From assembly GCA_013216135.1 (NCBI GenBank), contig JABSOS010000002.1, positions 62,001 through 126,000 of the forward strand: a DNA stretch of 64,000 nucleotides. The letters run 5' to 3'. The DNA comes from Candidatus Caenarcanales bacterium. Lineage in GTDB: Bacteria; Cyanobacteriota; Vampirovibrionia; LMEP-6097. The notes under the pieces are model-generated. The model did no database searches, was not told the origin of the DNA, and saw only the letters and a list, made by a program, of their open reading frames with translations. The position numbers and the translations under genes are program-made. Below are positions 1-64,000 of the stretch, piece by piece. How positions within the stretch are numbered: the first letter of the stretch is position 1; each line of letters opens with the position of its first letter.

Positions 1-343
1 AATCTTTCTTTTCCTTCTGTCCCATTAAGGCAAGTTCAGTATAAGTAAAATCATAGTTTTTAGGTAATGGAGATTTTCCTAAATGGATATTAAGAATAGT
101 CTCATATTCTTTTTTATAAACTTCATCATTTAAGAAAACATAGTCTTTACTTACATTTATTAAGTCAACAAATGATTTTTTAAAAGAGCTTAATAAATGA
201 ATGTTAGAGCTTTTTAGCTCCTCAATTTTATTTAGCTTATTTGATGATTTAGTAAAACCAATAAAACTAAACATTAACAAGACTCCAAAAAGTACTTGAA
301 TAACGCTAAGGTAAATGAATTTAATACGAATTGAAGGGGGCAT
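1..343 (-). CDS. N-terminal part of a membrane-anchored sensor-like protein (truncated by window edge)
   Basis: This open frame is not in the ORF track because its stop lies outside the window. Reading leftwards from an ATG at 343 gives about 114 residues without a stop. Residues 1-10 are short and basic (MPPSIRIKF), and residues 10-32 form a hydrophobic helix (LSVIQVLFGVLLMFSFIGF). A charged, helix-prone stretch rich in Lys, Glu and Ser follows. One N-terminal membrane helix followed by a helical region is typical of chemoreceptors, histidine kinases and diguanylate cyclases with a four-helix-bundle sensor, but no output domain is visible here. I cannot name the family. It is codirectional with ggpS but separated by almost 300 bp of hairpin-rich DNA. 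Confidence 0.6.
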   Translation of the reverse strand, partial: MPPSIRIKFIYLSVIQVLFGVLLMFSFIGFTKSSNKLNKIEELKSSNIHLLSSFKKSFVDLINVSKDYVFLNDEVYKKEYETILNIHLGKSPLPKNYDFTYTELALMGQKEKKD

Positions 344-485
344 AGATCAGTTACCAGTAAGTTTAAGAAACACTTACTCTTAATATTTACCCTCTATCTA
401 TTTTTTATCTCAACAAAAACTAAATGATTTAGATATTATCTTGCAGCTTCTAATGTATTTTTGGAATTATTGTAAGTTTGTAATA

Positions 486-506
486 CTCCTAAGCTCTGCT
501 TAGGAG
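486..506. terminator. Perfect 9-bp hairpin in the gap after ggpS
   Basis: CTCCTAAGC and GCTTAGGAG pair perfectly around a TCT loop. Read leftwards there is no T-tract after the stem, so it is not a textbook intrinsic terminator. It is the first of four hairpins packed between the partial sensor gene and ggpS. The rest of the 344-637 gap shows no convincing reading frame. Confidence 0.5.
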
Positions 507-541
507 ATAAAAAAACAAACGAACAACAAAAGCAGCATCAT

Positions 542-600
542 AGCCATCACAAACATATAGGGAGAACTCATTGAGCTTTCACTATATGTTTGTGATGGCT
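542..600. repeat. Long inverted repeat, 19-bp perfect arms
   Basis: The arms 542-560 (AGCCATCACAAACATATAG) and 582-600 are perfect reverse complements around a 21-nt loop. The loop itself contains a short palindrome, CTCATTGAG. A second small stem (AACAC/GTGTT) follows at 603-619. The position, just past the end of ggpS, suggests an RNA 3'-end structure or a palindromic repeat element. No open frame accompanies it. Confidence 0.8.
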
Positions 601-631
601 CAGGAACACGAAGTGTTTCTATAGATTTGAA

Positions 632-656
632 AACCCATCAGCTTAGCTGAGGGGTT
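632..656 (-). terminator. Hairpin overlapping the ggpS stop codon
   Basis: AACCC-A-TCAGC, loop TTA, then GCTGA-G-GGGTT form a 10-bp stem with one mismatch. On the minus strand the structure covers the last codons and the TGA stop of ggpS and is followed by a short TTTTC run. It probably ends or protects the ggpS transcript. Confidence 0.5.
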
Positions 657-2164
657 GACAAATCTAGATGCTGCCTTTTATTTTTAATTAAATTGAATTG
701 ATCAGTAATGTGACTTGCCCAGAAGTTAACATCCCATTTTTCAACTTTACTGTACATAATTTTCATACGCTCAGAAGCTTCATCTGGAGACATATCTATA
801 GCTTTATCGATAGCTTCATCCATATCTTTACCTGAGTAAGGATTAGCATGAATAGCTTCAGCAAGCTCAACAGCAGCACCTGTAAATTCAGAAAGAATTA
901 GTGCCCCTGGGGTACCATTTTTAGAAGCTATATATTCTTTAGCTACTAAGTTTAAGCCATCTCTAAGTGGTGTAATCCAGCAGATATCAGCTGCTTTATA
1001 GTAACAAACAAGCTCTTTAAAAGGAATTGGACGAGTCGAAAGCATGATAGGTGTCCAGCCTAGAGTACCATACTTACCATTAATAGAACCTACTAAGCTT
1101 TCAATATCTTTTTGCGCAGCTTTATAAACAGTCATTCCTTTATTCGCAGCAACACAAACCACAAAGAATTTAACTTTACCTATAAGCTCCGGTCTTCTTT
1201 CAAGAAGCCTATCAAAAGCTTCTAACATCTCTTTCGTACCTTTAGTGTAGTCAACACGACCTACTGAGAACATGAATTTCATATCACGGACTTCAGCTTT
1301 AATTTCAGCGAGTCTTGTACCTGAATCAAAACTATCTAAATGCTCAGAAATAACACTAGCATTAGTTCCAATAGGCCAAGTATCAACAAAAACTTCTCTA
1401 CCATTATGTTTTAAAGTAGTAACAACTGATGGCTCAGATAAAGGTAAACCAGATGAAGTAAATATAGGTTCCACAGCTTTTCTTTCAGTAATTTCAGCTC
1501 CTCTAAGTGATCTAGCTACACCAGCAAAATTCTCACTATAACGTGGTATATGAAACCCAACAATATCACTATCTAATAATGAATCTAGAATCTCCTCTCT
1601 CCAAGGAAGAATATTGAAGACATCAGCTGCTGGGAATGGTGTATGGTGGAAGAAAGCTATTTTCACATTAGGTTTAATCTTTCTAATAAAAGCTGGAACT
1701 AACCACAAGTTATAGTCATGCACCCAAATAATTGCATCATCAGCAGCTTCTTCACAAGCAGCTTCAGCAAAAAGTCTATTTACTTCTCTAAATGTTTCCC
1801 AATCTACAGCATCATAGTTATAAAGCCATGGAAATGAGTGTAAAGTAGGCCATAAAGCTTCTTTAGAAGTTACATGGTAAAAAGATTTTACTTGCTCTGC
1901 GGTTAAACCTAATCTAACAACATCGTATTCTCCAAAAGAATCATTAATAGTGATGTGCCTTTCAAAACTTGCCTGCTCTTTAGCAGTGATTTGTTTCCAA
2001 GCAACCCAGCACCCTTTGTCAACAGCACCAAAGAAACCTTTAAGTGCTGGCACAATACCATTAGGGCTTTTATTTTCTTTAAAAGTTGTTTTACCTTTAA
2101 CTTTAACTTCTTCGTATGGTTGTCTATGATAGACAATTACTAGAGATGATTTTTTTCTTTCCAT
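638..2164 (-). CDS. ggpS: Glucosylglycerol-phosphate synthase (GT20 family)
   Basis: This cytoplasmic glycosyltransferase is expected to join ADP-glucose to glycerol 3-phosphate, making glucosylglycerol phosphate for salt protection. The 508-residue length fits the cyanobacterial enzyme (about 500). GT20 signatures are in order: WVHDYNLW near residue 147, FFHHTPFP near 171, GRVDYTKG near 302 and RDGLNLVAKEY near 401. I prefer GgpS over trehalose-6-phosphate synthase because stretches such as FYHVTSKEALWP and HSFPW match the cyanobacterial GgpS I remember, whereas OtsA differs there. A HAD phosphatase lies 2 bp upstream on the same strand and is the likely partner that removes the phosphate. 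The gene ends in a hairpin and is followed by further inverted repeats. Substrate choice cannot be proven from sequence alone. Confidence 0.88.
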   Translation of the reverse strand: MERKKSSLVIVYHRQPYEEVKVKGKTTFKENKSPNGIVPALKGFFGAVDKGCWVAWKQITAKEQASFERHITINDSFGEYDVVRLGLTAEQVKSFYHVTSKEALWPTLHSFPWLYNYDAVDWETFREVNRLFAEAACEEAADDAIIWVHDYNLWLVPAFIRKIKPNVKIAFFHHTPFPAADVFNILPWREEILDSLLDSDIVGFHIPRYSENFAGVARSLRGAEITERKAVEPIFTSSGLPLSEPSVVTTLKHNGREVFVDTWPIGTNASVISEHLDSFDSGTRLAEIKAEVRDMKFMFSVGRVDYTKGTKEMLEAFDRLLERRPELIGKVKFFVVCVAANKGMTVYKAAQKDIESLVGSINGKYGTLGWTPIMLSTRPIPFKELVCYYKAADICWITPLRDGLNLVAKEYIASKNGTPGALILSEFTGAAVELAEAIHANPYSGKDMDEAIDKAIDMSPDEASERMKIMYSKVEKWDVNFWASHITDQFNLIKNKRQHLDLSTPQLS

Positions 2165-2166
2165 GA

Positions 2167-2913
2167 CTAAAATAAATTAAAATGACGAATTGATTCTTCA
2201 ATTCCAGCTGCGCCGTGCCCTTTAGCTAAATAAACATTTTTAAGTCTATTTAACTCTTCTTTTAAAAGATCTTCAGAATTACCTACAGCAACACTCTTTA
2301 AACCAGTTTCAAAAAGTGATAAATCGTTTAATGTATCACCAGCGGTTAAAACCGTTTCAGCATTTAAACCTAAAAGCTCGATAAGTTTTAGAAGTGTAGG
2401 ACCTTTCTTAACACCTTTAGGTAAAATATCAAAATATAAGTTAGCAGAGAAAATAGCATCATATCCAGCTGCTATAGCATCAGCGGCAGCCGCTCTAGCT
2501 TTATCTTCTTCAGAGTAAAAATATGAAACCCTTTTTCCACCATAGATTTTTTGTTCTTTTAGGTGAGGGTGAGCTTGCATTAATTCACGAGCTTTTTCTT
2601 CACCAGACCATAAAGAGTCAATCCAGCCCTGAATCTCTTTCAGAGACTCATAATCATTAGTGTTTACCACAGTAGTTCCGACATCTCCAATGATTAGATC
2701 AGGCTTAGGTACTTCTTTTGTATCTATTAAATTTCTAACAAAAGGTATATCCCTACCAGTTACAAAAACCAAACCAATTTGATCTTTGTTTTCTTCTAAG
2801 AAACTGTAAAGTTTTTTTCTCTCTTCTTCTGTACCACCGAGGAAAGTTCCATCTAAGTCTGTAGCTAAAGTAAAGCGAAGCTTTGAGGGGTTAAGATTCA
2901 ATGAAGCACGCAC
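2167..2913 (-). CDS. HAD-superfamily sugar phosphatase, probable glucosylglycerol-phosphate phosphatase
   Basis: The protein has 248 residues with the HAD motifs in order: nucleophile motif TDLDGT (Asp19 and Asp21), motif II with Thr51 in FVTGRD, a Lys pair near 168, and the metal-binding GDTLND near 191. The cap and overall layout resemble the sucrose-phosphatase/Cof-type class. It is the first gene of a two-gene minus-strand operon, with 2 bp between its stop and the ggpS start. Dephosphorylation of glucosylglycerol phosphate is therefore the most likely job. The classical cyanobacterial phosphatase for this step is longer (about 420 residues) and of a different type, so this would be a replacement enzyme. 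That assignment is inferred from context; the HAD fold is visible directly. Confidence 0.72.
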   Translation of the reverse strand: MRASLNLNPSKLRFTLATDLDGTFLGGTEEERKKLYSFLEENKDQIGLVFVTGRDIPFVRNLIDTKEVPKPDLIIGDVGTTVVNTNDYESLKEIQGWIDSLWSGEEKARELMQAHPHLKEQKIYGGKRVSYFYSEEDKARAAAADAIAAGYDAIFSANLYFDILPKGVKKGPTLLKLIELLGLNAETVLTAGDTLNDLSLFETGLKSVAVGNSEDLLKEELNRLKNVYLAKGHGAAGIEESIRHFNLF

Positions 2914-2983
2914 AATATTGACTATGATAGCTTTTCAGAGCTTCAATGTCAAGCCCCAGACTAAATATACAAGAAAAACCCTG

Positions 2984-4222
2984 TCAGACACTAGCTTTCA
3001 AAAAGACCGGCAAGCATCTTATCTGAAGCATAATTAATTTAATGAAATTTGCAATTATAGTTGCCCAGATAGCTCCAACTATTCCATATACAGGTATCAA
3101 CCAAAAGTTCAGTAAGATATTAACGACAATGCTTATGAATTGGATAAAGTTGCGCCCTTTATGGTCACTTTGCGTAGCAAGTATTAAACTTGGGATTATA
3201 TTTAAAAACCAAATCAAGGCTATAAAAGCAAAGAGTGGGGCAAGTTCAATTGCTGGAGCGTATTTTTCATAGAAAAAGAAACTCAATACAGGTTTAGAGA
3301 AATAATAAATACCTAAAGCAATAGGCAACGCAAGACCAATTACTAAAATAAATAGTTTTTTTATAGTACTTTGAAAGTCCTTTGAGGAGCGAACTGTTTT
3401 AAATAACTGAGGTAAAAAGAGCTGCTTAATAGATTTAGGTAAAATTTTGATCAAGCGATTTAACTTAGATGGAATCGAATAAAAAGCTACAGAACTAGGT
3501 CCTAGAATATAGTTAATCATTAATCTATCAATCTTGGACTGTGCTTCTTCCATATAATCAAAGATTCCAAAAAGAAACGACTGCTTTAACATCGAAGGAA
3601 TACCTTCCAAGTCAAACTTCGGCTTACAAAATTTAATCGTGGTAAAAAATGAAACAAGAAATTTGATTAAGGCGGCTAAAATATAAGCTAAAAGCAAGAT
3701 CTCAATACCACCTAAATACTTGAAGACTACAAATATAGTCAGCAGCTGCATTATTTTATTAAAAGCTGTTAAACTTGCAACTAATTTAAATTGATCGAGA
3801 GCTTTGCGAATCACCCCAAAGATATTTGTAAAACTCTTAAAGAACTCCACCAGTAAATAAGTCACAATCACTTTAATCATCAAAGGATCAGTATGAATAT
3901 TCTTTGCAAAGAAATAAATAAAGATACACATCGGTATTGCTATAGCAAAGCGAATTATCAAAGCATTCCCCAGTGCAGTGTTTAAACCATCTATAAAACC
4001 ATCTTTATCCCTGTTAGCATACTCTAGAATAGAGTTTTTAAAGCCCATAGTAAAGAAAAAGGAAAACATCTCAACAAATGCTTCTCCAGTAAGTAGAATA
4101 CCAAGCACTTCAGGCTCTAAGTAATTTGCAAGCAATACCGTTGCGTAAGCTGAGCAGCCGATAACTACAATATTACTTATACTTAAGTATGAAAAAGATT
4201 CAAATAATTTCTTAAAATTCAT
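2984..4222 (-). CDS. Polysaccharide/oligosaccharide flippase-like membrane protein (MATE/MOP superfamily)
   Basis: The 412-residue protein is almost entirely hydrophobic and holds about a dozen predicted membrane helices. The N-terminal region has the Wzx-like pattern of a short amphipathic start followed by helices with the motif LEPEVLGILLTGEAF. Known members move lipid-linked sugars from the inner to the outer face of the membrane. The neighbours fit a surface-glycan role only loosely: a divergent sulfotransferase starts 68 bp away. The start at 4222 is supported by a basic, amphipathic MNFKKLFESF beginning. The exact substrate cannot be told. Confidence 0.75.
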   Translation of the reverse strand: MNFKKLFESFSYLSISNIVVIGCSAYATVLLANYLEPEVLGILLTGEAFVEMFSFFFTMGFKNSILEYANRDKDGFIDGLNTALGNALIIRFAIAIPMCIFIYFFAKNIHTDPLMIKVIVTYLLVEFFKSFTNIFGVIRKALDQFKLVASLTAFNKIMQLLTIFVVFKYLGGIEILLLAYILAALIKFLVSFFTTIKFCKPKFDLEGIPSMLKQSFLFGIFDYMEEAQSKIDRLMINYILGPSSVAFYSIPSKLNRLIKILPKSIKQLFLPQLFKTVRSSKDFQSTIKKLFILVIGLALPIALGIYYFSKPVLSFFFYEKYAPAIELAPLFAFIALIWFLNIIPSLILATQSDHKGRNFIQFISIVVNILLNFWLIPVYGIVGAIWATIIANFIKLIMLQIRCLPVFLKASV

Positions 4223-4290
4223 CTCATAAAACCTGATTTATAACAGGACTTTCTAATTATATAGTATGATCATATCTTGCAAAAATACTG

Positions 4291-5283
4291 ATGAAAGAAC
4301 CGATATTTATCGTTGGTGAGGGAAGATCAGGAACCACCACCTTAAGGAATATAATTTCAGAGCACCCAAATATTTGGGGTGTCGATAGAGAATCTTATCT
4401 ATTCGTAGAAAACTGGCCTCAGGCAAACCCTTTTTTCAAAGAATATGAGAATAATTTCCAAAAACTTTTGCTAAGTGTTTTCGTTTCTATAAAAAGAGTC
4501 GGTGTTAACGCTCATAAAATTATAAAAAGTAAAGATCTTCCAGAAGATATAAAAGAAGAACTTGATCAATTTAAAGAATCAGTAGAATACGCAAATCTAA
4601 AAAAGCAATTCAAAGAAACAGAGGAAATTAATAGATTTGAGATCTTTGAAGCTATTTCAAATTATTACTGTAAAAAATTTGCTAAAAATCGTTTCATAGA
4701 GAAAACTCCATACCATCTCTATTACGTTAAAGAAATTTTACAGAAATACCCTAATGCTAAAATCATCGCTCTCTACCGTGATCCTAGAGCTGTCTGTGCA
4801 TCATGGTTAAAACTTGATAACTTAAAAAACCTTTTAGGTGTTTGCCTTAGCTGGAATAAAGCTATGCGTGAAATTAGAGAACTAAAAAAACAGCTAAATG
4901 AAAATCAGTTAAAAATAATTAGGTTTGAAGATTTAATTTCTAGCCCTGAAGAAACACTAAAAGATATCTGTAACTTTATAGGAGAAGATTTCAAACCGAA
5001 TCTATTAGAAGTTGGTAATAAATCTAATAGCAGCTATGAAAGTGATAGAGCAGAAACTGGTTTTAGAACGAATACTTTAAATCGCTGGCAGAAAATTCTA
5101 ACGACGAAGCAAGTTGCACTTATAAATTTAATCTGCTCAAAGTTTTATTCTGACTTTAATATCGAGAATTACTCAAATAAGCTTAAGCCTTTAGAAGTAT
5201 TATATATGCCTCTATTTATTTCACTAGAACCGATAAAGCTGTTCACGGTAAAATTAAAGAAACTGATATCACGTTATGTCTAA
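4291..5283 (+). CDS. PAPS-dependent sulfotransferase family protein
   Basis: The 330-residue protein opens with the 5'-phosphosulfate-binding loop, IFIVGEGRSGTT (residues 5-16). It carries the 3'-phosphate-binding motif YRDPRAVCASW near residue 162. Both are standard for the sulfotransferase fold that transfers sulfate from PAPS to a hydroxyl or amine. The acceptor is unknown. The gene overlaps the next one (SDR) by 8 bp, so the two are probably translated together and may act on one substrate. A flippase gene lies on the opposite strand upstream, which would fit sulfation of a surface polymer or lipid; this is inference. Confidence 0.8.
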   Translation: MKEPIFIVGEGRSGTTTLRNIISEHPNIWGVDRESYLFVENWPQANPFFKEYENNFQKLLLSVFVSIKRVGVNAHKIIKSKDLPEDIKEELDQFKESVEYANLKKQFKETEEINRFEIFEAISNYYCKKFAKNRFIEKTPYHLYYVKEILQKYPNAKIIALYRDPRAVCASWLKLDNLKNLLGVCLSWNKAMREIRELKKQLNENQLKIIRFEDLISSPEETLKDICNFIGEDFKPNLLEVGNKSNSSYESDRAETGFRTNTLNRWQKILTTKQVALINLICSKFYSDFNIENYSNKLKPLEVLYMPLFISLEPIKLFTVKLKKLISRYV

Positions 5284-5977
5284 AAAAATTGCTATTGTCA
5301 CTGGAGCTAATAGAGGAATAGGAAAAGAGATTGCAAGGCAGCTCGCTTCTAAAGATTTCAAAATTGTTTTAGCTTGTAGAACTTTAGAGAAAGCAAATCA
5401 AGCTAAAGAAGATTTACTAAAAGAAAACTCAAACTATGACTTATTGGAGTTAGAGATTAATGTAGCCGATATTAATAGCATTCACAAAGCTGCAAATACA
5501 ATCAAAAAACAGGGTTTAAAAATTGATGTTCTCGTAAATAATGCAGGAATCTTTCCTGGAAACTATAACAGCAGCATTATTAACTGTGATATAGGTGAAA
5601 TCAAAGAAGCTTTAAATACTAATACTTTAGGACCAATTAGCTTAATTCAAAGTCTAGTAGATAGTTTTAATAAAGGCGCTGAAATCATTAATATTTCATC
5701 TGGCATGGGACAGCTTTCTGAAATGAATGGACATTGTCCTGCTTATAGAATTTCTAAAACAGGAATTAATGCTGTTACGAAAATCTTTGCTGAAGAATTA
5801 AGACCATATGGTGTTAGCATTAATTCGGTTTGTCCTGGTTGGGTTAAAACTGATATGGGTGGAGCTAATGCTACAAGAGTTGTTTCTAAAGGTGCTGAAA
5901 CTCCTGTCTGGCTTGCAACAGAAAATCCCGGCTATACTGGAAGCTTCTTTAGAGATAAAGAATTGATAGAGTGGTAA
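5276..5977 (+). CDS. Short-chain dehydrogenase/reductase
   Basis: The 233-residue Rossmann-fold oxidoreductase has the cofactor motif TGANRGIG (residues 9-16), the NNAG motif near 88, the catalytic Ser in ISSGMG near 142 and the YRISK form of the YxxxK active site near 156. The length is typical of classical SDRs, and the Arg after the second Gly region suggests NADPH. The ATG lies inside the last codons of the sulfotransferase gene, an 8-bp overlap pointing to translational coupling. The substrate is unknown; eukaryotic-like carbonyl reductases share this pattern. Confidence 0.87.
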   Translation: MSKKIAIVTGANRGIGKEIARQLASKDFKIVLACRTLEKANQAKEDLLKENSNYDLLELEINVADINSIHKAANTIKKQGLKIDVLVNNAGIFPGNYNSSIINCDIGEIKEALNTNTLGPISLIQSLVDSFNKGAEIINISSGMGQLSEMNGHCPAYRISKTGINAVTKIFAEELRPYGVSINSVCPGWVKTDMGGANATRVVSKGAETPVWLATENPGYTGSFFRDKELIEW

Positions 5978-5993
5978 GTATAAATAATCTTAT

Positions 5994-6110
5994 AGATAGT
6001 TAGGTTGATTTCTAGCTAGGCTTGCGCAGCCTGAAGAAACGGAGCTTATCTAACATAAGTGAGTATTCTGAAGGTAAGCGTAACGACGCTAGAGATCAAT
6101 CTAACTATCT
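5994..6110. repeat. Large inverted repeat between convergent genes
   Basis: Arms 5994-6016 and 6088-6110 pair over 23 bp. The only two non-Watson-Crick positions are G-T pairs, which would be G-U wobbles in RNA. The 71-nt loop holds two further stems: AGGCT/AGCCT (6018-6032) and CTTAT/ATAAG (6045-6059). The right arm ends exactly next to the desaturase stop codon. It probably serves as a shared 3'-end structure for the convergent SDR and desaturase transcripts, though no T-tract is present. Confidence 0.8.
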
Positions 6111-7253
6111 CTAAGCGCTTTGTTCTTCTTTTTCAATCTTAGTTTCAAACCTTTTTAACATTCCGAAAAGAAGCTTACAAGAAGCATCAAATTCTTTTTT
6201 AGCTTTAGTGATTTGCTTAGAAAGCTTATGCTTTTCATTAACAGAAACTGTAATAATTCTTGCTTTTTTCAGATCTTTTAAACGCTTAAAAGTACTTTCT
6301 ACATTGCTCTTTAAATGTCCACAAACTTTCATCATGTGATCTTTAGAGAGAGATAAAAGTTTAAATGCTTTGCACTGAGACTCGAAGTTAATGACAGCCA
6401 TAATCGCCATTTTTTTCATAATAACTTCTTGGTCAACTGTTTTTAAATTTGAAGCAAGCTTTAATTTAGCTAAGCCAGCAATTAACCATTTAGTCGGATC
6501 AAAGTCAAAGAAACGAATTCCATTTCTATAGTCTGAAGGAAATTCATGATGAAAATTATGATACCCTTCTCCAAAAGTTAAAACAGCTGTAATAAAATTA
6601 TCTCTTGAACTATGCTTGTTAGAGAATTTTTGATCCCCTAATGTATGAGCAAGTGAGTTAATAAAGAAGGTAGAGTGGTGATTAATAGTAAGTCTTAAAG
6701 CACCAGCAATAAATAAACCACCTAAAGCATCTCCCCAAATCGCTCCTAAAAGCATAGGTAAAACAAAAGCAAAAAATACAGACAATTTTAAAATGTGTCT
6801 ATGCTGAAACATTACTAATTTATCTTTTACTAAATCTGGAACTTCTTCTGGGTTATAAGATTTATCACCTTCATAAAAAAGCCATAAAATATGAGCCCAC
6901 ATGAAACCTTTTTTAATGCTGTAAGGGTCTTTTTCGATATCATCAACAAATCTATGGTGACGTCTATGATCCTGTGACCACTTTAAAGCAGTCCCTTGGA
7001 ATGCTGCAGCACCAAAACATAAAAAGAAAAGACTTACTAAGGGATTAGCATCGTATGCTTTGTGAGAAAAATATCTGTGATAACCAGCAGTAATACTTAG
7101 CTGAGCTAGTACATAAAAAACTACTGCGAGAATAACAGTATTAAAGCTGTATGAACTAGATTTCAACCAAATAGGTAAAGCAGTCAATGAAATAATAGGG
7201 AGTGCTATTAAAAATGTTGTATTGACTATATTTAGTTTTTTCTGATCAGACAT
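6111..7253 (-). CDS. Fatty-acid (acyl-CoA/acyl-lipid delta-9 type) desaturase
   Basis: This is a membrane di-iron desaturase of 380 residues. All three histidine boxes are present: HRYFSH (59-64), HRRHH (96-100) and HNFHH (232-236). Hydrophobic helix pairs lie before the first box and around 155-200. It should introduce a cis double bond into a saturated acyl chain and so control membrane fluidity. Compared with typical cyanobacterial DesC proteins it carries an extra Lys-rich, helical C-terminal tail of about 100 residues, reminiscent of longer acyl-CoA desaturases. The gene stands alone on its strand and ends against a large inverted repeat. Confidence 0.9.
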   Translation of the reverse strand: MSDQKKLNIVNTTFLIALPIISLTALPIWLKSSSYSFNTVILAVVFYVLAQLSITAGYHRYFSHKAYDANPLVSLFFLCFGAAAFQGTALKWSQDHRRHHRFVDDIEKDPYSIKKGFMWAHILWLFYEGDKSYNPEEVPDLVKDKLVMFQHRHILKLSVFFAFVLPMLLGAIWGDALGGLFIAGALRLTINHHSTFFINSLAHTLGDQKFSNKHSSRDNFITAVLTFGEGYHNFHHEFPSDYRNGIRFFDFDPTKWLIAGLAKLKLASNLKTVDQEVIMKKMAIMAVINFESQCKAFKLLSLSKDHMMKVCGHLKSNVESTFKRLKDLKKARIITVSVNEKHKLSKQITKAKKEFDASCKLLFGMLKRFETKIEKEEQSA

Positions 7254-7426
7254 TAATACCTTCTTATTATAATTTATACTATACTCTGCCCTAATTCAAT
7301 AAATAAATAGTTAAGAAAGCCCGAAAATATGGGATTTTAGCCGTATTTTAAGTATTTAAGTATTAATTTAATATTATTTAACACAATCACAACCAATTAT
7401 CTTGACCAGCGTGCTATACATATTAT

Positions 7427-8200
7427 GTGGATTATATAAATAAAGCAAAACAAATAATTCAAAGTAAGCTTCAAGGTGGTAAAGATCAACTAACTCAAGG
7501 ACTAGAGCAAAAACAGCCCCAGGATACGTCAAGCAATATTAATGATTTAACGGCTAGAGATAAAAAAGGAGTGATGAAGTTATTTAGAATCATCTATCCA
7601 AAACAAGGGACAATTAAATCAAATGAATTATCAGATATTTTCAATTCTTTTATTGAAGCAAATATTGAACCATTTAATAACAAAAAATTAAAGAATAAGT
7701 TAAACAACTTCATAAAAGCCTACTCTTTTAAAAAAGAGAAAGAAACAACTAAGAATAATATGACGAATAAATCAGTTGAAACTGTTTATCAAATAGACGA
7801 AAATGATTTAGAAGAATTAAAAAAAGCTATAATTTCAAATTTGGAAAAATCTGTTTCAGGTGAAATCCACCATAACAATCTTTATCAAGCCCTAGACTTA
7901 ATCCAGTGCGGAGGTGATGAACATCAACCAATAATTAAACCTGAAGATAAAAAATTAAATCAATTAGTACTTATATCTAAAGCTATAAATTTTTTAAGTA
8001 GCTATGATTTCACGGTAGACAATATAAGTAAAACAATATCAAATGAAAAGTTATCAACATGCTATGAAAACAACATAAAATATATAACTTCTTCTTCATT
8101 GGAAGAAGAAGATCAGTTAATACTTAGAGAAATTAATAATCAAGCAGTAAGTAATGCTATGAATTACAACAACTTCAAGTTAGAACCTTATGAATACTAA
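7427..8200 (+). CDS. Hypothetical hydrophilic protein, possibly the front part of a decayed locus
   Basis: I do not recognise this 257-residue protein. It is Lys-, Asn- and Gln-rich with no signal peptide or membrane helix, and is predicted mostly helical. Translation probably starts at GTG 7427; an ATG two bases upstream is in another frame. The stop codon overlaps, by 11 bp, the start of a reading frame that is clearly broken (8190-9040). This ORF may therefore be an intact N-terminal remnant of a longer ancestral gene or a separate small gene. The 172-bp region upstream is very AT-rich and holds no other frame. Confidence 0.45.
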   Translation: MDYINKAKQIIQSKLQGGKDQLTQGLEQKQPQDTSSNINDLTARDKKGVMKLFRIIYPKQGTIKSNELSDIFNSFIEANIEPFNNKKLKNKLNNFIKAYSFKKEKETTKNNMTNKSVETVYQIDENDLEELKKAIISNLEKSVSGEIHHNNLYQALDLIQCGGDEHQPIIKPEDKKLNQLVLISKAINFLSSYDFTVDNISKTISNEKLSTCYENNIKYITSSSLEEEDQLILREINNQAVSNAMNYNNFKLEPYEY

Positions 8201-9040
8201 TGAAAACATACCTGAATTTTCATACACAAGATTCAATAATTCAAGAATTATAGATAGAGAAGTTCTCCAAAGTAAATTTGGTAAACTCTCGAATGGAAGT
8301 ATACTCTCACCAGCTCAAAGAAATTTAAAATGACTCTTAAATAAAATGGGATTTCCAAAAGATATTAGAGAGATCATATCTAATTTAAGTAAAGCAGAAA
8401 AAACTACTGAAGATCAAGAGACTATAGATAGCTTATTTGATTTTTTAGATAAGATGATCACATTTAATATTAAGGTCCCAGGAATTCAAGGGAATTATTC
8501 GAGTTATGAATTCACTGATAATAATCTTGATGAGAAAAATGCAGCCTTACGGTTTAACACTGGAGGAAACTTAGTTTCACCCAAAATAGAAATATTCAAT
8601 AACTTTGATAAATATACAATTGAAAAAAATAAAATTAAAGGAAATATCGTAATAAAGTAAAAGTTAGACGAAGAAGATTTATACTTTCATAAAATTAACA
8701 GAGATATTATTTTCAATGACTTACCTTACTTTAATGAAATTAAAGAAGCTGAGTTTAACTATACTGGAGCTAAATTAAGAGATAAATTTAGTGATTTATC
8801 TAGATCACTAGAAAAATAGTGCTTGAAAGAGTTCCTTCAGATGCTGTTCGCATTAAAGCTCATAAAGTCACAGACCCAGAAACTGATAAGAAACATGACT
8901 TTTATAATGAAAGTGTTCAAGATATATCAATATTATTCACTATGAACAATGAAGGTAAACTTGAGAATATTAATATCATAAATAAATACGAAAAGACTGA
9001 AGATAATGAGCTAACTATTATTGCTGATTCTATTGATTAA
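8190..9040 (+). pseudogene. Broken hypothetical gene: two in-frame stops and one frameshift
   Basis: One frame runs from ATG 8190 to 8819 and is interrupted by TGA at 8331-8333 and TAA at 8658-8660. The coding character resumes after each stop; the track ORF 8346-8660 is the middle piece. After a run of five A at 8812-8816 the coding sequence continues in the next frame to 9040 (the 73-residue track ORF). The joined protein would be about 280 residues, hydrophilic and rich in Asn, Lys, Asp and Glu, with no recognised domain. Its end overlaps the convergent ABC-F gene by 4 bp. I interpret it as a decaying gene; sequencing error could explain the A-run shift but less easily two separate stops. 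Confidence 0.75.
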
Positions 9041-10962
9041 ATAAAATTTAAAAACTCAGCTTCAATCTCCTGAAGCCTATTTTCAACTTCACCAAGCTCA
9101 GTACTTAGTTTTTCAAGCTCTTTATAATCTTCAGCAAGTTTAGGATCAGCAATTTTACTAGAAAGATTCTCTTTTTTAGTATTTAACTCCTTAATCTCTC
9201 TTTCCATCTTTTTCACTTGCTTTTCACGTTCTTTAGCTTGCTTAGCTGGACTTAAAGTTATTTCCTTAACCTCTTCTTCAGGCTCTGAAAGATCTTCACC
9301 ACGAGCTTTAGCTGCTTTAATTTTTTTCTCACGCATTTGCTCGATAAGGAAATCTCTTTTCTCTAAATAGTCAGCATATGAAGACTTATGAACTATAAGT
9401 GAGCCTTCGACAAATTCCCAAATCTGAGTTGCATGATTATTAATTAAATATCTATCGTGAGAAATACAAATGATAGTCCCCTGATAGGATTCCATAGCAT
9501 CCTCTAAAGATTCTTGGGCGATAGTATCTAAATGGTTAGTAGGCTCATCGAGTAGAAGAGTGTTATAGCCACCTAACATTAATTTAGCTATCGCTAAACG
9601 TGCTTTCTCACCACCACTTAATAAACCCACTTCTTTAAAGACTTGGTCACCACTAAAAAGGAAACGTCCTAAAACTCCACGAACATCAGTTTGAGTAGCT
9701 GTAGGCATCAACTCTTCAATAGTTCTTACTAAGGTTTTACCATAGTCTAAAGTCTGTAACTGATTCTGAGAGTAATAACCTATTTTAGTTCTTTCATGAA
9801 TATCAATAGAACCAGTATCTGGATCCTCAAGACCCATTAACATTTTAAAGAAAGTAGTTTTACCACAGCCATTTGCACCTAAAATAAAGACTCTTTGTGG
9901 TTCTTCTTTAAGCCATTCCAAACCGACTTTTACATCACTAAAGAGTTTATTAGTTCCGAAGCTTTTACCTAAATCTTTAATATGAAAAACGTCTCTTGCA
10001 CTAGGATTTTCTAGTGGAAATTGGATCTGGATTTTACGCTGATCACTTACAGGAACATCTATAACTTCAATTTTTTTAAGCTGTTTTTCACGCGATTTAG
10101 CTTGTTTACTTTTAGCAGCACTTGCTCTAAATCTATTAACAAACTCCATCTGTTTTTCCATAGATTTTTTCTGACGGGCAGCTGTAGCAGCTTGTAAACG
10201 TCTCATGGAATTACGCTGTGCTACATATTCAGAATAGTTTCCTGTGTAAGAAGTTAATTTCCCTCTATCAAGCTCTGCAATTTCATTTACGATTTGATTT
10301 AAAAAATATCTATCGTGAGAAACTAATAGAATTCCATTCGGGTAATCTAATAAAAACTCTTCAAGCCAATCTATAGCCTCTAAATCTAAATGGTTAGTCG
10401 GCTCATCCATTAGTATTAAATCTGGCTCCTCAAGTAAAACCTTCGCTAGGTTAATTCTCATCTGCCAGCCACCACTAAATTTATCTACATGGTGTTCTAA
10501 TTCATCTAAACTAAAACCAAGTCCAGTAACCATTTTACCGATCTTAGCTTCGATCTTATCAGCATCATAATCCTCTAATTTATGCTGAACTTCACCTAGC
10601 TCTTTTAAAACCTGGTCAAAGTCTTCCTCAGAAGCTGTCATCAATTTATTACTAAGATCTTCTTCTTCTTTCTTGAGTATGTTCACATAGGTAAAAACAC
10701 TTTCTAGTTCCTGCCTAAGCGTATTTCCAGCAGTTAACTTAGGGTTCTGAGTTAAAACTTTAATATTAATATGAGGTGCTCGAACCACTTCTCCTTGCTG
10801 AGCTTCAAGTTCACCAATTAAAATCTTTAACAGTGTAGATTTACCTGCACCATTAACACCTATTAACCCAATCTTACTATGATTAGTGATTTTAATAGAA
10901 ACGTCATCAAGTACCTGACGTTTACCAAAGTTGTGAGAAATATTAGTCGCTTCGATTAGCAC
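9037..10962 (-). CDS. ABC-F family ATPase (ribosome-associated type)
   Basis: The 641-residue protein has two ABC ATPase domains and no membrane helices. Walker A motifs are GVNGAGKST (35-43) and GANGCGKTT (near 361). Signature motifs are FSGGWQMRINLA and LSGGEKARLAIA, and both halves have LILMDEPTNHLD-type Walker B sequences. A charged linker joins the halves, and the C-terminus is a Lys/Glu-rich coiled coil, as in the Uup/YheS/YkpA branch of ABC-F. Family members act on the ribosome in translation, stall release or antibiotic protection. Which branch this is cannot be settled by eye. It appears to be a single-gene unit. Confidence 0.9.
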   Translation of the reverse strand: MLIEATNISHNFGKRQVLDDVSIKITNHSKIGLIGVNGAGKSTLLKILIGELEAQQGEVVRAPHINIKVLTQNPKLTAGNTLRQELESVFTYVNILKKEEEDLSNKLMTASEEDFDQVLKELGEVQHKLEDYDADKIEAKIGKMVTGLGFSLDELEHHVDKFSGGWQMRINLAKVLLEEPDLILMDEPTNHLDLEAIDWLEEFLLDYPNGILLVSHDRYFLNQIVNEIAELDRGKLTSYTGNYSEYVAQRNSMRRLQAATAARQKKSMEKQMEFVNRFRASAAKSKQAKSREKQLKKIEVIDVPVSDQRKIQIQFPLENPSARDVFHIKDLGKSFGTNKLFSDVKVGLEWLKEEPQRVFILGANGCGKTTFFKMLMGLEDPDTGSIDIHERTKIGYYSQNQLQTLDYGKTLVRTIEELMPTATQTDVRGVLGRFLFSGDQVFKEVGLLSGGEKARLAIAKLMLGGYNTLLLDEPTNHLDTIAQESLEDAMESYQGTIICISHDRYLINNHATQIWEFVEGSLIVHKSSYADYLEKRDFLIEQMREKKIKAAKARGEDLSEPEEEVKEITLSPAKQAKEREKQVKKMEREIKELNTKKENLSSKIADPKLAEDYKELEKLSTELGEVENRLQEIEAEFLNFI

Positions 10963-11025
10963 ATAGGTATTTTAGCAGGTGCTAGAAATAATATATAATT
11001 TAGTATTAAGAAGTATTACTTTTTA

Positions 11026-11670
11026 TTAATCAACATTTGTGACTTGTTCATTTTCATCTATCTTAAAGCTGTCTAAAGTATCAAGATATGATTCTTTCTT
11101 GTCTTCAGGGATCACATAGTCACCATAAACTCTCTGTTCCAGTGTTGAAATTAAACGATCAAAGTGAGGTTTATGTTCTTCTTGATGAGAATGACTCTTA
11201 GCTTCATTGAGTGTACTCATAAAAGTATCAGTATCACCTGCTCTCATAGCCTTCGTAGCTGTTTCATAATAACCATTATATTGTTTAATTCTCTGCTGTC
11301 TTTGATAGTATGGAGAATTTTGATTATCTTCAATCAGCTGTCTACCAAAATCACTATTTTGAAATTTTTCAACCCAAGGTTGTAAATTAGGCTTCAAAAC
11401 GTCATCAATTAACCCTTTATTACCGATATCAGATGAGCTTACAAACATCTGTTTTTCATCAGGCATAAGAGGTCCATTATCTCGTAAATTAGCTGAATTA
11501 GTTCTTAAAAATTGTGCTTCTTCCTCATTACCAGTAATTCTATTCACAGTATCCAATGAACCTACAGATTCAGTTGTTATTTTTGGTTCTTCTACTAATA
11601 CTGGATTCAATACAGTGCTCGAATAGTCACTACTTGTATCAAAAATCTTTGTTTCTATACCTAAATTCAT
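11026..11670 (-). CDS. Hypothetical acidic protein, no signal peptide
   Basis: I do not recognise this 214-residue protein. The first 50 residues are rich in Ser, Thr and Asp (DTSSDYSSTVLNP), and the rest is hydrophilic and predicted helical, with no membrane segment. A good ribosome-binding site (AAGGAGAAGAG) lies just before the ATG. About 86 bp upstream is an ACTTTGTATAT element, also found at almost the same distance before the gene at 58051. The style of the protein, acidic with a Ser/Thr-rich start and no Sec signal, recurs in several genes of this window. Confidence 0.65.
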   Translation of the reverse strand: MNLGIETKIFDTSSDYSSTVLNPVLVEEPKITTESVGSLDTVNRITGNEEEAQFLRTNSANLRDNGPLMPDEKQMFVSSSDIGNKGLIDDVLKPNLQPWVEKFQNSDFGRQLIEDNQNSPYYQRQQRIKQYNGYYETATKAMRAGDTDTFMSTLNEAKSHSHQEEHKPHFDRLISTLEQRVYGDYVIPEDKKESYLDTLDSFKIDENEQVTNVD

Positions 11671-11755
11671 TATTCTCTTCTCCTTGTCTTTATTGACTCA
11701 TCACACAAAATCAAAAAAATACACAATCTTCGCTTTTAACGAAGTCATTTGACAT

Positions 11756-11766
11756 ATATACAAAGT
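11756..11766 (-). promoter_or_regulatory. Promoter-like ACTTTGTATAT element
   Basis: Read on the minus strand, the 11-mer ACTTTGTATAT ends 86 bp before the start of the 11026-11670 gene. The identical 11-mer lies 92 bp before 58051, and a similar TGTATAT lies 91 bp before 49315. It may be a -10 region with a long untranslated leader. No clear -35 box at normal spacing is visible. Confidence 0.35.
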
Positions 11767-11838
11767 AAGCTCTAAAATTTTTTGACAATAAATTTATAAA
11801 TTTCTCAAAAAAATTTAAATAAACCTAGCAGCACAAAA

Positions 11839-11938
11839 ACAAGTCGATTTTTGCAACATATTTCGAACTATCCAAGATACGAGTCGATTCAATCGAGGTA
11901 TAATGGGAACAAGTCGATTTCCACAGTAAATTTCGACC
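11839..11938. repeat. Two direct repeats of a TCGA-rich motif, 70 bp apart
   Basis: ACAAGTCGATTT followed ten bases later by TTTCGA occurs at 11839-11868 and again at 11909-11938, exactly 70 bp apart and without gaps. Between them lies a perfect palindrome, TCGATTCAATCGA (11884-11896), followed by a TATAAT at 11899-11904. This looks like a regulatory region upstream of the Fic gene, with the repeats as possible operator sites. The rest of the 11671-11989 gap is AT-rich and contains no gene. Confidence 0.5.
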
Positions 11939-11989
11939 CATACCCGCCTTACCCCTAAAATAATAAGAAAAATAAAACTATAAACCCCA

Positions 11990-13075
11990 GTGAACTACAA
12001 AGCAGAAATCCCATATAACGAACTCCCTATACTTCCCCCTGAGCAAGAATTAGAGACTAAAGAAGTTCTCAAAGCAACTATATCTGCAAGTAGAGCTCTC
12101 GCTAAATTAAATGGATCAATAAAAAGTATTCCAAACCCAGATATACTTTTAAACTCAATCACTTTACAGGAAGCAAAATCTAGTTCTGAAATAGAAAATA
12201 TTTTTACGACTAATGACGAATTATTCTCAGCTTTAATTTCTGAAAGTGAGTCCAAGCTCCATCAAAACACTAAAGAAGTCATGCATTACAAAGAAGCACT
12301 GTGGCATGGCTTTAATAAACTTACCGAAAAAGGTTTCTTAGCAACTAATGATTTTATAGAGATAGTCGAAATCGTAAAAAAGATTTCAATTGGAATTAGA
12401 AAAACAACAGGTACTAAAATCTCAAACTCACTTGGCGAGACCATATACACTCCACCAGAAGGGGAAAATATCATACGCGAGAAATTGGCTAACCTCGAAA
12501 ACTTCATCAATAATGCAAGTATCCCACTCGATCCATTAGTCAAGCTTGCTATACAGCACTATCAATTCGAAGCAATACACCCTTTCTATGATGGTAATGG
12601 TAGAACTGGAAGGATTTTAAATATATTACTACTAGTACAGTATGAATTAATTGATTTACCAATACTCTACCTCAGTAAGTACGTCATCGAAAATAAGAAT
12701 GAATACTACAAAAAATTAAAAGCAGTAACTGAAACAGATGCTTGGACAGATTGGATCCTATTTACCATCAAAGGAATTGAAGAGATGTCACTTCACACTC
12801 ACCATAAAATTGAAAAGATTGTTGAGTTTATTGAAAGTGATTCAAGGCTAATCAAAGAAAAGCTTCCAAAAATATATTCCAAGGACTTAATTGAAATCCT
12901 TTATTCACAACCATACTGCAAGATTAAATTTTTAGAGGAAGCTAATATCGCAAAAAAAGAAACTGCAAGTAAGTATTTAAAAGAAATTCAAAGTTTAGAT
13001 ATACTTGATAGCTTCAAGTCAGGTAAAGAAGTATTCTTTGTAAATAAAAAACTGGTTAATTTACTAAAAAACTAA
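11990..13075 (+). CDS. Fic-domain AMPylase (class II, with inhibitory helix)
   Basis: The 361-residue protein has the complete Fic motif HPFYDGNGRTGR (His near residue 197), expected to transfer AMP from ATP to a target hydroxyl. An N-terminal inhibitory motif of the S/T-xxx-E-G/N kind is present in SSEIEN (near 65-69), followed by the family sequence NIFTTNDELF. That layout is the class II, self-inhibited type. The C-terminal part (RLIKEKLPKIYSKDLIEIL onward) is a winged-helix-like domain, as in the well-studied Shewanella Fic protein. The start is GTG at 11990, in line with family N-termini (YNELPILPP). No antitoxin partner is adjacent, so inhibition is probably intramolecular. Upstream repeats may regulate it. 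Confidence 0.92.
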   Translation: MNYKAEIPYNELPILPPEQELETKEVLKATISASRALAKLNGSIKSIPNPDILLNSITLQEAKSSSEIENIFTTNDELFSALISESESKLHQNTKEVMHYKEALWHGFNKLTEKGFLATNDFIEIVEIVKKISIGIRKTTGTKISNSLGETIYTPPEGENIIREKLANLENFINNASIPLDPLVKLAIQHYQFEAIHPFYDGNGRTGRILNILLLVQYELIDLPILYLSKYVIENKNEYYKKLKAVTETDAWTDWILFTIKGIEEMSLHTHHKIEKIVEFIESDSRLIKEKLPKIYSKDLIEILYSQPYCKIKFLEEANIAKKETASKYLKEIQSLDILDSFKSGKEVFFVNKKLVNLLKN

Positions 13076-13096
13076 AGCTTTGCTAAAATCATCTCC

Positions 13097-13438
13097 ATGC
13101 CTAAAAACTACACTATTCTTCATAACCCTAGATGTGGCAAATCTAGAACTGCACTTAAGTTTCTAGAAGAGAAAAAGTTTAAAGTAACAATTCACGAGTA
13201 TTTAAGCGAAGGAATCACTCAAAAATTAATTAAAGACATTTTAGCTATCGCTGACTTTGAGTTAGAAGAAATGATTAGAAAAAAAGAAGCTAAAGAGCTT
13301 GAATTAAATTTAGATCAAAACAAATCTGAATTAATTAAACTTATCAGTGCAAATCCTAAGATTTTGCAGAGACCAATCGTTTTCACAGATAAAAAAGCTG
13401 TTATTGCAAGAGATGATGAGTGGTTTTCTAGAATTTAA
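13097..13438 (+). CDS. arsC: ArsC-family arsenate reductase (glutaredoxin/thioredoxin fold)
   Basis: The 113-residue protein starts with the ArsC pattern ILHNPRCGKSRTAL, placing the catalytic Cys at residue 13. Near the C-terminus it has QRPIVF, the conserved Arg-Pro region that binds the oxyanion. Length and motif order fit the ArsC/YffB family, which reduces arsenate to arsenite with glutathione or glutaredoxin. No arsenite pump or ArsR regulator is nearby, so the physiological substrate is open; the YffB branch has uncertain function. It follows the Fic gene by 21 bp, and the next gene is convergent. Confidence 0.82.
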   Translation: MPKNYTILHNPRCGKSRTALKFLEEKKFKVTIHEYLSEGITQKLIKDILAIADFELEEMIRKKEAKELELNLDQNKSELIKLISANPKILQRPIVFTDKKAVIARDDEWFSRI

Positions 13439-14345
13439 TTAAGCCATAGGCTTAAACTCATCTTCATTAAGTTTAATAGGGTCTTCCCGGTCTCGGTGCT
13501 GAATATAGAGTTCTTTTAGAACTTGCGCAAAATTATAAATGGCAAAGCCTAAATGAGTAGTCCAGAAAAACTTACCGAGGGTTTCAGAAGTTCCAGCAAA
13601 GCTATTCACCATTAAATCAGGCATATTTGCTCCTAAAAGAGCTGTAATAAAAGCGACATAAAGCTTCATTCTATCTAGATCATTATTAAAAGCTCTAGGT
13701 TTCTTTAACTGAGCAATATCCATTGCATTTTCAGGAATCGATTTCATCACTGACTTTAAAGTTTTAAAGAATTTCTTTTTAGCAAGAGACTTTTCTTTAT
13801 CTATCAAATCTATATAAGCGACATTATCCAGAAAAGCAATCATCGGTTCTATAACATGAGCTGGAGCTCCCATATTAATTAGAGGCGCAGCCACAATAAA
13901 AACCTAAAATATCTGGGATATAAGATTTAATTTTTTCATCTATAACGAGTAAAGCTCTAGAAGCAACTAAACTTCCAAACATAACATTAAAAGCTGCATG
14001 GGTAAAAAGCTCTAAGTCATGGTGACTTAAATCTATAGACTTCAAATGAATTGCAGAGTCTGTTGAAATTTGTTGAGAAGCTAATAAGGAAACTATAGCT
14101 AAAGCCTGTGAAGCCATAACCATATTCGTTAAGTGAGGTCGAAGTTTTTTTGCTTCAAAACTATTTAGAAAATTATCAATTGCTTTTTGTTCTTCTAGAC
14201 TAGGCTTAAAAGCACCTGGCACATGAAGTCTTTTGTCTAACAACTCTGAAGCAAAGATTTTACCTAAAATCTGGGTCTGAAGAATTGTTGGATGTTGAGT
14301 AAACTGAGGAAGCTTAAACTCAGATTGATTTCTGTTAAGCTCCAT
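13439..14345 (-). pseudogene. Frameshifted gene, about 300 codons (two overlapping ORFs)
   Basis: Two track ORFs, 14345-13875 (156 aa) and 13894-13439 (151 aa), overlap by 20 bp in different frames. Removing one T from the five-T run after codon GGT near 13900 joins them smoothly (YIPDILGF then IVAAPLINMGAPAHV). The joined protein has hydrophobic helices around residues 75-95 and 115-130 and again in the second half, with no motif I recognise. It is either a gene broken by a 1-base insertion, a site of programmed frameshifting, or a sequence error in a homopolymer. The second ORF has no good ribosome-binding site of its own. It may share a transcript with the secreted protein upstream (14359-15486). 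Confidence 0.65.
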
Positions 14346-14358
14346 TAAACTTACCTAA

Positions 14359-15486
14359 TTATTCGTCTGAATCACCGGATTCTTCTTCAAGCCTAGTAAT
14401 AGTATATTTAACAAGAAATTTAAGAGTTTTTCTTTGACTTGAAAAGAAGCTACCCTTATTATTCAAAAATTTAAAGCTAATATTCTGATCTAAACTAAAG
14501 TTAGGGTCACGTAAATCAGATTCTTCAATATTTTCACCACTTAAAAGAGTTTTAACAGCAGTCTTATTATTAACAAATCTTCTTAGGATCTGCTTTCTAA
14601 AACCACTTACTTGTAGAAGCTCAGAATCAGTTCTTTTTGAACTGTAAAGATTCATTTTGACATCAGCCTGAATCTTACCATTAGAAAGTGTTTCTACATT
14701 TTCAATTGTCGTAGGACTTAAATTATATTTTTTACCAGTATCATTAATTAAATCAAGCGCTCTTCTAACTGAAGGTTGAAGAGCAACTCTAACACTTACA
14801 TTTGCAACTTGTTTTTCTAAAGAAGCCACTATTTCTTCAGCTGTTAAAAATCTTAGATTAGAGCTATCAAATTCAATGATTTGAGGCGCTCTTAAGAAAT
14901 TGAAACTATCAAGGAAATTTTCATCAAAAGTTAAAGTAGTTTCAGGTTCAATAGTTTCTGTTTCAGTGCTAAGCGAATAAATCCCAGGAAAAACTTCTAC
15001 TAAAACTGGGCAAGTTAAAGGTTTCAATTCAATACTCACATCCTCATCTAAAACTTCTTCAATATCAGCAGAAGAATAGATTAAAGTACCAGGTAACTGA
15101 GCAAATCCAGGGTCATTTTTACCACTATATTTAACAGTAAATGGAATATTTAAAGTTCCAAGCTCTTCAAGTTGAGTTAGTCCAGTATCAGTCAAAGTAG
15201 CTGTCGCTTGATTAGATCTTTTGTTATCAAAATGAAGAAAAGTATCACTAAAATCTACTAAATCAAGCTGAAGTGAATCATTCACGATCAACTCAAAGTC
15301 ATATCTTTTAGACGGTAAATTACCAGAAGCTTGAACTGAAATGGAAGTTTCACCGTTAGGATCACCAGTAAATTCAAAAGCATCACCAGGAAACTCTGTT
15401 CCTCTGAACTTAATCTGAGCAGATACATTGCTAAATGAGCATAACAATACGATTAATAAACTTATAAAACGATAATTTAAATTCAT
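14359..15486 (-). CDS. Secreted hypothetical protein
   Basis: The 375-residue protein begins with a clear Sec signal peptide (MNLNYRFISLLIVLLCSFSNVSA, cleavage after VSA near residue 23). The mature part is rich in Asp, Glu, Ser and Thr and looks beta-rich in the first 160 residues, with phrases like GLTQLEELGTLNIPFTVKYSG. The second half is more charged and ends in a very acidic tail. I recognise no domain. The upstream gap (15487-15685) holds only a 61-codon ORF that I do not accept as a gene. Confidence 0.7.
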   Translation of the reverse strand: MNLNYRFISLLIVLLCSFSNVSAQIKFRGTEFPGDAFEFTGDPNGETSISVQASGNLPSKRYDFELIVNDSLQLDLVDFSDTFLHFDNKRSNQATATLTDTGLTQLEELGTLNIPFTVKYSGKNDPGFAQLPGTLIYSSADIEEVLDEDVSIELKPLTCPVLVEVFPGIYSLSTETETIEPETTLTFDENFLDSFNFLRAPQIIEFDSSNLRFLTAEEIVASLEKQVANVSVRVALQPSVRRALDLINDTGKKYNLSPTTIENVETLSNGKIQADVKMNLYSSKRTDSELLQVSGFRKQILRRFVNNKTAVKTLLSGENIEESDLRDPNFSLDQNISFKFLNNKGSFFSSQRKTLKFLVKYTITRLEEESGDSDE

Positions 15487-15685
15487 CTAATTTCCCTGTG
15501 AACAATTCTATCAATATAAAGTAAATAATTAAGTATATAGATAAAGAATACTTCTAAAGTACAGGTAGCAAACAGAAGATTTCCGCCCCAGGTATGGAAA
15601 TCAAGGATTTTGGGTATAAATAATAATAAGTGACGATTTTTCGCAAAACTTCCGGTGCAATGACGCACTGAAGTTAGGAAGACAT

Positions 15686-16570
15686 ATGCGTTACAAGTAC
15701 CCTAGTGAGATATATGAGCACTTTCTTTCTTCGACTAAAGAAGATGAAAGGTATGTACTTGATATTTTTTTCGATCGATTAGATTTAAATAATCTTGCAA
15801 AAGACATAAAAGCTAGTGAATGTCCTGATTTTGATTGCCATATGAATGGTAAATATTATGGAATTGAACTAACTAATTACTATGTAGACTCCGAAGCTAA
15901 TGGCTCACATGGGAAAATGTTTATCTATGACTGGTTTGAGTTTGCAAAAAAACTAAATAAAGAGCTTAGATTAAGAGGTTTGAATTATATCTTTGGTTCA
16001 ATTAGTTGGAAAAATACTAGTGATGATTTTAAAGATGATTGTTTTAAAGAGCAAGTAAAAACCATTAAAGATCCTGAATTCATGCAGGAATTAATAAGTT
16101 TAGTAACAGAAAGATACTCTAAAGTAAAAGAGAGACTGAGTTTGAGCTTAGATAGACTGAGTGATTATCCACTACTCGATGAACATCTTTCAAATATAAA
16201 CCTAGACTATACCTTTCCTGATAAAAACGTACTATGGTGGCATACCAGCCTAAAAGCAAATAAGGTTAAAAACCCTTTAGAAGCTTTAAAGAAGATAGTT
16301 GCACATAAAAATGAAAAGAGTAGAGCTTATAGAGTTGGCTTTGATGAAAAATGGTTAATTATTTTTTCCCATGGGTTATTTCTTTCAGATTTACTTTACC
16401 TCCATGAAACAGCTCTAGAAGATTATATGGAGCTAGATGTAGAGCATTTTGATAAAGTATTTGTTTTTAGTAAGCGTTTTGAAGAGATTCATATAATCTA
16501 TCCAGAACCAGTGAAAGTCTTTAGTTACAAAACGAGAGAGGTATTTTTAGATAGAAGGTTTTTGGATTAA
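15686..16570 (+). CDS. Hypothetical protein with PD-(D/E)xK nuclease-like motif
   Basis: The 294-residue protein has no signal peptide or membrane helix. Near residues 45-62 it has CPDFDCHMNGKYYGIELTNY, which resembles the PD...ExT active-site strand of restriction-endonuclease-fold nucleases (Pro-Asp, then Glu-Leu-Thr). The rest is charged and mixed in predicted structure, with no HNH or helicase motif. A nuclease role is only a suggestion. An AGGAAG ribosome-binding site sits before the ATG. The gene stands alone between divergent and codirectional neighbours. Confidence 0.6.
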   Translation: MRYKYPSEIYEHFLSSTKEDERYVLDIFFDRLDLNNLAKDIKASECPDFDCHMNGKYYGIELTNYYVDSEANGSHGKMFIYDWFEFAKKLNKELRLRGLNYIFGSISWKNTSDDFKDDCFKEQVKTIKDPEFMQELISLVTERYSKVKERLSLSLDRLSDYPLLDEHLSNINLDYTFPDKNVLWWHTSLKANKVKNPLEALKKIVAHKNEKSRAYRVGFDEKWLIIFSHGLFLSDLLYLHETALEDYMELDVEHFDKVFVFSKRFEEIHIIYPEPVKVFSYKTREVFLDRRFLD

Positions 16571-16665
16571 AGATAACTAGATAAATTTATTCGTAGAAGT
16601 TAAGCAAATACAATCGACAAGTGATTTGAAAGAAAAAAATATGCTAGATTGATTCCTGCAAGATT

Positions 16666-17319
16666 ATGGATTCAAGAAGAGTATTTTATTTATTAGTTTT
16701 ATTTCTCTTACATTCAAGTGCAGTAAGCGCACATGTTGAAAGTGTAAATAGAAGTAAAGCAGTTGAAAGCTCATCAATAAAAATAAGAGGTGTGAACCTA
16801 CAAAGTGCAAGTGCCTGCTTTGAATTTTCAACCAGTGCAGATGCAAAAACAGCTACTTGTAGAGAATTGAATCTTAAAAGTAACAGTAGAGGTAATGTAG
16901 CTAGAATACTTTTACCGTCAGTTGATAGAGACACTCAAGGAATGCTGGTGATCAAAACTTTAGAAGGTCAAAATAAACAAGAATTTCCATTACTGATTAC
17001 AAATAGAACATTACCAAGACCTAGAAGTTCCAATCAAGTCGGAAGCATCACTGGAAATGTGGTAGGTTGTACTGGTTTAGATGATAATAGCTTTTCCGTT
17101 CATCTAGCTAGTACCTCAGGATCTGTTCAGTTAGACTCAAATAGAAGCTTTACATTTGTTAATGTCCCAACTGGAACTTATAAACTAATAGTAAAACAAT
17201 ACGGAATGGAAGCTGCAAGACTAGAAAGTATTACAGTGAAAACTGGATCAAAAGCAAATGCTGGAGATATTATGATCAGAGACTGTGGTGGAGTAGCAGA
17301 TAAGGTTGTAACACCATAA
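16666..17319 (+). CDS. Secreted protein with carboxypeptidase-regulatory-like (beta-sandwich) domain
   Basis: The 217-residue protein starts with a signal peptide (YLLVLFLLHSSAVSA, cleavage near residue 22). Residues 125-210 show the pattern of a carboxypeptidase regulatory-like domain: GSITGNVVGC, then SFTFVNVPTGTYKLIV, then GDIMI. Such domains act as small adhesive or structural beta-sandwiches on surface proteins. Four Cys in the mature part could form disulfides. The next gene starts 10 bp downstream, preceded by AAGGAG, so this is the first gene of a three-gene set with two tail-collar-domain proteins. Confidence 0.72.
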   Translation: MDSRRVFYLLVLFLLHSSAVSAHVESVNRSKAVESSSIKIRGVNLQSASACFEFSTSADAKTATCRELNLKSNSRGNVARILLPSVDRDTQGMLVIKTLEGQNKQEFPLLITNRTLPRPRSSNQVGSITGNVVGCTGLDDNSFSVHLASTSGSVQLDSNRSFTFVNVPTGTYKLIVKQYGMEAARLESITVKTGSKANAGDIMIRDCGGVADKVVTP

Positions 17320-17329
17320 GGAGTTTAAA

Positions 17330-17920
17330 ATGAAAAAATCATACATAATATTAACTTTATTTACTTTCCTAATTTCCAATCTCACGAACACACCTGCAAG
17401 AGCCTCATCATCACCTTTACTTGGAGAGATTATGCTATTTGCCGGTAATTACTGCCCTAGAGGCTGGGCTCCTACTGATGGTCAGTTAATGCCTATTAAT
17501 CGCTACTCTGCTCTTTTCTCAATTATGGGTACTCAATATGGTGGCGATGGTAGAAGTACTTTTGCTTTACCTGACCTTAGGGGAAGAGTAGCTATAGGAG
17601 AAGGAAAGGGCTCAGGATTAACCATGAAAAGAGTAGGGCAGAAAGGTGGAGTAGAGTCAGTAACCCTAACCAGCGCACAAATACCATCTCACAATCATAG
17701 CTATAGCTTTATTGTGAAAGAAGGTAGAGGGGTTAAGAGTGATGCTACAAATTCATCTCTTGCAGAATCTGGAATTTTTAGAGACTCTGGAAGAACGAAG
17801 ACACTTTCAAGCCAAACTACTAATAATACAGGTGGAAATCAAGCACACACTAATATGCAACCTTATCTTGTGCTTAAATCTTGCATTGCAATTCAAGGAA
17901 TTTTCCCATCTAGGAACTAA
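17330..17920 (+). CDS. Secreted tail-collar-domain protein (microcystin-dependent-protein family), copy 1
   Basis: The 196-residue protein has a signal peptide (cleavage after PARA near residue 25) and then the collar-domain pattern: LGEIMLFAGNYCPRGWAPTDG, FSIMGTQYGGDGRSTFALPDLRGR and the IPSHNHSY motif. The family includes phage short-tail-fibre collar domains and the bacterial 'microcystin-dependent protein' group, probably forming trimeric surface structures. The signal peptide and the absence of phage genes argue for a cell-surface rather than a phage role. A close paralogue follows 3 bp downstream. Confidence 0.85.
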   Translation: MKKSYIILTLFTFLISNLTNTPARASSSPLLGEIMLFAGNYCPRGWAPTDGQLMPINRYSALFSIMGTQYGGDGRSTFALPDLRGRVAIGEGKGSGLTMKRVGQKGGVESVTLTSAQIPSHNHSYSFIVKEGRGVKSDATNSSLAESGIFRDSGRTKTLSSQTTNNTGGNQAHTNMQPYLVLKSCIAIQGIFPSRN

Positions 17921-17923
17921 AAT

Positions 17924-18511
17924 ATGAATATGAAACAGCTATTTATAAAATTAATTTTAATAGGTTTATTGTTTAACATAAATACTTTATCTGCAAAAGC
18001 AGAACCATTAATTGGTGAAGTAAAACTGTTTAGTTCTAATTACTGCCCAAGAGGCTGGTCCCGCGCTGATGGCAAGCTTCTTAAGATTGTACATTACAGT
18101 GCCGCTTTTTCAGTAATTGGGAATACATACGGTGGTGATGGCAGAACAAATTTTGCTTTACCTGATTTAAGAGGGAGAGTCCCCGTTGGATTTGGTAATG
18201 GAAATGGACTAAGCCAAAGAGAGCTTGGAGAAAAAGGTGGTTTAGAACTGGTCATGCTAACAGAAGCTCAAATACCATCCCATAGTCACGATTATAGTTT
18301 TGTTGTGAAAGAAGGTAGAGGAGTCAAAGCAGATGCTACAGGTTCTTTTTTAGCAGAATCTGGAATTTTTAGAGATGAAGGTAATTTTAAAACTCTAACA
18401 AGACAGCTTACTAAAAATACTGGAAGTGCCCAGCCTCATATTAATATTCAGCCTACACTTGTATCCACTTTCTGTGTGTCTTTACAAGGTGTGTATCCAG
18501 GTAGAAATTAA
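17924..18511 (+). CDS. Secreted tail-collar-domain protein, copy 2
   Basis: This 195-residue paralogue of the preceding gene has the same plan: a signal peptide (LFNINTLSAKA), then LFSSNYCPRGWSRADG, YGGDGRTNFALPDLRGRV and IPSHSHDYSFVVKEGRG. The two proteins share long identical patches near the middle (VVKEGRGVK-DAT, AESGIFRD) but differ elsewhere, so the tandem duplication is not recent. The gene ends just before the convergent photolyase-like gene, whose stop begins at the next base. Confidence 0.85.
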   Translation: MNMKQLFIKLILIGLLFNINTLSAKAEPLIGEVKLFSSNYCPRGWSRADGKLLKIVHYSAAFSVIGNTYGGDGRTNFALPDLRGRVPVGFGNGNGLSQRELGEKGGLELVMLTEAQIPSHSHDYSFVVKEGRGVKADATGSFLAESGIFRDEGNFKTLTRQLTKNTGSAQPHINIQPTLVSTFCVSLQGVYPGRN

Positions 18512-19987
18512 TTACCCCTGCACATGCATATCCAAAATCTTCTGCTTATAAGACTTCGCCTCCGGCGACTTCTTCACAGCCCAAAGATCTTCTTTAGCTT
18601 TCCTATAGGAACTTTCATAATCCACAATTGGATCTAAGTAATTATTAAAGAACAAAGATTGCTCACCTGATTTTCTAAGCTTATGAACCAGTTCTACTGG
18701 GGTATCTTGCAGCTCAGGAACCCATTTTTTTATAAACTTAGCTTCAGCATCCTGTCTCTCAGACTGTAAAAATGGATTATAAATCCTTATCGTATTCACT
18801 CCAGTAGTTCCAGCCTGCATCTGCAGCTGTGGATAATGAATCCCAGGTTCATAGTCTAAAAACACACGAGCTAAATGATCTGCAATACATCTCCAATCCT
18901 GCCACAGAATATGAGTAAAGAAGGAAGCTAGCATCGCACGCATTCTAAAATTAATATATCCAGTAGCTCTAAGACAACGCATAGAAGCGTCTACAAGAGG
19001 AAAACCAGTCATTCCATTTTCAAAAGATTCGATTAATTCATGGTTTTCTTCTGTTCGAATACAGTTAAACGCTGGATTCTGATTCATAAATTCCATTTCA
19101 CACTCACTTTCAAACTTCTGAATAAAGTGAGAGCGCCAGAATAGGCGTGATTTAAAAGCAGAAAGATTTCTTTTCTCCCAGGAATCTTCACTAGCATTAT
19201 ATTTATATTGATAAGCACTAAAGACTTGTTTAAGGCTGAGATTCCCCCAACTCAAATACGGCGCTAGACGACTACAAGACTCTTCAGCAAGCCCTGGCTT
19301 TGAAATATGTTTATTATAATTCTGGAAACGACCGTGGAAAAAGCTTTTCATGAAAGCTCTTGCGATAGTCTCACCACCTTGAAGCACTTCACTAAAGTCA
19401 ATTTTCACAAAAGGTTTAATCTGTTTAAATGAAAGGTTTTTAAACTCTAACATTAACTGCGCCATTTCAAAATTAGAGATATTTACAGTGTTTAAATCAT
19501 TTAAATTAAAATCATACTCTCTAACCTTAAGCTTAGCTAGAAACTTACTATTCCAAGACTTACGATTTTGAAGTCCACGCATCACTCCATTAAGCTCACA
19601 TTCAATCCAATTAATACTTGAATATTCAAAGAATGCTTTTAAACGTAAATCACGATCATAACTAATAGAATTCCCAACCTCTTCATGAGAAAATACGTTT
19701 ACAATTTCAAATTTTTGTTTAAGCTTAACAACTAAATCTTCAATAGTTTCTTCAAAGACATAAAGACGCTTCTTGTGATCCCTTAACCTAAGTTCCATAT
19801 CTAGTAAAGAATCATAGATAAAGTGTTCATGAAAATCAGACCAATCCGCGTTCATGGTGATATCAGGTTCAAAACTGTAAAAAAGAAATATCGGTAAACC
19901 AGCTTCTATAGCTCTAAAAATCGGTTCGTGATCACTTAAACGTAAATCACGCTTCAACCAAACCAAAGATATCCTCTCTTTTACCAA
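18512..19987 (-). CDS. Cryptochrome/photolyase family flavoprotein
   Basis: The 491-residue protein begins with the photolyase N-terminal pattern (LVWLKRDLRLSDHEPIFRAI). The C-terminal FAD-binding domain has GFPLVDASMRCLRATGYINF (the active-site helix region), WRCIADHLARVFLDYEPG and NTIRIYNPFLQSERQD. Conserved aromatic and Asn positions fit FAD binding and light-driven electron transfer. The phrase HYPQLQMQAGTTGVN replaces the usual WQW-AGTGTDA of classical class I photolyases, marking a separate subfamily. It may be a repair photolyase or a cryptochrome. It follows a small membrane protein gene by 12 bp on the same strand. Confidence 0.85.
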   Translation of the reverse strand: MVKERISLVWLKRDLRLSDHEPIFRAIEAGLPIFLFYSFEPDITMNADWSDFHEHFIYDSLLDMELRLRDHKKRLYVFEETIEDLVVKLKQKFEIVNVFSHEEVGNSISYDRDLRLKAFFEYSSINWIECELNGVMRGLQNRKSWNSKFLAKLKVREYDFNLNDLNTVNISNFEMAQLMLEFKNLSFKQIKPFVKIDFSEVLQGGETIARAFMKSFFHGRFQNYNKHISKPGLAEESCSRLAPYLSWGNLSLKQVFSAYQYKYNASEDSWEKRNLSAFKSRLFWRSHFIQKFESECEMEFMNQNPAFNCIRTEENHELIESFENGMTGFPLVDASMRCLRATGYINFRMRAMLASFFTHILWQDWRCIADHLARVFLDYEPGIHYPQLQMQAGTTGVNTIRIYNPFLQSERQDAEAKFIKKWVPELQDTPVELVHKLRKSGEQSLFFNNYLDPIVDYESSYRKAKEDLWAVKKSPEAKSYKQKILDMHVQG

Positions 19988-19999
19988 ATAAGCTTCCTT

Positions 20000-20395
20000 T
20001 TATAACTCCGCATACCCTTCAATTATCTTCAATGAAAGAGAAGTCTCTAACATTAGCTGAATTGCAGCCAAAAGAATCAAAAGTACATTGACAACTGACA
20101 AAAATTGGCTAAAAAAACCAGAAAAACCCAAGTGAGGGAAAACTGTAATCATCAAACTATTAATAGTCATGAGTGAAATACTCACATAAAGTAAAAAAAG
20201 TGCATTTCGAAGGAAGTGAGCACGCTTAATTTGACGAGAAACGTAACTTTCAGGGTAAGTTTTCTTCTCAGAAGTATTAGAATATTCGATTAAACGTCTC
20301 TTAAGGGTGCCGTACCTTGCAGAAGTGGACAAAATCAGCAGCCCAACTCCCGACAAAAGATTAAATGGCAGGTTTATAAACTCAAAAAAGTTCAC
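20000..20395 (-). CDS. Small membrane protein, DUF2721-like
   Basis: The 131-residue protein has an N-terminal helix (PFNLLSGVGLLILSTSARYG) with the Arg/Tyr-rich segment after it (TLKRRLIEY), then two long hydrophobic helices (RNALFLLYVSISLMTINSLMI and FLSVVNVLLILLAAIQLMLE). This layout resembles the DUF2721 family, whose function is unknown; the assignment is from memory of the pattern. It lies upstream of the photolyase-like gene with 12 bp between them, so the two are probably cotranscribed. Confidence 0.6.
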   Translation of the reverse strand: MNFFEFINLPFNLLSGVGLLILSTSARYGTLKRRLIEYSNTSEKKTYPESYVSRQIKRAHFLRNALFLLYVSISLMTINSLMITVFPHLGFSGFFSQFLSVVNVLLILLAAIQLMLETSLSLKIIEGYAEL

Positions 20396-20530
20396 ATTTT
20401 AAATATACACAGCTTTTCACTCTAAAAATCGGCAACTGTTTCTAAGTGCAGAATTGAGTAATCTACGATAAGAACTCGTGAAAGCAGCCTTGGGATATTA
20501 TTGTAAACCGATACAAGCTATAATGAAAGT

Positions 20531-21835
20531 ATGGCTGGTACACCTGAAGCAAGAGTAATTATTACTCACAGTAGATCCTTAATGGCTCTAGTTGCAGCTC
20601 ATTCACTTTCTAAGAAAAATATAGAAATTATAGGTGCAGATACCGTAGATTTGACTTTTCTAAGCTTCTCAAAATATGTCAAAGCAAACTTTACTTACGG
20701 CTCTTACTTCGATGATGAGGAAAAGTTTATTCAAGAACTTGAAAAAAATATCTTAAAATACAAACCTATTAATGAAATACCTTATCTTTTAATCCCTAGT
20801 CATACAGAAACACCGATAATTTCAAAATATAAAGCGCGCTTAGAAAAACATATTATAGTTGCATGTCCAGATTATGAAAGCTTAAACCAGCTTCACCCTA
20901 AAGATAAATTTACAGATACAGTTAAAAATCTAGGTATCAAATACCCACAAACATTAAACTCAAAAAAAATCCCTAATGAAGCGAATCTTAAATTCCCGGT
21001 TTTAGTAAAACCCATAGACTGCTCTGGTGGTAAAGGCATCACAAAAGTAGAAAATAAAGCAGACATAAATAAAGTAATTAAAGATATCGAAAATGAATTT
21101 AGTCAAAGCTCAATTATCCAAGAATTAATAGACGGTGAGGACTATTGCCTGACAGTAGTTTGTAAAGAAGGAGAAATACTCGCAAGTGCAGCTTATACTA
21201 ATATCCAGCGTTTCCCTTGTAAAACTGGAGCTGGTATTATTCGAGAAGCTATTAAGCCTGAAACATTTTTAGAGTCAGCGACCAAGTTAATGAAAGCTGT
21301 TAACTGGACAGGAATAGCTGAGATAGATTATCTTTGGGATAAAAAAGCAGAACCTTACATTTTAGAAGTCAATCCTAGATTTGGAGGAGGAATGTTCCAA
21401 TGCATCGAGTCAGGGATAGACTTTCCATTAATACTCTATAAAATCTTTACTAAGCAAGACATCAAAATAAGTGAAACAGGATCATTTACAATCGGTACTA
21501 AAACCAAAACTCCTATTCTTTGGTTATTTGCTGCATTAGATGAAATGTTAAATGATGAAGAGGATTTTCAAGTAATTGAAAATGCTTGGCAGAAAGCTAA
21601 AGCTGAACTAAAAGCTGGTGATTTATATCATGCAATCATAGACTTTAAAAATGAAATTATAGAAAATTTTGATTTCAGTGATAATATCGAAAAATTTCAA
21701 AAGACCTTCTCAAAAGCCTTAGAGGCTAAAAATGAATTGATAAACAAAGACGATCCTCTTGCTGTTTTTGGATTACTATTTATAATAAGCTCACTTATTA
21801 AGCACAAGAAGTTACCAGCAGAGATACTTAGATAA
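20531..21835 (+). CDS. ATP-grasp ligase
   Basis: The 434-residue protein has a Rossmann-like N-terminal domain, then the ATP-grasp core: FPVLVKPIDCSGGKGITKV (ATP-binding loop near residues 155-173), IIQELIDGEDYCLTVV, and the metal-binding ILEVNPRFGGG near 278. It is most like the carbamoyl-phosphate-synthase/D-aspartate-ligase branch that joins a carboxylate to an amine. The substrate is unknown. It is the first gene of a close set with a C26 hydrolase (15 bp downstream) and a GH16 glycosidase, which suggests an amide-linked product that is also trimmed or recycled. Confidence 0.85.
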   Translation: MAGTPEARVIITHSRSLMALVAAHSLSKKNIEIIGADTVDLTFLSFSKYVKANFTYGSYFDDEEKFIQELEKNILKYKPINEIPYLLIPSHTETPIISKYKARLEKHIIVACPDYESLNQLHPKDKFTDTVKNLGIKYPQTLNSKKIPNEANLKFPVLVKPIDCSGGKGITKVENKADINKVIKDIENEFSQSSIIQELIDGEDYCLTVVCKEGEILASAAYTNIQRFPCKTGAGIIREAIKPETFLESATKLMKAVNWTGIAEIDYLWDKKAEPYILEVNPRFGGGMFQCIESGIDFPLILYKIFTKQDIKISETGSFTIGTKTKTPILWLFAALDEMLNDEEDFQVIENAWQKAKAELKAGDLYHAIIDFKNEIIENFDFSDNIEKFQKTFSKALEAKNELINKDDPLAVFGLLFIISSLIKHKKLPAEILR

Positions 21836-21850
21836 ATTCAAACAAATAAA

Positions 21851-22543
21851 ATGACGCAAGAAGTTCAAGAAAAGAGAAAACCGATAATAGGCATAACCAA
21901 ACCTAACAATCTAATCTCTGCGTATTGGATGATATATTTTTGTATTTGGTTATTCGGTGGTGATCCTAAAGGCTTAAGCCCTAAAGATCCTTTAGATACA
22001 AAACTTGATGGCTTAGTTGTAGGGGGTGGCACCGACGTATTCCCTGGTTTATTCCAGAAAGATCCTAAACAAAACTATCTCTATGACCATGATAGAGATG
22101 AAATGGAAACTTCATGGCTTACTAGAGCGAATAACGAGAATATTCCTGTACTCGGTATTTGTCGTGGCTCACAGATGATGAATGTTATGAACGGTGGCAC
22201 TCTTCATATGGATGTTAGTGAAGCCTATGAAGAGGCTAAATACCCTAACCATTTGCTTGCTTATATCTTCTATCGTAAAAGAATAGATATTCGAGAGAAT
22301 ACTTTACTTAAAGATATACTTGACTGCGGCTACTGTAGAGTCAATTCTATGCATAAGCAATCAATTGAGATAATAGCTGATAACCTTTTAGTCTCTGCAA
22401 AAGAACCTATAGGTGTAGTTCAAGCCATCGAAAAAAGAGAACATAAATTTTACCTAGGAGTACAGTTTCATCCAGAATTTTTAATCTACAGGTCAAAGTT
22501 TAGGAGAATATTTACTAGCTTTTTAGAGGCTGCCAAATTATAA
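21851..22543 (+). CDS. Class I glutamine-amidotransferase-like hydrolase (peptidase C26)
   Basis: The 230-residue protein shows the C26/PuuD pattern: PIIGIT at the start, the loop LDGLVVGGGTDVFPGLF, the nucleophile elbow VLGICRGSQMMN with the catalytic Cys, and the His-Glu pair in VQFHPEF. Family members hydrolyse gamma-glutamyl amides such as gamma-glutamyl-GABA. Pairing with an ATP-grasp ligase 15 bp upstream suggests that one makes and the other cuts a gamma-glutamyl or similar bond. That link is inference from position. Confidence 0.83.
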   Translation: MTQEVQEKRKPIIGITKPNNLISAYWMIYFCIWLFGGDPKGLSPKDPLDTKLDGLVVGGGTDVFPGLFQKDPKQNYLYDHDRDEMETSWLTRANNENIPVLGICRGSQMMNVMNGGTLHMDVSEAYEEAKYPNHLLAYIFYRKRIDIRENTLLKDILDCGYCRVNSMHKQSIEIIADNLLVSAKEPIGVVQAIEKREHKFYLGVQFHPEFLIYRSKFRRIFTSFLEAAKL

Positions 22544-22569
22544 ATGCGGAATAATATATTTAATTACAG

Positions 22570-23436
22570 ATGAACAAAATATTACTATCTTTCCTAATTC
22601 TCACTTTTTTTCACATTAGTGTTAAAGCTAAAAGCAATACCATTCCACCAGTATCAGGCAAATGGGAATTAATTCTCAATGAAGAATTCAATGAATTCAA
22701 TCCTAAGCTCTGGTCCTATGGCGATAGTTGGAAAGATCCTATACCACCATTAAATGCTATTAACTTCTTTAATAACGAGAATGTTGATTTCAAAGATGGT
22801 CGCTTAATTCTCACAACTAAAAAAGATGAATTACTCTATCTAACTAAAGAAAACAAGGTTAGAAAGTACGAATTTAGTACTGGAGCTATAAATAGCTTTG
22901 GGAAGTTTAAATTCAAATACGGTTATATTGAAGCTGCGATCAAGAATCCTGTAGCTAAAGGACTTTGGTCAGCATTCTGGCTAATGCCTGATAGAAGAAT
23001 TTCAAATGATGATGAAGTAATCAAAAATACTCGTTCGACCTTCAATATAAAAAAATCTAAAAAGCTAATACCTGGAAAAGGTATGGAAATAGATATTATG
23101 GAACACCTTAGTGAGTGGGATCATAAAAAGTTTAGCTATGCAGTTCACTGGGATGGTTATAAAGACGATCTAAAATCTTTTGAGGGAAGATACAATATAA
23201 AAAAACATCAGAAACAAGATTTTATTCGCTTTGGCTTGTATTGGGCTCCTGAAAAACTGATATGGTTTGCAAATGGACAGCAAGTAGTTGAAAGTAGTTT
23301 AGATAGAATTGCAGATGTACCAATGTACATTATCCTCAACGGTTTTGTTGGTGGCTGGGCAAAAGATAGGAAAGAATATGAAGATTTGCCAGATCAAATG
23401 GAAGTGGATTATCTTAGGGTTTGGCAAAAAATATAG
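22570..23436 (+). CDS. Secreted GH16-family glycoside hydrolase
   Basis: The 288-residue protein has a signal peptide (ILLSFLILTFFHISVKAK) and then the GH16 fold markers: an N-terminal WELILNEEFNEF, GYIEAAIKNP, LWSAFWLMP and the catalytic ExDxxE-type motif MEIDIMEHL near residue 172. Such enzymes cut beta-1,3 or mixed beta-glucans, agar-like or related polysaccharides outside the cell. The C-terminal YIILNGFVGGWA and VDYLRVWQ are also typical. It sits 26 bp downstream of the C26 hydrolase gene. The polysaccharide target is not known. Confidence 0.9.
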   Translation: MNKILLSFLILTFFHISVKAKSNTIPPVSGKWELILNEEFNEFNPKLWSYGDSWKDPIPPLNAINFFNNENVDFKDGRLILTTKKDELLYLTKENKVRKYEFSTGAINSFGKFKFKYGYIEAAIKNPVAKGLWSAFWLMPDRRISNDDEVIKNTRSTFNIKKSKKLIPGKGMEIDIMEHLSEWDHKKFSYAVHWDGYKDDLKSFEGRYNIKKHQKQDFIRFGLYWAPEKLIWFANGQQVVESSLDRIADVPMYIILNGFVGGWAKDRKEYEDLPDQMEVDYLRVWQKI

Positions 23437-23493
23437 TAAATCCACTACATTATATTGATAACTTTTAGTATTTAAATTAAGATTGAATATATT

Positions 23494-23742
23494 ATGAATA
23501 TGAGTTCAGTTTCAGTAAAACCTACAGAAAAACCTATTACAAGTGAAGCAGCTAAAAAAATAGCTACAGTTATAAACCAAATTCCTCAAAAAATAGCTAC
23601 AGCTACAAACAATGCTACAAATCAAGCCCCAGAAAATACAGCAAAGGTTACTACTAAACCACGAGACTTAGCAGTAACTATAAATCAAGCTCCAAGTGAA
23701 AATTTTACTGGTACCCCAGAAGCTAAACCAGAAAATAATTAA
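23494..23742 (+). CDS. Small low-complexity Ala/Thr/Pro-rich protein
   Basis: I do not recognise this 82-residue protein. It consists of a repeated theme of INQ(I/A)P(Q/S) and KIATA segments rich in Thr, Ala, Pro, Asn and Lys. There is no signal peptide or hydrophobic helix, and it is probably disordered. It lies 2 bp before the TTG start of recQ. The N-terminus ([14 protein letters not shown]) is Ser/Thr-rich like several other unknown proteins here. It is plausibly a real gene because the frame is well used and the spacing is operonic, but this is uncertain. Confidence 0.5.
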
Positions 23743-23744
23743 TT

Positions 23745-25547
23745 TTGCTTGCAAATAAAGCATCTGAAATATTAAAAACAGTATTCGGTTACTCTGAATT
23801 CAGAGGCGCTCAAGAAGAAATTGTAAATCATATAATTTCAGGCAACGATGCGTTAGTCTTAATGCCGACTGGTGCTGGTAAGTCACTTTGTTACCAAGTC
23901 CCAGCTTTAGCACTAGATGGTTTAACTATAGTTATCTCACCTTTAATAGCTTTAATGCAAGACCAAGTCACAGCTTTAAAAGAGCTAGGCATAAAAGCAG
24001 CATTTATTAATTCATCCCTAAATATGGAAGAAGCTTTTCAGATAAAAGAAGCTATGATTGATGGCGAGCTTGATATCGTCTATGTAGCTCCAGAACGTTT
24101 AGACACTGCTGATTTCCTTGACTGTCTTAGTGATTGTGAGCTTACATTATTTGCAATCGATGAAGCCCACTGTGTTTCACAGTGGGGACATGACTTTAGA
24201 CCAAGTTACACTGAGCTTTCTAAATTAAAAAAAAGATTCCCTGATGTACCTCGCATGGCTCTTACAGCTACAGCTGATTTAAGAACTCAGAAAGATATTA
24301 TTAAGTATCTAAATCTAGAAAAGGCGCGAGTCTTTATTTCTAGCTTCGATAGAAAAAATATACGTTATAAAATCCAAGCTAAAAATAATGAAAAAAAACA
24401 GTTACTAGATTTCATTAACAGTGAACATCCTAATGACTCAGGTATAGTCTACTGTCTATCTAGAGCAAAAGTAGAAAAAATAACAAAATGGCTTCAAGAG
24501 AAAGGATTTAATGCCTTTTCTTATCACGCTGGACTAAGCCCTAAAGTTAGAGAAAAAAACCAATCAAAATTTATTAAAGAAGAGTCTGTAATTATGGTTG
24601 CGACAATAGCTTTTGGTATGGGTATAGATAAACCTGATGTAAGGTTTGTTGCACACTTAGATTTACCTAAAAGTATAGAAGCTTACTACCAAGAAACTGG
24701 AAGAGCAGGAAGAGATGGACTAGAGTCAAACGCCTGGATGGTTTATGGCGCTGAAGATATGGTGAAGCTCAGACAGTTTATAAAAAACTCAGAAGCTCCT
24801 AAAGAACAAAAAATTATTGAAAATAAAAAATTAGATGATCTTCTAGGTTTAGCTGAGGCACTAGAATGTAGACGAAGAATTTTACTTGAGTATTTTGATG
24901 AAATTCCAGAGTGGGAGAAATGTAACAACTGTGATAACTGTTTAGAACCTAGATCTGGTTTTGATGGCACTATAGCAGTGCAGAAAGCACTTTCATCAAT
25001 ATACCGTACTGGTGAACGATTTGGGGTTCAGTACAATATAAATATTCTGCTTGGGAAAAGTGATGAAAGAACAGAAAAGCTTAGACATAATAAATTAAGT
25101 ACCTTTGGAATAGGAACAGAATACACTGAAACACAGTGGAAATCTATTTTTAGGCAAATGATAGCTTTAAATTTAATCGAAGTTGATATGGATTCATATG
25201 GAATCTTGAAGCTAAGCCTTAACTCAAAAGAAGTTTTAAATGGTAAAAGAAAAATTTCACTCTCTGAAGATATTAAAGTAAATAAAACGAAAGAGAAAAC
25301 CAAAATTACAAAAATTAAAACTGAATTTGATCCTGAAAATGAGATCTTTAAAGAGCTTAAGAAATTGCGTCTTGAACTTGCCAAAGAACATAAACTTGCA
25401 CCTTATATGGTATTTCATGATGCGACACTCCACGCTATGGCTCAAACAAAACCTCAAAGCCTCAATGAAATGAGTAAAATCTCAGGTGTCGGGGATGCAA
25501 AGCTTAAAAAGTATGGACAAATCTTCCTTAAACATTTCAAAACCTAA
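23745..25547 (+). CDS. recQ: ATP-dependent DNA helicase RecQ
   Basis: The 600-residue protein is a full RecQ. The N-terminal [13 protein letters not shown] motif 0, Walker [13 protein letters not shown] (near 41-52), DEAH box [16 protein letters not shown], and the conserved helicase motifs [10 protein letters not shown] and [12 protein letters not shown] are all present. The zinc-binding part ([11 protein letters not shown], then CNNCDNC) and the winged helix follow. A C-terminal HRDC domain ends the protein ([15 protein letters not shown], then [13 protein letters not shown]). The start is TTG at 23745. RecQ unwinds recombination and replication intermediates in the 3'-5' direction. Confidence 0.96.
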
Positions 25548-25564
25548 CGGGGAATGATAGCTTT

Positions 25565-25837
25565 ATGTCTAGAATATTAACTTTCGTATTAATATTTTTA
25601 TCAATTAATCCTTGTTTTTCATATGTAGACACAACTCCGTCTAATTTTAAAAAACCAAAACCTATCCAGGTTAAACCTTATAGTTACCACCAATCAAAAA
25701 TGCAAATATACACTGAAAAAGCTGTTGAGCAAGTAGTTCCACTAATGTTAGGTGGAGTTGTAACTGGACCAGCGAGAGTGATAGAACTAGGTAATAAAGC
25801 TTTAGAGTATAGTGCAAAACAGAAAAATTCCAATTGA
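25565..25837 (+). CDS. Small secreted hypothetical protein
   Basis: The 90-residue protein begins with a signal peptide (ILTFVLIFLSINPCFS, cleavage near residue 19), leaving a mature part of about 70 residues. A Pro/Lys-rich stretch is followed by an amphipathic helix region (VEQVVPLMLGGVVTGPARVIEL). No domain is recognised. A GGGGAATGA sequence before the ATG may serve as ribosome-binding site. The gene lies 17 bp after recQ and ends in TGA. Confidence 0.55.
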   Translation: MSRILTFVLIFLSINPCFSYVDTTPSNFKKPKPIQVKPYSYHQSKMQIYTEKAVEQVVPLMLGGVVTGPARVIELGNKALEYSAKQKNSN

Positions 25838-25902
25838 TTTAACCTTCCACTTACTATTATCTTGAACAAATTGCCAATATCTTATCTAGGTAAGAGAAAT
25901 AA

Positions 25903-26529
25903 ATGGTAAAGAAAATAGAATTAGTTGGATTAAAACAGAAAATCACTCATCAAGCACCTCAGGAAGTGAATGGTCATGATGGTGATAGTACTAAGACTAG
26001 AAAAATACAAATAAGAAAAGTAGTCAAAAGCCCCCCTGGTCAAATTACAGATAGAACCGCTATTGAAGAAAAGCTTCATAAAATACATCCAAAACCTACA
26101 CCAAGAAGAAAACCTAAAACAAATACAAGAAATGAAGCAAAAAACAATAGGCAATTATCTATTACCTACGATAAGGATTTTCAAGCTGGAATTAATTCAT
26201 TAGTAGGTAAAATCGAAACAAATGGTCTAAGCATTTCAGCACCTAATAAACAAAATGCAAATTTAGACATAGGGGTCAAATCCTACCAGCCTGAGAGTAA
26301 TACAATAAATATGACACCTAATATCATGGTCGGAACCACTATCAATGATAACAATGAAGAAAAACAATTAAGTCCTAGGCTCAAGTTCACACTAGATGAA
26401 AGCCGACAATCAATAAAAAGTATAAAATATAACATTCAAGAGATAGAAAATTTAATTAAAGCTGATGAAAATCTTCAAAGTCATATCGTCATCAGTGCGA
26501 ATCATGTCTTTGACTCCCTATCAAAGTAA
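25903..26529 (+). CDS. Hypothetical basic protein
   Basis: I do not recognise this 208-residue protein. The first 90 residues are basic and low in hydrophobic content (KPTPRRKPKTNTRNEAKN), probably disordered; the second half is mixed and ends in a helical segment (IKYNIQEIENLIKAD). There is no signal peptide or membrane helix. The upstream AGGTAAGAG may act as a ribosome-binding site. It is convergent with the bestrophin gene, with only 14 bp between them. Confidence 0.55.
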   Translation: MVKKIELVGLKQKITHQAPQEVNGHDGDSTKTRKIQIRKVVKSPPGQITDRTAIEEKLHKIHPKPTPRRKPKTNTRNEAKNNRQLSITYDKDFQAGINSLVGKIETNGLSISAPNKQNANLDIGVKSYQPESNTINMTPNIMVGTTINDNNEEKQLSPRLKFTLDESRQSIKSIKYNIQEIENLIKADENLQSHIVISANHVFDSLSK

Positions 26530-26543
26530 ATCTAAAGATAAAT

Positions 26544-27443
26544 CTACTTTATATAGAACCCTTCATCTTCAAGTAAATTAGGGGTTTTAGTATCCTGAAT
26601 CATATTAAGTATATTAATTTCAATAACTCTTGCTATAGCCGTAACAGAAACATCTGTAGCTCTATCCTCAAATGGGTCTTGCAGGTAATAGGCAGTTCTT
26701 TCAATTAAAAAGAAAGAGGTGCCAAGTAGAATGTTTATAGCAATCTCTAAAAAGTAAGGTAATTCAGTAAAGCCAAAAGGCAGAATCATGATGAATACAT
26801 AAATCGATAAATGTAAAAGAGTACTATAGGTTTTAGGGAAAACAGTATTTTTTATCCTTTCACTCATCCCCATTAAGTCACAAAGATCTGAAACAGTGTT
26901 CATCAGATGTATTTGCTGAAATTCATTTATTAAACCATTTTCAAAAAATCTACGAATTTGCTTTGCATGCATATCTAAAATCCCATTAGGGCTATTCATG
27001 TGCTTTGAAACATAATCAAATTCTTCTTTACTTAAATACTCACTTAAATGGTCAAAATGTTTTTTCCCTCTTAAAGTATCTCCTAGCTCATAATTCCAGG
27101 CTATCTGTCTTCTAGCTAAAGCCTCGACTTCTTTTTCTAGGTCAGAAGAAACCTCTATTTTTAAAAAGCACTTGGCTTCACGAACTAAACTTCTAGATTC
27201 ACTTAAAATCTTCCCCCAAATTTTACGAGCTTCCCACCAACGGTCATAAGCCTGTGCGGTTCTAAAAGCTAGCAATAGTGAAATCAAGGTTCCAAAAACA
27301 GTTACAGCAGCTAAAGGAATAGAAAATAGAGAATATTTTTGATCAATAAAACAAATAAAACTAGATAGTAAAACAATCAAAGCCAATTCTTCCTTGACTT
27401 TAGCTAACAAAAATTTAACTGGTATTCGTTTGTTGAGAAGCAC
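26544..27443 (-). CDS. Bestrophin-family membrane channel protein
   Basis: The 299-residue protein shows the bacterial bestrophin (former UPF0187) pattern: the N-terminal region before two helices, then FRTAQAYDRWWEARKIWG, the family's best-known stretch, near residues 59-76. Later helices occur near 210-250, and the C-terminal region carries VTAIARVIEIN. Bacterial members form pentameric anion or cation channels in the inner membrane. Translation starts with GTG. The gene follows flagellin after only 4 bp, so it may be cotranscribed with it, an unusual pairing. Confidence 0.85.
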   Translation of the reverse strand: MLLNKRIPVKFLLAKVKEELALIVLLSSFICFIDQKYSLFSIPLAAVTVFGTLISLLLAFRTAQAYDRWWEARKIWGKILSESRSLVREAKCFLKIEVSSDLEKEVEALARRQIAWNYELGDTLRGKKHFDHLSEYLSKEEFDYVSKHMNSPNGILDMHAKQIRRFFENGLINEFQQIHLMNTVSDLCDLMGMSERIKNTVFPKTYSTLLHLSIYVFIMILPFGFTELPYFLEIAINILLGTSFFLIERTAYYLQDPFEDRATDVSVTAIARVIEINILNMIQDTKTPNLLEDEGFYIK

Positions 27444-27447
27444 TATA

Positions 27448-28389
27448 TTATGGTAGCAAACTCAAAACAAACTGCCCTTGAGCATTAGCTTGAGTTGACA
27501 TAGCAGCAGCGCTTTGCTGGCGAATCTGTTCACGAGCGATATGAGTGCTTTCTTCTGCAATATCAGTATCTTCAAAATGTGACTTACTGCCGGTTAAAGC
27601 AATCTTCTGAGCTTCAACATTTTTATAAGCTTCATCGAAGTAATTATATTTAGCATTCACAACAGCTATCATGCGGTTAACATTGCTAAGCATATTATCC
27701 AGGTCACTTAAAGTATCGGTATCAGTATTAGGAATACCATCCGTTGGATTTGTTGACGGGCTAGCACCTGGTATTTTTATTTCAACCAACATGTTTTCAT
27801 TAGGTGATTGACCTTGATTTAAACCTTCAAAATTAGTTAAATCACTTGGTCTAACACTTACACCCTCCCCAGAGCTAATAAAAGTAAGAAAGTTTATATT
27901 TTTTGTTTGGTTATCATTAGACCCTATTTGAAAATTAACATCGTATCTTGGATTAATAGGACTATTTAAAATATTTAGATCAGAAAGACTTTTAGTATCT
28001 GAAGCTATGCTATTTTGAACATTTAATACAAGTTCATTAATTTCCCTTTGAAGCATATCCTTCTCGGCAACAGAATTAGTACCATTAATACCCTGAATGA
28101 AAAGGTCTCTAATTTTTTGAAGATTATCAGAGGTAGCTATAAGACCATTTTGAGCAATTTCCATATCACTCATAGCATCCACAATATTTTTTTGAGCTCT
28201 ACCTAAACCCCGAACTCTGGTTTCAAGCTTTGCTGCGATAGATAAACTAGCTATATCATCCCCAGCGCCATTAATTCTTTTACCAGTAGCTAATTTCTCT
28301 ACAGATTTAGTAATTTTATTAGAGCTATAATTAAGAGCCCGATTAGAAACTTTAGTTAAAGTATTAGTGTTTAGTGAGACTATACTCAT
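27448..28389 (-). CDS. fliC: Flagellin
   Basis: The protein is 313 residues from the ATG at 28389; the track's longer version starts at a TTG six codons upstream, but flagellins normally begin MxxVSLNTN as here (MSIVSLNTNT). The conserved N-terminal D0/D1 helices contain LATGKRINGAGDDIASLSIA, and the C-terminal D1/D0 helices contain DTDIAEESTHIAREQIRQQS and end ANAQGQFVLSLLP. The variable middle is short (about 120 residues), so the filament surface is simple. Exported through the flagellar type III apparatus, it builds the filament; flhA lies at 59 kb. A palindrome overlaps the start region. Confidence 0.95.
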   Translation of the reverse strand: MSIVSLNTNTLTKVSNRALNYSSNKITKSVEKLATGKRINGAGDDIASLSIAAKLETRVRGLGRAQKNIVDAMSDMEIAQNGLIATSDNLQKIRDLFIQGINGTNSVAEKDMLQREINELVLNVQNSIASDTKSLSDLNILNSPINPRYDVNFQIGSNDNQTKNINFLTFISSGEGVSVRPSDLTNFEGLNQGQSPNENMLVEIKIPGASPSTNPTDGIPNTDTDTLSDLDNMLSNVNRMIAVVNAKYNYFDEAYKNVEAQKIALTGSKSHFEDTDIAEESTHIAREQIRQQSAAAMSTQANAQGQFVLSLLP

Positions 28390-28390
28390 T

Positions 28391-28405
28391 GTTTCATATT
28401 GAAAC
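28391..28405. promoter_or_regulatory. Palindrome immediately upstream of the flagellin start codon
   Basis: GTTTCA-TAT-TGAAAC ends one base before the flagellin ATG (28389), where a ribosome-binding site would be expected. It could be a protein operator or an RNA hairpin that controls translation. No normal Shine-Dalgarno sequence is evident in front of this ATG. Confidence 0.4.
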
Positions 28406-28474
28406 AACCATACCCCAGATATATTAGTTCTTCAACAATATATATCTGTCACTTAGCCTAGAACTTTAATACTA

Positions 28475-29209
28475 TTAACTAGCTTTAAAATGAGCTTCAA
28501 GCTGGTCAGCTGTACCGATGTATTTGCCATCTAAATAAACTTGAGGAGTAGTAGCAGCACCAGTTACATTAACCATAGATCTATTAGTAAGTGCATTACT
28601 TAGTTCTATTTCTTCATAGATAATACCTTTATCATTTAAGAGATTTTTAGCTCTAGCACAGTGTGGGCAACCTTTTCTAGTAAATAAAGTAGCGAAAGAA
28701 AGAAACTTAACATTAGGGTTAATAAATTTTAAAATCGTGTCTGCATCTGAAACTTCAAAAGGATCACCTTCTTTTTCTGGTTCAATAAACATCTTCTCAA
28801 CTTTTTTATCTTTAACCAGCATAGAATAACGCCAAGATCTTTTACCAAAACCAATTGCTGACTTATCTACTAAAAGTCCCATCTCTTCAGCAAAAGCACC
28901 ATTTCCATCTGGAATTAATGTAATATTGTCAGCTTCTTGATCACGTGCCCATTCATTCATCACAAATGTGTCATTAACTGACAAACAAACGATTTCATCG
29001 ACACCATTTTCTTTAAAAATCGGAGCAAGCTCATTATATCTAGGTAAGTGAGTAGAAGAACAAGTCGGAGTGAAAGCTCCAGGAAGAGCAAAAACCACTA
29101 CTGTTCTATTTGCAAAAATATCATCACTATTAATGGTTTTCCAAGTACCATCTTCGATTACTTTAAATTCAATATTTTTTATAGTTTCACCTTCACGGTT
29201 TTTAAGCAT
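28475..29209 (-). CDS. Peroxiredoxin-glutaredoxin fusion (Prx5-Grx hybrid)
   Basis: The 244-residue protein fuses two redox domains. Residues 1-165 are a Prx5-type peroxiredoxin with the peroxidatic Cys50 in LPGAFTPTCS. Residues 172-244 are a glutaredoxin with the CPHC active site (Cys181 and Cys184) and the substrate-binding TTPQVYLDGKYIG. Such hybrids reduce hydrogen peroxide and organic peroxides with glutathione, using their own glutaredoxin domain. It implies that this organism makes or imports glutathione or an equivalent. A clear AAGGAG site lies before the ATG at 29209. Confidence 0.95.
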   Translation of the reverse strand: MLKNREGETIKNIEFKVIEDGTWKTINSDDIFANRTVVVFALPGAFTPTCSSTHLPRYNELAPIFKENGVDEIVCLSVNDTFVMNEWARDQEADNITLIPDGNGAFAEEMGLLVDKSAIGFGKRSWRYSMLVKDKKVEKMFIEPEKEGDPFEVSDADTILKFINPNVKFLSFATLFTRKGCPHCARAKNLLNDKGIIYEEIELSNALTNRSMVNVTGAATTPQVYLDGKYIGTADQLEAHFKAS

Positions 29210-29268
29210 TTTGTTCTCCTTTAGACTATGTCTTTAAATATGATAGCTTGTAAAGCCTCAACTAAAAA

Positions 29269-31371
29269 TTAATTATAAGCATCAAAATCTTTAGGGCTAA
29301 GGTGTCTTAATTTACTTACATCAATTTTCCCGTCTGGAGTAAAACCAAAAACAAAGCCCCGATATCCAATGCAATGTGGTCTTAAGAAATTTTTGTTTAG
29401 GGTTATAGTATTATTAGTTAGATTTTTTATGGTAACACTTCCACCTAAATCTTCTAAGTCCCCTGAGCTATCAAAAGAACTTAAAAGTGAACTCAATTCA
29501 TTTAGTTCAGGAAATAAATCATCTATTTTATCTTTGACTTCATCATTTTGTTCAGATATTGACTCACTTATATCAGAAGCAATATCTTGCGCCTCCGAAC
29601 TGTCAACATTAGCAGGTAATGATGATAATAATTCATTAAGTCTATCAAGAGATTTTATTAATTTAGTCTCAGCCTTAACTACAGATTTAAAGCCTTTCTT
29701 TAATTTGATGTTTACTATCATTCTTCTTGCTAGATAGACTCTAGTAACAAATGAGTAACGATGTTTTTTAGCATGAAAAGAACGATTAAGAGCAAGTAAT
29801 CTATCCTGTGCAAAATAGCGGAGTTTATCCCTTCCAAGACTAAAGGGATAAAGATCTAAAGTGGAAGACCTAAGTTTCTCAGCACTATTAGTAAAAATAT
29901 CATTAGCGTGAGGCTTTAGTTCTTTAACATCTAGGTAACTCAAAAGTTTAATGTGAGGGTCTTTAATATCTATCTGAAAACGATGATCATTAAAAAAGTC
30001 ATGTTCTTTTTCAAATATTTTTTCTAATTTCTCTTTCTCTGCTTTCCTAACTTCAATATCTCGCAAAATATCAAAATATTCTTCTAATTCCTGCTTTAAG
30101 TTATTATCAACTACTTTGTCTAAGAATGTTTTTCTATTACTCTCATCTAAATTTCTTACTTTTTTAATACTCTTATACTTTGTTGCATTCTTTGGGCTTA
30201 ATTCAATTAAGTCTTCTTCAAGTAATTTATCTAGCTTTTCTTCTAGCCCCTCTTTTATTCCTTTTGCTTTTTTAAATTCCCCTAAGGCTTTTAAATATTC
30301 CTTTTCCTTCTTATTTAGTTCTTTAATTTTCCCTTCAACATCTTTTAAATTCAGAATTTTATTTAATACCGTTACATAATCAATGCCATAAACTTCAGCT
30401 TCAGGAATACTAATACTAACTTCTTTAATAGCTTCTCTTTGAATACCTAAAAACTTTGCAAAAATTCCAAATAACCAGCTAGCTCTTAAATCAATTACGC
30501 TATGAGTATCAATTGTAAAATCAGGAAAGTTTACTTTCCGAGTAAAGTGGTTATTCTTTTCTTTACTAAGAAAAGCAGGATGATTAGGATCAAAAACTTG
30601 TTCTGAGATTTGAGAAATTTTTATTGCTGCTGTTATATTACTAATATCTTGTTTAAGGGTAAAATCATGATCTAACTTAACTCTACTTGGAAGCTTAAGG
30701 CTCTTAGTTCCTAAAGTTATTCCCTTAGGGAAAACGGTCTTTTGATTTAGAATACATTCTTCATCAAGAACTGCATCTTTTTTTAGTTGACTTTTCAAAT
30801 TAGTATTTGCCGCTATTGTTTTACCATTTGCCTTTATTTCTATAGGTAATACAGTATTTTCTCTAATATGAATAATAGACTTTTTAGATATTACCGTTCC
30901 TATCGGTAAACTAATATTTTCAGGTAAGAAAAAGTCAGGTGGGAAAACAAAAGCATTTTCGAAAACGCTACCAAATGGAAGTGTAGTTCCTTTAACAAGT
31001 GAGCTTCCGGCTTCAATAGTATATGGTAAAAGATTAGATTCGTGGAAAACCAGTCTAGGTGGATAAAAGCCATCTTCCAATTCATTATTTTGATCTATAG
31101 CATCTTCTAAATAATTTCCTTCTTTATATTTCCCATCACCGTATATCGATAATAATTCTCTTTGAAAATCTAAACTAACTACGTGTTGAGGAGCAGTATC
31201 TTTAGGCTTAAGAATAAAAACATCACCAACTTGAATATCTTCAGATGGTGGATAAACAGGAACAATATTATGCTTAGCTAAATATTTACCCCATTTTTTT
31301 GAGATTGGTCTATTACAGCCTGTTAATAACAAGACTGGTAATAAAATTAAAAACAATATATTAGATTTCAT
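29269..31371 (-). CDS. Large lipoprotein with coiled-coil middle, function unknown
   Basis: The 700-residue protein has a lipoprotein signal peptide with lipobox LLTGC (Cys19). Residues about 110-240 contain repeated short beta-type phrases of the LP-GT and LP-GS kind (KGTTLPFGSVF, LPENISLPIGTVI, FPKGITLGT). Residues about 340-480 are strongly Lys/Glu-rich coiled coil. The C-terminal part is Ser/Asp-rich and ends in a beta-rich segment. It is probably anchored on the outer membrane or cell surface. No known family is recognised. The opposite-strand KAP gene starts 65 bp away. Confidence 0.7.
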   Translation of the reverse strand: MKSNILFLILLPVLLLTGCNRPISKKWGKYLAKHNIVPVYPPSEDIQVGDVFILKPKDTAPQHVVSLDFQRELLSIYGDGKYKEGNYLEDAIDQNNELEDGFYPPRLVFHESNLLPYTIEAGSSLVKGTTLPFGSVFENAFVFPPDFFLPENISLPIGTVISKKSIIHIRENTVLPIEIKANGKTIAANTNLKSQLKKDAVLDEECILNQKTVFPKGITLGTKSLKLPSRVKLDHDFTLKQDISNITAAIKISQISEQVFDPNHPAFLSKEKNNHFTRKVNFPDFTIDTHSVIDLRASWLFGIFAKFLGIQREAIKEVSISIPEAEVYGIDYVTVLNKILNLKDVEGKIKELNKKEKEYLKALGEFKKAKGIKEGLEEKLDKLLEEDLIELSPKNATKYKSIKKVRNLDESNRKTFLDKVVDNNLKQELEEYFDILRDIEVRKAEKEKLEKIFEKEHDFFNDHRFQIDIKDPHIKLLSYLDVKELKPHANDIFTNSAEKLRSSTLDLYPFSLGRDKLRYFAQDRLLALNRSFHAKKHRYSFVTRVYLARRMIVNIKLKKGFKSVVKAETKLIKSLDRLNELLSSLPANVDSSEAQDIASDISESISEQNDEVKDKIDDLFPELNELSSLLSSFDSSGDLEDLGGSVTIKNLTNNTITLNKNFLRPHCIGYRGFVFGFTPDGKIDVSKLRHLSPKDFDAYN

Positions 31372-31435
31372 TTTGAGCTTCGAGTTGATTATTTTAGCAA
31401 TTTAGTTTTATAAAAGTTAAGCTAAACTGTTTTTT

Positions 31436-33679
31436 ATGACGACTCAAAGAAATGAATCTTCTAGTCTAATTAAAATAATTAATCAAAATAATGAAGGAAT
31501 AGCAGCTATAGAACAGCTATGTCGTTATGACGGCTGGGGAATGGCTAAACAATGGTTTGGACTTGCACGTTGTTTTTTTATAGGTTTGCTTTTTGCTTAT
31601 CTTTGGTATTTCTTTTCTAAAATCATTGGAACAATATATAACGATAAGCATCTACTGAGTATTGCAAATAATCTCAGTGTCCTTTCTAATTTTTTGAATT
31701 TTACATATAAATTTATTATCTCGAATAAAGTAAGTTCAATTATTCTATGTGGAATTCCAAGTTTGTTTTTCTTATGTAAATTATTCAAATCTTACTGGAA
31801 TGAAATCTCAGCGAATTTTTTGAAATTTAACCAAGTGGATAAGATGACATTTCTATTATTGGGGTTTTTAAATGCTTTAGATATTTACTATGAATATTTT
31901 GACTCGGTGTCTATTTTAACTATATTGTCTTGTAACTTTATTTTCTCTTTGAGATTCTGGAAATTTATAGCTAATTTACAGAAGGTAAAACTAGGTAAAT
32001 CAAAACCACTAACTCAATTTATTTTTTTAATAATCTATTTAATATCATTATACACACTCTCTATAATGTTAATAAGGCTAAATAATATACATTCAGCAAT
32101 CGTATCCATGACCTTAATACTGCAATTAATCTTTCTGTTTTCAATGCAAATACATTATGTGTGTTCTAATAATTCAAGGCTAATAGCATCTAAAGCTTTT
32201 TCAATTTATAACTCTATATTTAAAATTGAGTTGCCTATAATCTCAATAGTATTTTTAAGCTTCTTATATGTTGTTGTATTCAGTAAACGTCCCCAAGACT
32301 TAAACTCAATAATAATGGCTACCTCTATGTATAGCTGGTTAGGACTATCTGGGTGGTCAGGCTGGATTCTATCTAAGCAATGGCTCAATAAAGCTAGAAG
32401 ATTTAAGCTAGTTATGTTCATTACTCCAGCATTAATGGTAATAGTGTTCCCATTAATCAAATTTTATGATGACATTAAGCCTTTGGGAATCAAAAATACT
32501 ATTTTCCTAAACTTAATAGAATTTCAAATATACATTTTAATTTCCTACTTCATTTTAATTGGAGTAATCACTCAAATATTTGTTGCTAACACCATTAGCA
32601 AATCTTTAAAGGAATCAAAAAAAGAATCTTTAGTACCTATAGAAGAACCAGTTACAGATTTAGATCAAGTAGAAAAAATAGTCGGATATGAAAGTGATTT
32701 TTTAAAAACAGTTCATAATTTTATAGAAAAAAGAATAATCCATTATCCTAAACAAAACCTCCAAAATAGATCACAGGTGTATGCAATTAATGCTTCATGG
32801 GGGGCTGGGAAAAGTTCTTTTATTAGTTTAGTAAAATCTGAGCTTATAAAAGATAAAAAGATCATCTGGGTAGATTTTAATCCCTGGAATTACCTTTCAG
32901 GGGAAAAGATGATCCTTGATTTCTTTAAAACATTAGATAAAAGGATTCGTGAAATTTACTTACATGGACTAGGCAGTAACTTAAAAAAATATATCAATCT
33001 CCTATCAGTTTCACACTCTGCAAAATTACTAGACATCTTTAACCTTAATATAGAACTTGCTCAGAATACATCTAAAGCAGACTTAGCTAGCTTAAAACAA
33101 GATATAGAGACTAAGTTAGGCTCTATCAAAGAAAGAATTATTATAGTTATAGATGATATAGATAGGTTACCACCAGACATGGTTTTAATAATTTTACGTC
33201 TAGTAGGAATAACAGCAAACTTCCCAAACATATTTTTCATATTAGCTATGGATTACAAAAAAATAGGAAGGCTAATAATACAAGAATTAGGAAAGGATTA
33301 TGAAAATTATTTACAAAAAATTGTAAATGAAAATATTTCTTTACCTTCCTGGAGTGCAAAAGATTTAAGAAAGTTTTTCTGGCATTACACACTTAATGCA
33401 AGAGAAGAATTTCAAAATTTAACAGATGCTAAAGGAAAAAAAATAGTTAAAGAATTAAAAGATGCAAAAAAATTTATCTACAATAAATTAGACAAATCGC
33501 ATATAAACTTGACTCCAAGAGACATTAAACAACTAGCTTCAACATACATTTATTCTGTAGCTGAAGTTTTTGATGAGTCAATCAAAACAAATAAAAGCTT
33601 CGATAGAAAAGCTTTATTAGAAAAGATAGAGATACACTTTGAAAATTGTTTTCGTGAGCAGTACTCCGAACAAACCTAA
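31436..33679 (+). CDS. Membrane-anchored KAP-family P-loop NTPase
   Basis: The 747-residue protein has two parts. Residues about 40-390 contain roughly nine or ten membrane helices with short loops. From about 425 a KAP-type NTPase domain begins: Walker A NASWGAGKSSFISLV (GAGKSS at 456-461), then WVDFNPWNYL, and Walker B RIIIVIDDIDRLPPDMV near 566-580, with LTPRDIKQLAS near the end. KAP NTPases carry membrane segments and in some bacteria act in phage exclusion; elsewhere their role is unknown. Here the membrane part precedes the NTPase instead of lying within it. The gene stands alone beside a tRNA with a duplicated 3' end, a common insertion spot for accessory genes. Confidence 0.85.
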   Translation: MTTQRNESSSLIKIINQNNEGIAAIEQLCRYDGWGMAKQWFGLARCFFIGLLFAYLWYFFSKIIGTIYNDKHLLSIANNLSVLSNFLNFTYKFIISNKVSSIILCGIPSLFFLCKLFKSYWNEISANFLKFNQVDKMTFLLLGFLNALDIYYEYFDSVSILTILSCNFIFSLRFWKFIANLQKVKLGKSKPLTQFIFLIIYLISLYTLSIMLIRLNNIHSAIVSMTLILQLIFLFSMQIHYVCSNNSRLIASKAFSIYNSIFKIELPIISIVFLSFLYVVVFSKRPQDLNSIIMATSMYSWLGLSGWSGWILSKQWLNKARRFKLVMFITPALMVIVFPLIKFYDDIKPLGIKNTIFLNLIEFQIYILISYFILIGVITQIFVANTISKSLKESKKESLVPIEEPVTDLDQVEKIVGYESDFLKTVHNFIEKRIIHYPKQNLQNRSQVYAINASWGAGKSSFISLVKSELIKDKKIIWVDFNPWNYLSGEKMILDFFKTLDKRIREIYLHGLGSNLKKYINLLSVSHSAKLLDIFNLNIELAQNTSKADLASLKQDIETKLGSIKERIIIVIDDIDRLPPDMVLIILRLVGITANFPNIFFILAMDYKKIGRLIIQELGKDYENYLQKIVNENISLPSWSAKDLRKFFWHYTLNAREEFQNLTDAKGKKIVKELKDAKKFIYNKLDKSHINLTPRDIKQLASTYIYSVAEVFDESIKTNKSFDRKALLEKIEIHFENCFREQYSEQT

Positions 33680-33733
33680 AGGTACGATGCAGAAAAATAG
33701 TACGAACGTACCATTACCTTTTAAGTCATCTAA

Positions 33734-33752
33734 AGTTGGCAGGGCATGAGGG
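33734..33752. repeat. Copy of the tRNA-Arg 3' end (att-like direct repeat)
   Basis: AGTTGGCAGGGCATGAGGG matches 33916-33934 exactly. That second copy contains the CCA end, discriminator base, 3' acceptor strand and start of the T arm of tRNA-Arg. The copies are in the same orientation, 182 bp apart. Such repeats usually mark tRNA-directed integration or a decayed tandem tRNA. Confidence 0.7.
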
Positions 33753-33808
33753 TTTAGGGGAAGCGCGCACTGAATGAGCCCAGCGCAATAGAAACTACCC
33801 CGAAGGAA

Positions 33809-33840
33809 TCAAAAAACAAGATCAAAATCTTGTTTTTTGA
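33809..33840. terminator. Bidirectional intrinsic terminator
   Basis: TCAAAAAACAAGAT and its perfect complement form a 14-bp stem with a 4-nt loop. The A-run on one side and T-run on the other let it work in both directions. It lies between the KAP gene and the tRNA. Confidence 0.8.
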
Positions 33841-33869
33841 CAATGGATTCTCAATTCCAGTCGGCTGAC

Positions 33870-33911
33870 ATAAATAAAATACCCGGCAAAACTGCCGGGT
33901 ATTTTATTTAT
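33870..33911. terminator. Strong hairpin terminator downstream of tRNA-Arg
   Basis: Two 19-nt arms pair perfectly around a 4-nt loop, with a GC-rich core (ACCCGGCA/TGCCGGGT) and flanking A/T-rich ends. The hairpin begins 8 bp past the tRNA 3' end on the minus strand and is the likely terminator of the tRNA transcript. Confidence 0.88.
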
Positions 33912-33918
33912 ATTTAGT

Positions 33919-33995
33919 TGGCAGGGCATGAGGGATTCGAACCCCCGACGTCTCGGTTCGTAGCCGAGCCCTCTATCCAGCTGAGGTAATGCCCT
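33919..33995 (-). tRNA. tRNA-Arg (anticodon ACG)
   Basis: The 77-nt cloverleaf reads on the minus strand. The acceptor stem pairs AGGGCAT with ATGCCCT, the D stem pairs CCTC with GAGG, and the anticodon stem CTCGG/CCGAG frames loop CTACGAA with anticodon ACG. The T arm is GGGGG-TTCGAAT-CCCTC, the discriminator base is G and the CCA end is encoded. The A at position 34 would be deaminated to inosine to read CGU, CGC and CGA codons. Confidence 0.97.
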
Positions 33996-34081
33996 AGATT
34001 TCGCTCATACCTGAGCAGATTCTAATTATATCCGATTAATTCAGTATTACTCTAAAGAATTAATAGTTTTCAAAAGATTTA

Positions 34082-34549
34082 TTACTGTTCACTCATTTTA
34101 TTAAATCTCAAATGCTCAAGATTTGAATTCATATACTCTAAGAGTTCAACTTGTTTTTTTAAGAAAAATGAATAAGTAGTCTTAGTATTTTGCGTGAATA
34201 TAATCGCAGAGAAACTTAAAATCGCAAAAACTGAAAATATTGAAATAAATATAGCTACATTTGAAAGTAACTTTGCTGATCTAATATTTTTCAACAATAA
34301 AATTTCATGCAAACATTCAGTATTAACATAAAATTTGTCACCATTTTTAGACCATAATTTTTCAAACAAATTATTATAGGTAACTAATATCTCGAGTTCT
34401 TCATCTTTTATAATCGGATACCCTCTAGAAGCTAAAAAGCTAAGCAATTCCTCTTCTAAAATCCCCCTAGTAGCATTTTTTAGTGCAAAAACCATCATTG
34501 ATTCATAAAAATCTGGTTTAAATATTTGATACCAGTACTGTGCAATCAT
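34082..34549 (-). CDS. Hypothetical protein with one membrane helix
   Basis: I do not recognise this 155-residue protein. The N-terminal 95 residues are soluble and mixed, and a single hydrophobic helix lies near residues 97-119 (LLSNVAIFISIFSVFAILSFSAIIF). A short charged tail follows. There is no signal peptide, so the soluble N-terminus is probably cytoplasmic. It lies upstream of tRNA-Arg on the same strand and is divergent from the DASH-type cryptochrome gene, 72 bp away. Confidence 0.6.
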   Translation of the reverse strand: MIAQYWYQIFKPDFYESMMVFALKNATRGILEEELLSFLASRGYPIIKDEELEILVTYNNLFEKLWSKNGDKFYVNTECLHEILLLKNIRSAKLLSNVAIFISIFSVFAILSFSAIIFTQNTKTTYSFFLKKQVELLEYMNSNLEHLRFNKMSEQ

Positions 34550-34621
34550 AGGAATACTCCATAAACAACATACCCATATACTGCATTGAAAAATTCATGT
34601 TTTAATATAAAATATTAGCTA

Positions 34622-35956
34622 GTGTCTGTAAAATCACTAATTTGGTTTAGGAAGAACCTTAGAATATTTGATAATCAATGCTTAGATGCCGCACTAAGAA
34701 ATTCAGATAAGACCGTAGCTGTTTTTATTATTGAACCAAGCTTTTTTGAAGACACAAAATATGGTTTTAAGAGATTAAGCGACTTTAGACTAAGTTTCCT
34801 TTATGAAAGTATTGAACAGTTAAAAGCTAACTTGGAGCTCTTAAATATTCATTTAAATATTATTTTAGGTGATAGTTTTTCAGCTTTATCTAAAATCATA
34901 AAAGAAGAAAAGATCACTGATCTATATTATGAAAAAGATATTGCAGCTGAAGAAAGAGCATTAGAAAAGAAAGTCAAAAAAACATATAGTAATATCAACT
35001 TCAATAAATTTAACGCAAACTATATTTTTAAATATGACGAAATCAAAAGTAAAGTTAAAAGACTTCAAGATACTTTTACTAAATTTAGGAAATATCACGA
35101 ACAAGATTTTTTAGAATCTGAGAAAGTAATGACTAATACTAAATACAATCACCAAGCTGAATCAATAAGTTTGAATAATGAAAACTATCATAATGATGAT
35201 ATAAAAATATTAGATGATCTTCAAACCTTAAAAAATCAAATTCATGTTCTTAGTGATACCCGTGCCACATTCATTTACAAAGGTGGTGAAGAAGCAGGTT
35301 TAGATAGAATCAAAAGCTATATCTGGGAACAAAAGTCAATTAAACGTTATAAAAGAACCAGAAATGGTCTTATGGGTAGAAACTTTTCAAGTCGTTTCTC
35401 AGCCTGGCTTGCAAATGGTTCAATATCTGTAAACTTTGTAATGCATGAAATTGAGAAATTTGAAAATGAAGTATTGAAGAATGATTCAACCTACTGGTTA
35501 AAGTTTGAATTACTCTGGAGAGAATATTTCAGATTACTTTATGGGAAGTATAAAAAAAGTTCATTCTTCTTAAATGGTCCTCATGAAAGAGAAGTATATA
35601 ATGAATTAGATGAAGACCTTTGTAGCAAATGGATAAACGGTAAAACTGGACAAGCCTTCATCGATGCAAATATGATTTGCTTAAAACAAACTGGATATCT
35701 ATCAAATCGAGGTAGACAAAATGTTGTTGCTTACTTCATCCATGAATTAAAACAAGATTGGCGCTTCGCTGCATCCTATTTAGAATCAATGTTAGTAGAC
35801 TATGACATCTTTAGTAATTGGCTAAACTGTTCATATATAGCAGGTTTGATGGGTACAGAAAAAGCACACAAATTTGACCTTAACCACCAAATTAAAAACT
35901 ATGATCCCAAAGGACAATTTATTAAGCACTGGCTCGATAATGAAGACTTAAGCTAG
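34622..35956 (+). CDS. DASH-type cryptochrome/photolyase
   Basis: The 444-residue protein starts at GTG with the photolyase pattern LIWFRKNLRIFDNQCL. It has the FAD-domain motifs FKGGEEAGL-like (IYKGGEEAGLDRIKSYIW), FELLWREYFRLL, SNRGRQNVVAYF and the C-terminal DYDIFSNWLNCSYIAG and NYDPKGQFIKHWL. SNRGRQNV and the aromatic-rich WREYFRLLY region are marks of cryptochrome-DASH proteins, which bind FAD plus a folate antenna and repair CPDs in single-stranded DNA. It is a second, distinct flavoprotein of this superfamily in the window. It appears to be a single-gene unit. Confidence 0.88.
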   Translation: MSVKSLIWFRKNLRIFDNQCLDAALRNSDKTVAVFIIEPSFFEDTKYGFKRLSDFRLSFLYESIEQLKANLELLNIHLNIILGDSFSALSKIIKEEKITDLYYEKDIAAEERALEKKVKKTYSNINFNKFNANYIFKYDEIKSKVKRLQDTFTKFRKYHEQDFLESEKVMTNTKYNHQAESISLNNENYHNDDIKILDDLQTLKNQIHVLSDTRATFIYKGGEEAGLDRIKSYIWEQKSIKRYKRTRNGLMGRNFSSRFSAWLANGSISVNFVMHEIEKFENEVLKNDSTYWLKFELLWREYFRLLYGKYKKSSFFLNGPHEREVYNELDEDLCSKWINGKTGQAFIDANMICLKQTGYLSNRGRQNVVAYFIHELKQDWRFAASYLESMLVDYDIFSNWLNCSYIAGLMGTEKAHKFDLNHQIKNYDPKGQFIKHWLDNEDLS

Positions 35957-36013
35957 CTTTATTAACTAAAACTTAACCCCATGTAAGTATTATCTTACTA
36001 GGATGGTGGCAAT

Positions 36014-36457
36014 ATGTTATTAGCAAAACTAATTAAGAATATACAAAATAAGTTTATAGATACAAGCTCGGAAAAACTTGCTTTAAATTCATCAGATAAT
36101 TTCTAAAATATAGGAAAAAATATTGATGAAATAAGAGATGAAGATATTTCTCCTCACTCTGTCGAGTATTTTATTAAAGCCGATGAAGAATTATTTAAAT
36201 TCATTCCAAATATCTATATGGTTAAAGATTCAGAGTCAAAAGAAATGCAATATTTAAATCATTATATTTTAGAAAACCAAGATGGAAAATTTACTTTATT
36301 GCATAAAATTGCAAAAGAAATTTTACGCTTCAACCCTAGGGTATTTTTTACAGTATCAACAGAAACTGAGAAAAATAATCAAGAGCAATTAGTTGAATTA
36401 TTCAAAATGAGTATAAATCTAGATGGTAAAGATTTAGAGTTAGTTCCTCTATCTTAG
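36014..36457 (+). pseudogene. Small hypothetical gene interrupted by an in-frame TAA
   Basis: An ATG at 36014 with GGATGG upstream opens a frame that stops at TAA 36104-36106 after 30 codons. It then runs on in the same frame to 36457; the track's 79-residue ORF starts at a later ATG (36218). The combined product would be 147 residues, hydrophilic, Glu/Asn-rich and with no recognised domain. Coding character on both sides of the TAA suggests a recent nonsense mutation, or a protein now started internally. It is convergent with ppx and overlaps its 3' end by 4 bp. Confidence 0.55.
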
Positions 36458-37899
36458 TAACCTATTAGATTTTCTAACCCTAAAAGAATCTCATGAATAG
36501 TAGAGCCTATAAATAGGTTCTCAAGCTTCTTTTTAGAGCTAGAAAGTTTCAGACCGCTATTCTCTAAATCTAAATCAATAAATTTAAGTAATTTTGAATC
36601 TCCAGGTGATAAATAGATCGCAAGCCTAAAGAAATAACCAAGCTTCTTTGCTTTTTTAATCATTGGGAAATCTAAAATATTCAGATACTTCTTAATTTCT
36701 TTATTTGTCTTGTTTCCAGCAAGAGAACAGAACAAGACGTAAGCCATGAAGATTCTTTCTTTATGGCTAAGATTAGGGAGATTTAGATTAATAACATAAT
36801 TAAAAACTGCATTTGATTTCTGTTCTTTATTATTAAATATAAAGGCTTGAATTAAAAGTGCACTTACAAAGATAATCTTCTTAACGTCTATATGCAATCC
36901 AGAAGCGAGATTGACAAAGCCAGAAGATAAAATCCAGTCAGTAAGATTATTTGCGCGCTTAAAAGCTATTTTCTTATCAAGCATCGTTATTTTAACAACA
37001 GATTCATATAATGGATTAATCTCTCTATCACTAGCTTTTAATTTTGAACATATCCAACCTTCACGAATACCATTCGTACAAAAAATAATGTTTTTCACAT
37101 TAGTAACTTTAATTAATGACTTAAGTAATAATGCAGCCAAACGTAATGTAGAATTAACATCATCAATTTTCAAAAACTTATTAACTTCACTAGAACTGAT
37201 TTTATAATTACCTACAATTTTCAATGGATAAGAATTTAATTCCATGTGAAGCCTAGCTAAGCGCTTCCAGCGTCCACCAACCAAATACAAATTAGTTGTT
37301 TCATCATTTGACAAAAAATCTGCAGATGAGAGTGTTTCATCAATATAGTTCTCCATCTGCCTTTCGCTATACTTATTTTTTATTTCAACATCATACATCG
37401 AATGGTAACCAAGCTTAAAGCTAGTGCATTCTGAAACAGTTTTATTATCCAAAACACTAAGCTCTAGACTTCCCCCACCAATATCAGCAACCAAACCAGA
37501 AGCCTGCGGTATTTCCATAGATACTCCAAGTGCAGAAAGCTTTGCTTCCCTCTCACCTGAAATAATATTCACCTTAGTCTTTAAAATCTTTTCTACACTA
37601 GCAACAAACTCAGCAGCATTGCTTGCTTCTCTACAAGCAGAAGTTGCAATAATATTTCTATTGAAAATCTTAGCGTAATCTAAAAGAGCCGCAAATCTAT
37701 TAATATTCTCAAGTGCTTTTTCAATATTTTCTTCTTTAAGTAAACCATCGATACCAATACCATCAGCGAGGTGACATTCAGCCTTCTCATCTAGAATAAT
37801 TCGAGGAAAGCTACTTATCTCATCATAGATAACCATTCTAATTGAGTTTGAGCCAATATCAATAATCGAAAGACAAGAGTCAAGTTCTAAATGTTCCAT
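36454..37899 (-). CDS. ppx: Exopolyphosphatase / pppGpp phosphatase (Ppx/GppA family)
   Basis: The 481-residue protein has the actin-like ATPase-fold motifs of the family: SIIDIGSNSIRMVIYD at the N-terminus, the conserved IIATSACREASNA near residue 75, and the phosphate-binding VADIGGGSLELSVL near 137. The C-terminal part is helical, as in two-domain Ppx. It should split phosphate from the ends of polyphosphate, or from pppGpp. The start codon overlaps the ppk stop by one base (TAATG), so the two opposing activities are translated together. Confidence 0.88.
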   Translation of the reverse strand: MEHLELDSCLSIIDIGSNSIRMVIYDEISSFPRIILDEKAECHLADGIGIDGLLKEENIEKALENINRFAALLDYAKIFNRNIIATSACREASNAAEFVASVEKILKTKVNIISGEREAKLSALGVSMEIPQASGLVADIGGGSLELSVLDNKTVSECTSFKLGYHSMYDVEIKNKYSERQMENYIDETLSSADFLSNDETTNLYLVGGRWKRLARLHMELNSYPLKIVGNYKISSSEVNKFLKIDDVNSTLRLAALLLKSLIKVTNVKNIIFCTNGIREGWICSKLKASDREINPLYESVVKITMLDKKIAFKRANNLTDWILSSGFVNLASGLHIDVKKIIFVSALLIQAFIFNNKEQKSNAVFNYVINLNLPNLSHKERIFMAYVLFCSLAGNKTNKEIKKYLNILDFPMIKKAKKLGYFFRLAIYLSPGDSKLLKFIDLDLENSGLKLSSSKKKLENLFIGSTIHEILLGLENLIGY

Positions 37900-39971
37900 T
37901 ATTGCTCCTCCTTCACCCTAGACATAAATTCCTTATGAATGTTAATTACTTTTTTACTACTATCCTCATAGCGATAATAGTGCCCTTCACTGTCTAAGAA
38001 CCATGTCTGTTCAGTGTCATTAAGATTCAAATACATAATTTCATCAAGTATTCTTTTTCTAATATCTTTATCTTCAACTAAAATCATCGCTTCGACTCTT
38101 CTATGGAAACTTCTTGGCATCCAATCAGCAGAGGATAAATATACTTTAGATTTAGCACTTGGTAAGGCTTCACCATTAGCAAAACATACTAAACGTGAAT
38201 GTTCCAAGAAGCGCCCCACGATACTTCTTACACGAATATTTTCAGAGAGACCAGCAATGCCTGGTTTCAGGCAACAAATACCTCTGATAACTAATTCTAT
38301 TTTCACACCAGCCGTAGAAGCTTCATAGAGCTTATCAATAATCTTAGAATCCACTAAAGAGTTAAGCTTAAGCCAAATCCCAGCAGGCTTTCCAGCCTTT
38401 GCGTTATTTATCTCAATATCTATAAAATCAAAAATCTTCCTCTGCAGTGCAATAGGAGAGATACTAAATTTTTTTAAACCCGCTGGTTGAACATAGCCAG
38501 TAATATAGTTAAAAACCTTAGTCGCTTCTAAAGCAAGATCTTGATCAGCACTAAAGTAACTGATATCAGTATAAATTTTTGCTGTAATAGGATGATAATT
38601 ACCAGTAGAAAAGTGTAAATAATTAACTATTTCATCTTCTTCTTTTCTGCTGATCAGAAGTAATTTCACGTGAGTTTTATACTTCATAAACCCAAAAACC
38701 ACTTGGGCACCAGCATCTTCTAAAACTTGGGCGACATGAATATTTTTTTCTTCATCAAACCTAGCTTTAAGCTCAACAACTACAGTAACAGACTTTCCAT
38801 GTTCAGCTGCTTGAGCAAGGGCTTTTACTATAGGAGAATTATCACTAGTTCTATACAAGGTTTGTTTAATAGAAATTACATTCGGGTCATTTGCAGCTTG
38901 TTCGACTAAATCTATAACTGGATCAAAAGATTCATATGGATGGTGTAAAAGGACATTGCGGTGTTTAATAACAGCAAACATATCACCTGAAAACTCTTTT
39001 ATATAATCTGGTATAGCTGGATTGAAAGGCTGGAACTTAAACTTAGATTTATTTTCCATACTAATTTCTTCGATATCAGATAAATTCAAAAGACCATCAA
39101 TTTCAAAAATCGCGTCAGGTTCAACATGAAGTTCATTTGTCGCAAACTCAATCAAGTCACGATCAATATCTTTATTCACCATTAACCTAATCACACTTCC
39201 GTGTTTTCTTTTATTCAAAGCAGATTTGAAACTTTCAATTAATTCTTCTACATCCTCTAAATCATCATCGATATCCATTTCACTATCACGAATTAAATGA
39301 ATATAGCCTGAAGAAATAATGTTAAAGTTAGGCATTACCTTTCTTAGAAAGAGTCTGATCGCATCTTCAGTCGGTAGAATTCTTTTATTCTCACCACAGA
39401 TTTTTATAAATCTTTGCATATTTTGAGGGATAGGAATAATAGACCACTGAAATTTATCGTGTTCCTTATCAAAGAGTTTTAAAACTATAGATAGTGCATC
39501 ATTAGGAATAACTGGAAAAGGATGCAAAGGATCAATAGCTAGAGGAGTAATAGCTGGAAAAATTTTCTTTAAAAAATAATCCTCAAGCCACTCTAGCTCC
39601 TTCTTACGTAAATCTACAGACTTAATTATTTCTACACCCTGCTCTTTAAGTTCATCACAGAGATGGGTAAAGCAAAGACTTTGATCTTTAAAAATAACCT
39701 TAGATTTTTTGTAAATATAATCTAACTGCTGCGTGACGGTTAAACCTTCTTTACTGACTATCCCAATATCAGCCGCTTTTTTTCTTTTCAAACCAGCAAC
39801 CCTGACCATATAGAATTCATCTAAGTTACGGTCAGAAATGGCAAGAAATTTTAATTTCTCTAAAAGCGGAGTTTTAGAATTCATTGCTTCTTCAAGCACA
39901 CGGCAATTAAATTCAAGCCAAGAAAGCTCTCTATTTATAAGCCTATTAGGTGAATTAATATCAATGGACAT
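37899..39971 (-). CDS. ppk: Polyphosphate kinase 1
   Basis: The 690-residue protein has the normal PPK1 length and architecture. It starts with INRELSWLEFNCRVLEEA, then a PPK middle domain and two phospholipase-D-like catalytic domains. The phosphorylated His lies in YKTHVKLLL near residue 433 and the second His in SFHRRVEAM near 623, as expected. Nearby are STGNYHP and SSADWMPRS, standard PPK1 motifs. It polymerises the gamma-phosphate of ATP into polyphosphate at the membrane and forms an operon with ppx, giving storage and release of phosphate. Confidence 0.95.
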   Translation of the reverse strand: MSIDINSPNRLINRELSWLEFNCRVLEEAMNSKTPLLEKLKFLAISDRNLDEFYMVRVAGLKRKKAADIGIVSKEGLTVTQQLDYIYKKSKVIFKDQSLCFTHLCDELKEQGVEIIKSVDLRKKELEWLEDYFLKKIFPAITPLAIDPLHPFPVIPNDALSIVLKLFDKEHDKFQWSIIPIPQNMQRFIKICGENKRILPTEDAIRLFLRKVMPNFNIISSGYIHLIRDSEMDIDDDLEDVEELIESFKSALNKRKHGSVIRLMVNKDIDRDLIEFATNELHVEPDAIFEIDGLLNLSDIEEISMENKSKFKFQPFNPAIPDYIKEFSGDMFAVIKHRNVLLHHPYESFDPVIDLVEQAANDPNVISIKQTLYRTSDNSPIVKALAQAAEHGKSVTVVVELKARFDEEKNIHVAQVLEDAGAQVVFGFMKYKTHVKLLLISRKEEDEIVNYLHFSTGNYHPITAKIYTDISYFSADQDLALEATKVFNYITGYVQPAGLKKFSISPIALQRKIFDFIDIEINNAKAGKPAGIWLKLNSLVDSKIIDKLYEASTAGVKIELVIRGICCLKPGIAGLSENIRVRSIVGRFLEHSRLVCFANGEALPSAKSKVYLSSADWMPRSFHRRVEAMILVEDKDIRKRILDEIMYLNLNDTEQTWFLDSEGHYYRYEDSSKKVINIHKEFMSRVKEEQ

Positions 39972-40003
39972 ATAGTTTGACTAATAATATTATATTCCCA
40001 TTT

Positions 40004-41590
40004 TTACCTATACAGATAAACCAGAACTGCAGTAACTATTAAAAGCAAAATAGATAAATTAATATAATTCTTATACCAAGGCAGTGACTTTAAATTCCTC
40101 ATATCTTCTTTAAAGTAATTAATGGACCAGATAAAGTTTTCTTTAACATCAAGAGATGGTTTATTTTTATCTAACTTAGAGCAGATAATTAAAACCAAAC
40201 TTGATAAAACAAAAAGCAATGGAGCTTTATGTAAATAATGAATATTAGCAATAAAATCAATATCTCTAAAGAATAATAAAATAGCAGCTGTAAGAACCCC
40301 AAAGACCATACTTACAAAAGCCGCATTTGCCGTAGCCCCCTTCCAGAAAATACCCCAGATAAAGACCACCGCAATAGGTGGCACTAAGTACGATAAAACC
40401 ATCTGTACATAAGTAAAGAGTGAATCAAATTTAGTAATTTGAGTTGCAGTAAAAATAGCAGCAATTAATAAAAAAAAAGTTATAACCTTTCCCGCTTTAA
40501 CTAATTGATCACTAGTCCAGTTAGGCTTTATTAATCGAATGTAATCCATCGTAAGTAAAGTAGAAGCAGAGTTTAGAGCTGCACTCATACTAGAAGCCAT
40601 CGCAGCTAAAAGCCCAGCTATAACTAAACCTACTAAGCCTACAGGTAAAATATCAAAAACCAAAGTTGGAAAAACCATATCTCCCTTAGGTAAATCAGGG
40701 TAAAGAAACCTTGCCATAGTTCCTGGTAAAACCATCATGAATAAAATAGGTAATTTAATTAAAGCTGCAAAAAGTGAACCCCACCTAGCATGGTTTAAGT
40801 CAATCGCTGAAAGTGTCCTCTGAACCATGAACTGGTTAGTACCCCAAAAATAAAAACCAATTAGAGTCACCCCGAAAACAAGTCCCGTCCACGGAAGATG
40901 AGGGTCATCAATAGGTCTAATTAAGCTGAGCATCTCCGAAGGAGTTACCTTTAGAACATTTTCCCATGAACCTATCTGAGCAAAAGTTGCATAAGCAACT
41001 ACTGCAGAAGCTACTAATAATAGAATGGTCTGAATCAGCTCAGTATAAATAACTGAGGTTAAACCGCCTGGAATCGTATAGATAGCAGCAGCTACAGCTA
41101 AAAGAGAAATAATTAGTATCGGGTCAACATCAGGTAAAACAAGCTTAGCAACTATATAACCCCCATAAAGAGTACCAGCAATATCAACAGCAATATTACT
41201 TAAAACAGTTAGCGCAGAGAAAAACATGCGAGATCTTCTGTCATAGCGCTTTTCTAAAAATTCAGGAATCGTATAAATCTTAGAGCTTAAATAAAAAGGA
41301 ATAAAGAAGAGCGACATAAAAACTAAAATAATCGCAGCAGTCCATTCATAGTTAAAAACTGAAATACCTTTACTATAAGCATCTCCAGGTAAACCTATTA
41401 AAGTTATACTCGTTATATTTGCACCTATTAAAGAAATACCAATAACAGGTCATGCTATCTTTCCACCAGCTAAGAAATAATCTTTAGCTGAACTTTCCTT
41501 TTTAGCAAAACTTAAGCCATATATAGTAATGCCTACTAAGTAAACAGCAATGATTACTATATCGATCCATGTTATTTGAAAATTTCCCAT
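40004..41590 (-). pseudogene. Sodium/solute symporter (SSS family), interrupted by an in-frame TGA
   Basis: The full frame from ATG 41590 encodes 528 codons with a normal symporter N-terminus (first helix ITWIDIVIIAVYLVGITIYG, then KDYFLAGGKIA). Codon 47 is TGA (41452-41450), followed by PVIGISLIGANIT in the same frame. In related symporters this spot (GRxxPWW...GISL) usually holds Trp, so a single G-to-A change of TGG is likely. The track ORF starts only at codon 92. The rest has about twelve helices and SGLT-like phrases (GLLAAMASSMSAALNSAS). It follows glpD by 42 bp, probably in one operon. Loss of function is likely unless the stop is read through. Confidence 0.82.
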
Positions 41591-41632
41591 TATCAGCTTT
41601 GATACTAGTCAATTATCACATGGGTGAAAAAC

Positions 41633-43291
41633 TTATGCAAAGCTTACGCTCTTATCGATCGCCTCATTTAATAGTTTACGCTCTTGCTCTTGCCTAAAGT
41701 CATTCCAGTTTAGCCTTGCAGTCATCTCTCTAATAATAAGTTCTTTAAGATTATGAATTTTATCGATATCAAAGTATAAGAAAGAGGATCTTCTTTCACA
41801 GAAATCTAAAGCGCTCTTAACCATCTCATGGTCTATCGAGTAAATAAGCTCAGCTAAAACTATTGCAGTATCATTTTTAATAGCGTCCTGCTCTAGTTTA
41901 AGATGCTTAAAGTAATCCAAAATTTTAGTGGCATTTAAACCATAATTATCAAAAAGGTGATCAATAAAGAAATTATCATCAAAATATGAACTTAAATACT
42001 CATTTAGTGTTTGTTTAAAGGATTCCATCGCTTCTTCAGAATCAAACTCAGATGAAAGTAACTTCAAATTTTTAGTTTTTGATTTTACAAATTTATCTTT
42101 TAGATTAGTTTTAATCAATTTCTTTAAAACCCTATCAACAATACGCTCAGCCATTTTCCTGTATCCAGTGAGCTTTCCACCAGCTATTGAAATCAAACCA
42201 TCTTCAGATTCAAAGATTTCATCTTTTCTTGAAAGTTCACTTGGAGACTTACCTTCTTCATGAATAAGAGGTCTCAGCCCCGCCCATGAAGATTTAACCT
42301 GACCTGAATTTAAATTAAGAGAAGGGAACATAGCATTAGCAGCAGCTAAAACATAATCTTCATCTTCTTTTTCAACACGAACGTCATCCAAACTACCATC
42401 ATAGTTAGTATCAGTAGTACCAATATAAGTAGTTTTATCTCTAGGTATAGCAAAAACCATTCTTCCTTTCACTGGTTCATCAAAGTAAACTGATTGTTTA
42501 ATGGGAAAAACTTCTTTATCAACAACTAAATGGATACCTTTAGTTAAATGCAACCTCTTGTTTAAAGTTTCTTTTTTTTGTTGTTTAAGACGAATCTTAT
42601 CAACCCAAGGACCAGCAGAATTTACTATAATCTCACCTTCTACACTAAATTCTTCCTTAGTTTCATGGTCAATACATTTCACATAGTTCATTGAGCCGTC
42701 ATGTCTATAATCAAAGTCCTGAACCTCGACATAGTTTATACAGTCTGCACCCAATGAAACCGCTGTTTTAATAATCTCAATAGTTAAACGAGCATCATCA
42801 GTTCTGTATTCATAATATAATCCTGAACCTAAAAGCTGATCTTCATTTAATAAAGGTTCTATACCTAGAGTTTCTTCTTTTGAAAGCATCTTTCTGCATT
42901 CTTCTTTCTTAACTCCAGCAAGAAAGTCATAGAGAGAAAGACCAAAAGAAGTTAATAACTTACCATATGTACCACCTTTAATTAAAGGTAATAACATCTT
43001 CTCAGGCTTAACTAAATTTGGAGCAAGTTTATGAACTACAGCTCTTTCACTTCCAACTTCATGAACTAAAGCAAAATCAAACTGTTTAAGGTAACGTAAG
43101 CCACCATGAATTAATTTAGTAGACTTTGAGCTAGTTCCACTTGCAAAATCTCCCTTCTCAACTAAAGCAACTGATAAACCTCTAGAAACAGCATCAAGTG
43201 CAATCCCTGCACCTGTAATTCCACCACCAATAACAATTAAGTCATATTTTTGAGTTTTTATCTTAGCTAGTATTTCACTTCTATCTATCAT
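41633..43291 (-). CDS. glpD: Glycerol-3-phosphate dehydrogenase (FAD, aerobic type)
   Basis: The 552-residue flavoprotein has the FAD dinucleotide motif IVIGGGITGAGIALDAVSRG at residues 20-39, then KSTKLIHGGLRYL, the family signature, and GTTDTNYDG near 290. The C-terminal DAO-C domain is helical. It oxidises glycerol 3-phosphate to dihydroxyacetone phosphate at the membrane and passes electrons to quinone. It lies 1 bp after glpK, the kinase that makes its substrate. Flux through it would compete with GgpS for glycerol 3-phosphate. Confidence 0.95.
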   Translation of the reverse strand: MIDRSEILAKIKTQKYDLIVIGGGITGAGIALDAVSRGLSVALVEKGDFASGTSSKSTKLIHGGLRYLKQFDFALVHEVGSERAVVHKLAPNLVKPEKMLLPLIKGGTYGKLLTSFGLSLYDFLAGVKKEECRKMLSKEETLGIEPLLNEDQLLGSGLYYEYRTDDARLTIEIIKTAVSLGADCINYVEVQDFDYRHDGSMNYVKCIDHETKEEFSVEGEIIVNSAGPWVDKIRLKQQKKETLNKRLHLTKGIHLVVDKEVFPIKQSVYFDEPVKGRMVFAIPRDKTTYIGTTDTNYDGSLDDVRVEKEDEDYVLAAANAMFPSLNLNSGQVKSSWAGLRPLIHEEGKSPSELSRKDEIFESEDGLISIAGGKLTGYRKMAERIVDRVLKKLIKTNLKDKFVKSKTKNLKLLSSEFDSEEAMESFKQTLNEYLSSYFDDNFFIDHLFDNYGLNATKILDYFKHLKLEQDAIKNDTAIVLAELIYSIDHEMVKSALDFCERRSSFLYFDIDKIHNLKELIIREMTARLNWNDFRQEQERKLLNEAIDKSVSFA

Positions 43292-43292
43292 C

Positions 43293-44783
43293 TTAGTTTT
43301 TCAGCCAACCTTTACTATAGTTAACGGCTTTCTTCCAACCATTATAAAGCTTTTCTTTTTTAGACTCATCAAACTTAGTATTAAAAAGCTCAGAATTTTT
43401 ATTCATATTAACTAATTCTTCTAAGCTATATAAGCCTATGAAATTAGCTACCATAGCAGCTATCCCAAAAGCAGTAAGCTCCACATTATCTTGTCTTAAG
43501 ACATCGATCCCCAATACTCCAGACAGAAAGTTAAGCATGAAATCATTTTTTGACCCACCACCATCTACACTTAATGACTTTAATTTGCATTGCATATCAT
43601 TTTCCATCGAACCGGCAACATCCTTGGTTTGGTAAGCTAGTGACTCTAACGTTGCTCTAATTAAATGATTCTTTCCAGTATCTAAATTTAATCCGATAAT
43701 AGTTCCACGCGCATACATGTCCCAATAGGGCGATCCTAAACCTGAGAATGCTGGGACAAAATATAAATTATCCATCTCTTCTTCAGAAATACTTTCAGCT
43801 ATAGCTGAAGATTCTTTGATATCTTCTAAAACTTGCATTTTATTTTTAAGCCAGTTTAAAGCAGAACCAGCTATAAAGATACTTCCCTCTAAAGCATAGT
43901 TAACTTTTTTATCCTTTAAACTAAAAGCAACTGTAGAAAGTAAACCATTTTTAGATTCGACAATTTCTTCACCAGTATTCACTAAAAGAAAACAACCAGT
44001 TCCATAAGTATTTTTAGCTTCACCCTTTTTAAAACAAGTGTGCCCAAAAAGAGAAGCATTCTGATCACCAGCAACAGAAACGATTTTTATTTTTTTATCA
44101 TTGATCTCACATTCTAAATACTCTGCCTGAGAAGTTTTCAATTCAGGTAAAAGTGAAGCAGGGATATTAAAAATCTCCAAAAGTTCTTTATCCCAATTCA
44201 TATCATGAATATTAAAAAGCATTGTTCTAGCTGCATTTGAATGATCAGTAAGATGTTTCTTCCCCTGAGATAGCTTCCACATTAACCAAGTATCCACAGT
44301 CCCAAAAAGTAAATTGCCAGCTTCTGCTTCTTTTCTAATTTCAGGATTAGAGTCTAAAATCCATGAGATTTTAGTTGCTGAGAAGTAAGCATCTAAAACT
44401 AAACCTGTTTTATTTTTTATAGTTTTATCTAAACCTTTTTGAGTAAGCTCTTCACAGTAATCAGCAGTTCTCATATCTTGCCATACGATAGCTGGATAAA
44501 CGGGCTTAGAAGTATTTTTATCCCAAATAATACTAGTTTCACGCTGATTGGTAATTCCAGCATAAACCTCAGCATCATTTTCAAGACCTTCTAAAATTTT
44601 TTCGATACAAGTAAACTGTGCTTGAAATAACTCTTCTGGACATTGTTCCACCCAAGATGATTGTGGATAGCTTTGCCCAACTTCAATTTGGTGAGACTTT
44701 AAAGTCTCAAGTTTATCATTGTAAAGAATAGCTCTAGAACTAGAAGTACCTTGATCTATTGCCAAGAAATATCTCTTCATCAT
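43293..44783 (-). CDS. glpK: Glycerol kinase
   Basis: The 496-residue FGGY-family kinase starts YFLAIDQGTSSSRAILYN (phosphate-binding loop), with the substrate-binding region NQRETSIIWDK near residue 80 and the C-terminal FGGY signature-like GGGSKNDFMLNFLSGVLG near 418. Length and motifs are those of GlpK, converting glycerol and ATP to glycerol 3-phosphate. It is the first gene of glpK-glpD-symporter on the minus strand. No glycerol facilitator is visible in the window. The 1169-codon gene ends 35 bp upstream and could share its transcript. Confidence 0.96.
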   Translation of the reverse strand: MMKRYFLAIDQGTSSSRAILYNDKLETLKSHQIEVGQSYPQSSWVEQCPEELFQAQFTCIEKILEGLENDAEVYAGITNQRETSIIWDKNTSKPVYPAIVWQDMRTADYCEELTQKGLDKTIKNKTGLVLDAYFSATKISWILDSNPEIRKEAEAGNLLFGTVDTWLMWKLSQGKKHLTDHSNAARTMLFNIHDMNWDKELLEIFNIPASLLPELKTSQAEYLECEINDKKIKIVSVAGDQNASLFGHTCFKKGEAKNTYGTGCFLLVNTGEEIVESKNGLLSTVAFSLKDKKVNYALEGSIFIAGSALNWLKNKMQVLEDIKESSAIAESISEEEMDNLYFVPAFSGLGSPYWDMYARGTIIGLNLDTGKNHLIRATLESLAYQTKDVAGSMENDMQCKLKSLSVDGGGSKNDFMLNFLSGVLGIDVLRQDNVELTAFGIAAMVANFIGLYSLEELVNMNKNSELFNTKFDESKKEKLYNGWKKAVNYSKGWLKN

Positions 44784-44818
44784 TCAAATATTATAGACTG
44801 ATATTAAAGAAGTTTAAA

Positions 44819-47800
44819 TTAAATACCAGTATAGGCATCACTATTATAGTCAGAATTACTATTATCTAGGCTACTTCGTTGAGTTTCAAATGAAGTCATC
44901 GCCCCCTCATAACTACTTATGAGAGTTTGATTAGAATTTTCTTTAGACTCTTCATCATTAATAAGTGTCTGATAGAATTCAATCATTGAATCAAAGTAAT
45001 CAACAAGACCATCATTATGAGTTGCTGCAAACCCTAAGAATTCATCAAATTTATCCTGAATCATAGTTGTTATATCATCTTCAACAAAATCACTACTATT
45101 TTCATTAACAACCCCAGAAATTAATCTAAGTCTCAATTCATTATTCATTAAACCATCATCTTTGAGTTGGGTAATATCATTAATGAGACTCAATGACTCA
45201 TCTGTTATTTCGTCAGTAATCTTATATTCCCCACCTACGTATTCAGCTAAAGCTGCACTATCTTCAACATTAAATCCTAAAGAAAGCATCATCATTTCAT
45301 TACTGATATTAATTGCAATATCACCTAATTCTGGATCTAATGCAATTTCATCATCAGTAGAGATACTCTCTCTTAACTTAAGTTCAACTGCCTCATTAGC
45401 TTGATCTAACATATTTGTAAGTTCAATAAACCTTTGCTCAGCTTCATCTGAAGCAAATCCAAACTCTTGAATATTACTGATCATTGTTTCATTTGCATCA
45501 CTTTGTTCAGCAAAGAAAAATTCTAATGATTCATAAAGAAGCTTGTCATTATCACTTACATTAGGTCCCTTAGCAAGTCCACTATACATAGCAGTCTTAC
45601 CTAAATTCATAGAATCATTCACAAGAAGTGCATCAAAACCAGATTCATGTCTCTTGTCACCGACAACCTTCATCATTATGTCGTAATCTTCAGTGTCAAT
45701 AATACCGTCAGAGTTAAAATCAAGGTTCAGATCTTCACCTTCTACACCATAATTTTCATGAAATGCAGCTAAAACATCTTCCACAGCATCAGCATTTAAA
45801 GTACCATCATCATTAAAGCCACCTAAGTTTGCCACTACTTTTTCTGTAGTTTCATCATTTTGAATAACAGCCATCATCGATTCCATTTTCAAGAACCATT
45901 TTTCTTCTAATTCTCTGTATTCATCAGTGTTCTTAGCATCAGCATGCTGCAAATCACCATTATTATAGAGATAAGCTTCCATTTGATCACCAATGTCCAT
46001 CATTTCATGGAATTGATTTTCAATAAATTTAGCCTCTGCATCAGTCATTTGACTTTCACCACCTTTAAATTCATTGTTATTTACATCATGAAATAGAGCT
46101 GATCTCAAGCCCCACATAGCGTGATACTGTTGATTAGATTGATGAAATAAAGCGTAACCACTTTGAGCAAGCTCCGATGTAGTAAAATTATCGTTATCAT
46201 CACTAACAAAGTTATCTTCAAAATGAATCAAATCTACTTTACTATTTCCTGAGACATTATCAGTAGCATTAGCAATATCTACATCTATATAATCTCTTAT
46301 ATAATTACCTCTATCAGCATATGAAATATGAATTGCTTCACCAATCATATCCATAAGTTTAAGTTTATTTTCATCTCCACCACGAAGCCCTACTAAAAAT
46401 ACATTAGATTCATTTCTAATGTTTTCAAAGTATGATAACGAAAAATCATTCCACCAATCAGAGCCTGGATTTGCATCACCATACTCCATAGCATCAGTCA
46501 TCATATCTGTTCTACTTTGAGTAAGGTCTTGCATCTCATCTAACATGTCAGTAACATTTGCATTACCTGCCTTATGGTGCCACGCAAGTCCAATATCTTG
46601 CTTAGCATCCCAGTTAGCTTGATTTGCTGCCCAATTATTATAACGATATTCTCTCCAATCTTTCTTTTGCTGAGAAGTGTCACCAGCATTATCATGAAAA
46701 GCATCTAAAGCTTCAAATTTATCTTCAACAGTATGAACATAGCGTCCACTACTTGCAAGAAACTGAGATAACACTGCAGTATCTTCATCTTCGTAATTAC
46801 CAGTAAAGAAAGTTTCATCCCCAATAGTTGTAAACAACTCAGGATTAGCTTCTTCGTCAATCTTAGCTACAGCTAAAACATCCATTTGAGTTCTAAATGT
46901 TCCCCAACCTACATCTGTAGACATACTTTTATAGAAATCTAAAGCCTCATCAAAACTAATGATCATATCACCATCACTAATGGTCTCTAAAGTATTTTCA
47001 ACATTTTGAATTGTATCTGCATTTACACCATTAGCAATTAAAGCAGCTTTGATTACATCTAAATCAATACCATCAACTTCACCACCATTCTGGTAAGCAG
47101 TCGTAATTAATGCAGCAATCTCAGTGGTTTCCACCGCACCATCTCTATCAAAATTAGTTAACTTAAGTGCTTTCTCTTTCATAGAAGTAACACTTTCTTT
47201 TGCCTGTGCATATTTAGAGTCTTCACCTGTATATAAAGCTTTAACATCAGCAATAGTAGTAACCTGGATAATATCACTCTCCATATCTTCGATAATCCAG
47301 CCACTAAGTGGATCTATACCATCTGCTTCCCATGATGCAACAACAGCCTGGTCTAAAGCATCATTTGAAGTCTTCATCGTATGAACAGACTCAACAAACT
47401 CTCTGGCTCTTCTTGAAGCTTCAGCCTTTGCACTAAGAATGTTTGCCTCATCTGAACCTACTCCATATTGAGCGACTGCATCTGAAAGCTGCTCATTAAA
47501 CTCAATTTCATAATCAAAAGTCTTCTCATAAGCTTCAAGGTCTTTAACAGACATACCTTCAGATAGCTTAGTTAACATTTCTTTAGCTTTGTTAAGCTTC
47601 ATAGCTGCAACATTAGTTTTAGAAAAAGGAGCTCCAATCATTCCTTCATGAACATTCATATCTACATCTTGAATGTTTTCATTTTGAGCTTCAGATTGAA
47701 AGTTAACTACTAAATCATCATAAGTGTTTAGAATCTCTATGAAAATTTCCTTTTCAGCAGTACCTAAAGTATTATATGTATCTTCTATGCCTAGATCATT

Positions 47801-48328
47801 CAGGAAAGTTTGTTCTTTATCAAAAATAGCAAGAGAAATCTGATTCTCTTCATATTCCTGAATCATTTTTTTATAGACATCTTCAACTTCTTGAGTGCCT
47901 TCTCCTAAATATTTCAACTTTTCAAAATCTGGATAATAATCAGTATTCTGTGCCAACTCTAAAGGATCATTTTCCGCTGGAATGCCTATAATGTTAATCA
48001 TAAAACTATCGATTTCATTATTAACAATGGCAATATTCTCTTTTGATTGATCAATAAAGTTATTGACGTAGTTATTTAATTCACCGATTTCTAGTATTAC
48101 ATTTGAAGAAGTTTCTACACCATTATTATACGTAGTTTGATCTGTTTGGTCACTGATATACTCCCCGAAAGCATCCTCACCACCTTCTATCTCGTTGTGC
48201 ATTATAGGAGTGACTTCAGCTTGTTCTGTATATCTAAAATTCGCACTACCTAGAATATTCTCTTCGTACATTTTATTTACGTCTTGTAAGTAATTCTTGT
48301 AATACTCTAAATCTTTATTAATTTCCAT
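44819..48328 (-). CDS. Very large acidic protein with EF-hand-like calcium-binding loops
   Basis: The 1169-residue protein is strongly acidic (Asp/Glu/Asn-rich), predicted largely helical, with no signal peptide and no membrane helix. It holds calcium-loop-like sequences in two pairs: FDRDGAVETTEI (near 393) with SDGDMIISFDEAL (near 446), and FNDDGTLNADAV (near 834) with FNSDGIIDTEDYD (near 870). The spacing of about 36-53 residues fits EF-hand or dockerin-like pairs. I know no full-length relative. With no Sec signal it may be cytoplasmic or exported by another route. The gene is codirectional with the hypothetical gene 48410-49315. Confidence 0.75.
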   Translation of the reverse strand: MEINKDLEYYKNYLQDVNKMYEENILGSANFRYTEQAEVTPIMHNEIEGGEDAFGEYISDQTDQTTYNNGVETSSNVILEIGELNNYVNNFIDQSKENIAIVNNEIDSFMINIIGIPAENDPLELAQNTDYYPDFEKLKYLGEGTQEVEDVYKKMIQEYEENQISLAIFDKEQTFLNDLGIEDTYNTLGTAEKEIFIEILNTYDDLVVNFQSEAQNENIQDVDMNVHEGMIGAPFSKTNVAAMKLNKAKEMLTKLSEGMSVKDLEAYEKTFDYEIEFNEQLSDAVAQYGVGSDEANILSAKAEASRRAREFVESVHTMKTSNDALDQAVVASWEADGIDPLSGWIIEDMESDIIQVTTIADVKALYTGEDSKYAQAKESVTSMKEKALKLTNFDRDGAVETTEIAALITTAYQNGGEVDGIDLDVIKAALIANGVNADTIQNVENTLETISDGDMIISFDEALDFYKSMSTDVGWGTFRTQMDVLAVAKIDEEANPELFTTIGDETFFTGNYEDEDTAVLSQFLASSGRYVHTVEDKFEALDAFHDNAGDTSQQKKDWREYRYNNWAANQANWDAKQDIGLAWHHKAGNANVTDMLDEMQDLTQSRTDMMTDAMEYGDANPGSDWWNDFSLSYFENIRNESNVFLVGLRGGDENKLKLMDMIGEAIHISYADRGNYIRDYIDVDIANATDNVSGNSKVDLIHFEDNFVSDDNDNFTTSELAQSGYALFHQSNQQYHAMWGLRSALFHDVNNNEFKGGESQMTDAEAKFIENQFHEMMDIGDQMEAYLYNNGDLQHADAKNTDEYRELEEKWFLKMESMMAVIQNDETTEKVVANLGGFNDDGTLNADAVEDVLAAFHENYGVEGEDLNLDFNSDGIIDTEDYDIMMKVVGDKRHESGFDALLVNDSMNLGKTAMYSGLAKGPNVSDNDKLLYESLEFFFAEQSDANETMISNIQEFGFASDEAEQRFIELTNMLDQANEAVELKLRESISTDDEIALDPELGDIAINISNEMMMLSLGFNVEDSAALAEYVGGEYKITDEITDESLSLINDITQLKDDGLMNNELRLRLISGVVNENSSDFVEDDITTMIQDKFDEFLGFAATHNDGLVDYFDSMIEFYQTLINDEESKENSNQTLISSYEGAMTSFETQRSSLDNSNSDYNSDAYTGI

Positions 48329-48409
48329 AATTTACGCTCCACCTAAAAGAAGATATAACCTCTAAAAGTTAAGAGCTAATTAAAGTTAATACGTTCTTTT
48401 GAAAATTTT

Positions 48410-49315
48410 TTACGTTACAGCCTCTGCACCAGTGTTTTCAACAGTAATACCACCAGTAAGTAATCCATTATTATCGAAACCTAAACCTTGAGCTCCAATA
48501 AAGTTCTGAACAAGCATATCATTGATTTGTTTAGCTTCAGAATCTTCATCTTCCTTCTCAGGATCTTTACTAGCTGCTATAGAAATTTCCATAACTTGCT
48601 CTGCTTCTGCACGCTGTTCTTCATCTGCTGCAACTTCTCCAGAAGTGGTATAAGCACCTGTCAATTCACCAAATGAATTAACTAATCTCTCTTTAGTAGC
48701 ACTAACCATTTGCTCTGCTTGTTCCTTAGCTATATTTCCAGCAGCTTGACCATTAATAGTGTTAATGATGTCATCAGAAGCAGATAAAAGCATTTGATCA
48801 TATCTAGATAAACCCGTAGCTGGATCAATTTGAGTAAGCATAGCTTCAAGACCTTTACCGTCATCTCCTCCCATACCTTTTGCTACTATATCTCTTGCTG
48901 TTTGTTCATCCACACCGGTTTCCATTACTTTTTGAACTGCTTCTTCAATTAATTCATCTATAGTAGGAAGAGATATATATAACTTATCTATAGTTTTATT
49001 AGCCACCTCCTGAACCTGAGGTGACGGAAATACATGTCGATTCATAGCATAGTTAGTTAATTCATGCTGTCCATCAATCATCGGAGTAGCTCCAGCGTTT
49101 CCCCATGCTGCAGTAGAAGGTGCACCATTAAAAGCTTGTGCTGCATCAGTTCCTGTGTATTGAGGAAGAGTACCATAGCTAGTATCAATTGTATAGGTAG
49201 AAGATGGCGTAGGGACACTAGGATTTATTCCTGGTGTTACTGGACTCGTCACTAATGATCTAGGGTTTGAGTAAACACTAGGATCAGTATAGTTTGTTGG
49301 AGTTATCTTAGCCAA
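48410..49315 (-). CDS. Hypothetical acidic protein with Pro/Ser/Thr-rich N-terminus
   Basis: The 301-residue protein starts with about 80 residues rich in Pro, Ser, Thr and Tyr (YSNPRSLVTSPVTPG), probably unfolded. An acidic helical part follows, including EEAVQKVMETGVDEQTARDIV and EEQRAEAEQVMEISIAA. No signal peptide, membrane helix or known domain is seen. The start is TTG at 49315. It lies upstream of the 1169-codon EF-hand-like gene on the same strand with an 81-bp gap. The unstructured N-terminus resembles type III export signals in composition, but that is not proof. Confidence 0.65.
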   Translation of the reverse strand: MAKITPTNYTDPSVYSNPRSLVTSPVTPGINPSVPTPSSTYTIDTSYGTLPQYTGTDAAQAFNGAPSTAAWGNAGATPMIDGQHELTNYAMNRHVFPSPQVQEVANKTIDKLYISLPTIDELIEEAVQKVMETGVDEQTARDIVAKGMGGDDGKGLEAMLTQIDPATGLSRYDQMLLSASDDIINTINGQAAGNIAKEQAEQMVSATKERLVNSFGELTGAYTTSGEVAADEEQRAEAEQVMEISIAASKDPEKEDEDSEAKQINDMLVQNFIGAQGLGFDNNGLLTGGITVENTGAEAVT

Positions 49316-49405
49316 TATTTTCAGTCCCCATATACCTAATCAGAAAGCCTTTTCACTTCCTAATATAGTTCTAACTAAGATTCTTTATATTTCAGTTAAG
49401 TTTGT

Positions 49406-49412
49406 ATATACA
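49406..49412 (-). promoter_or_regulatory. Promoter-like TGTATAT element
   Basis: Read on the minus strand, TGTATAT lies 91 bp before the start of the 48410-49315 gene. The distance and core match the ACTTTGTATAT copies before 11670 and 58051. It may be a -10 box. The rest of the 49316-49440 gap shows no gene. Confidence 0.3.
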
Positions 49413-49440
49413 GAAATATTATAGGCACATAAGTATTAAC

Positions 49441-50211
49441 TTACATAGCTAAATCGACATTTTTAGTAATAATAATCTGTAATTCTTGTCCTTTTTCCAC
49501 AGTAGCGGAATCACCTTTAGAAAATAGTGCTACTACACTACCACCTATTAAAGAACCTGCTACTGGTAAACCTAGAGTCGCTATGGAAACAGCCTTACCA
49601 GTATTAGTACTTAAAAGTGCTTCAGTAGGCTCAACTGCCTTATCAGTAAAACCGGTCTGTGGGTCAAGTAAGCCTTGTTCATTTACTACTCCTTCTACAA
49701 AACTTAACTTAGCATCTAGAGGAACATAATCCCCCTGAGGAGTCATTAAAGTATCTAAATTAATCTCTAATTTACCTGAGCGACTTAAAAAACGTGGTCT
49801 TTTTATATATGAAACTTTTCCTCTAATCCATGAGTTCTTCGGAACTATTAATTTTTTAAAATCTTCTTTTTCTAAATAAAAATCTTCCATAACCCTAGCT
49901 TTAAAATCATCACCGAGATTAGCACTTTTTGCAGAAATTGAATCTTCCACTTTAATTCTAAGCCTAGCTGTAACAGGTATCTGAGCCGTAGAAGTATCTA
50001 ATTTAAAGGGTGCTGCCGCAAAATCTGAAATATCACGAAAATCAACTGGAGTATTAGTTAAATGCTCTTCTTTTTCTACATTAAATTCATCTTTTTCACT
50101 TGCTTTCATCATCATCGTTGATGCATCAAAGAATTCATCTTTAGCATATATATTTAATGAAGAAGAACTTAGAAGAGCAAAGCTCAAAAAGTAAATTAGA
50201 AATCTTTTCAT
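49441..50211 (-). CDS. Secreted hypothetical protein
   Basis: I place the start at the ATG at 50211, giving 256 residues, because it begins a clean signal peptide (MKRFLIYFLSFALLSSSSLNIYA). The track's start 15 codons earlier adds a polar segment before it. The mature part has a mixed acidic region, then a beta-rich part with PVTARLRIKVEDSISAKS and IVPKNSWIRGKVSYIKRP. Near the C-terminus is a hydrophobic stretch (VSIATLGLPVAGSLIGGSVVALF) that could enter a membrane. No known domain is recognised. It overlaps the queE 3' end and is probably the last gene of the queFCE operon, without an obvious role in queuosine synthesis. Confidence 0.7.
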   Translation of the reverse strand: MKRFLIYFLSFALLSSSSLNIYAKDEFFDASTMMMKASEKDEFNVEKEEHLTNTPVDFRDISDFAAAPFKLDTSTAQIPVTARLRIKVEDSISAKSANLGDDFKARVMEDFYLEKEDFKKLIVPKNSWIRGKVSYIKRPRFLSRSGKLEINLDTLMTPQGDYVPLDAKLSFVEGVVNEQGLLDPQTGFTDKAVEPTEALLSTNTGKAVSIATLGLPVAGSLIGGSVVALFSKGDSATVEKGQELQIIITKNVDLAM

Positions 50212-50218
50212 AAGATAA

Positions 50219-50908
50219 TTATAGCAATCCCCAGAATTTATGAGCTTGAATCCCAATTCTGCATCTAGCTGGATATATTTTAAGAATATTCAGAATCTCT
50301 TCTTGATACTTTTCTTTATTGTTCCAGTCAGGGACTAAAAAAACAGGCATCTTAGATTTAATAATATCAAGTTCTTTGAAAATCACTTCTAATAAATACT
50401 TTCCAGCTTTTTCACTAGCAAAAACAAATTTAAGTTCATCAGCTCCTTGCCAGATTCTCTCAGATGCTGGTTTACCATTTTCACTATAAATTTCCTTAGG
50501 ACTAAAAGTAATCCATAGCTTTTCAGAGCCAAGTTCATTCTTCAAATCAAAAATATCTTCTAAATACTCTCCAGTGGCAGCTGTCTCTAAGGCGACAGAA
50601 AAGCCTTTCCTGGCTAAAGCTCTTATCAAAGGTACTAAATTTTGTTCAGTTGGTTCACCACCAGTAATAACAATACGTTTAAGATTTGGATTTTTCTCAT
50701 TAAGGAAATTAAGAATCTCATCAATATCAATTTCAGCAGCAAACTCTCCACCATGCTTCCATGTAGACTTTTCATCACAGAAAAAGCATCTTACATTACA
50801 GCCTTGAAGTCTTATAAAAAAACTAGGAACCCCTGAATGTACACCTTCTCCTTGAACTGTTTCAAAGATTTGAGCTTTATCATAAACTTTATTTACTAGT
50901 AAGTTCAC
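50219..50908 (-). CDS. queE: 7-carboxy-7-deazaguanine synthase
   Basis: The 229-residue radical-SAM enzyme has IFETVQGEGVHSG at residues 14-26 and the cluster motif CNVRCFFC (Cys37, Cys41 and Cys44), followed by the family's ITGGEPTEQ. It rearranges 6-carboxytetrahydropterin into the 7-deazaguanine ring, the key ring-forming step toward preQ0 and queuosine. It overlaps queC by 20 bp and shares the operon queF-queC-queE. QueD and GTP cyclohydrolase, which act earlier, are not in this window. Confidence 0.93.
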   Translation of the reverse strand: MNLLVNKVYDKAQIFETVQGEGVHSGVPSFFIRLQGCNVRCFFCDEKSTWKHGGEFAAEIDIDEILNFLNEKNPNLKRIVITGGEPTEQNLVPLIRALARKGFSVALETAATGEYLEDIFDLKNELGSEKLWITFSPKEIYSENGKPASERIWQGADELKFVFASEKAGKYLLEVIFKELDIIKSKMPVFLVPDWNNKEKYQEEILNILKIYPARCRIGIQAHKFWGLL

Positions 50909-51659
50909 TTATATATTCTCCTTTACTAGCTCTTATTAAAAGTGGATCTTCAACTTTAGCTTCTTGAAAACCTTTAGCTCTTAGATGACATGCATGACAT
51001 TTACCGCACGGTGGGAAAACGCCTTGGTAGCAAGTATGCGAGTAAGCTAAAGCTTTTAAACATTCTTCACCTAAATCTTTTGCAAGACTCACTGTGTCAG
51101 CCTTCGTTAAGTACATAAGTGGAGTAATAATTTCAATACCAGTATTTTCCCCAAACAAAGCCTGGTTAACTGTTAACTCCATAGCTTTTATAAAATCTTG
51201 ACGACAATCATAATAACCAGCAAAGTCAGTCTCACACACGCCTGTAACTATTTTATTAACACCATGACTATAAGCCAAATTTGCTGCAATCGTTAGAAAT
51301 AGTAAATTCCTTCCTGGGACAAAAGTATTTGCAAGCCCCGTTTCAAAGTCATCGAGTGATTCATTTTGAGGAAGTGTTACTGAGGTGTCTGTAAGAGAAC
51401 TTGCACCGCGTAAAACATTAGGAATATCAACCAAATCAAACTCCAAATCAGCCAATTCTGCTATCTTTTTTGCAGCCTCAAGTTCGATATCGTGTCTCTG
51501 ACCGTAGTTAAAAGTAACTAGTTTGATATATTTTTTATAATCTGCCCTGTTTATATCAGGGTTTTCTTTTTTAAAATAATTTAGCACCCAATGAAGACAA
51601 GTAGTACTATCTTGTCCACCAGAAAAGACAATTAAAAATTTATCTTTTACTAAGTTCAT
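50889..51659 (-). CDS. queC: 7-cyano-7-deazaguanine (preQ0) synthase
   Basis: The 256-residue protein has the PP-loop FSGGQDSTT at residues 12-20 and the C-terminal zinc site made by CYQGVFPPCGKCHAC, with the typical HTCYQG. It uses ATP and ammonia to turn the carboxyl group made by QueE into the nitrile of preQ0. It overlaps queF by 4 bp and queE by 20 bp, so the three proteins are made from one message. Confidence 0.95.
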   Translation of the reverse strand: MNLVKDKFLIVFSGGQDSTTCLHWVLNYFKKENPDINRADYKKYIKLVTFNYGQRHDIELEAAKKIAELADLEFDLVDIPNVLRGASSLTDTSVTLPQNESLDDFETGLANTFVPGRNLLFLTIAANLAYSHGVNKIVTGVCETDFAGYYDCRQDFIKAMELTVNQALFGENTGIEIITPLMYLTKADTVSLAKDLGEECLKALAYSHTCYQGVFPPCGKCHACHLRAKGFQEAKVEDPLLIRASKGEYISELTSK

Positions 51660-52093
51660 ATCAGTTTAAATTCCTTAGCTAAATCCCTATCACCAAGAAC
51701 CACTAGTGGATTAATAGCGATACCACCACGAGGCATAAATTTACCTTTCACGACTAAAGCCTTAGCTTGTAATAGTTCCTGCAAATCATTTGCAATTTTA
51801 TTAGTTACAAACTCATGAAAAATACCTTCATTACGGTAAGAAAAGAGGTAAAGCTTTAAAGCCTTACTTTCAACTAAAAAATCTTTAGGGATATATGAAA
51901 TTTCAATCTGGGCAAAATCAGGCTGAGCTGTTTTGGGACATAAGCAAGTAAATTCATGACAATCTAAATTAACCACATAATCATTTTCAGTCCATAAATT
52001 AGGTATAACCTCAAGCTTTGCTTCTTCAGGTGATTGGGGGTATTTAGTCTCAGTATTACCGAGTAAACTTAAGTTTTCAGCGCCGCTTACCAT
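51656..52093 (-). CDS. queF: NADPH-dependent preQ0 reductase
   Basis: The 145-residue protein is the short, single-domain QueF type. The catalytic Cys lies in FTCLCPKTAQPDF (Cys52), and the QueF signature ESKALKLYLFSYRN begins at residue 75; FHEF near 104 is also conserved. It reduces the nitrile of preQ0 to the amine preQ1, which Tgt inserts into tRNA. It is the first gene of the operon. I saw no preQ1 riboswitch in the 61 bp upstream. Confidence 0.95.
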   Translation of the reverse strand: MVSGAENLSLLGNTETKYPQSPEEAKLEVIPNLWTENDYVVNLDCHEFTCLCPKTAQPDFAQIEISYIPKDFLVESKALKLYLFSYRNEGIFHEFVTNKIANDLQELLQAKALVVKGKFMPRGGIAINPLVVLGDRDLAKEFKLI

Positions 52094-52154
52094 ATCTATA
52101 AATTTAGCATGTTATTATCTTTAAAAGCTGCTTAATCAGTGGAGTTTTGCAAAA

Positions 52155-52592
52155 ATGAAAGCTATCTTTAAAGATTTTTATGATGAACATCAAGAACTTT
52201 ATTCTGAACTTGATATTCGTTTAAAAGAACTTAGTAAAAACAAGAAAGAGATTGATAAAGAACATTTATTTACTGAACTAAAAAAGCTTTTAAGTTTCAC
52301 AGAAAGTTTATTAAACGAGCACTTCTGTGAAGAAGACAAAATATACACAGAATTTACAGATAACTTAATCCCAGGTAGACTAAAAGAGCTTTTTAATAAA
52401 ATCAAAGCTGATCATATTGAAATCAATGAAAAATATCAAAAACTTGATAATGCATATCAAAATCTAAAAGATCTAGATTCAACTAAAGATATTCTACAAA
52501 AACAATTACTTTTCCCGTCCTATAACTTAATTGCAACTATAAATCACCATGCTCAAAGAGAAGACAAGTTTTTTCAAGACTTGAGGGATTGA
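52155..52592 (+). CDS. Hemerythrin-like (HHE) protein
   Basis: The 145-residue all-helical protein has the spaced His/Glu pattern of a hemerythrin-like domain: FYDEHQELYSEL near residue 9, NEHFCEEDKIYTEF near 54, KADHIEINE near 85 and INHHAQREDKFF near 129. These residues would hold a di-iron centre. Such proteins bind oxygen or nitric oxide or repair iron centres. It is divergent from the que operon and starts a plus-strand run with the PurD-like gene 26 bp downstream. Confidence 0.75.
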   Translation: MKAIFKDFYDEHQELYSELDIRLKELSKNKKEIDKEHLFTELKKLLSFTESLLNEHFCEEDKIYTEFTDNLIPGRLKELFNKIKADHIEINEKYQKLDNAYQNLKDLDSTKDILQKQLLFPSYNLIATINHHAQREDKFFQDLRD

Positions 52593-52617
52593 TAAGTTCA
52601 TGAGAGAATCTGTGTAG

Positions 52618-53880
52618 ATGGATTCGATAAAAGTTTTAGTAATAGGGTCTTCCGCGTTTGCAAATAATATAATTGCAAAATTACTAAAAGATAAAAATAC
52701 TCAAGAATTAGAAATCATTTCAGTCACTGATAAAGAGACTATATTTAATCATGTTGAACCTATAATTATTCCTAATTTTGATATTGATAAAATTATTGAA
52801 ATCGCCTTAGCAAGAAGAGTTAGCCTAACCATCCCATGTGAAGCAAGTTTATTTTCATTAGGAATAGTAGATAAGTTCAAAGAACTAGGTTTAAATATAT
52901 TTGGACCAGACCAAGCAAGCTCAAGGCTTGAAAGCTCAAAATTCTTCTTTAAAGAATTTACTCACTCTCACTCAATCCCTAGTCCTAACTACGCTAGTTT
53001 TGAGAGTAAAGAAATGTCACTAGTTTATTTACAGAATATCCAATACCCTGTGCTAATTCAGCCTGATAATTTATTTGAAAGAGAATATGAAAACAAACAA
53101 TTCATAGCTGAAAATTTTGAAGAAGCAAAATCTTTTGTTGAGCTTTATTACTCTAAACTATATCTTTGCAATAGCGCTAAAAGATTGATTATTGAAGAAT
53201 ATTCAAAATCAGATCATATAAGCTTTACCGTAATCTATGACGGAGATAACGCTTTTAGCTTAGTTCCGATTAAGAATAATTATGAATTTAACAAACTTAG
53301 CTTTTCTTTTAGTGAAATGACTGCTTTCAGCTCAGAAGACACTTTAAGCCCAATTATTATCGATAAAATCAGTCAAAAAATCATCCAACCATGTATAGAT
53401 GGCTTTAGAAAGTTAAAACTTAAATACTCTGGATTTATAAACTTTAACTGTAAAGTACATGAAGAGAATGATAGGGTTGAACTTTTAAGTATCAATAGCT
53501 GCCTTAGTGATTTAAACTCTGAGATAAGCTTACAACTACTAGATGAAAACTTATTTGATTTACTTTTTGCTTGCTCACAAAGTAAGCTTGCCTTTTACCG
53601 AGAAGGTTTACATAGAAAAGCTGAAGCAGCAGTTGCGTATAATCTAATCTATGATTACTCGATATTAAGCTCAATCACAGATGAAGAAATAGAGAGCTTA
53701 GAAGAAAAAGCAAACACTTTAGGTTATAAACTACAGATTAAGAATCGCTTTGATGAAATTAACCATAGAGACTTGATCCAAATTATAAATTTTGCAAATA
53801 ATCAATTTGAAGCCAAGAGCTTTGCCCAAAAAACCATTAAAGAGCTTAACTTAGCAGGCAAAGAATACATCAAGGAGTGA
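52618..53880 (+). CDS. PurD-like (GARS) ATP-grasp protein lacking key motifs
   Basis: The 420-residue protein has the length and order of phosphoribosylamine-glycine ligase: VLVIGSSAFANNIIAKL at the start, GLNIFGPDQASSRLESSK near residue 97, and the late REGLHRKAEAAVAYNL. In the ATP-grasp part, however, the places where PurD normally has GKGV and the NTGGMG loop hold unrelated sequence (PVLIQPDNLFERE; FSFSEMTAFSSEDT). Catalysis of normal purine synthesis is therefore doubtful. It may be a paralogue with a new role or an enzyme losing function. It ends in TGA inside a long inverted repeat and precedes the HemA-like gene. Confidence 0.65.
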   Translation: MDSIKVLVIGSSAFANNIIAKLLKDKNTQELEIISVTDKETIFNHVEPIIIPNFDIDKIIEIALARRVSLTIPCEASLFSLGIVDKFKELGLNIFGPDQASSRLESSKFFFKEFTHSHSIPSPNYASFESKEMSLVYLQNIQYPVLIQPDNLFEREYENKQFIAENFEEAKSFVELYYSKLYLCNSAKRLIIEEYSKSDHISFTVIYDGDNAFSLVPIKNNYEFNKLSFSFSEMTAFSSEDTLSPIIIDKISQKIIQPCIDGFRKLKLKYSGFINFNCKVHEENDRVELLSINSCLSDLNSEISLQLLDENLFDLLFACSQSKLAFYREGLHRKAEAAVAYNLIYDYSILSSITDEEIESLEEKANTLGYKLQIKNRFDEINHRDLIQIINFANNQFEAKSFAQKTIKELNLAGKEYIKE

Positions 53881-53961
53881 GTTGTGAATACACCTACTGA
53901 TGCGCCCCAAGCGAGCTTGGGTCCCTAAGCTCGCAGCAGATATATTCACAACTCACTCCTT
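53872..53961. repeat. Long inverted repeat with nested alternative hairpins
   Basis: Arms 53872-53890 (AAGGAGTGAGTTGTGAATA) and 53943-53961 pair perfectly over 19 bp. The 52-nt loop can fold in two exclusive ways: GCGAGCTT with AAGCTCGC (53911-53934), or CCCAAG with CTTGGG (53906-53921). The left arm includes the stop codon of the PurD-like gene. The region 53881-54073 has no gene. An attenuator-like or transcript-end function before the HemA-like gene is possible. Confidence 0.8.
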
Positions 53962-54073
53962 AATATAAAAACCCCAGCTAAGGTTTGATATGGATTTATC
54001 TTTGTGAATTTATAAAGATAAAAATCTAAAATAATTTTATAATATAAACAAGAAATACATTAATTTAGTAATC

Positions 54074-55168
54074 TTGAAAAATTTAATATACCTAGGCACA
54101 TCAATAATTAACCAGAGAAGCAACCCACTTGCATCTAAGCTTAGGTATTGTACAGCTAGAGAACTAAGTAAAATTAAAGTTTCACACGATGACTACGAAG
54201 CTTTTTTAAATTATTTAAAGCAAGAGAATAAAGAAATTAAAGAGATAGCTTTAATTTCAACTTGTAATCGTTTTGAATTTGTTATTTTTCTTCATGAGCA
54301 TATTGATGGACTCGACGCTGCAGCAGATAAAATCAAAAGTTCAATATTCAGATTTCTTGAAAAAGAATTTGAGATGTCACTATTATTTGAAAATGAAGCT
54401 AGGCTTCAAATTTTAAGAACTTATTGTGGTTTGAATAGTGGTCTAGTAGGAGAATCTGAAATTTGTTTACAAGTGAGCGGTGCTTTTAAACAAGCTATTA
54501 ATTTAGGACTGTTAGAAGAACATGGGTTAGAGCTATTAAAAGAAGCTCAAATTTTAAGAAACTTTTTTAATGAAGAAATTTATCTAAAGCCAATCTCTTA
54601 TTGTGAAATTGCTATAGAGAAAGCTTTTAGAAGCTTATCATTAATATCTCCTCTTAAATCAGTTTGTATTTTAGGTTCTGGTAGTACTGCCATCCAATCA
54701 GGCTTAGCTTTAGTGAAAAATAAAATTCCAGCATCTAATATAACTCTTATCCATAGGGTAAGTTCATCCTCTCAACAAATCGAATACTTTAAATCTAAAC
54801 GAGAATTAGATGGAATGAATTTTGTTCGTTCTAAGAAACACGGATATAAAACCCCTAAAATTGCAAATTTATGTTCAGTAAACGATTTGATAGTTTTTGG
54901 GATTGATGCAAAAAACCCTGTTGTAGAATTTCCAGAAAGATGTAATCAAGTAATATTTGACTTTAATTCCAATCCTTCATGCAGCTTCTCTAGCAATAGA
55001 AAACATGAAAACTATTTCCCACTAAATGACCTTGACGCATTTGTTCGTGAATATTCTTACAGACAGAATAATGACTTTGAATTATCTTCAAGATTGAATT
55101 TTGGTGAAAGATATATTCAACACCATATTAAAAATAACGTTAAAACCTTTTCTTCCAGCTTAGTTTAG
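54074..55168 (+). CDS. hemA: Divergent glutamyl-tRNA reductase-like protein
   Basis: The 364-residue protein carries the HemA active-site motif ISTCNRFEF (Cys64), the second conserved block GLVGESEICLQVSGAF near residue 136, and a NADPH-type Rossmann motif LGSGSTAIQSGL near 206. Glutamyl-tRNA reductase makes glutamate-1-semialdehyde for haem. This protein is shorter than usual (about 420) and its N-terminus (LGTSIINQRSN) departs from the normal GxxHKTAP pattern, so activity is uncertain. The start is TTG at 54074. Its end overlaps the convergent pentapeptide-repeat gene by 29 bp. Confidence 0.7.
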   Translation: MKNLIYLGTSIINQRSNPLASKLRYCTARELSKIKVSHDDYEAFLNYLKQENKEIKEIALISTCNRFEFVIFLHEHIDGLDAAADKIKSSIFRFLEKEFEMSLLFENEARLQILRTYCGLNSGLVGESEICLQVSGAFKQAINLGLLEEHGLELLKEAQILRNFFNEEIYLKPISYCEIAIEKAFRSLSLISPLKSVCILGSGSTAIQSGLALVKNKIPASNITLIHRVSSSSQQIEYFKSKRELDGMNFVRSKKHGYKTPKIANLCSVNDLIVFGIDAKNPVVEFPERCNQVIFDFNSNPSCSFSSNRKHENYFPLNDLDAFVREYSYRQNNDFELSSRLNFGERYIQHHIKNNVKTFSSSLV

Positions 55169-56762
55169 ATTTGTTAACCCATTCTGGTAAGCTTGCTGCT
55201 CTATGAGATTTATCTGCTGCTTCTAACTGTTCAATAGTTAATTCTTCTGCATCCTTTAACAATGCTTTTTGTACTTGAGCATGACTAAAGTTTGCATTTT
55301 GAACATTTGCTCCTCTAAAGTTTGCTCCATGTAAAATTGCTTCCTCAAAATTCACTCCTGTTAAATCAGCACCTCTAAAATCTACAGCAGTAAGGTTTGC
55401 GCCTTTAAAATTAGCATTCTTCAGCTTCGCCTGACTAAAGTTAGCACCTAAAAGAAATGCATCCCTGAAGTTAGTACTAAAAGCTAAAGCCCCATTAAAC
55501 TGGGCTTCTTTCATCTCAATTTCCTTAAAATTAACCCCAGCAAGAAAACTCTTAGTAAAGTTAGCAAGTTCCCCTTTAGCTCCATAGAAATTAGCATTCG
55601 TTAGATCAGTCTCAATAAATTTCACATGGCAAACCTTAGACCTGATAAAACTAGAATCCCTTAGATCTGCTAAACTCAAATCAGAGCCTTCTAACTGCGC
55701 CCCTCTAAACTGAGCATCCTCAATATAAACACCCATTAAATTTACCCCTTTCATGTTACTTTGGATAAATTTATTTAAATATTTAAAATCTACAGACCTT
55801 AAATCTAAACCTGATAGATTTATTTTTTCAGTATATTCAGTTCCCCTAGCAGAAACTTTGCCTAAATCTTGCTCTTCTAATATAAGTAATAACTGGTCAT
55901 TTGTTATTAAACCAGGATACTTATCGCTCATAATAATTTCTTTTTTCTTTTCATGATGGTGATGAAGAGGAAGATCTGTATGATCTAAATATTTCTCTGG
56001 ATGCTTAACATAGTTACGGATTATATCCTTAACCTCTTCGTTAAATGGACCTTTAACACCTTCTGGTAATTTTCTATTAATTTTTATATAGCCTATTAGG
56101 TGTTTATAATCTTCCTGGTCATCAAACTTTAAAGACCAAACAAAAAATACAATTCCACCAATAAGCCCTATCACAATAAGCAACTGTAGTAGCTTACTCT
56201 TAGCAATTGCTTCAAAATCACTGACAGTGTTTACTTGATATTTTATATACTTATCAAAACGTTCAAAAACATTTCTAGAGTTTATTCTTTCTAAAAACTC
56301 TTCATCAGTTAAAGCTTCATCAACTATCGTCAGGTCTTTTGATAGACTTTCTTTGATTTGTTTGATACTTGCTTGAGTCTCTTCAGCATCTTTAGAATCT
56401 TTACTTGGCTTATCAGCTTCTGACTTAGGAGCTTGCCCTTCTTCAGCAGCAGAAGCTTCTTCCTTAGGGTTAGAATCACTCTCCTCTGAACTATCTTCTG
56501 TTTCAGACTCCTCAGCTTTATCCTCAGAGTCAGATTCCACCTCTCCAGAATCAGCTTCTTCCTCTTCAGAATCATAAGTGGGACCTTCAGAAGCCTCTTC
56601 CTCAGAATCTTCTACTTCTCCAGTTTCATCTTCACCCACGTCAGTATCCTGCTCAGGAGTATCCTCAGCATTAACTTCTTCTGTCTCAGGTGCAGCTTCT
56701 TGATTATCTTCAGTTTGTTCTTCGTCTAAATCAGGAACTGCTTCTAGTTCTTCATCAGGCAT
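55140..56762 (-). CDS. Acidic membrane-anchored pentapeptide-repeat protein
   Basis: The 540-residue protein has three parts. Residues 1-135 are extremely rich in Glu, Asp and Ser and surely disordered. Residues 191-211 form one membrane helix (LLQLLIVIGLIGGIVFFVWS). From about 325 to 510 there are pentapeptide repeats of the A(D/N)(L/F)xx type (ANFKGANLTAVDFRGADLTG), which fold into a right-handed quadrilateral beta-helix. With no signal peptide, the acidic tail is probably in the cytoplasm and the repeats outside. The function of such proteins is mostly unknown. The gene follows tgt by 6 bp. Confidence 0.82.
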   Translation of the reverse strand: MPDEELEAVPDLDEEQTEDNQEAAPETEEVNAEDTPEQDTDVGEDETGEVEDSEEEASEGPTYDSEEEEADSGEVESDSEDKAEESETEDSSEESDSNPKEEASAAEEGQAPKSEADKPSKDSKDAEETQASIKQIKESLSKDLTIVDEALTDEEFLERINSRNVFERFDKYIKYQVNTVSDFEAIAKSKLLQLLIVIGLIGGIVFFVWSLKFDDQEDYKHLIGYIKINRKLPEGVKGPFNEEVKDIIRNYVKHPEKYLDHTDLPLHHHHEKKKEIIMSDKYPGLITNDQLLLILEEQDLGKVSARGTEYTEKINLSGLDLRSVDFKYLNKFIQSNMKGVNLMGVYIEDAQFRGAQLEGSDLSLADLRDSSFIRSKVCHVKFIETDLTNANFYGAKGELANFTKSFLAGVNFKEIEMKEAQFNGALAFSTNFRDAFLLGANFSQAKLKNANFKGANLTAVDFRGADLTGVNFEEAILHGANFRGANVQNANFSHAQVQKALLKDAEELTIEQLEAADKSHRAASLPEWVNKSKLSWKKRF

Positions 56763-56768
56763 TCATAT

Positions 56769-57869
56769 TTAGCTATTAAGGTACTTATCTGGATTAAAGG
56801 TACCATCTATAATATTCCCTCTAATTTGCTTAGCTAAATTTATCAAATAGGTCAAATTATGTATACTAAGCAAGGTTGCAGCCGTAGTCTCATTCACTTT
56901 CCATAGATGTCGGATATATGCTTTAGAGTGATTAGTGCACGCATAGCACTCACAACCTTCTACTAATGGACTAAAGTCTTCAGTGTATCTTTGATTTTTT
57001 ATTTGAAGTCTATTTCCATCCTTATCAAAGAAACTTCCATGCCTTGCTATTCGAGTAGGCATAACGCAGTCAAACATATCAATTCCAGCCGCTATAGCTT
57101 TAACAATATCTTCCTTAGTCCCAATTCCCATCAAGTATCTAGGTTTATTTTCAGGGAGTAAAGGAGTCGTATACTCTACAATCCTATCTATATCTTCTCT
57201 AGATTCACCGACAGAAACACCACCTATCGCAAAGCCAGGGACATCTTTAGAGCAAATATAATCCACACTTTCTTTTCGAAGATCTTCATAAATTCCACCC
57301 TGAACTATTAGAAATAGTGCTTGATCAGCTGCTCTTTTATGAGCAGAGACACATCTATCAGCCCAAGCGTGGGTTCTTTGCATAGCTTCTTTAGTTTCTT
57401 CATAGCTAGAATTACCCTGAGGGCAATGATCAAAAGCCATGATAATATCAGCCCCTAATTTATTTTGAGAATCAATAGAAACCTCTGGGCTCATAAAATG
57501 CTTCTGACCAGTAATCGTGTCTATAAACTCAGCACCTTCATCTGAGATCTTACATTTATTAATTCTCATCTGCGAAAAGATCTGGAAACCACCAGAGTCA
57601 GTAAGAAAAGGCATATGAAAATTAGTCCACTTATGAAGTCCACCTGCTTTAGCGATTAAATCTGGACCTGGTCTTAAAAATAAGTGATAGTTATTAGCAA
57701 GTGTAATCTCAGCACCAGTAGCTTCTACTTGACCATAAGTCATAGCTTTTACCGTACTTTGAGTGCCTACAGGCATGAAAACAGGAGTCTCAATTTCACC
57801 ATGAGGAGTAGAAATCACCCCAGCTCTTGCTTTTTTATCTTTTGCGATTAATTTATAGCTAACTGCCAC
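56769..57869 (-). CDS. tgt: tRNA-guanine transglycosylase
   Basis: The 366-residue enzyme has VGTQSTVKAMT and ANNYHLFLRPG near residues 34-67, the catalytic region FLTDSGGFQIFS with Asp91, and the second Asp in DMFDCVMPTRIARHG. The zinc site is formed by CECYACTNHSKAYIRHL near the C-terminus. It exchanges guanine 34 of GUN-anticodon tRNAs for preQ1 made by the queFCE operon 5 kb away, so the window covers late queuosine synthesis. It is divergent from the 58051 gene across a 181-bp AT-rich gap. Confidence 0.97.
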   Translation of the reverse strand: MAVSYKLIAKDKKARAGVISTPHGEIETPVFMPVGTQSTVKAMTYGQVEATGAEITLANNYHLFLRPGPDLIAKAGGLHKWTNFHMPFLTDSGGFQIFSQMRINKCKISDEGAEFIDTITGQKHFMSPEVSIDSQNKLGADIIMAFDHCPQGNSSYEETKEAMQRTHAWADRCVSAHKRAADQALFLIVQGGIYEDLRKESVDYICSKDVPGFAIGGVSVGESREDIDRIVEYTTPLLPENKPRYLMGIGTKEDIVKAIAAGIDMFDCVMPTRIARHGSFFDKDGNRLQIKNQRYTEDFSPLVEGCECYACTNHSKAYIRHLWKVNETTAATLLSIHNLTYLINLAKQIRGNIIDGTFNPDKYLNS

Positions 57870-57948
57870 AAAAAACTAGCTTAGCATGCAAAATCACAAA
57901 GAAAGTATCACGAAATACAAATTTAGTGTAAATTTAACCTAGAAATAA

Positions 57949-57959
57949 ACTTTGTATAT
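57949..57959 (+). promoter_or_regulatory. Promoter-like ACTTTGTATAT element
   Basis: The 11-mer is identical to the one before the 11026-11670 gene and ends 92 bp before the ATG at 58051. The leader between contains T-rich runs and a GGGAGAG ribosome-binding site. No gene lies in the 57870-58050 gap. Confidence 0.35.
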
Positions 57960-58050
57960 TTATAAGATTTTTTTCAAATTTTTTATCAATTATTTTTCTT
58001 ACAGCCCTTTTTATATTCAGAAGCAGTAAACAGCTTCAAGGGAGAGAAAA

Positions 58051-58758
58051 ATGTCACTAGAAAGTTTATCAAATTTAACAACAGCTCAAGCACCTACTAC
58101 TAAAACTGAAAATAAAGAAGGTGTACAAAATTCAGAAAAGAATCCAGTTGACGCTATATCATCACTAGGTGCTACTTCTACAGGTGACCCTAAAATTGAT
58201 GGCTTAATGAAAATGATATTTCAGTTTTTAGGTGGTTTTCTTGGAGATAATGGAGAAAAAACTGAAAAAGCAAATACAGAAGGATTAAAACCAGATCCAG
58301 AAACATTCATAGATAGAGATGGTAATGTAATACCTCTATCAGAAAGATCGGATGAGCAGCTAAAAGAGAGTGGAGATGAAATTCTCACAAAAGAGCTAGC
58401 TGAACAATTTAAACTCTTAGGTGAAGATCCAGAAAGTAAAGATGTAGATAAAGATTTAATGGCAAAAATCATTGCAGTTCAATCAGATAGAAATGGTTTA
58501 AGTGAAACTGAAGTTAGTGAATCTATAGACAGTCTTTTAGAAGAAGCAAGCATTACTGGAGAAGAAGCTACTGAAATTAAAGCTGAACTAACCCAGGGAA
58601 TTAAAAAGTTTAATGAAGGTGAAGTTGATCAATTTGGTAAAGATGGTGAAACCACAAAAGCAGAAGAAGACAGGACGGTATCAACAAAAGAATTTGATGC
58701 TAAGGAAAGTTTACCAAGTACGACAGCTTGGGAGCAAAAAGAAGCAGTCTTAGTCTAA
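58051..58758 (+). CDS. Hypothetical acidic protein with Ser/Thr-rich N-terminus
   Basis: I do not recognise this 235-residue protein. It starts MSLESLSNLTTAQAPTTKT, a Ser/Thr-rich, signal-peptide-free beginning. A short amphipathic helix follows near residue 50-65 (GLMKMIFQFLGGFLGD), and the rest is very acidic. A GGGAGAG site precedes the ATG, and a strong intrinsic terminator follows the stop, so it is a single-gene transcript that may be highly expressed. It stands between tgt and the flhA operon. Confidence 0.65.
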   Translation: MSLESLSNLTTAQAPTTKTENKEGVQNSEKNPVDAISSLGATSTGDPKIDGLMKMIFQFLGGFLGDNGEKTEKANTEGLKPDPETFIDRDGNVIPLSERSDEQLKESGDEILTKELAEQFKLLGEDPESKDVDKDLMAKIIAVQSDRNGLSETEVSESIDSLLEEASITGEEATEIKAELTQGIKKFNEGEVDQFGKDGETTKAEEDRTVSTKEFDAKESLPSTTAWEQKEAVLV

Positions 58759-58789
58759 ACATAAACAATTTACACTCGCGCACTCCATA

Positions 58790-58832
58790 AGCCAGCCCAC
58801 CTACCAGGGCTGGCTTTCCTCATTTTTTTTTC
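58790..58832 (+). terminator. Rho-independent terminator
   Basis: AGCCAGCCC and GGGCTGGCT form a perfect 9-bp GC-rich stem with an 8-nt loop, followed by TTCCTC and a run of nine T. It closes the 58051-58758 transcript. The remaining gap to 58963 contains the flhA-operon promoter region, with AT-rich palindromic stretches (CATATG...CATATATG). Confidence 0.93.
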
Positions 58833-58963
58833 AAAAAATATTAATTTAATAACTAAACCTTAACCAAAATCTGCTTTGATAACTCTAAAGTATAAGAATA
58901 CACATATGTCGATTTGGCATATATGATATTTGGGAATATAATATATACTAAGGAGTTAAAGTT

Positions 58964-59386
58964 TTGACTGAAGATAGAGACAAACAGATACCTTGCATAG
59001 TAGGGAAAGGTCTTGTCACTGCTAAAAGAGATATGATTAGAGTTCTAAAAGGCTATGATCACGTTAAGTTTATCGATGAAATCGATGGACAAGTAATGAT
59101 AGAAGACGAAGCTTATGTAGTAGAAGTCTTTGTTTCTGATTCAGAAGGAACTTTAGTGTTTAATAGAAGAATTCATATTAATGTTAATTCATTTGACTAC
59201 TTGAGAATCATAGAAAATCAACCAGGTACTGTAGAACTTGTTGACGGACATCGGGTACTTAAATTATATGCAATAACTGATCCATTCGATAACAAAGACA
59301 TCTTAATGAATGAAGTTATCGAAAATCGTAATAATTACGACGGTTATTACCAAGAAGAAGACATAATATTCGACGATGATTTCTAA
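58964..59386 (+). CDS. Hypothetical protein, first gene of the flhA operon
   Basis: The 140-residue acidic protein starts with TTG, backed by AAGGAG eight bases upstream. It has no signal peptide or membrane helix and looks like a small alpha/beta domain (GKGLVTAKRDMIRVLKGYD, VELVDGHRVLKLYA) with an acidic Tyr/Asp-rich tail. It overlaps the flhA start by 11 bp, which suggests coupled translation and a possible flagellar role. I recognise no family. Confidence 0.65.
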   Translation: MTEDRDKQIPCIVGKGLVTAKRDMIRVLKGYDHVKFIDEIDGQVMIEDEAYVVEVFVSDSEGTLVFNRRIHINVNSFDYLRIIENQPGTVELVDGHRVLKLYAITDPFDNKDILMNEVIENRNNYDGYYQEEDIIFDDDF

Positions 59387-61499
59387 CGCCATAAATCCGC
59401 AAAACGTAAAACAATTACTTAAATCTTTATTCACTAATCAATCTAATATTCTTGCGATCTTCGTAATTATCGTAATTGGTATCTTAATGGTACCTCTACC
59501 GACTTTTATAATTGACTTAGCTTTCGTTATTAATTTCTCCATGGCTATAGGGATTATGCTCGTTACTTTATACGTTAATGAGCCTCTAGAATTTAGTACT
59601 TTCCCGACTTTACTTTTAATCATAACTTTATCGAGACTAGCTCTTGAAATTAGTGCAACAAGATCTATATTGGTTGACGCTCATGCTGGTAATGTCATTC
59701 ACGCAATCGGAGAATTTGTTGTTGGTGGAAACTTTGTTGTCGGTATTATAATTTTCCTAATTTTATTTGTTGTTAACTTTATCGTCGTAACTCAAGGTGC
59801 AGGTAGAGTATCAGAGGTTGCAGCGAGATTTGCCTTAGATAGTATGCCAGGTAAACAACTTGCTGTTGATGCAGACTTAAACGCAGGTTTAATCGATGAA
59901 GCACAAGCTAAAGAACGAAGAAAATCCATCTCTAAAGAAGCTGACTTTTACTCTACTATGGATGGTGGTTCTAAGTTCGTAAAAGGTGATGCAACGGCAT
60001 CAATCATTATTGCACTTGTAAACATCATTGCTGGCTTTATCATAGGTATGGTTCAGCTCCAGATGTCAGCTGGAGAAGCTGCTTCACTATATACACTACT
60101 AACCATTGGTGAAGGTCTAGCCTCACAAATTCCAGCCTTAATAATTTCTGTTGCTACAGGTATCATCGTTACTCGTTCAAATCCAGAAGTACAATTTGCA
60201 GATGACTTAGGTTCTCAATTATTTAGACGTAAAGAAATCATTGGTATTGCAGCCCTTACTATGTTTGTTTTAGCAATAGGTATCAGAGGTGCTTTTTTAC
60301 CATTCATGATCGTTGCTATAGCTCTAGGATACTGGACTTACACAAAGTTCAAAAATGAAAAAGATGATATGGAAACAGCAGAAGCTAGTGAAGCTGCCTT
60401 AGAAGCAGAAAATGCTGAAGCTAGCCATCATGAAAAATTAAAGCAGAAAGAAAAGGACAATAGTCCTGAAGCAGTTCTTAAGCTTTTAAAAGTTGATCAA
60501 ATAGAATTAGAAATTGGTTATAAATTAGTAGGCCTAATCGATAAAAAACAAAATGGTGACCTGATGTCCAGAATTGGGCAAATCAGAAGGCAGATAATGG
60601 TAGAGATGGGTCTCCCTATGCCTCCAGTTAGAGTACACGATAACTTAGCTGAGCTAGGAGCAGATGACTATCAAGTAAAACTTCGCGGCTCTGTAATCTC
60701 TAAAGGTTCCGTAATGGTAGATTCTTTCCTCGCTGTTAACACAGGCTTAGTTGATCCTATGGCAGATGCGCTTAGAGGAAAGGAAACTGTAGAACCTAGT
60801 TATGGTCTACCAGCAACCTGGGTTAAGGGTGAAGAAAAAGATAGAGCTGAGTCACTTGGTTATACTGTCGCGACTCCATCTTCAGTTATAGCAACACATT
60901 TAACAGAAGTTATAAAAATCTTTGCTGGAGAGATTCTCACAAGACAAAGTCTTGTAGCCATGCTTGAAGAAGTAAAAGAGTTTAATGAGAGTATAGTTGA
61001 AGAAGTTAATTCTAATATAAGTAAAGGTGAACTTCTTGCAATATTAGCAGGACTTTTAGGTGAGCAAGTTTCTATCAGAGACTTTTCTACAGTACTTGAA
61101 CATATCGCAAATAATTCTAAGCTCAATAAAGACAAGGACTTTTTAGTTGAAAGAGTTAGAGAAGGCTTAGGTAGACAACTTGTCTTTCCATACCTAATAG
61201 ACGATATTTTAAATTGTATAACTTTCCACCCAAGCATCGAAGAAGAGATTGTAAAATCCTTACACCTAGATAAGCTTGCCCTAGACCCAGCTAAAGCAAA
61301 AGTAATTCTAGAACAAATAAATTTAGCTTTTGAAGAAGTCTCTGGACAAGGCTTCCCGCCAGTATTGCTTTGCAACGGAAAGATTCGTATGCCACTTAGA
61401 AAACTTTTAGAAAGGCAACTTCCACAAATGGCTATCATCGCCTACAGTGAAATCCCTACTAATATAGAAGCTCAATCTATCATGACCATAGGAGAATAA
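59376..61499 (+). CDS. flhA: Flagellar export apparatus protein FlhA
   Basis: The 707-residue protein has the FHIPEP family layout: about eight N-terminal membrane helices in the first 320 residues, with the conserved cytoplasmic loop GRVSEVAARFALDSMPGKQ, then ERRKSISKEADFYSTMDG and KFVKGDA. A long C-terminal cytoplasmic domain follows (KLDKLALDPAKAKVILEQ near its end). It forms the ring that takes flagellar substrates to the export gate. The same family includes SctV of virulence systems; I choose FlhA because flagellin is present and no secretion-system genes are seen. A lipoprotein gene begins right after its stop. Confidence 0.92.
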   Translation: MISNAINPQNVKQLLKSLFTNQSNILAIFVIIVIGILMVPLPTFIIDLAFVINFSMAIGIMLVTLYVNEPLEFSTFPTLLLIITLSRLALEISATRSILVDAHAGNVIHAIGEFVVGGNFVVGIIIFLILFVVNFIVVTQGAGRVSEVAARFALDSMPGKQLAVDADLNAGLIDEAQAKERRKSISKEADFYSTMDGGSKFVKGDATASIIIALVNIIAGFIIGMVQLQMSAGEAASLYTLLTIGEGLASQIPALIISVATGIIVTRSNPEVQFADDLGSQLFRRKEIIGIAALTMFVLAIGIRGAFLPFMIVAIALGYWTYTKFKNEKDDMETAEASEAALEAENAEASHHEKLKQKEKDNSPEAVLKLLKVDQIELEIGYKLVGLIDKKQNGDLMSRIGQIRRQIMVEMGLPMPPVRVHDNLAELGADDYQVKLRGSVISKGSVMVDSFLAVNTGLVDPMADALRGKETVEPSYGLPATWVKGEEKDRAESLGYTVATPSSVIATHLTEVIKIFAGEILTRQSLVAMLEEVKEFNESIVEEVNSNISKGELLAILAGLLGEQVSIRDFSTVLEHIANNSKLNKDKDFLVERVREGLGRQLVFPYLIDDILNCITFHPSIEEEIVKSLHLDKLALDPAKAKVILEQINLAFEEVSGQGFPPVLLCNGKIRMPLRKLLERQLPQMAIIAYSEIPTNIEAQSIMTIGE

Positions 61500-61500
61500 A

Positions 61501-61971
61501 ATGAAGAGAAAAACATTAATTCTAAGTCTAATAACATTAGTAATTTCACTAAGTGCTTGCTCAAATGAATTTGAGTCAGAAGCAAATAGCTGGGTTTATG
61601 TCACAACAACCCGCGAAGGAGTAAAAGCATTTATCGACTCTAATCGCTTAGAGTGCTTAGATAACATGTGTAAAGCCTGGACAAAACTTGAATTCCCTGA
61701 GGTTAAAAAAATGTCTGAAGATAAATTCCATGACAGCGATAACCCTCATATTAACTTAGCTTCAAAAAGAATCGATTCGATGAGATACTATTACTGTTTC
61801 ACGAATAGATCGATGATGACTTCTTACCAGATGTATGACGATAAAGGTAAACTAATTAATACCAAATGGATCAACCAACCTGAAATGGAACTAGTAAAGA
61901 AAAACACTTTAGAGTATGACTTATTTCAGCATGCCTGCAAACCTCTTTTAGAAGATGAAGAAGATGAGTAA
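61501..61971 (+). CDS. Small lipoprotein, surface-adhesin E-like
   Basis: The 156-residue protein has a lipoprotein signal (LVISLSAC, Cys20). The mature part begins with SWVYVTTTREGVKAFIDSNRL and contains four further Cys; the WxxV...G...FID opening and a central lysine-rich block resemble small surface-adhesin E-like lipoproteins. It follows flhA by one base (TAAAATG), so it belongs to that operon. The role is unknown. Confidence 0.65.
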   Translation: MKRKTLILSLITLVISLSACSNEFESEANSWVYVTTTREGVKAFIDSNRLECLDNMCKAWTKLEFPEVKKMSEDKFHDSDNPHINLASKRIDSMRYYYCFTNRSMMTSYQMYDDKGKLINTKWINQPEMELVKKNTLEYDLFQHACKPLLEDEEDE

Positions 61972-62142
61972 GCCCCCTTACTTAAGAAAGCCCATACAAA
62001 AGCTTAAGCAGAATAAAAAATTCATATTGTGTTATAAATGACAGATTTCTGTGTATAAAGTACATGAACAGAAAAAGAAAGGGGAAGCTTATGAACAGGA
62101 TTTTTTATATATCTCGGACAGAATAAAATTATTTAACTAGTT

Positions 62143-62170
62143 TTGTGTATTGAATTTAGAAGAGTATAAT
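62143..62170 (+). promoter_or_regulatory. Probable sigma-70-type promoter
   Basis: TTGTGT (62143-62148) and TATAAT (62165-62170) are 16 bp apart and lie 38 bp before the ATG at 62208. A GGGGGGAG ribosome-binding site follows. The rest of the 61972-62207 gap has no gene that I can support. Confidence 0.5.
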
Positions 62171-62207
62171 TAGTTATTAAATTTTAGAAAGACATTAGGG
62201 GGGAGCA

Positions 62208-64000
62208 ATGTCTAGTTTTGAGATTACAGCAGGTTTAAAGAATGCTAATAGTTTAGAAAGTGTTTCTGGTGCAAAGCAGAAGCCATTAAGCCTTAAATCA
62301 CTAAATCAAAAAAATGGTTTTAAGTTACAGGGAGTAGATTTTTCTGAAAAGTTTACAGATAGTCCTGAAAAATTAGCTAAAGCCTTAAAAACTATTGACT
62401 CGATAGGTGTGAAGTTAAATGAGATTAACTCATTTATAGAAGATGCTAAGTATGGCAATTATACTAATAATCAAAAATTAGAAAAAGAAGAAGAGTTTTT
62501 AAAAGTTATAAAAGACGTTAAAGAATTAAAGAATACCGATGAATTTAAAAGTATTCAAAATCAACTTCGTAAAAGTGGAATTAACCTAAACATAGGTTCT
62601 CAAAAAGTTGATAATTTCCTAAACCACTTTTTCGATACTGGTTTAGATGAATCTCAACCAGACTTAACTGGTATCTATGATCAGGTAAGCTCACTAAATA
62701 GACTTAATGCAAATAATTTTACAGTTGTAGGGGAATACTTAGTTACTGAATTAAGCTCAGTAGACGAAAGCTCTGCAGGAGTACTTGAAGGAATAGCTCT
62801 TCTGAGTAATGAAAATTCAAATGTTGAAAATTCAATGAACTTAGATTCAGTCTCAGAAAGCTTTAAAGCTTTCCCTGCTAGATCATACTCTAGTGATAAT
62901 AATCAAGTACTAGTAGCTCTTGATGGTATACAGACAAGTGAAACTGTTGAACCAAACTTAAAAGCTGCTTATTTATTTGATGCAGAAACTCACAATCAAG
63001 TATCTTCTTTCAGCCACCCAGACTTTGAAGTAAACATGACATTTAAAGGTGGGGAAATTAAAGACGACAATGTATATATTCATAGTGAAGGAGCTGAATA
63101 TCTCTTTAAAACAGATGGCGAATTTGTTAATAAATTCAAAACTGAAAATAGTCAAAAATTAAATGAGTCGCGCATAGTTAATGGTGACTTATATGCAATT
63201 GGACCTGCATCAGAAAAAAAAGATGGCAGAATTGTAGGTGCTCTCTATAAATTTGATATTGAGTCAGGTAAACAAACCGCAGAAATACCAAGCCCAGGAT
63301 CAAGTGGCAATGGTACTTTTGGTGTCAACATGGAAAGCTTAGGTGATAAATTATTTATTACTGAAAGTGACATTATCAAAAAAGATGGTGGACACATCAC
63401 AAAAGGAAGAGTTCACGTCTATGACTCTTCTACAGGTAGCTTTGAAGGTGAGATCAATCCTAAAAATGATATAAAAGGTGCAGGCTTATTTGGAGAGTCA
63501 ATGGCTGTAAGTGACACTTTTGTTGCAGTTACAGCAAAAAGTAGCTCAGCAACAGGTACAGAAAACACTAGCATTCATGTATTTGATTCGAGGCTTGGAA
63601 CCCAAATACATAAAATTACACCTCAGTACTATGGTACAGAACTTTCAGGTAATATCGAAATCAGTGATGATAAGTTACTAATTTCATCTCAAGATAAAGC
63701 TGGAAGATCAAATATCTATGAATTCGACTTAAGTACTAGAGAGAAAAATTTAGATAAATTCATGAGTATGATTGGCGATGATGCAAGAGTCATAGATGCC
63801 ATTAAAACAAATATTGTTGCAAATAGACTTTCAGACATGAATGGTACAACTACTTATGAAGGAAGAGAAGGTAAAGAAAGCACTTATACTGGAAGAGAAA
63901 GATTATCTACAGGAAAAGCTGAAAGTCTTTATAATGGACGAGCAGGTAAGGAAAGTACTTACTCTGGTAGAGTCGGTAAAGAAAGCACCTTTAATGGTAG
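62208..64000 (+). CDS. Large repeat-bearing protein, probably beta-propeller-like (truncated by window edge)
   Basis: This frame is absent from the ORF track because it has no stop in the window. It starts at ATG 62208 behind GGGGGGAGC and stays open for 597 codons. Residues 1-150 are helical and Lys/Asn-rich, without a signal peptide. Residues about 210-510 show repeated blades of the type KLFITESDI...GRVHVYDSSTGSFEGEI and TFVAVTAKSS...SIHVFDSRLGTQIHKI, as in outer-membrane or FG-GAP-like beta-propellers. From about residue 552 a short tandem repeat, GR-GKEST(Y/F)-G, begins and continues off the edge. I do not know a full-length relative. Confidence 0.75.
   Translation, partial: MSSFEITAGLKNANSLESVSGAKQKPLSLKSLNQKNGFKLQGVDFSEKFTDSPEKLAKALKTIDSIGVKLNEINSFIEDAKYGNYTNNQKLEKEEEFLKVIKDVKELKNTDEFKSIQNQLRKSGINLNIGSQKVDNFLNHFFDTGLDESQPDLTGIYDQVSSLNRLNANNFTVVGEYLVTELSSVDESSAGVLEGIALLSNENSNVENSMNLDSVSESFKAFPARSYSSDNNQVLVALDGIQTSETVEPNLKAAYLFDAETHNQVSSFSHPDFEVNMTFKGGEIKDDNVYIHSEGAEYLFKTDGEFVNKFKTENSQKLNESRIVNGDLYAIGPASEKKDGRIVGALYKFDIESGKQTAEIPSPGSSGNGTFGVNMESLGDKLFITESDIIKKDGGHITKGRVHVYDSSTGSFEGEINPKNDIKGAGLFGESMAVSDTFVAVTAKSSSATGTENTSIHVFDSRLGTQIHKITPQYYGTELSGNIEISDDKLLISSQDKAGRSNIYEFDLSTREKNLDKFMSMIGDDARVIDAIKTNIVANRLSDMNGTTTYEGREGKESTYTGRERLSTGKAESLYNGRAGKESTYSGRVGKESTFNG
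63861..64000 (+). repeat. In-frame tandem repeat encoding GRxGKEST(Y/F)xG units
   Basis: At least four units of about ten codons are visible: GREGKESTYTG, a diverged GRERLSTGKAESLYNG, GRAGKESTYSG and GRVGKESTFNG. Codon choices vary between units, so the repeat is kept at the protein level. It is cut by the window end. Confidence 0.8.

What the first reader, a model, noticed from the sequence alone, without database searches (positions are those of the whole stretch)
31436..33679. Membrane KAP NTPase at a tRNA locus: candidate defence gene
The protein joins about ten membrane helices to a KAP NTPase domain. Members of this family have been linked to phage exclusion, and the gene stands alone beside a tRNA with a duplicated 3' end, a typical insertion site for accessory islands. 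The helices precede the NTPase as a block, an arrangement I do not know from a characterised system.
Basis: partly seen in the sequence, partly recalled or inferred. Interest (0 to 1): 0.6.

Follow-up and report, generated by a model that had tools for sequence, protein, structure and literature searches.

The report
Orphan membrane NTPase beside tRNA element
A lone membrane-anchored KAP ATPase found in no sampled relative sits next to a tRNA gene, and the repeat that made the site look like an island border is really the end of a separate, 182-base structured element that recurs behind tRNA genes throughout this bacterial family.

Summary
The gene is real: 747 aa, intact KAP NTPase domain (PF07693, 2e-36) behind an N-terminal membrane block of 7-11 predicted helices. 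It and its divergent 700-aa neighbour have no full-length relative in the 8 family or ~290-380 class genomes searched, while redoxin, photolyase and tRNA-Arg around them are conserved: an accessory pair. A defence role is plausible but indirect: in one relative the same tRNA-Arg 3' side holds a TIR gene and HepT/MNT genes; in another, a serine recombinase. The protein meets no PifA, QatA or Tmn definition. N-terminal helix blocks are not unique: seven other KAP sequences of this family (six distinct lineages) have one, mostly of four helices.

The 19-bp tRNA duplication does not bracket the gene. It closes a 182-bp unit holding a structured element (26-pair model, 20 pairs with compensatory changes) found in all nine family genomes, nearly always just 3' of tRNA-Ser, -Leu or -Arg genes, each copy ending in its own tRNA's 3' sequence, and in none of 373 other class genomes. 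One site compared between two relatives shows such a unit, with cargo, inserted at the tRNA 3' end. Rfam has no match. This element is the more novel part; its function is unknown.

The parts
31436..33679 (+). ORF of 747 aa: polytopic membrane protein with C-terminal KAP NTPase domain
31538..32623 (+). N-terminal membrane block (residues ~35-396), 7 strong to ~11 predicted helices; weak internal repeat GWGMAKQWF.LAR / GWILSKQWLNKAR
32765..33541 (+). KAP NTPase domain, residues 444-702
32792..32821 (+). Walker A ASWGAGKSSF
33140..33166 (+). Walker B with IDDID
29269..31371 (-). divergent orphan gene, 700-aa predicted lipoprotein, no family match; second half of the accessory pair
33734..33752 (-). 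displaced 19-bp copy of the tRNA-Arg 3' end, 3' arm of the structured element
33736..33872 (-). structured element (model R1/R2), 138 bits
33873..33915 (-). bidirectional terminator-like hairpin between tRNA and element, part of the 182-bp unit
   Evidence: sequence
33916..33934 (-). 3' end of the intact tRNA-Arg plus 3 bases, first copy of the duplication
33919..33995 (-). tRNA-Arg(ACG)
34082..34549 (-). 155-aa membrane protein, conserved beside tRNA-Arg in two relatives
34622..35956 (+). photolyase/cryptochrome, conserved flank (60-61% identity)

Best explanation
Two separate things lie here. (1) An accessory gene pair, 29269-33679, on the 3' side of tRNA-Arg(ACG): an orphan membrane-anchored KAP NTPase and a divergent orphan lipoprotein. 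Shown: intact ATPase motifs, N-terminal polytopic block, absence from all sampled relatives, conserved genes on both outer sides. Inferred: the membrane block anchors and couples the NTPase to the inner membrane; ATP binding or hydrolysis drives assembly or a conformational change that alters the membrane or blocks entry in response to an intruder, i.e. a conflict/defence role like other KAP proteins. (2) A 182-bp unit between tRNA and gene: terminator plus a structured element whose 3' arm is a copy of the tRNA 3' end. Shown: family-wide, tRNA-linked, covarying, copies follow their own tRNA, and one comparison between two relatives shows insertion at the tRNA 3' end. Inferred: it is the conserved terminal (attachment) part of small integrative units that insert at tRNA 3' ends and restore them; it did not bring the KAP gene.
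For: KAP domain and motifs. Orphan status; redoxin 28475-29209 conserved at 58-78% in four relatives but elsewhere in their genomes, photolyase and ORF 34082 conserved beside the tRNA. Same tRNA 3' side in G005 holds TIR, HepT, MNT, CopG/RelE; in G001 a serine recombinase. Element: 9/9 family genomes, beside tRNAs, 93% paired cells against at most 63% for slid partners and 20/26 pairs with two-sided changes, 3' arm matches own tRNA better than others in most copies. Insertion: in G001 tRNA-Arg runs straight into the recombinase gene; in G005 a remnant of the same recombinase (24 aa, 71%) follows the second element, with element-TIR-HepT/MNT-element in between.
Against: Defence is guilt by location: no experiment, no defence gene beside the window gene, and five KAP genes in this genome, at least some in ordinary neighbourhoods. 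Synteny between these genera is poor on both sides of the tRNA, so a break there is weak evidence of insertion. The element could be an RNA gene rather than an attachment site; the terminator before it argues against that but does not exclude it. The two-relative comparison rests on one locus and a 75-bp match. Two element copies (G001:C21, second copy in G005) have no adjacent tRNA.
Confidence: 0.45

Rival explanations
1. The membrane KAP protein is a host physiological protein (membrane organisation, signalling or cell-surface function with the divergent lipoprotein), merely lineage-specific and fast evolving, not a defence gene.
For: Five KAP genes in this genome and four in G001; one such KAP is conserved in place between G001 and G005 next to RND-pump genes; divergent lipoprotein neighbour; PADLOC and NCBIfam hits are domain-level only.
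Against: No orthologue in any relative; long orphan branch 2.27; the same tRNA side holds conflict genes in a relative.
Confidence: 0.35
2. The KAP gene is cargo of a classical tRNA-Arg genomic island whose far attachment site has been lost.
For: Tandem copies and cargo between two elements exist at this tRNA in G005; orphan genes next to the tRNA; a serine recombinase at this tRNA in G001.
Against: No second duplicate or element left of the gene within the window; no recombinase gene in the window matches G001's; the only duplicate lies between gene and tRNA.
Confidence: 0.2
3. The element is a structured non-coding RNA carrying a tRNA-like 3' arm, made by read-through from the tRNA promoter, comparable to the rtT repeats of the E. 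coli tyrT locus (comparison from memory).
For: Covarying multi-helix structure; central part alike within a genome, as if it had one trans-acting partner; 182-bp unit with a 19-bp tRNA end recalls the 178-bp tyrT repeats.
Against: A strong terminator hairpin separates tRNA and element in nearly all copies; the CCA end has decayed in several copies; no Rfam match including RtT.
Confidence: 0.3

Closest known systems
Tmn, single-gene KAP defence protein
   Same: KAP NTPase combined with membrane helices, single gene
   Different: Tmn is described as having two unusual transmembrane domains (PMC11846954); here 7-11 helices lie before the NTPase and none between the Walker motifs. No Tmn sequence was compared directly.
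PifA (KAP phage-exclusion protein of plasmid F)
   Same: KAP domain matches the PADLOC PifA model, positions 37-311, E 5e-37
   Different: The rest of the 720-position model is not matched; the window protein's membrane block lies outside the match
QatA (QatABCD)
   Same: P-loop region similar
   Different: 31 bits against a cut-off of 600; no Qat partner genes beside it
Other membrane KAP proteins of the same bacterial family
   Same: Helices N-terminal to the NTPase
   Different: Mostly four helices, Walker A near residue 170-214 instead of 453; they do not group with the window protein with support
E. coli tyrT 178-bp repeats / rtT RNA (from memory)
   Same: Repeat unit of similar size carrying a duplicated tRNA 3' end
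   Different: No sequence or Rfam match; here many tRNAs, one conserved core, and a terminator precedes the element
Integron attC sites (from memory)
   Same: Structured site, lineage-specific core, next to toxin-antitoxin and TIR cargo at one locus
   Different: Anchored at tRNA 3' ends; attC boxes and an integron integrase were not looked for

Membership tests
KAP NTPase (PF07693) | Match above the curated score, Walker A and B present | tested here: met
   125.9 bits against cut-off 20; motifs
[quoted passage not shown]
   No hydropathy peak between Walker A and B; present in L058-L060
PifA | Full-length model match | tested here: not met
   Only positions 37-311 of 720
Tmn | Two transmembrane segments in a KAP protein | tested here: not met
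   7-11 N-terminal helices; definition from PMC11846954; no direct sequence comparison
QatABCD | QatA above cut-off with QatB, C, D beside it | tested here: not met
   31 of 600 bits; neighbours
Anti-phage defence system | Protection from phage on expression | not testable with these tools
   Needs a bench test
Anti-phage defence system | Homologues clustered with defence genes | tested here: inconclusive
   No homologues of the full protein; same tRNA site in G005 holds TIR and HepT/MNT; ATPases with DUF4143 near other KAPs are too common to count (21-43 per genome)
tRNA genomic island | Gene bracketed by the tRNA 3' end and its duplicate | tested here: not met
   Duplicate lies between gene and tRNA
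rtT RNA (RF00391) | Covariance-model match | tested here: not met
   No RtT row at E up to 10 over 12 element loci
Integron attC | Core boxes and integron integrase | not tested
   Not searched

The most novel reading that the evidence does not exclude
The 182-bp unit is a founding example of an undescribed class of mini-elements: a structured sequence that ends in a copy of the 3' end of whichever tRNA it sits behind, is spread over Ser, Leu and Arg tRNA genes of a whole Melainabacteria family, keeps a core that is alike within a genome, and can carry conflict genes (TIR, HepT/MNT) between copies, an integron-like cassette arrangement anchored on tRNA genes.
Probability: 0.3. Interest if true: 0.75.

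Novelty: new variant of a known kind. Interest (0 to 1): 0.5.

Why it matters
The KAP gene adds an unusual membrane architecture to a family with proven phage-exclusion members, in an almost unstudied non-photosynthetic cyanobacterial lineage. The element next to it gives a testable case of how accessory and defence genes may gather behind tRNA genes: a structured, tRNA-end-bearing unit present at the same tRNAs across a family, with one site compared between relatives with and without it.

Tried and rejected
Island bracket around the KAP gene: no third att copy and no second element in the window. PifA, QatA, Tmn membership: not met. Solved-structure relatives: none at E 1. AlphaFold on the single sequence: pLDDT 39.9, too poor for a fold search, so none was run. 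Enrichment of DUF4143 ATPases near KAP genes: dropped because they number 21-43 per genome. Element matches in other Melainabacteria: the weak hits in family f4 had no tRNA beside them; the six loci read look mostly like ordinary terminators. GTDB pattern hits outside the family and the viral hit are taken as chance: the model does not match them. Rfam weak hits are below gathering scores. Left-arm complementarity to the whole tRNA 3' end: inconsistent beyond the 5-bp helix of the model. The first Walker-motif scripts were too strict, replaced. One search was a trivial alignment without use.

Full report
What is there. The ORF 31436-33679 encodes 747 aa. Residues 444-702 match the KAP NTPase family (PF07693, E 2.4e-36, 125.9 bits), with intact Walker A (ASWGAGKSSF) and Walker B (IDDID). 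The first ~400 residues hold seven strong hydrophobic segments; a single-sequence AlphaFold run draws about eleven long helices there but at pLDDT 39.9, so the count stays open. No Pfam, NCBIfam or PHROGs family covers this block. Two stretches, GWGMAKQWFGLAR and GWILSKQWLNKAR, hint at an internal duplication (BLASTP E 3e-05 between the halves).

Whose genome. Contig lengths and coordinates of relatives G001, G005 and G007 equal records JAGWWP01 (REEB446), DUDT01 (LMEP_6097) and CANHDW01 (Candidatus Caenarcaniphilales RE-15aug16-7).

Distribution of the gene. Full-length homologues were not found in 8 family genomes or 382 class genomes, in phages (27), viral contigs (29), or by a close-relative scan of GTDB (30); the best plasmid hits cover only the KAP domain (28). 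The N-terminal block alone gave one marginal hit in 386 phylum genomes (89). The divergent neighbour 29269-31371, a 700-aa predicted lipoprotein, is equally an orphan (one marginal hit in 289 genomes). Outside the pair, redoxin 28475-29209 is conserved at 58-78% in four relatives, at other places, and tRNA-Arg, ORF 34082 and photolyase 34622 are conserved together in G001 and G005. The pair is therefore best read as an accessory insert on the tRNA 3' side, with the caution that synteny between these genera is short on both sides.

Architecture compared. Among the KAP proteins found, classical ones have two helices between Walker A and B (L058, L059, L060, L063, L070) or none. Seven KAP sequences of this family (G000 C3 and C24; G001 C35, C46 and two on C6; G005 C1, an orthologue of one of them) have N-terminal helices, in most three to four detected, with Walker A at 170-214. 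In a tree of KAP domains the window protein is a long branch (2.27) that joins none of them with support.

Is it defence? Indirect support only. At the same tRNA-Arg 3' side G005 has a TIR-domain gene, a HepT-like and an MNT-like gene and a CopG/RelE-type pair, and G001 has a serine recombinase. Another tRNA locus of G005 carries YhcG, RhuM and AAA genes that match PADLOC candidate-defence models. The window gene itself has no defence gene beside it. PADLOC's PifA model matches only the KAP part, QatA is far below cut-off, and Tmn, a proven KAP defence protein, is described as having two transmembrane domains (PMC11846954). I put defence or conflict at somewhat under one half.

The duplicated tRNA end. 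The 19-bp repeat (33734-33752, 33916-33934) lies between gene and tRNA; its copies are 182 bp apart. A search of the own genome with this stretch hit two tRNA-Ser loci. Each has, after the tRNA and a terminator, a related sequence ending ...TCCCCTAAACCCT followed by a copy of that tRNA's own 3' end. A covariance model (R1) found the element in eight of nine family genomes; a second model (R2) added the ninth. With two exceptions (the second copy in G005:C23 and G001:C21) the strong matches lie just 3' of a tRNA: Ser(GCT, GGA, TGA), Leu(TAG), Arg(ACG, TCT). No true match appeared in the other 373 class genomes; the weak hits in family f4 had no tRNA beside them, and the six read looked mostly like terminators. 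On 19 copies, 93.2% of pair cells are standard against 52-63% when partners are slid, and 20 of 26 pairs show two-sided changes; for example GGGG/CCCC becomes GCGG/CCGC. The alignment was fitted to the model, which favours the structure, so these counts lean upward, but the margin over the controls is large.

Nature of the element. The central part is alike within a genome and differs between genera, while the 3' arm follows the local tRNA. At tRNA-Arg, G001 runs from the tRNA straight into a serine recombinase gene; in G005 the tRNA is followed by element, TIR, HepT/MNT and a second element with a tRNA-end copy, and only then by a remnant of the same recombinase end (24 aa, 71%). This pair, one site without and one with the unit, shows insertion at the tRNA 3' end with duplication of that end. 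I read the element as the conserved terminal part of small tRNA-targeting units. An RNA gene like the rtT repeats remains possible; Rfam gives no match. In the window the KAP gene lies beyond the displaced tRNA end, that is, outside the unit.

Verdict. Observation partly confirmed, interpretation partly supported. The gene is a new variant of a known kind with plausible but unproven conflict function; the neighbouring element is the more surprising find.

Noticed in passing
window 33736-33917; L092, L104, L083-L089, L093-L097, L106-L107, L155, L169: Family-wide structured element behind tRNA genes, ending in a copy of the local tRNA 3' end; covarying; no Rfam match
   Followed up: partly
L048 4786-6860 (G005:C23): Two element copies enclosing a TIR-domain gene and HepT/MNT genes beside tRNA-Arg; remnant of a serine recombinase beyond the second copy
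   Followed up: partly
L047 1411-2907 (G001:C44): Serine recombinase gene whose 3' end overlaps the 3' end of tRNA-Arg
   Followed up: partly
L095/L121 9760-10176 (G002:C12) and L119 12780-13379 (G007:C25): Tandem element copies behind one tRNA; in G002 the two units have different terminators but nearly the same core
   Followed up: no
L110 1501-1804 (G005:C16): Element at tRNA-Ser(TGA) whose central hairpin is interrupted by another inverted-repeat sequence
   Followed up: no
G000, G001, G005: 21, 43 and 33 matches to DUF4143 ATPases per genome, a large expansion
   Followed up: no
window 34622-35956 and 18512-19987; G000:C50: Three photolyase/cryptochrome-like genes in one non-photosynthetic genome
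   Followed up: no
G000 C3, C20, C24, C34: Four further KAP NTPase genes in the same genome
   Followed up: partly

What the first reader, a model, noticed from the sequence alone, without database searches (positions are those of the whole stretch)
44819..48328. A 1169-residue acidic protein with paired calcium loops and no known relatives
Its size, strong acidity, lack of a signal peptide and two pairs of EF-hand or dockerin-like loops are unusual. Calcium could lock its fold after release from the cell, as in proteins exported by non-Sec routes.
Basis: partly seen in the sequence, partly recalled or inferred. Interest (0 to 1): 0.55.

Follow-up and report, generated by a model that had tools for sequence, protein, structure and literature searches.

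The report
Acidic calcium-loop protein, likely exported
This is a real, conserved 1169-residue protein family confined to a few non-photosynthetic cyanobacterial relatives (Caenarcaniphilales), carrying true EF-hand calcium loops and a tail shared with giant proteins made in the flagellar operon, which suggests it is exported from the cell by the flagellum's secretion machine and folds in calcium outside.

Summary
The ORF is real: 1169 aa, pI 4.05, no cysteine, ribosome-binding site in place. Orthologues in three other MAGs evolve under purifying selection. Two of the four claimed calcium loops match the EF-hand consensus in the window protein (392-403, 870-881). A third is intact in the orthologues and degraded here; the fourth is degenerate throughout. 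"No relatives" is half right. No Pfam, NCBIfam, phage, plasmid or PDB-fold match exists, but there are three orthologues (~50%) and a paralogue subfamily (~24%), all in one Caenarcaniphilales family. The paralogue overlaps fliJ in the flagellar fliJ-flgE operon. A Q-like protein also sits directly upstream of the hook/rod genes in one genome. Q's last ~50 residues are a module (E=1.8e-10) shared only with giant acidic proteins from this operon and elsewhere. Those giants carry EF-hand pairs and, in several, DUF1521 with GDPH, the calcium-triggered domain of type III-secreted NopE proteins. Best reading: a substrate of the flagellar-type export system that calcium folds outside the cell (about 0.5). 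Rivals: a type I secretion substrate or a cytoplasmic export-apparatus partner. Residues 78-480 model well as a helical bundle plus EF-hand region (pLDDT 77.5, pTM 0.72) with no PDB match.

The parts
44819..48328 (-). Gene for the 1169-aa acidic Cys-free protein (called Q here)
   Evidence: orthologues
48337..48344 (-). Ribosome-binding site AGGTGGAG upstream of the ATG
   Evidence: sequence
46889..48097 (-). Residues 78-480: helical bundle plus EF-hand pair region, modelled with pLDDT 77.5 / pTM 0.72, no PDB fold match
47120..47155 (-). EF-hand loop 1, residues 392-403 NFDRDGAVETTE (canonical; N-x-N/D-R-D-G in all orthologues)
46946..46981 (-). Decayed partner loop (~450-461, ISDGDMIISFDE), perfect EF loop DTNNDGQMSFDE in orthologues
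45785..45820 (-). Degenerate partner loop, residues 837-848 GFNDDGTLNADA; not a canonical loop in any orthologue
45686..45721 (-). EF-hand loop 4, residues 870-881 DFNSDGIIDTED (canonical, conserved in all orthologues; D870, N872, D874, D881 invariant down to the paralogues)
45659..47965 (-). Core homologous to paralogue P (residues 122-890), the fliJ-overlapping protein on contig C6 of the same genome
44855..45004 (-). C-terminal module, residues 1109-1158, shared with giant proteins of the fliJ-flgE operon and others (E=1.8e-10 with a model built without Q or its orthologues)
48410..49315 (-). Upstream gene, 301 aa, TTG start, pI 4.15, no Cys, no homologue found in this genome; possible co-transcribed partner (81-base gap)
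59376..61499 (+). FlhA of a flagellar-type export apparatus, 11 kb away (context, not a proven partner)

Best explanation
Q is an exported, calcium-binding member of a lineage-specific family of large acidic proteins that arose in and around the flagellar fliJ-flgE operon of Caenarcaniphilales. It is probably passed unfolded through one of the cell's two flagellar-type (type III) export systems; the absence of Cys and of a Sec signal and the low Lys/Arg content fit this. Outside, millimolar calcium fills its one to two intact EF-hand sites and neutralises its charge, so that the helical domains fold. The two-helix tail it shares with the giant sister proteins then serves export or docking on a common surface structure. 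Shown: gene, conservation, EF-hand loops, operon linkage of the paralogues, shared tail, helical-bundle prediction. Inferred: export, route, calcium-triggered folding, docking.
For: Paralogue P overlaps fliJ by about 20 bases in three genomes (fliJ end against P start) and lies, in the window's genome, in fliJ-P-(288 aa)-FlgE/F/G-like-ybeY-cysS. Other genera of the family have the same operon without any giant gene. A Q-like protein (41% over Q 911-1056) directly precedes the hook/rod genes in G001 (L024). The Q tail is shared only with its orthologues and the giants among 504 ORFs. Sister giants have N-terminal EF-hand pairs and GDPH, and several a DUF1521 above the Pfam cut-off. DUF1521 is the Ca-dependent autocleavage domain of T3-secreted NopE/VIC_001052; the Vibrio domain is disordered and acidic until Ca2+ binds (PMC6506597). 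DUF1521 is concentrated in this family (15 of 17 hits). Among 172 ORFs of this genome, Q, the 301-aa neighbour, four DUF1521 proteins and two giants form a pI 4.05-4.23 class in which all but one lack Cys and that one has a single Cys. Two FlhA, two FliI, two FliF and a flagellin are present.
Against: Q itself is not in a flagellar operon in any of the four genomes. Paralogue P, though in the operon, is near-neutral with 5-11 Cys, which looks cytoplasmic. Q has no DUF1521 and its N-terminus does not match that of the giants. An HlyD-like/TolC-like/ABC operon that could serve type I secretion exists. Only about a third of the protein is modelled with confidence.
Confidence: 0.5

Rival explanations
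1. Q and the giants are type I secretion substrates: the shared C-terminal module is the secretion signal, and the acidic, Cys-free, calcium-binding composition is the usual one for such proteins.
For: Composition; C-terminal, not N-terminal, module shared between Q and giants; one TolC-like / HlyD-like / ABC-transporter operon in the genome, contig C8.
Against: No RTX repeats GGxGxD in Q; the HlyD-like protein scores 98 bits against a cut-off of 208.65 and no giant is next to it; family members lie inside the flagellar operon; the DUF1521 precedent is type III.
Confidence: 0.2
2. Q is a cytoplasmic, calcium-sensing partner of the flagellar export apparatus (ruler, chaperone or regulator), as its fliJ-linked paralogue P may be.
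For: P occupies the slot after fliJ where fliK usually lies and overlaps fliJ; core homology Q-P over residues 122-890; helical fold.
Against: Q, unlike P, has no Cys, pI 4.05, and carries the tail of the giants; no FliK match in P; canonical EF loops suit millimolar rather than nanomolar calcium (general knowledge).
Confidence: 0.18
3. Q is an ordinary acidic intracellular protein whose EF-hand-like loops are chance or relics.
For: Loop 2 has decayed in the window protein and loop 3 is degenerate; Pfam EF-hand models miss Q.
Against: Loop 1 and loop 4 are kept in all orthologues, loop-4 ligands even in the paralogues; loop count exceeds shuffles, p=0.003; the orthologue's loop pair picks up EF-hand proteins in the PDB; the model puts loop 1 between two helices.
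Confidence: 0.08

Closest known systems
NopE1/NopE2 and VIC_001052 (DUF1521/MIIA, type III-secreted, calcium-induced folding and autocleavage)
   Same: Acidic; calcium loops; no Sec signal; Q's sister giants carry DUF1521 with GDPH, an EF-hand pair and Q's tail
   Different: Q itself has no DUF1521 or GDPH, has canonical EF-hand loops instead, and is much longer; secretion here would be by a flagellar-type system
EF-hand proteins (calmodulin/troponin C type loops; PF13499)
   Same: 12-residue DxDxDG loops, helix-loop-helix, short strand pairing in the model; orthologue loop pair matches EF-hand proteins in the PDB (best E=0.0065)
   Different: About 60 instead of about 36 residues between the two loops; below Pfam cut-offs; embedded in a large helical protein
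Dockerin type I
   Same: DFNSDGIIDTEDYDIM resembles a dockerin F-hand (2y3n, E=0.12)
   Different: First half degenerate; not terminal; no cohesin sought or seen
Large RTX / type I secreted adhesins
   Same: Acidic, Cys-free, calcium loops, conserved C-terminus
   Different: No RTX nonapeptides, all-helical prediction, linkage of relatives to flagellar genes

Membership tests
EF-hand | Canonical 12-residue loop | tested here: met
   Two loops in Q, three in orthologues; conserved columns
EF-hand | Helix-loop-helix geometry in pairs | tested here: inconclusive
   Model of 78-480: helix 372-391, loop, helix 401-413, short strands, helix 437-452, loop, helix 459-467, local pLDDT about 57-88; one partner loop decayed in Q
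EF-hand | Pfam gathering score | tested here: not met
   No hit in Q; 20.5 bits against 30 in the orthologue
EF-hand | Ca2+ binding | not testable with these tools
   Needs calorimetry
Dockerin type I | Two tandem F-hand repeats, Pfam PF00404 | tested here: not met
   No PF00404 hit in Q; weak PDB match E=0.12; first repeat degenerate
NopE / DUF1521 secreted proteins | DUF1521 domain with GDPH cleavage motif | tested here: not met
   Absent from Q; present in sister giants
Flagellar axial proteins (flagellin, hook, rod, FliD) | Family profile match | tested here: not met
   No hit
FliK/SctP length-control proteins | Gene slot after fliJ and FliK C-terminal domain | tested here: not met
   Slot is that of paralogue P only; no domain hit in P
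Flagellar type III export substrates | Secretion lost without the export gate | not testable with these tools
   Linkage and composition only
RTX / type I secretion substrates | GGxGxD repeats | tested here: not met
   None in Q
RTX / type I secretion substrates | Type I secretion machinery in the genome | tested here: inconclusive
   TolC-like/HlyD-like/ABC operon on C8, HlyD below the curated cut-off

The most novel reading that the evidence does not exclude
Caenarcaniphilales have grown, inside their flagellar hook operon, a family of giant modular proteins (EF-hand pair, DUF1521 calcium switch or helical core, expandable repeats, common tail) that a flagellar-type system exports and calcium activates on the cell surface or in a partner cell: a flagellum used as a secretion system for giant calcium-gated surface proteins or effectors in a non-photosynthetic cyanobacterial lineage, with Q as a DUF1521-less branch.
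Probability: 0.3. Interest if true: 0.75.

Novelty: new variant of a known kind. Interest (0 to 1): 0.5.

Why it matters
If true, it would show that calcium-gated type III-secreted proteins of the NopE sort are not limited to pathogens and symbionts of Proteobacteria. It would give a concrete handle on how uncultured non-photosynthetic relatives of cyanobacteria interact with surfaces or other cells, and it would add a helical domain without a known fold match.

Tried and rejected
Pfam, NCBIfam, PHROGs, PADLOC, PDB sequence searches: no meaningful match to Q (SidC_C, EutC, ZorC and one PHROG of unknown function are marginal). Phages, plasmids and IMG/VR: nothing. Full-length structure prediction: mean pLDDT 49, fold search meaningless. 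Domain 78-480: good model, but the fold search gave mostly designed helical repeats at E of 0.17 or worse. Profile search of 382 genomes of the class: nothing convincing outside the one family (three hits at E of about 5e-4 judged chance). N-terminal signal shared with the giants: not found for Q. RTX motif search: negative for Q. Literature on type III secretion in Melainabacteria: nothing relevant found.

Full report
What is there. The ORF at 44819-48328 on the minus strand is a genuine gene: ATG start, AGGTGGAG ribosome-binding site, 1169 aa, pI 4.05, 20.6% acidic against 6.3% basic residues, no cysteine. It follows a 301-aa, equally acidic and Cys-free gene after 81 bases, and glpK begins 35 bases downstream. 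Orthologues in other MAGs evolve with dN/dS of about 0.15 (dN 0.062-0.086, dS 0.43-0.53).

Calcium loops. Two loops fit the canonical EF-hand pattern, residues 392-403 and 870-881 (expected by chance 0.073, p=0.003). In the three orthologues the partner of the first is a perfect loop, DTNNDGQMSFDE/EE; in the window protein it has lost one residue and its first ligand. The partner of the second is degenerate in all. Loop 4 ligands are kept even in the distant paralogues. The orthologue's loop pair finds EF-hand proteins in the PDB (best E=0.0065). A model of residues 78-480 (pLDDT 77.5, pTM 0.72) shows a long-helix bundle followed by helix-loop-helix, a short strand pair and a second helix-loop-helix where the loops lie; no solved fold matches it.

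Relatives. No characterised family, phage or plasmid matches. Within the genome there is one paralogue, here called P (contig C6, 1053 aa, about 25%). Three MAGs, Candidatus Melainabacteria LMEP_6097, Cyanobacteria REEB446 and Caenarcaniphilales RE-15aug16-7, hold orthologues (about 50% identity); P was found in the first two. A profile search over 382 genomes of the class finds nothing convincing elsewhere. The family is therefore restricted, as far as searched, to two genera of one family of non-photosynthetic cyanobacterial relatives.

Genomic link to flagellar export. P lies directly after fliJ, overlapping it by about 20 bases in three genomes; in the window's genome it is followed by a 288-aa protein, a FlgE/F/G-like protein (TIGR03506, 108 bits), ybeY and cysS. 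In the other genera of the same family this stretch runs fliJ - about 265 aa - FlgE-like - ybeY - cysS with no giant gene (in two of the five genomes unrelated genes of at most about 500 aa intervene), so the giant genes are specific to the two genera. In one genome (L024) the last gene before the hook genes is itself Q-like (41% over Q 911-1056). Other insertions are giants of up to 2579 aa. The genome has two FlhA, two FliI and two FliF; one FlhA and a flagellin lie inside the window. Earlier work inferred ancestral flagella in the class (PMC4040986).

The shared tail. A profile of the last ~105 residues of the giants, built without Q or its orthologues, finds Q at residues 1109-1158 with E=1.8e-10 and nothing outside the Q family and giants among 504 ORFs. 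Q is thus a P-like core plus the giants' tail; its orthologues also carry the giants' repeat region (e.g. 1786 aa in G007), which the window protein lacks.

The calcium theme in the sisters. Giants begin with an EF-hand-like pair (e.g. DVTKDSKFNSNE and DVTGDGKFIARE) and several continue into DUF1521 with GDPH. DUF1521 is the calcium-induced autocleavage domain of type III-secreted NopE proteins; the Vibrio homologue is a disordered, negatively charged domain that folds when Ca2+ binds (PMC6506597). In a survey of 194 genomes of the class, 15 of 17 DUF1521 matches are in this one family, six in the window's genome. In a sample of 172 ORFs of this genome, Q, its 301-aa neighbour, four DUF1521 proteins and two giants share pI 4.05-4.23, 4-7% Lys+Arg and almost no Cys.

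Interpretation. The most economical reading is that Q belongs to a set of acidic proteins exported through a flagellar-type apparatus and folded by calcium outside. Export and folding are inferred. The chief doubts are that Q itself is not in a flagellar operon, that P looks cytoplasmic (5-11 Cys, pI about 7), and that an ABC/HlyD-like/TolC-like operon exists which could serve a type I route. These are kept as rivals at 0.18-0.2 each.

Novelty. The family and its helical domain have no described counterpart in what was searched; the mode of action proposed is a variant of a known kind (calcium-switched type III-secreted proteins).

Noticed in passing
window 62208-64000, continuing in L036:1-1734; L036:2463-4844; L036:4941-7298: A cluster beside FlhA of large proteins without signal peptides; one (793 aa) has FG-GAP repeats (PF14312, E=5e-26) and a weak Flagellin_N match, and some end like flagellins (AQANISPTAAMDMLP): possible flagellins carrying a beta-propeller.
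   Followed up: partly
L107:9713-13957 (contig C6): A second flagellar-type set, FliE-FliF-FliG-like-FliH, in which the FliG-like protein is only 131 aa (N-terminal domain at most, below cut-off): perhaps an export system without a motor. Most genomes of the family have two FlhA.
   Followed up: partly
L103:4699-10818 (contig C12), L105:5322-6350: Array of three tandem DUF1521 (GDPH) proteins of 541-734 aa, pI 4.05, no Cys, plus further copies elsewhere in the same genome.
   Followed up: partly
L106:3616-12427 (contig C34): Two giant proteins (1202 and 1648 aa) starting MVDN with EF-hand-like loops, own-genome relatives of the operon giants in the sister genus.
   Followed up: partly
L037:12865-15111 (contig C45): 748-aa protein with six EF-hand loops, five of them spaced 76 residues apart, next to the second FlhA.
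   Followed up: no
window 55140-56762 (-): 540-aa protein: long Glu/Asp-rich N-terminus, one apparent transmembrane stretch, C-terminal pentapeptide repeats.
   Followed up: no
window 17330-18511 (+): Two tandem secreted proteins resembling phage tail-collar/microcystin-dependent proteins (NYCPRGW motif), by eye.
   Followed up: no
window 48410-49315 (-): 301-aa acidic neighbour has a weak match to PtuB (PADLOC, E=9e-05, 20 bits) over residues 89-154, probably chance.
   Followed up: no
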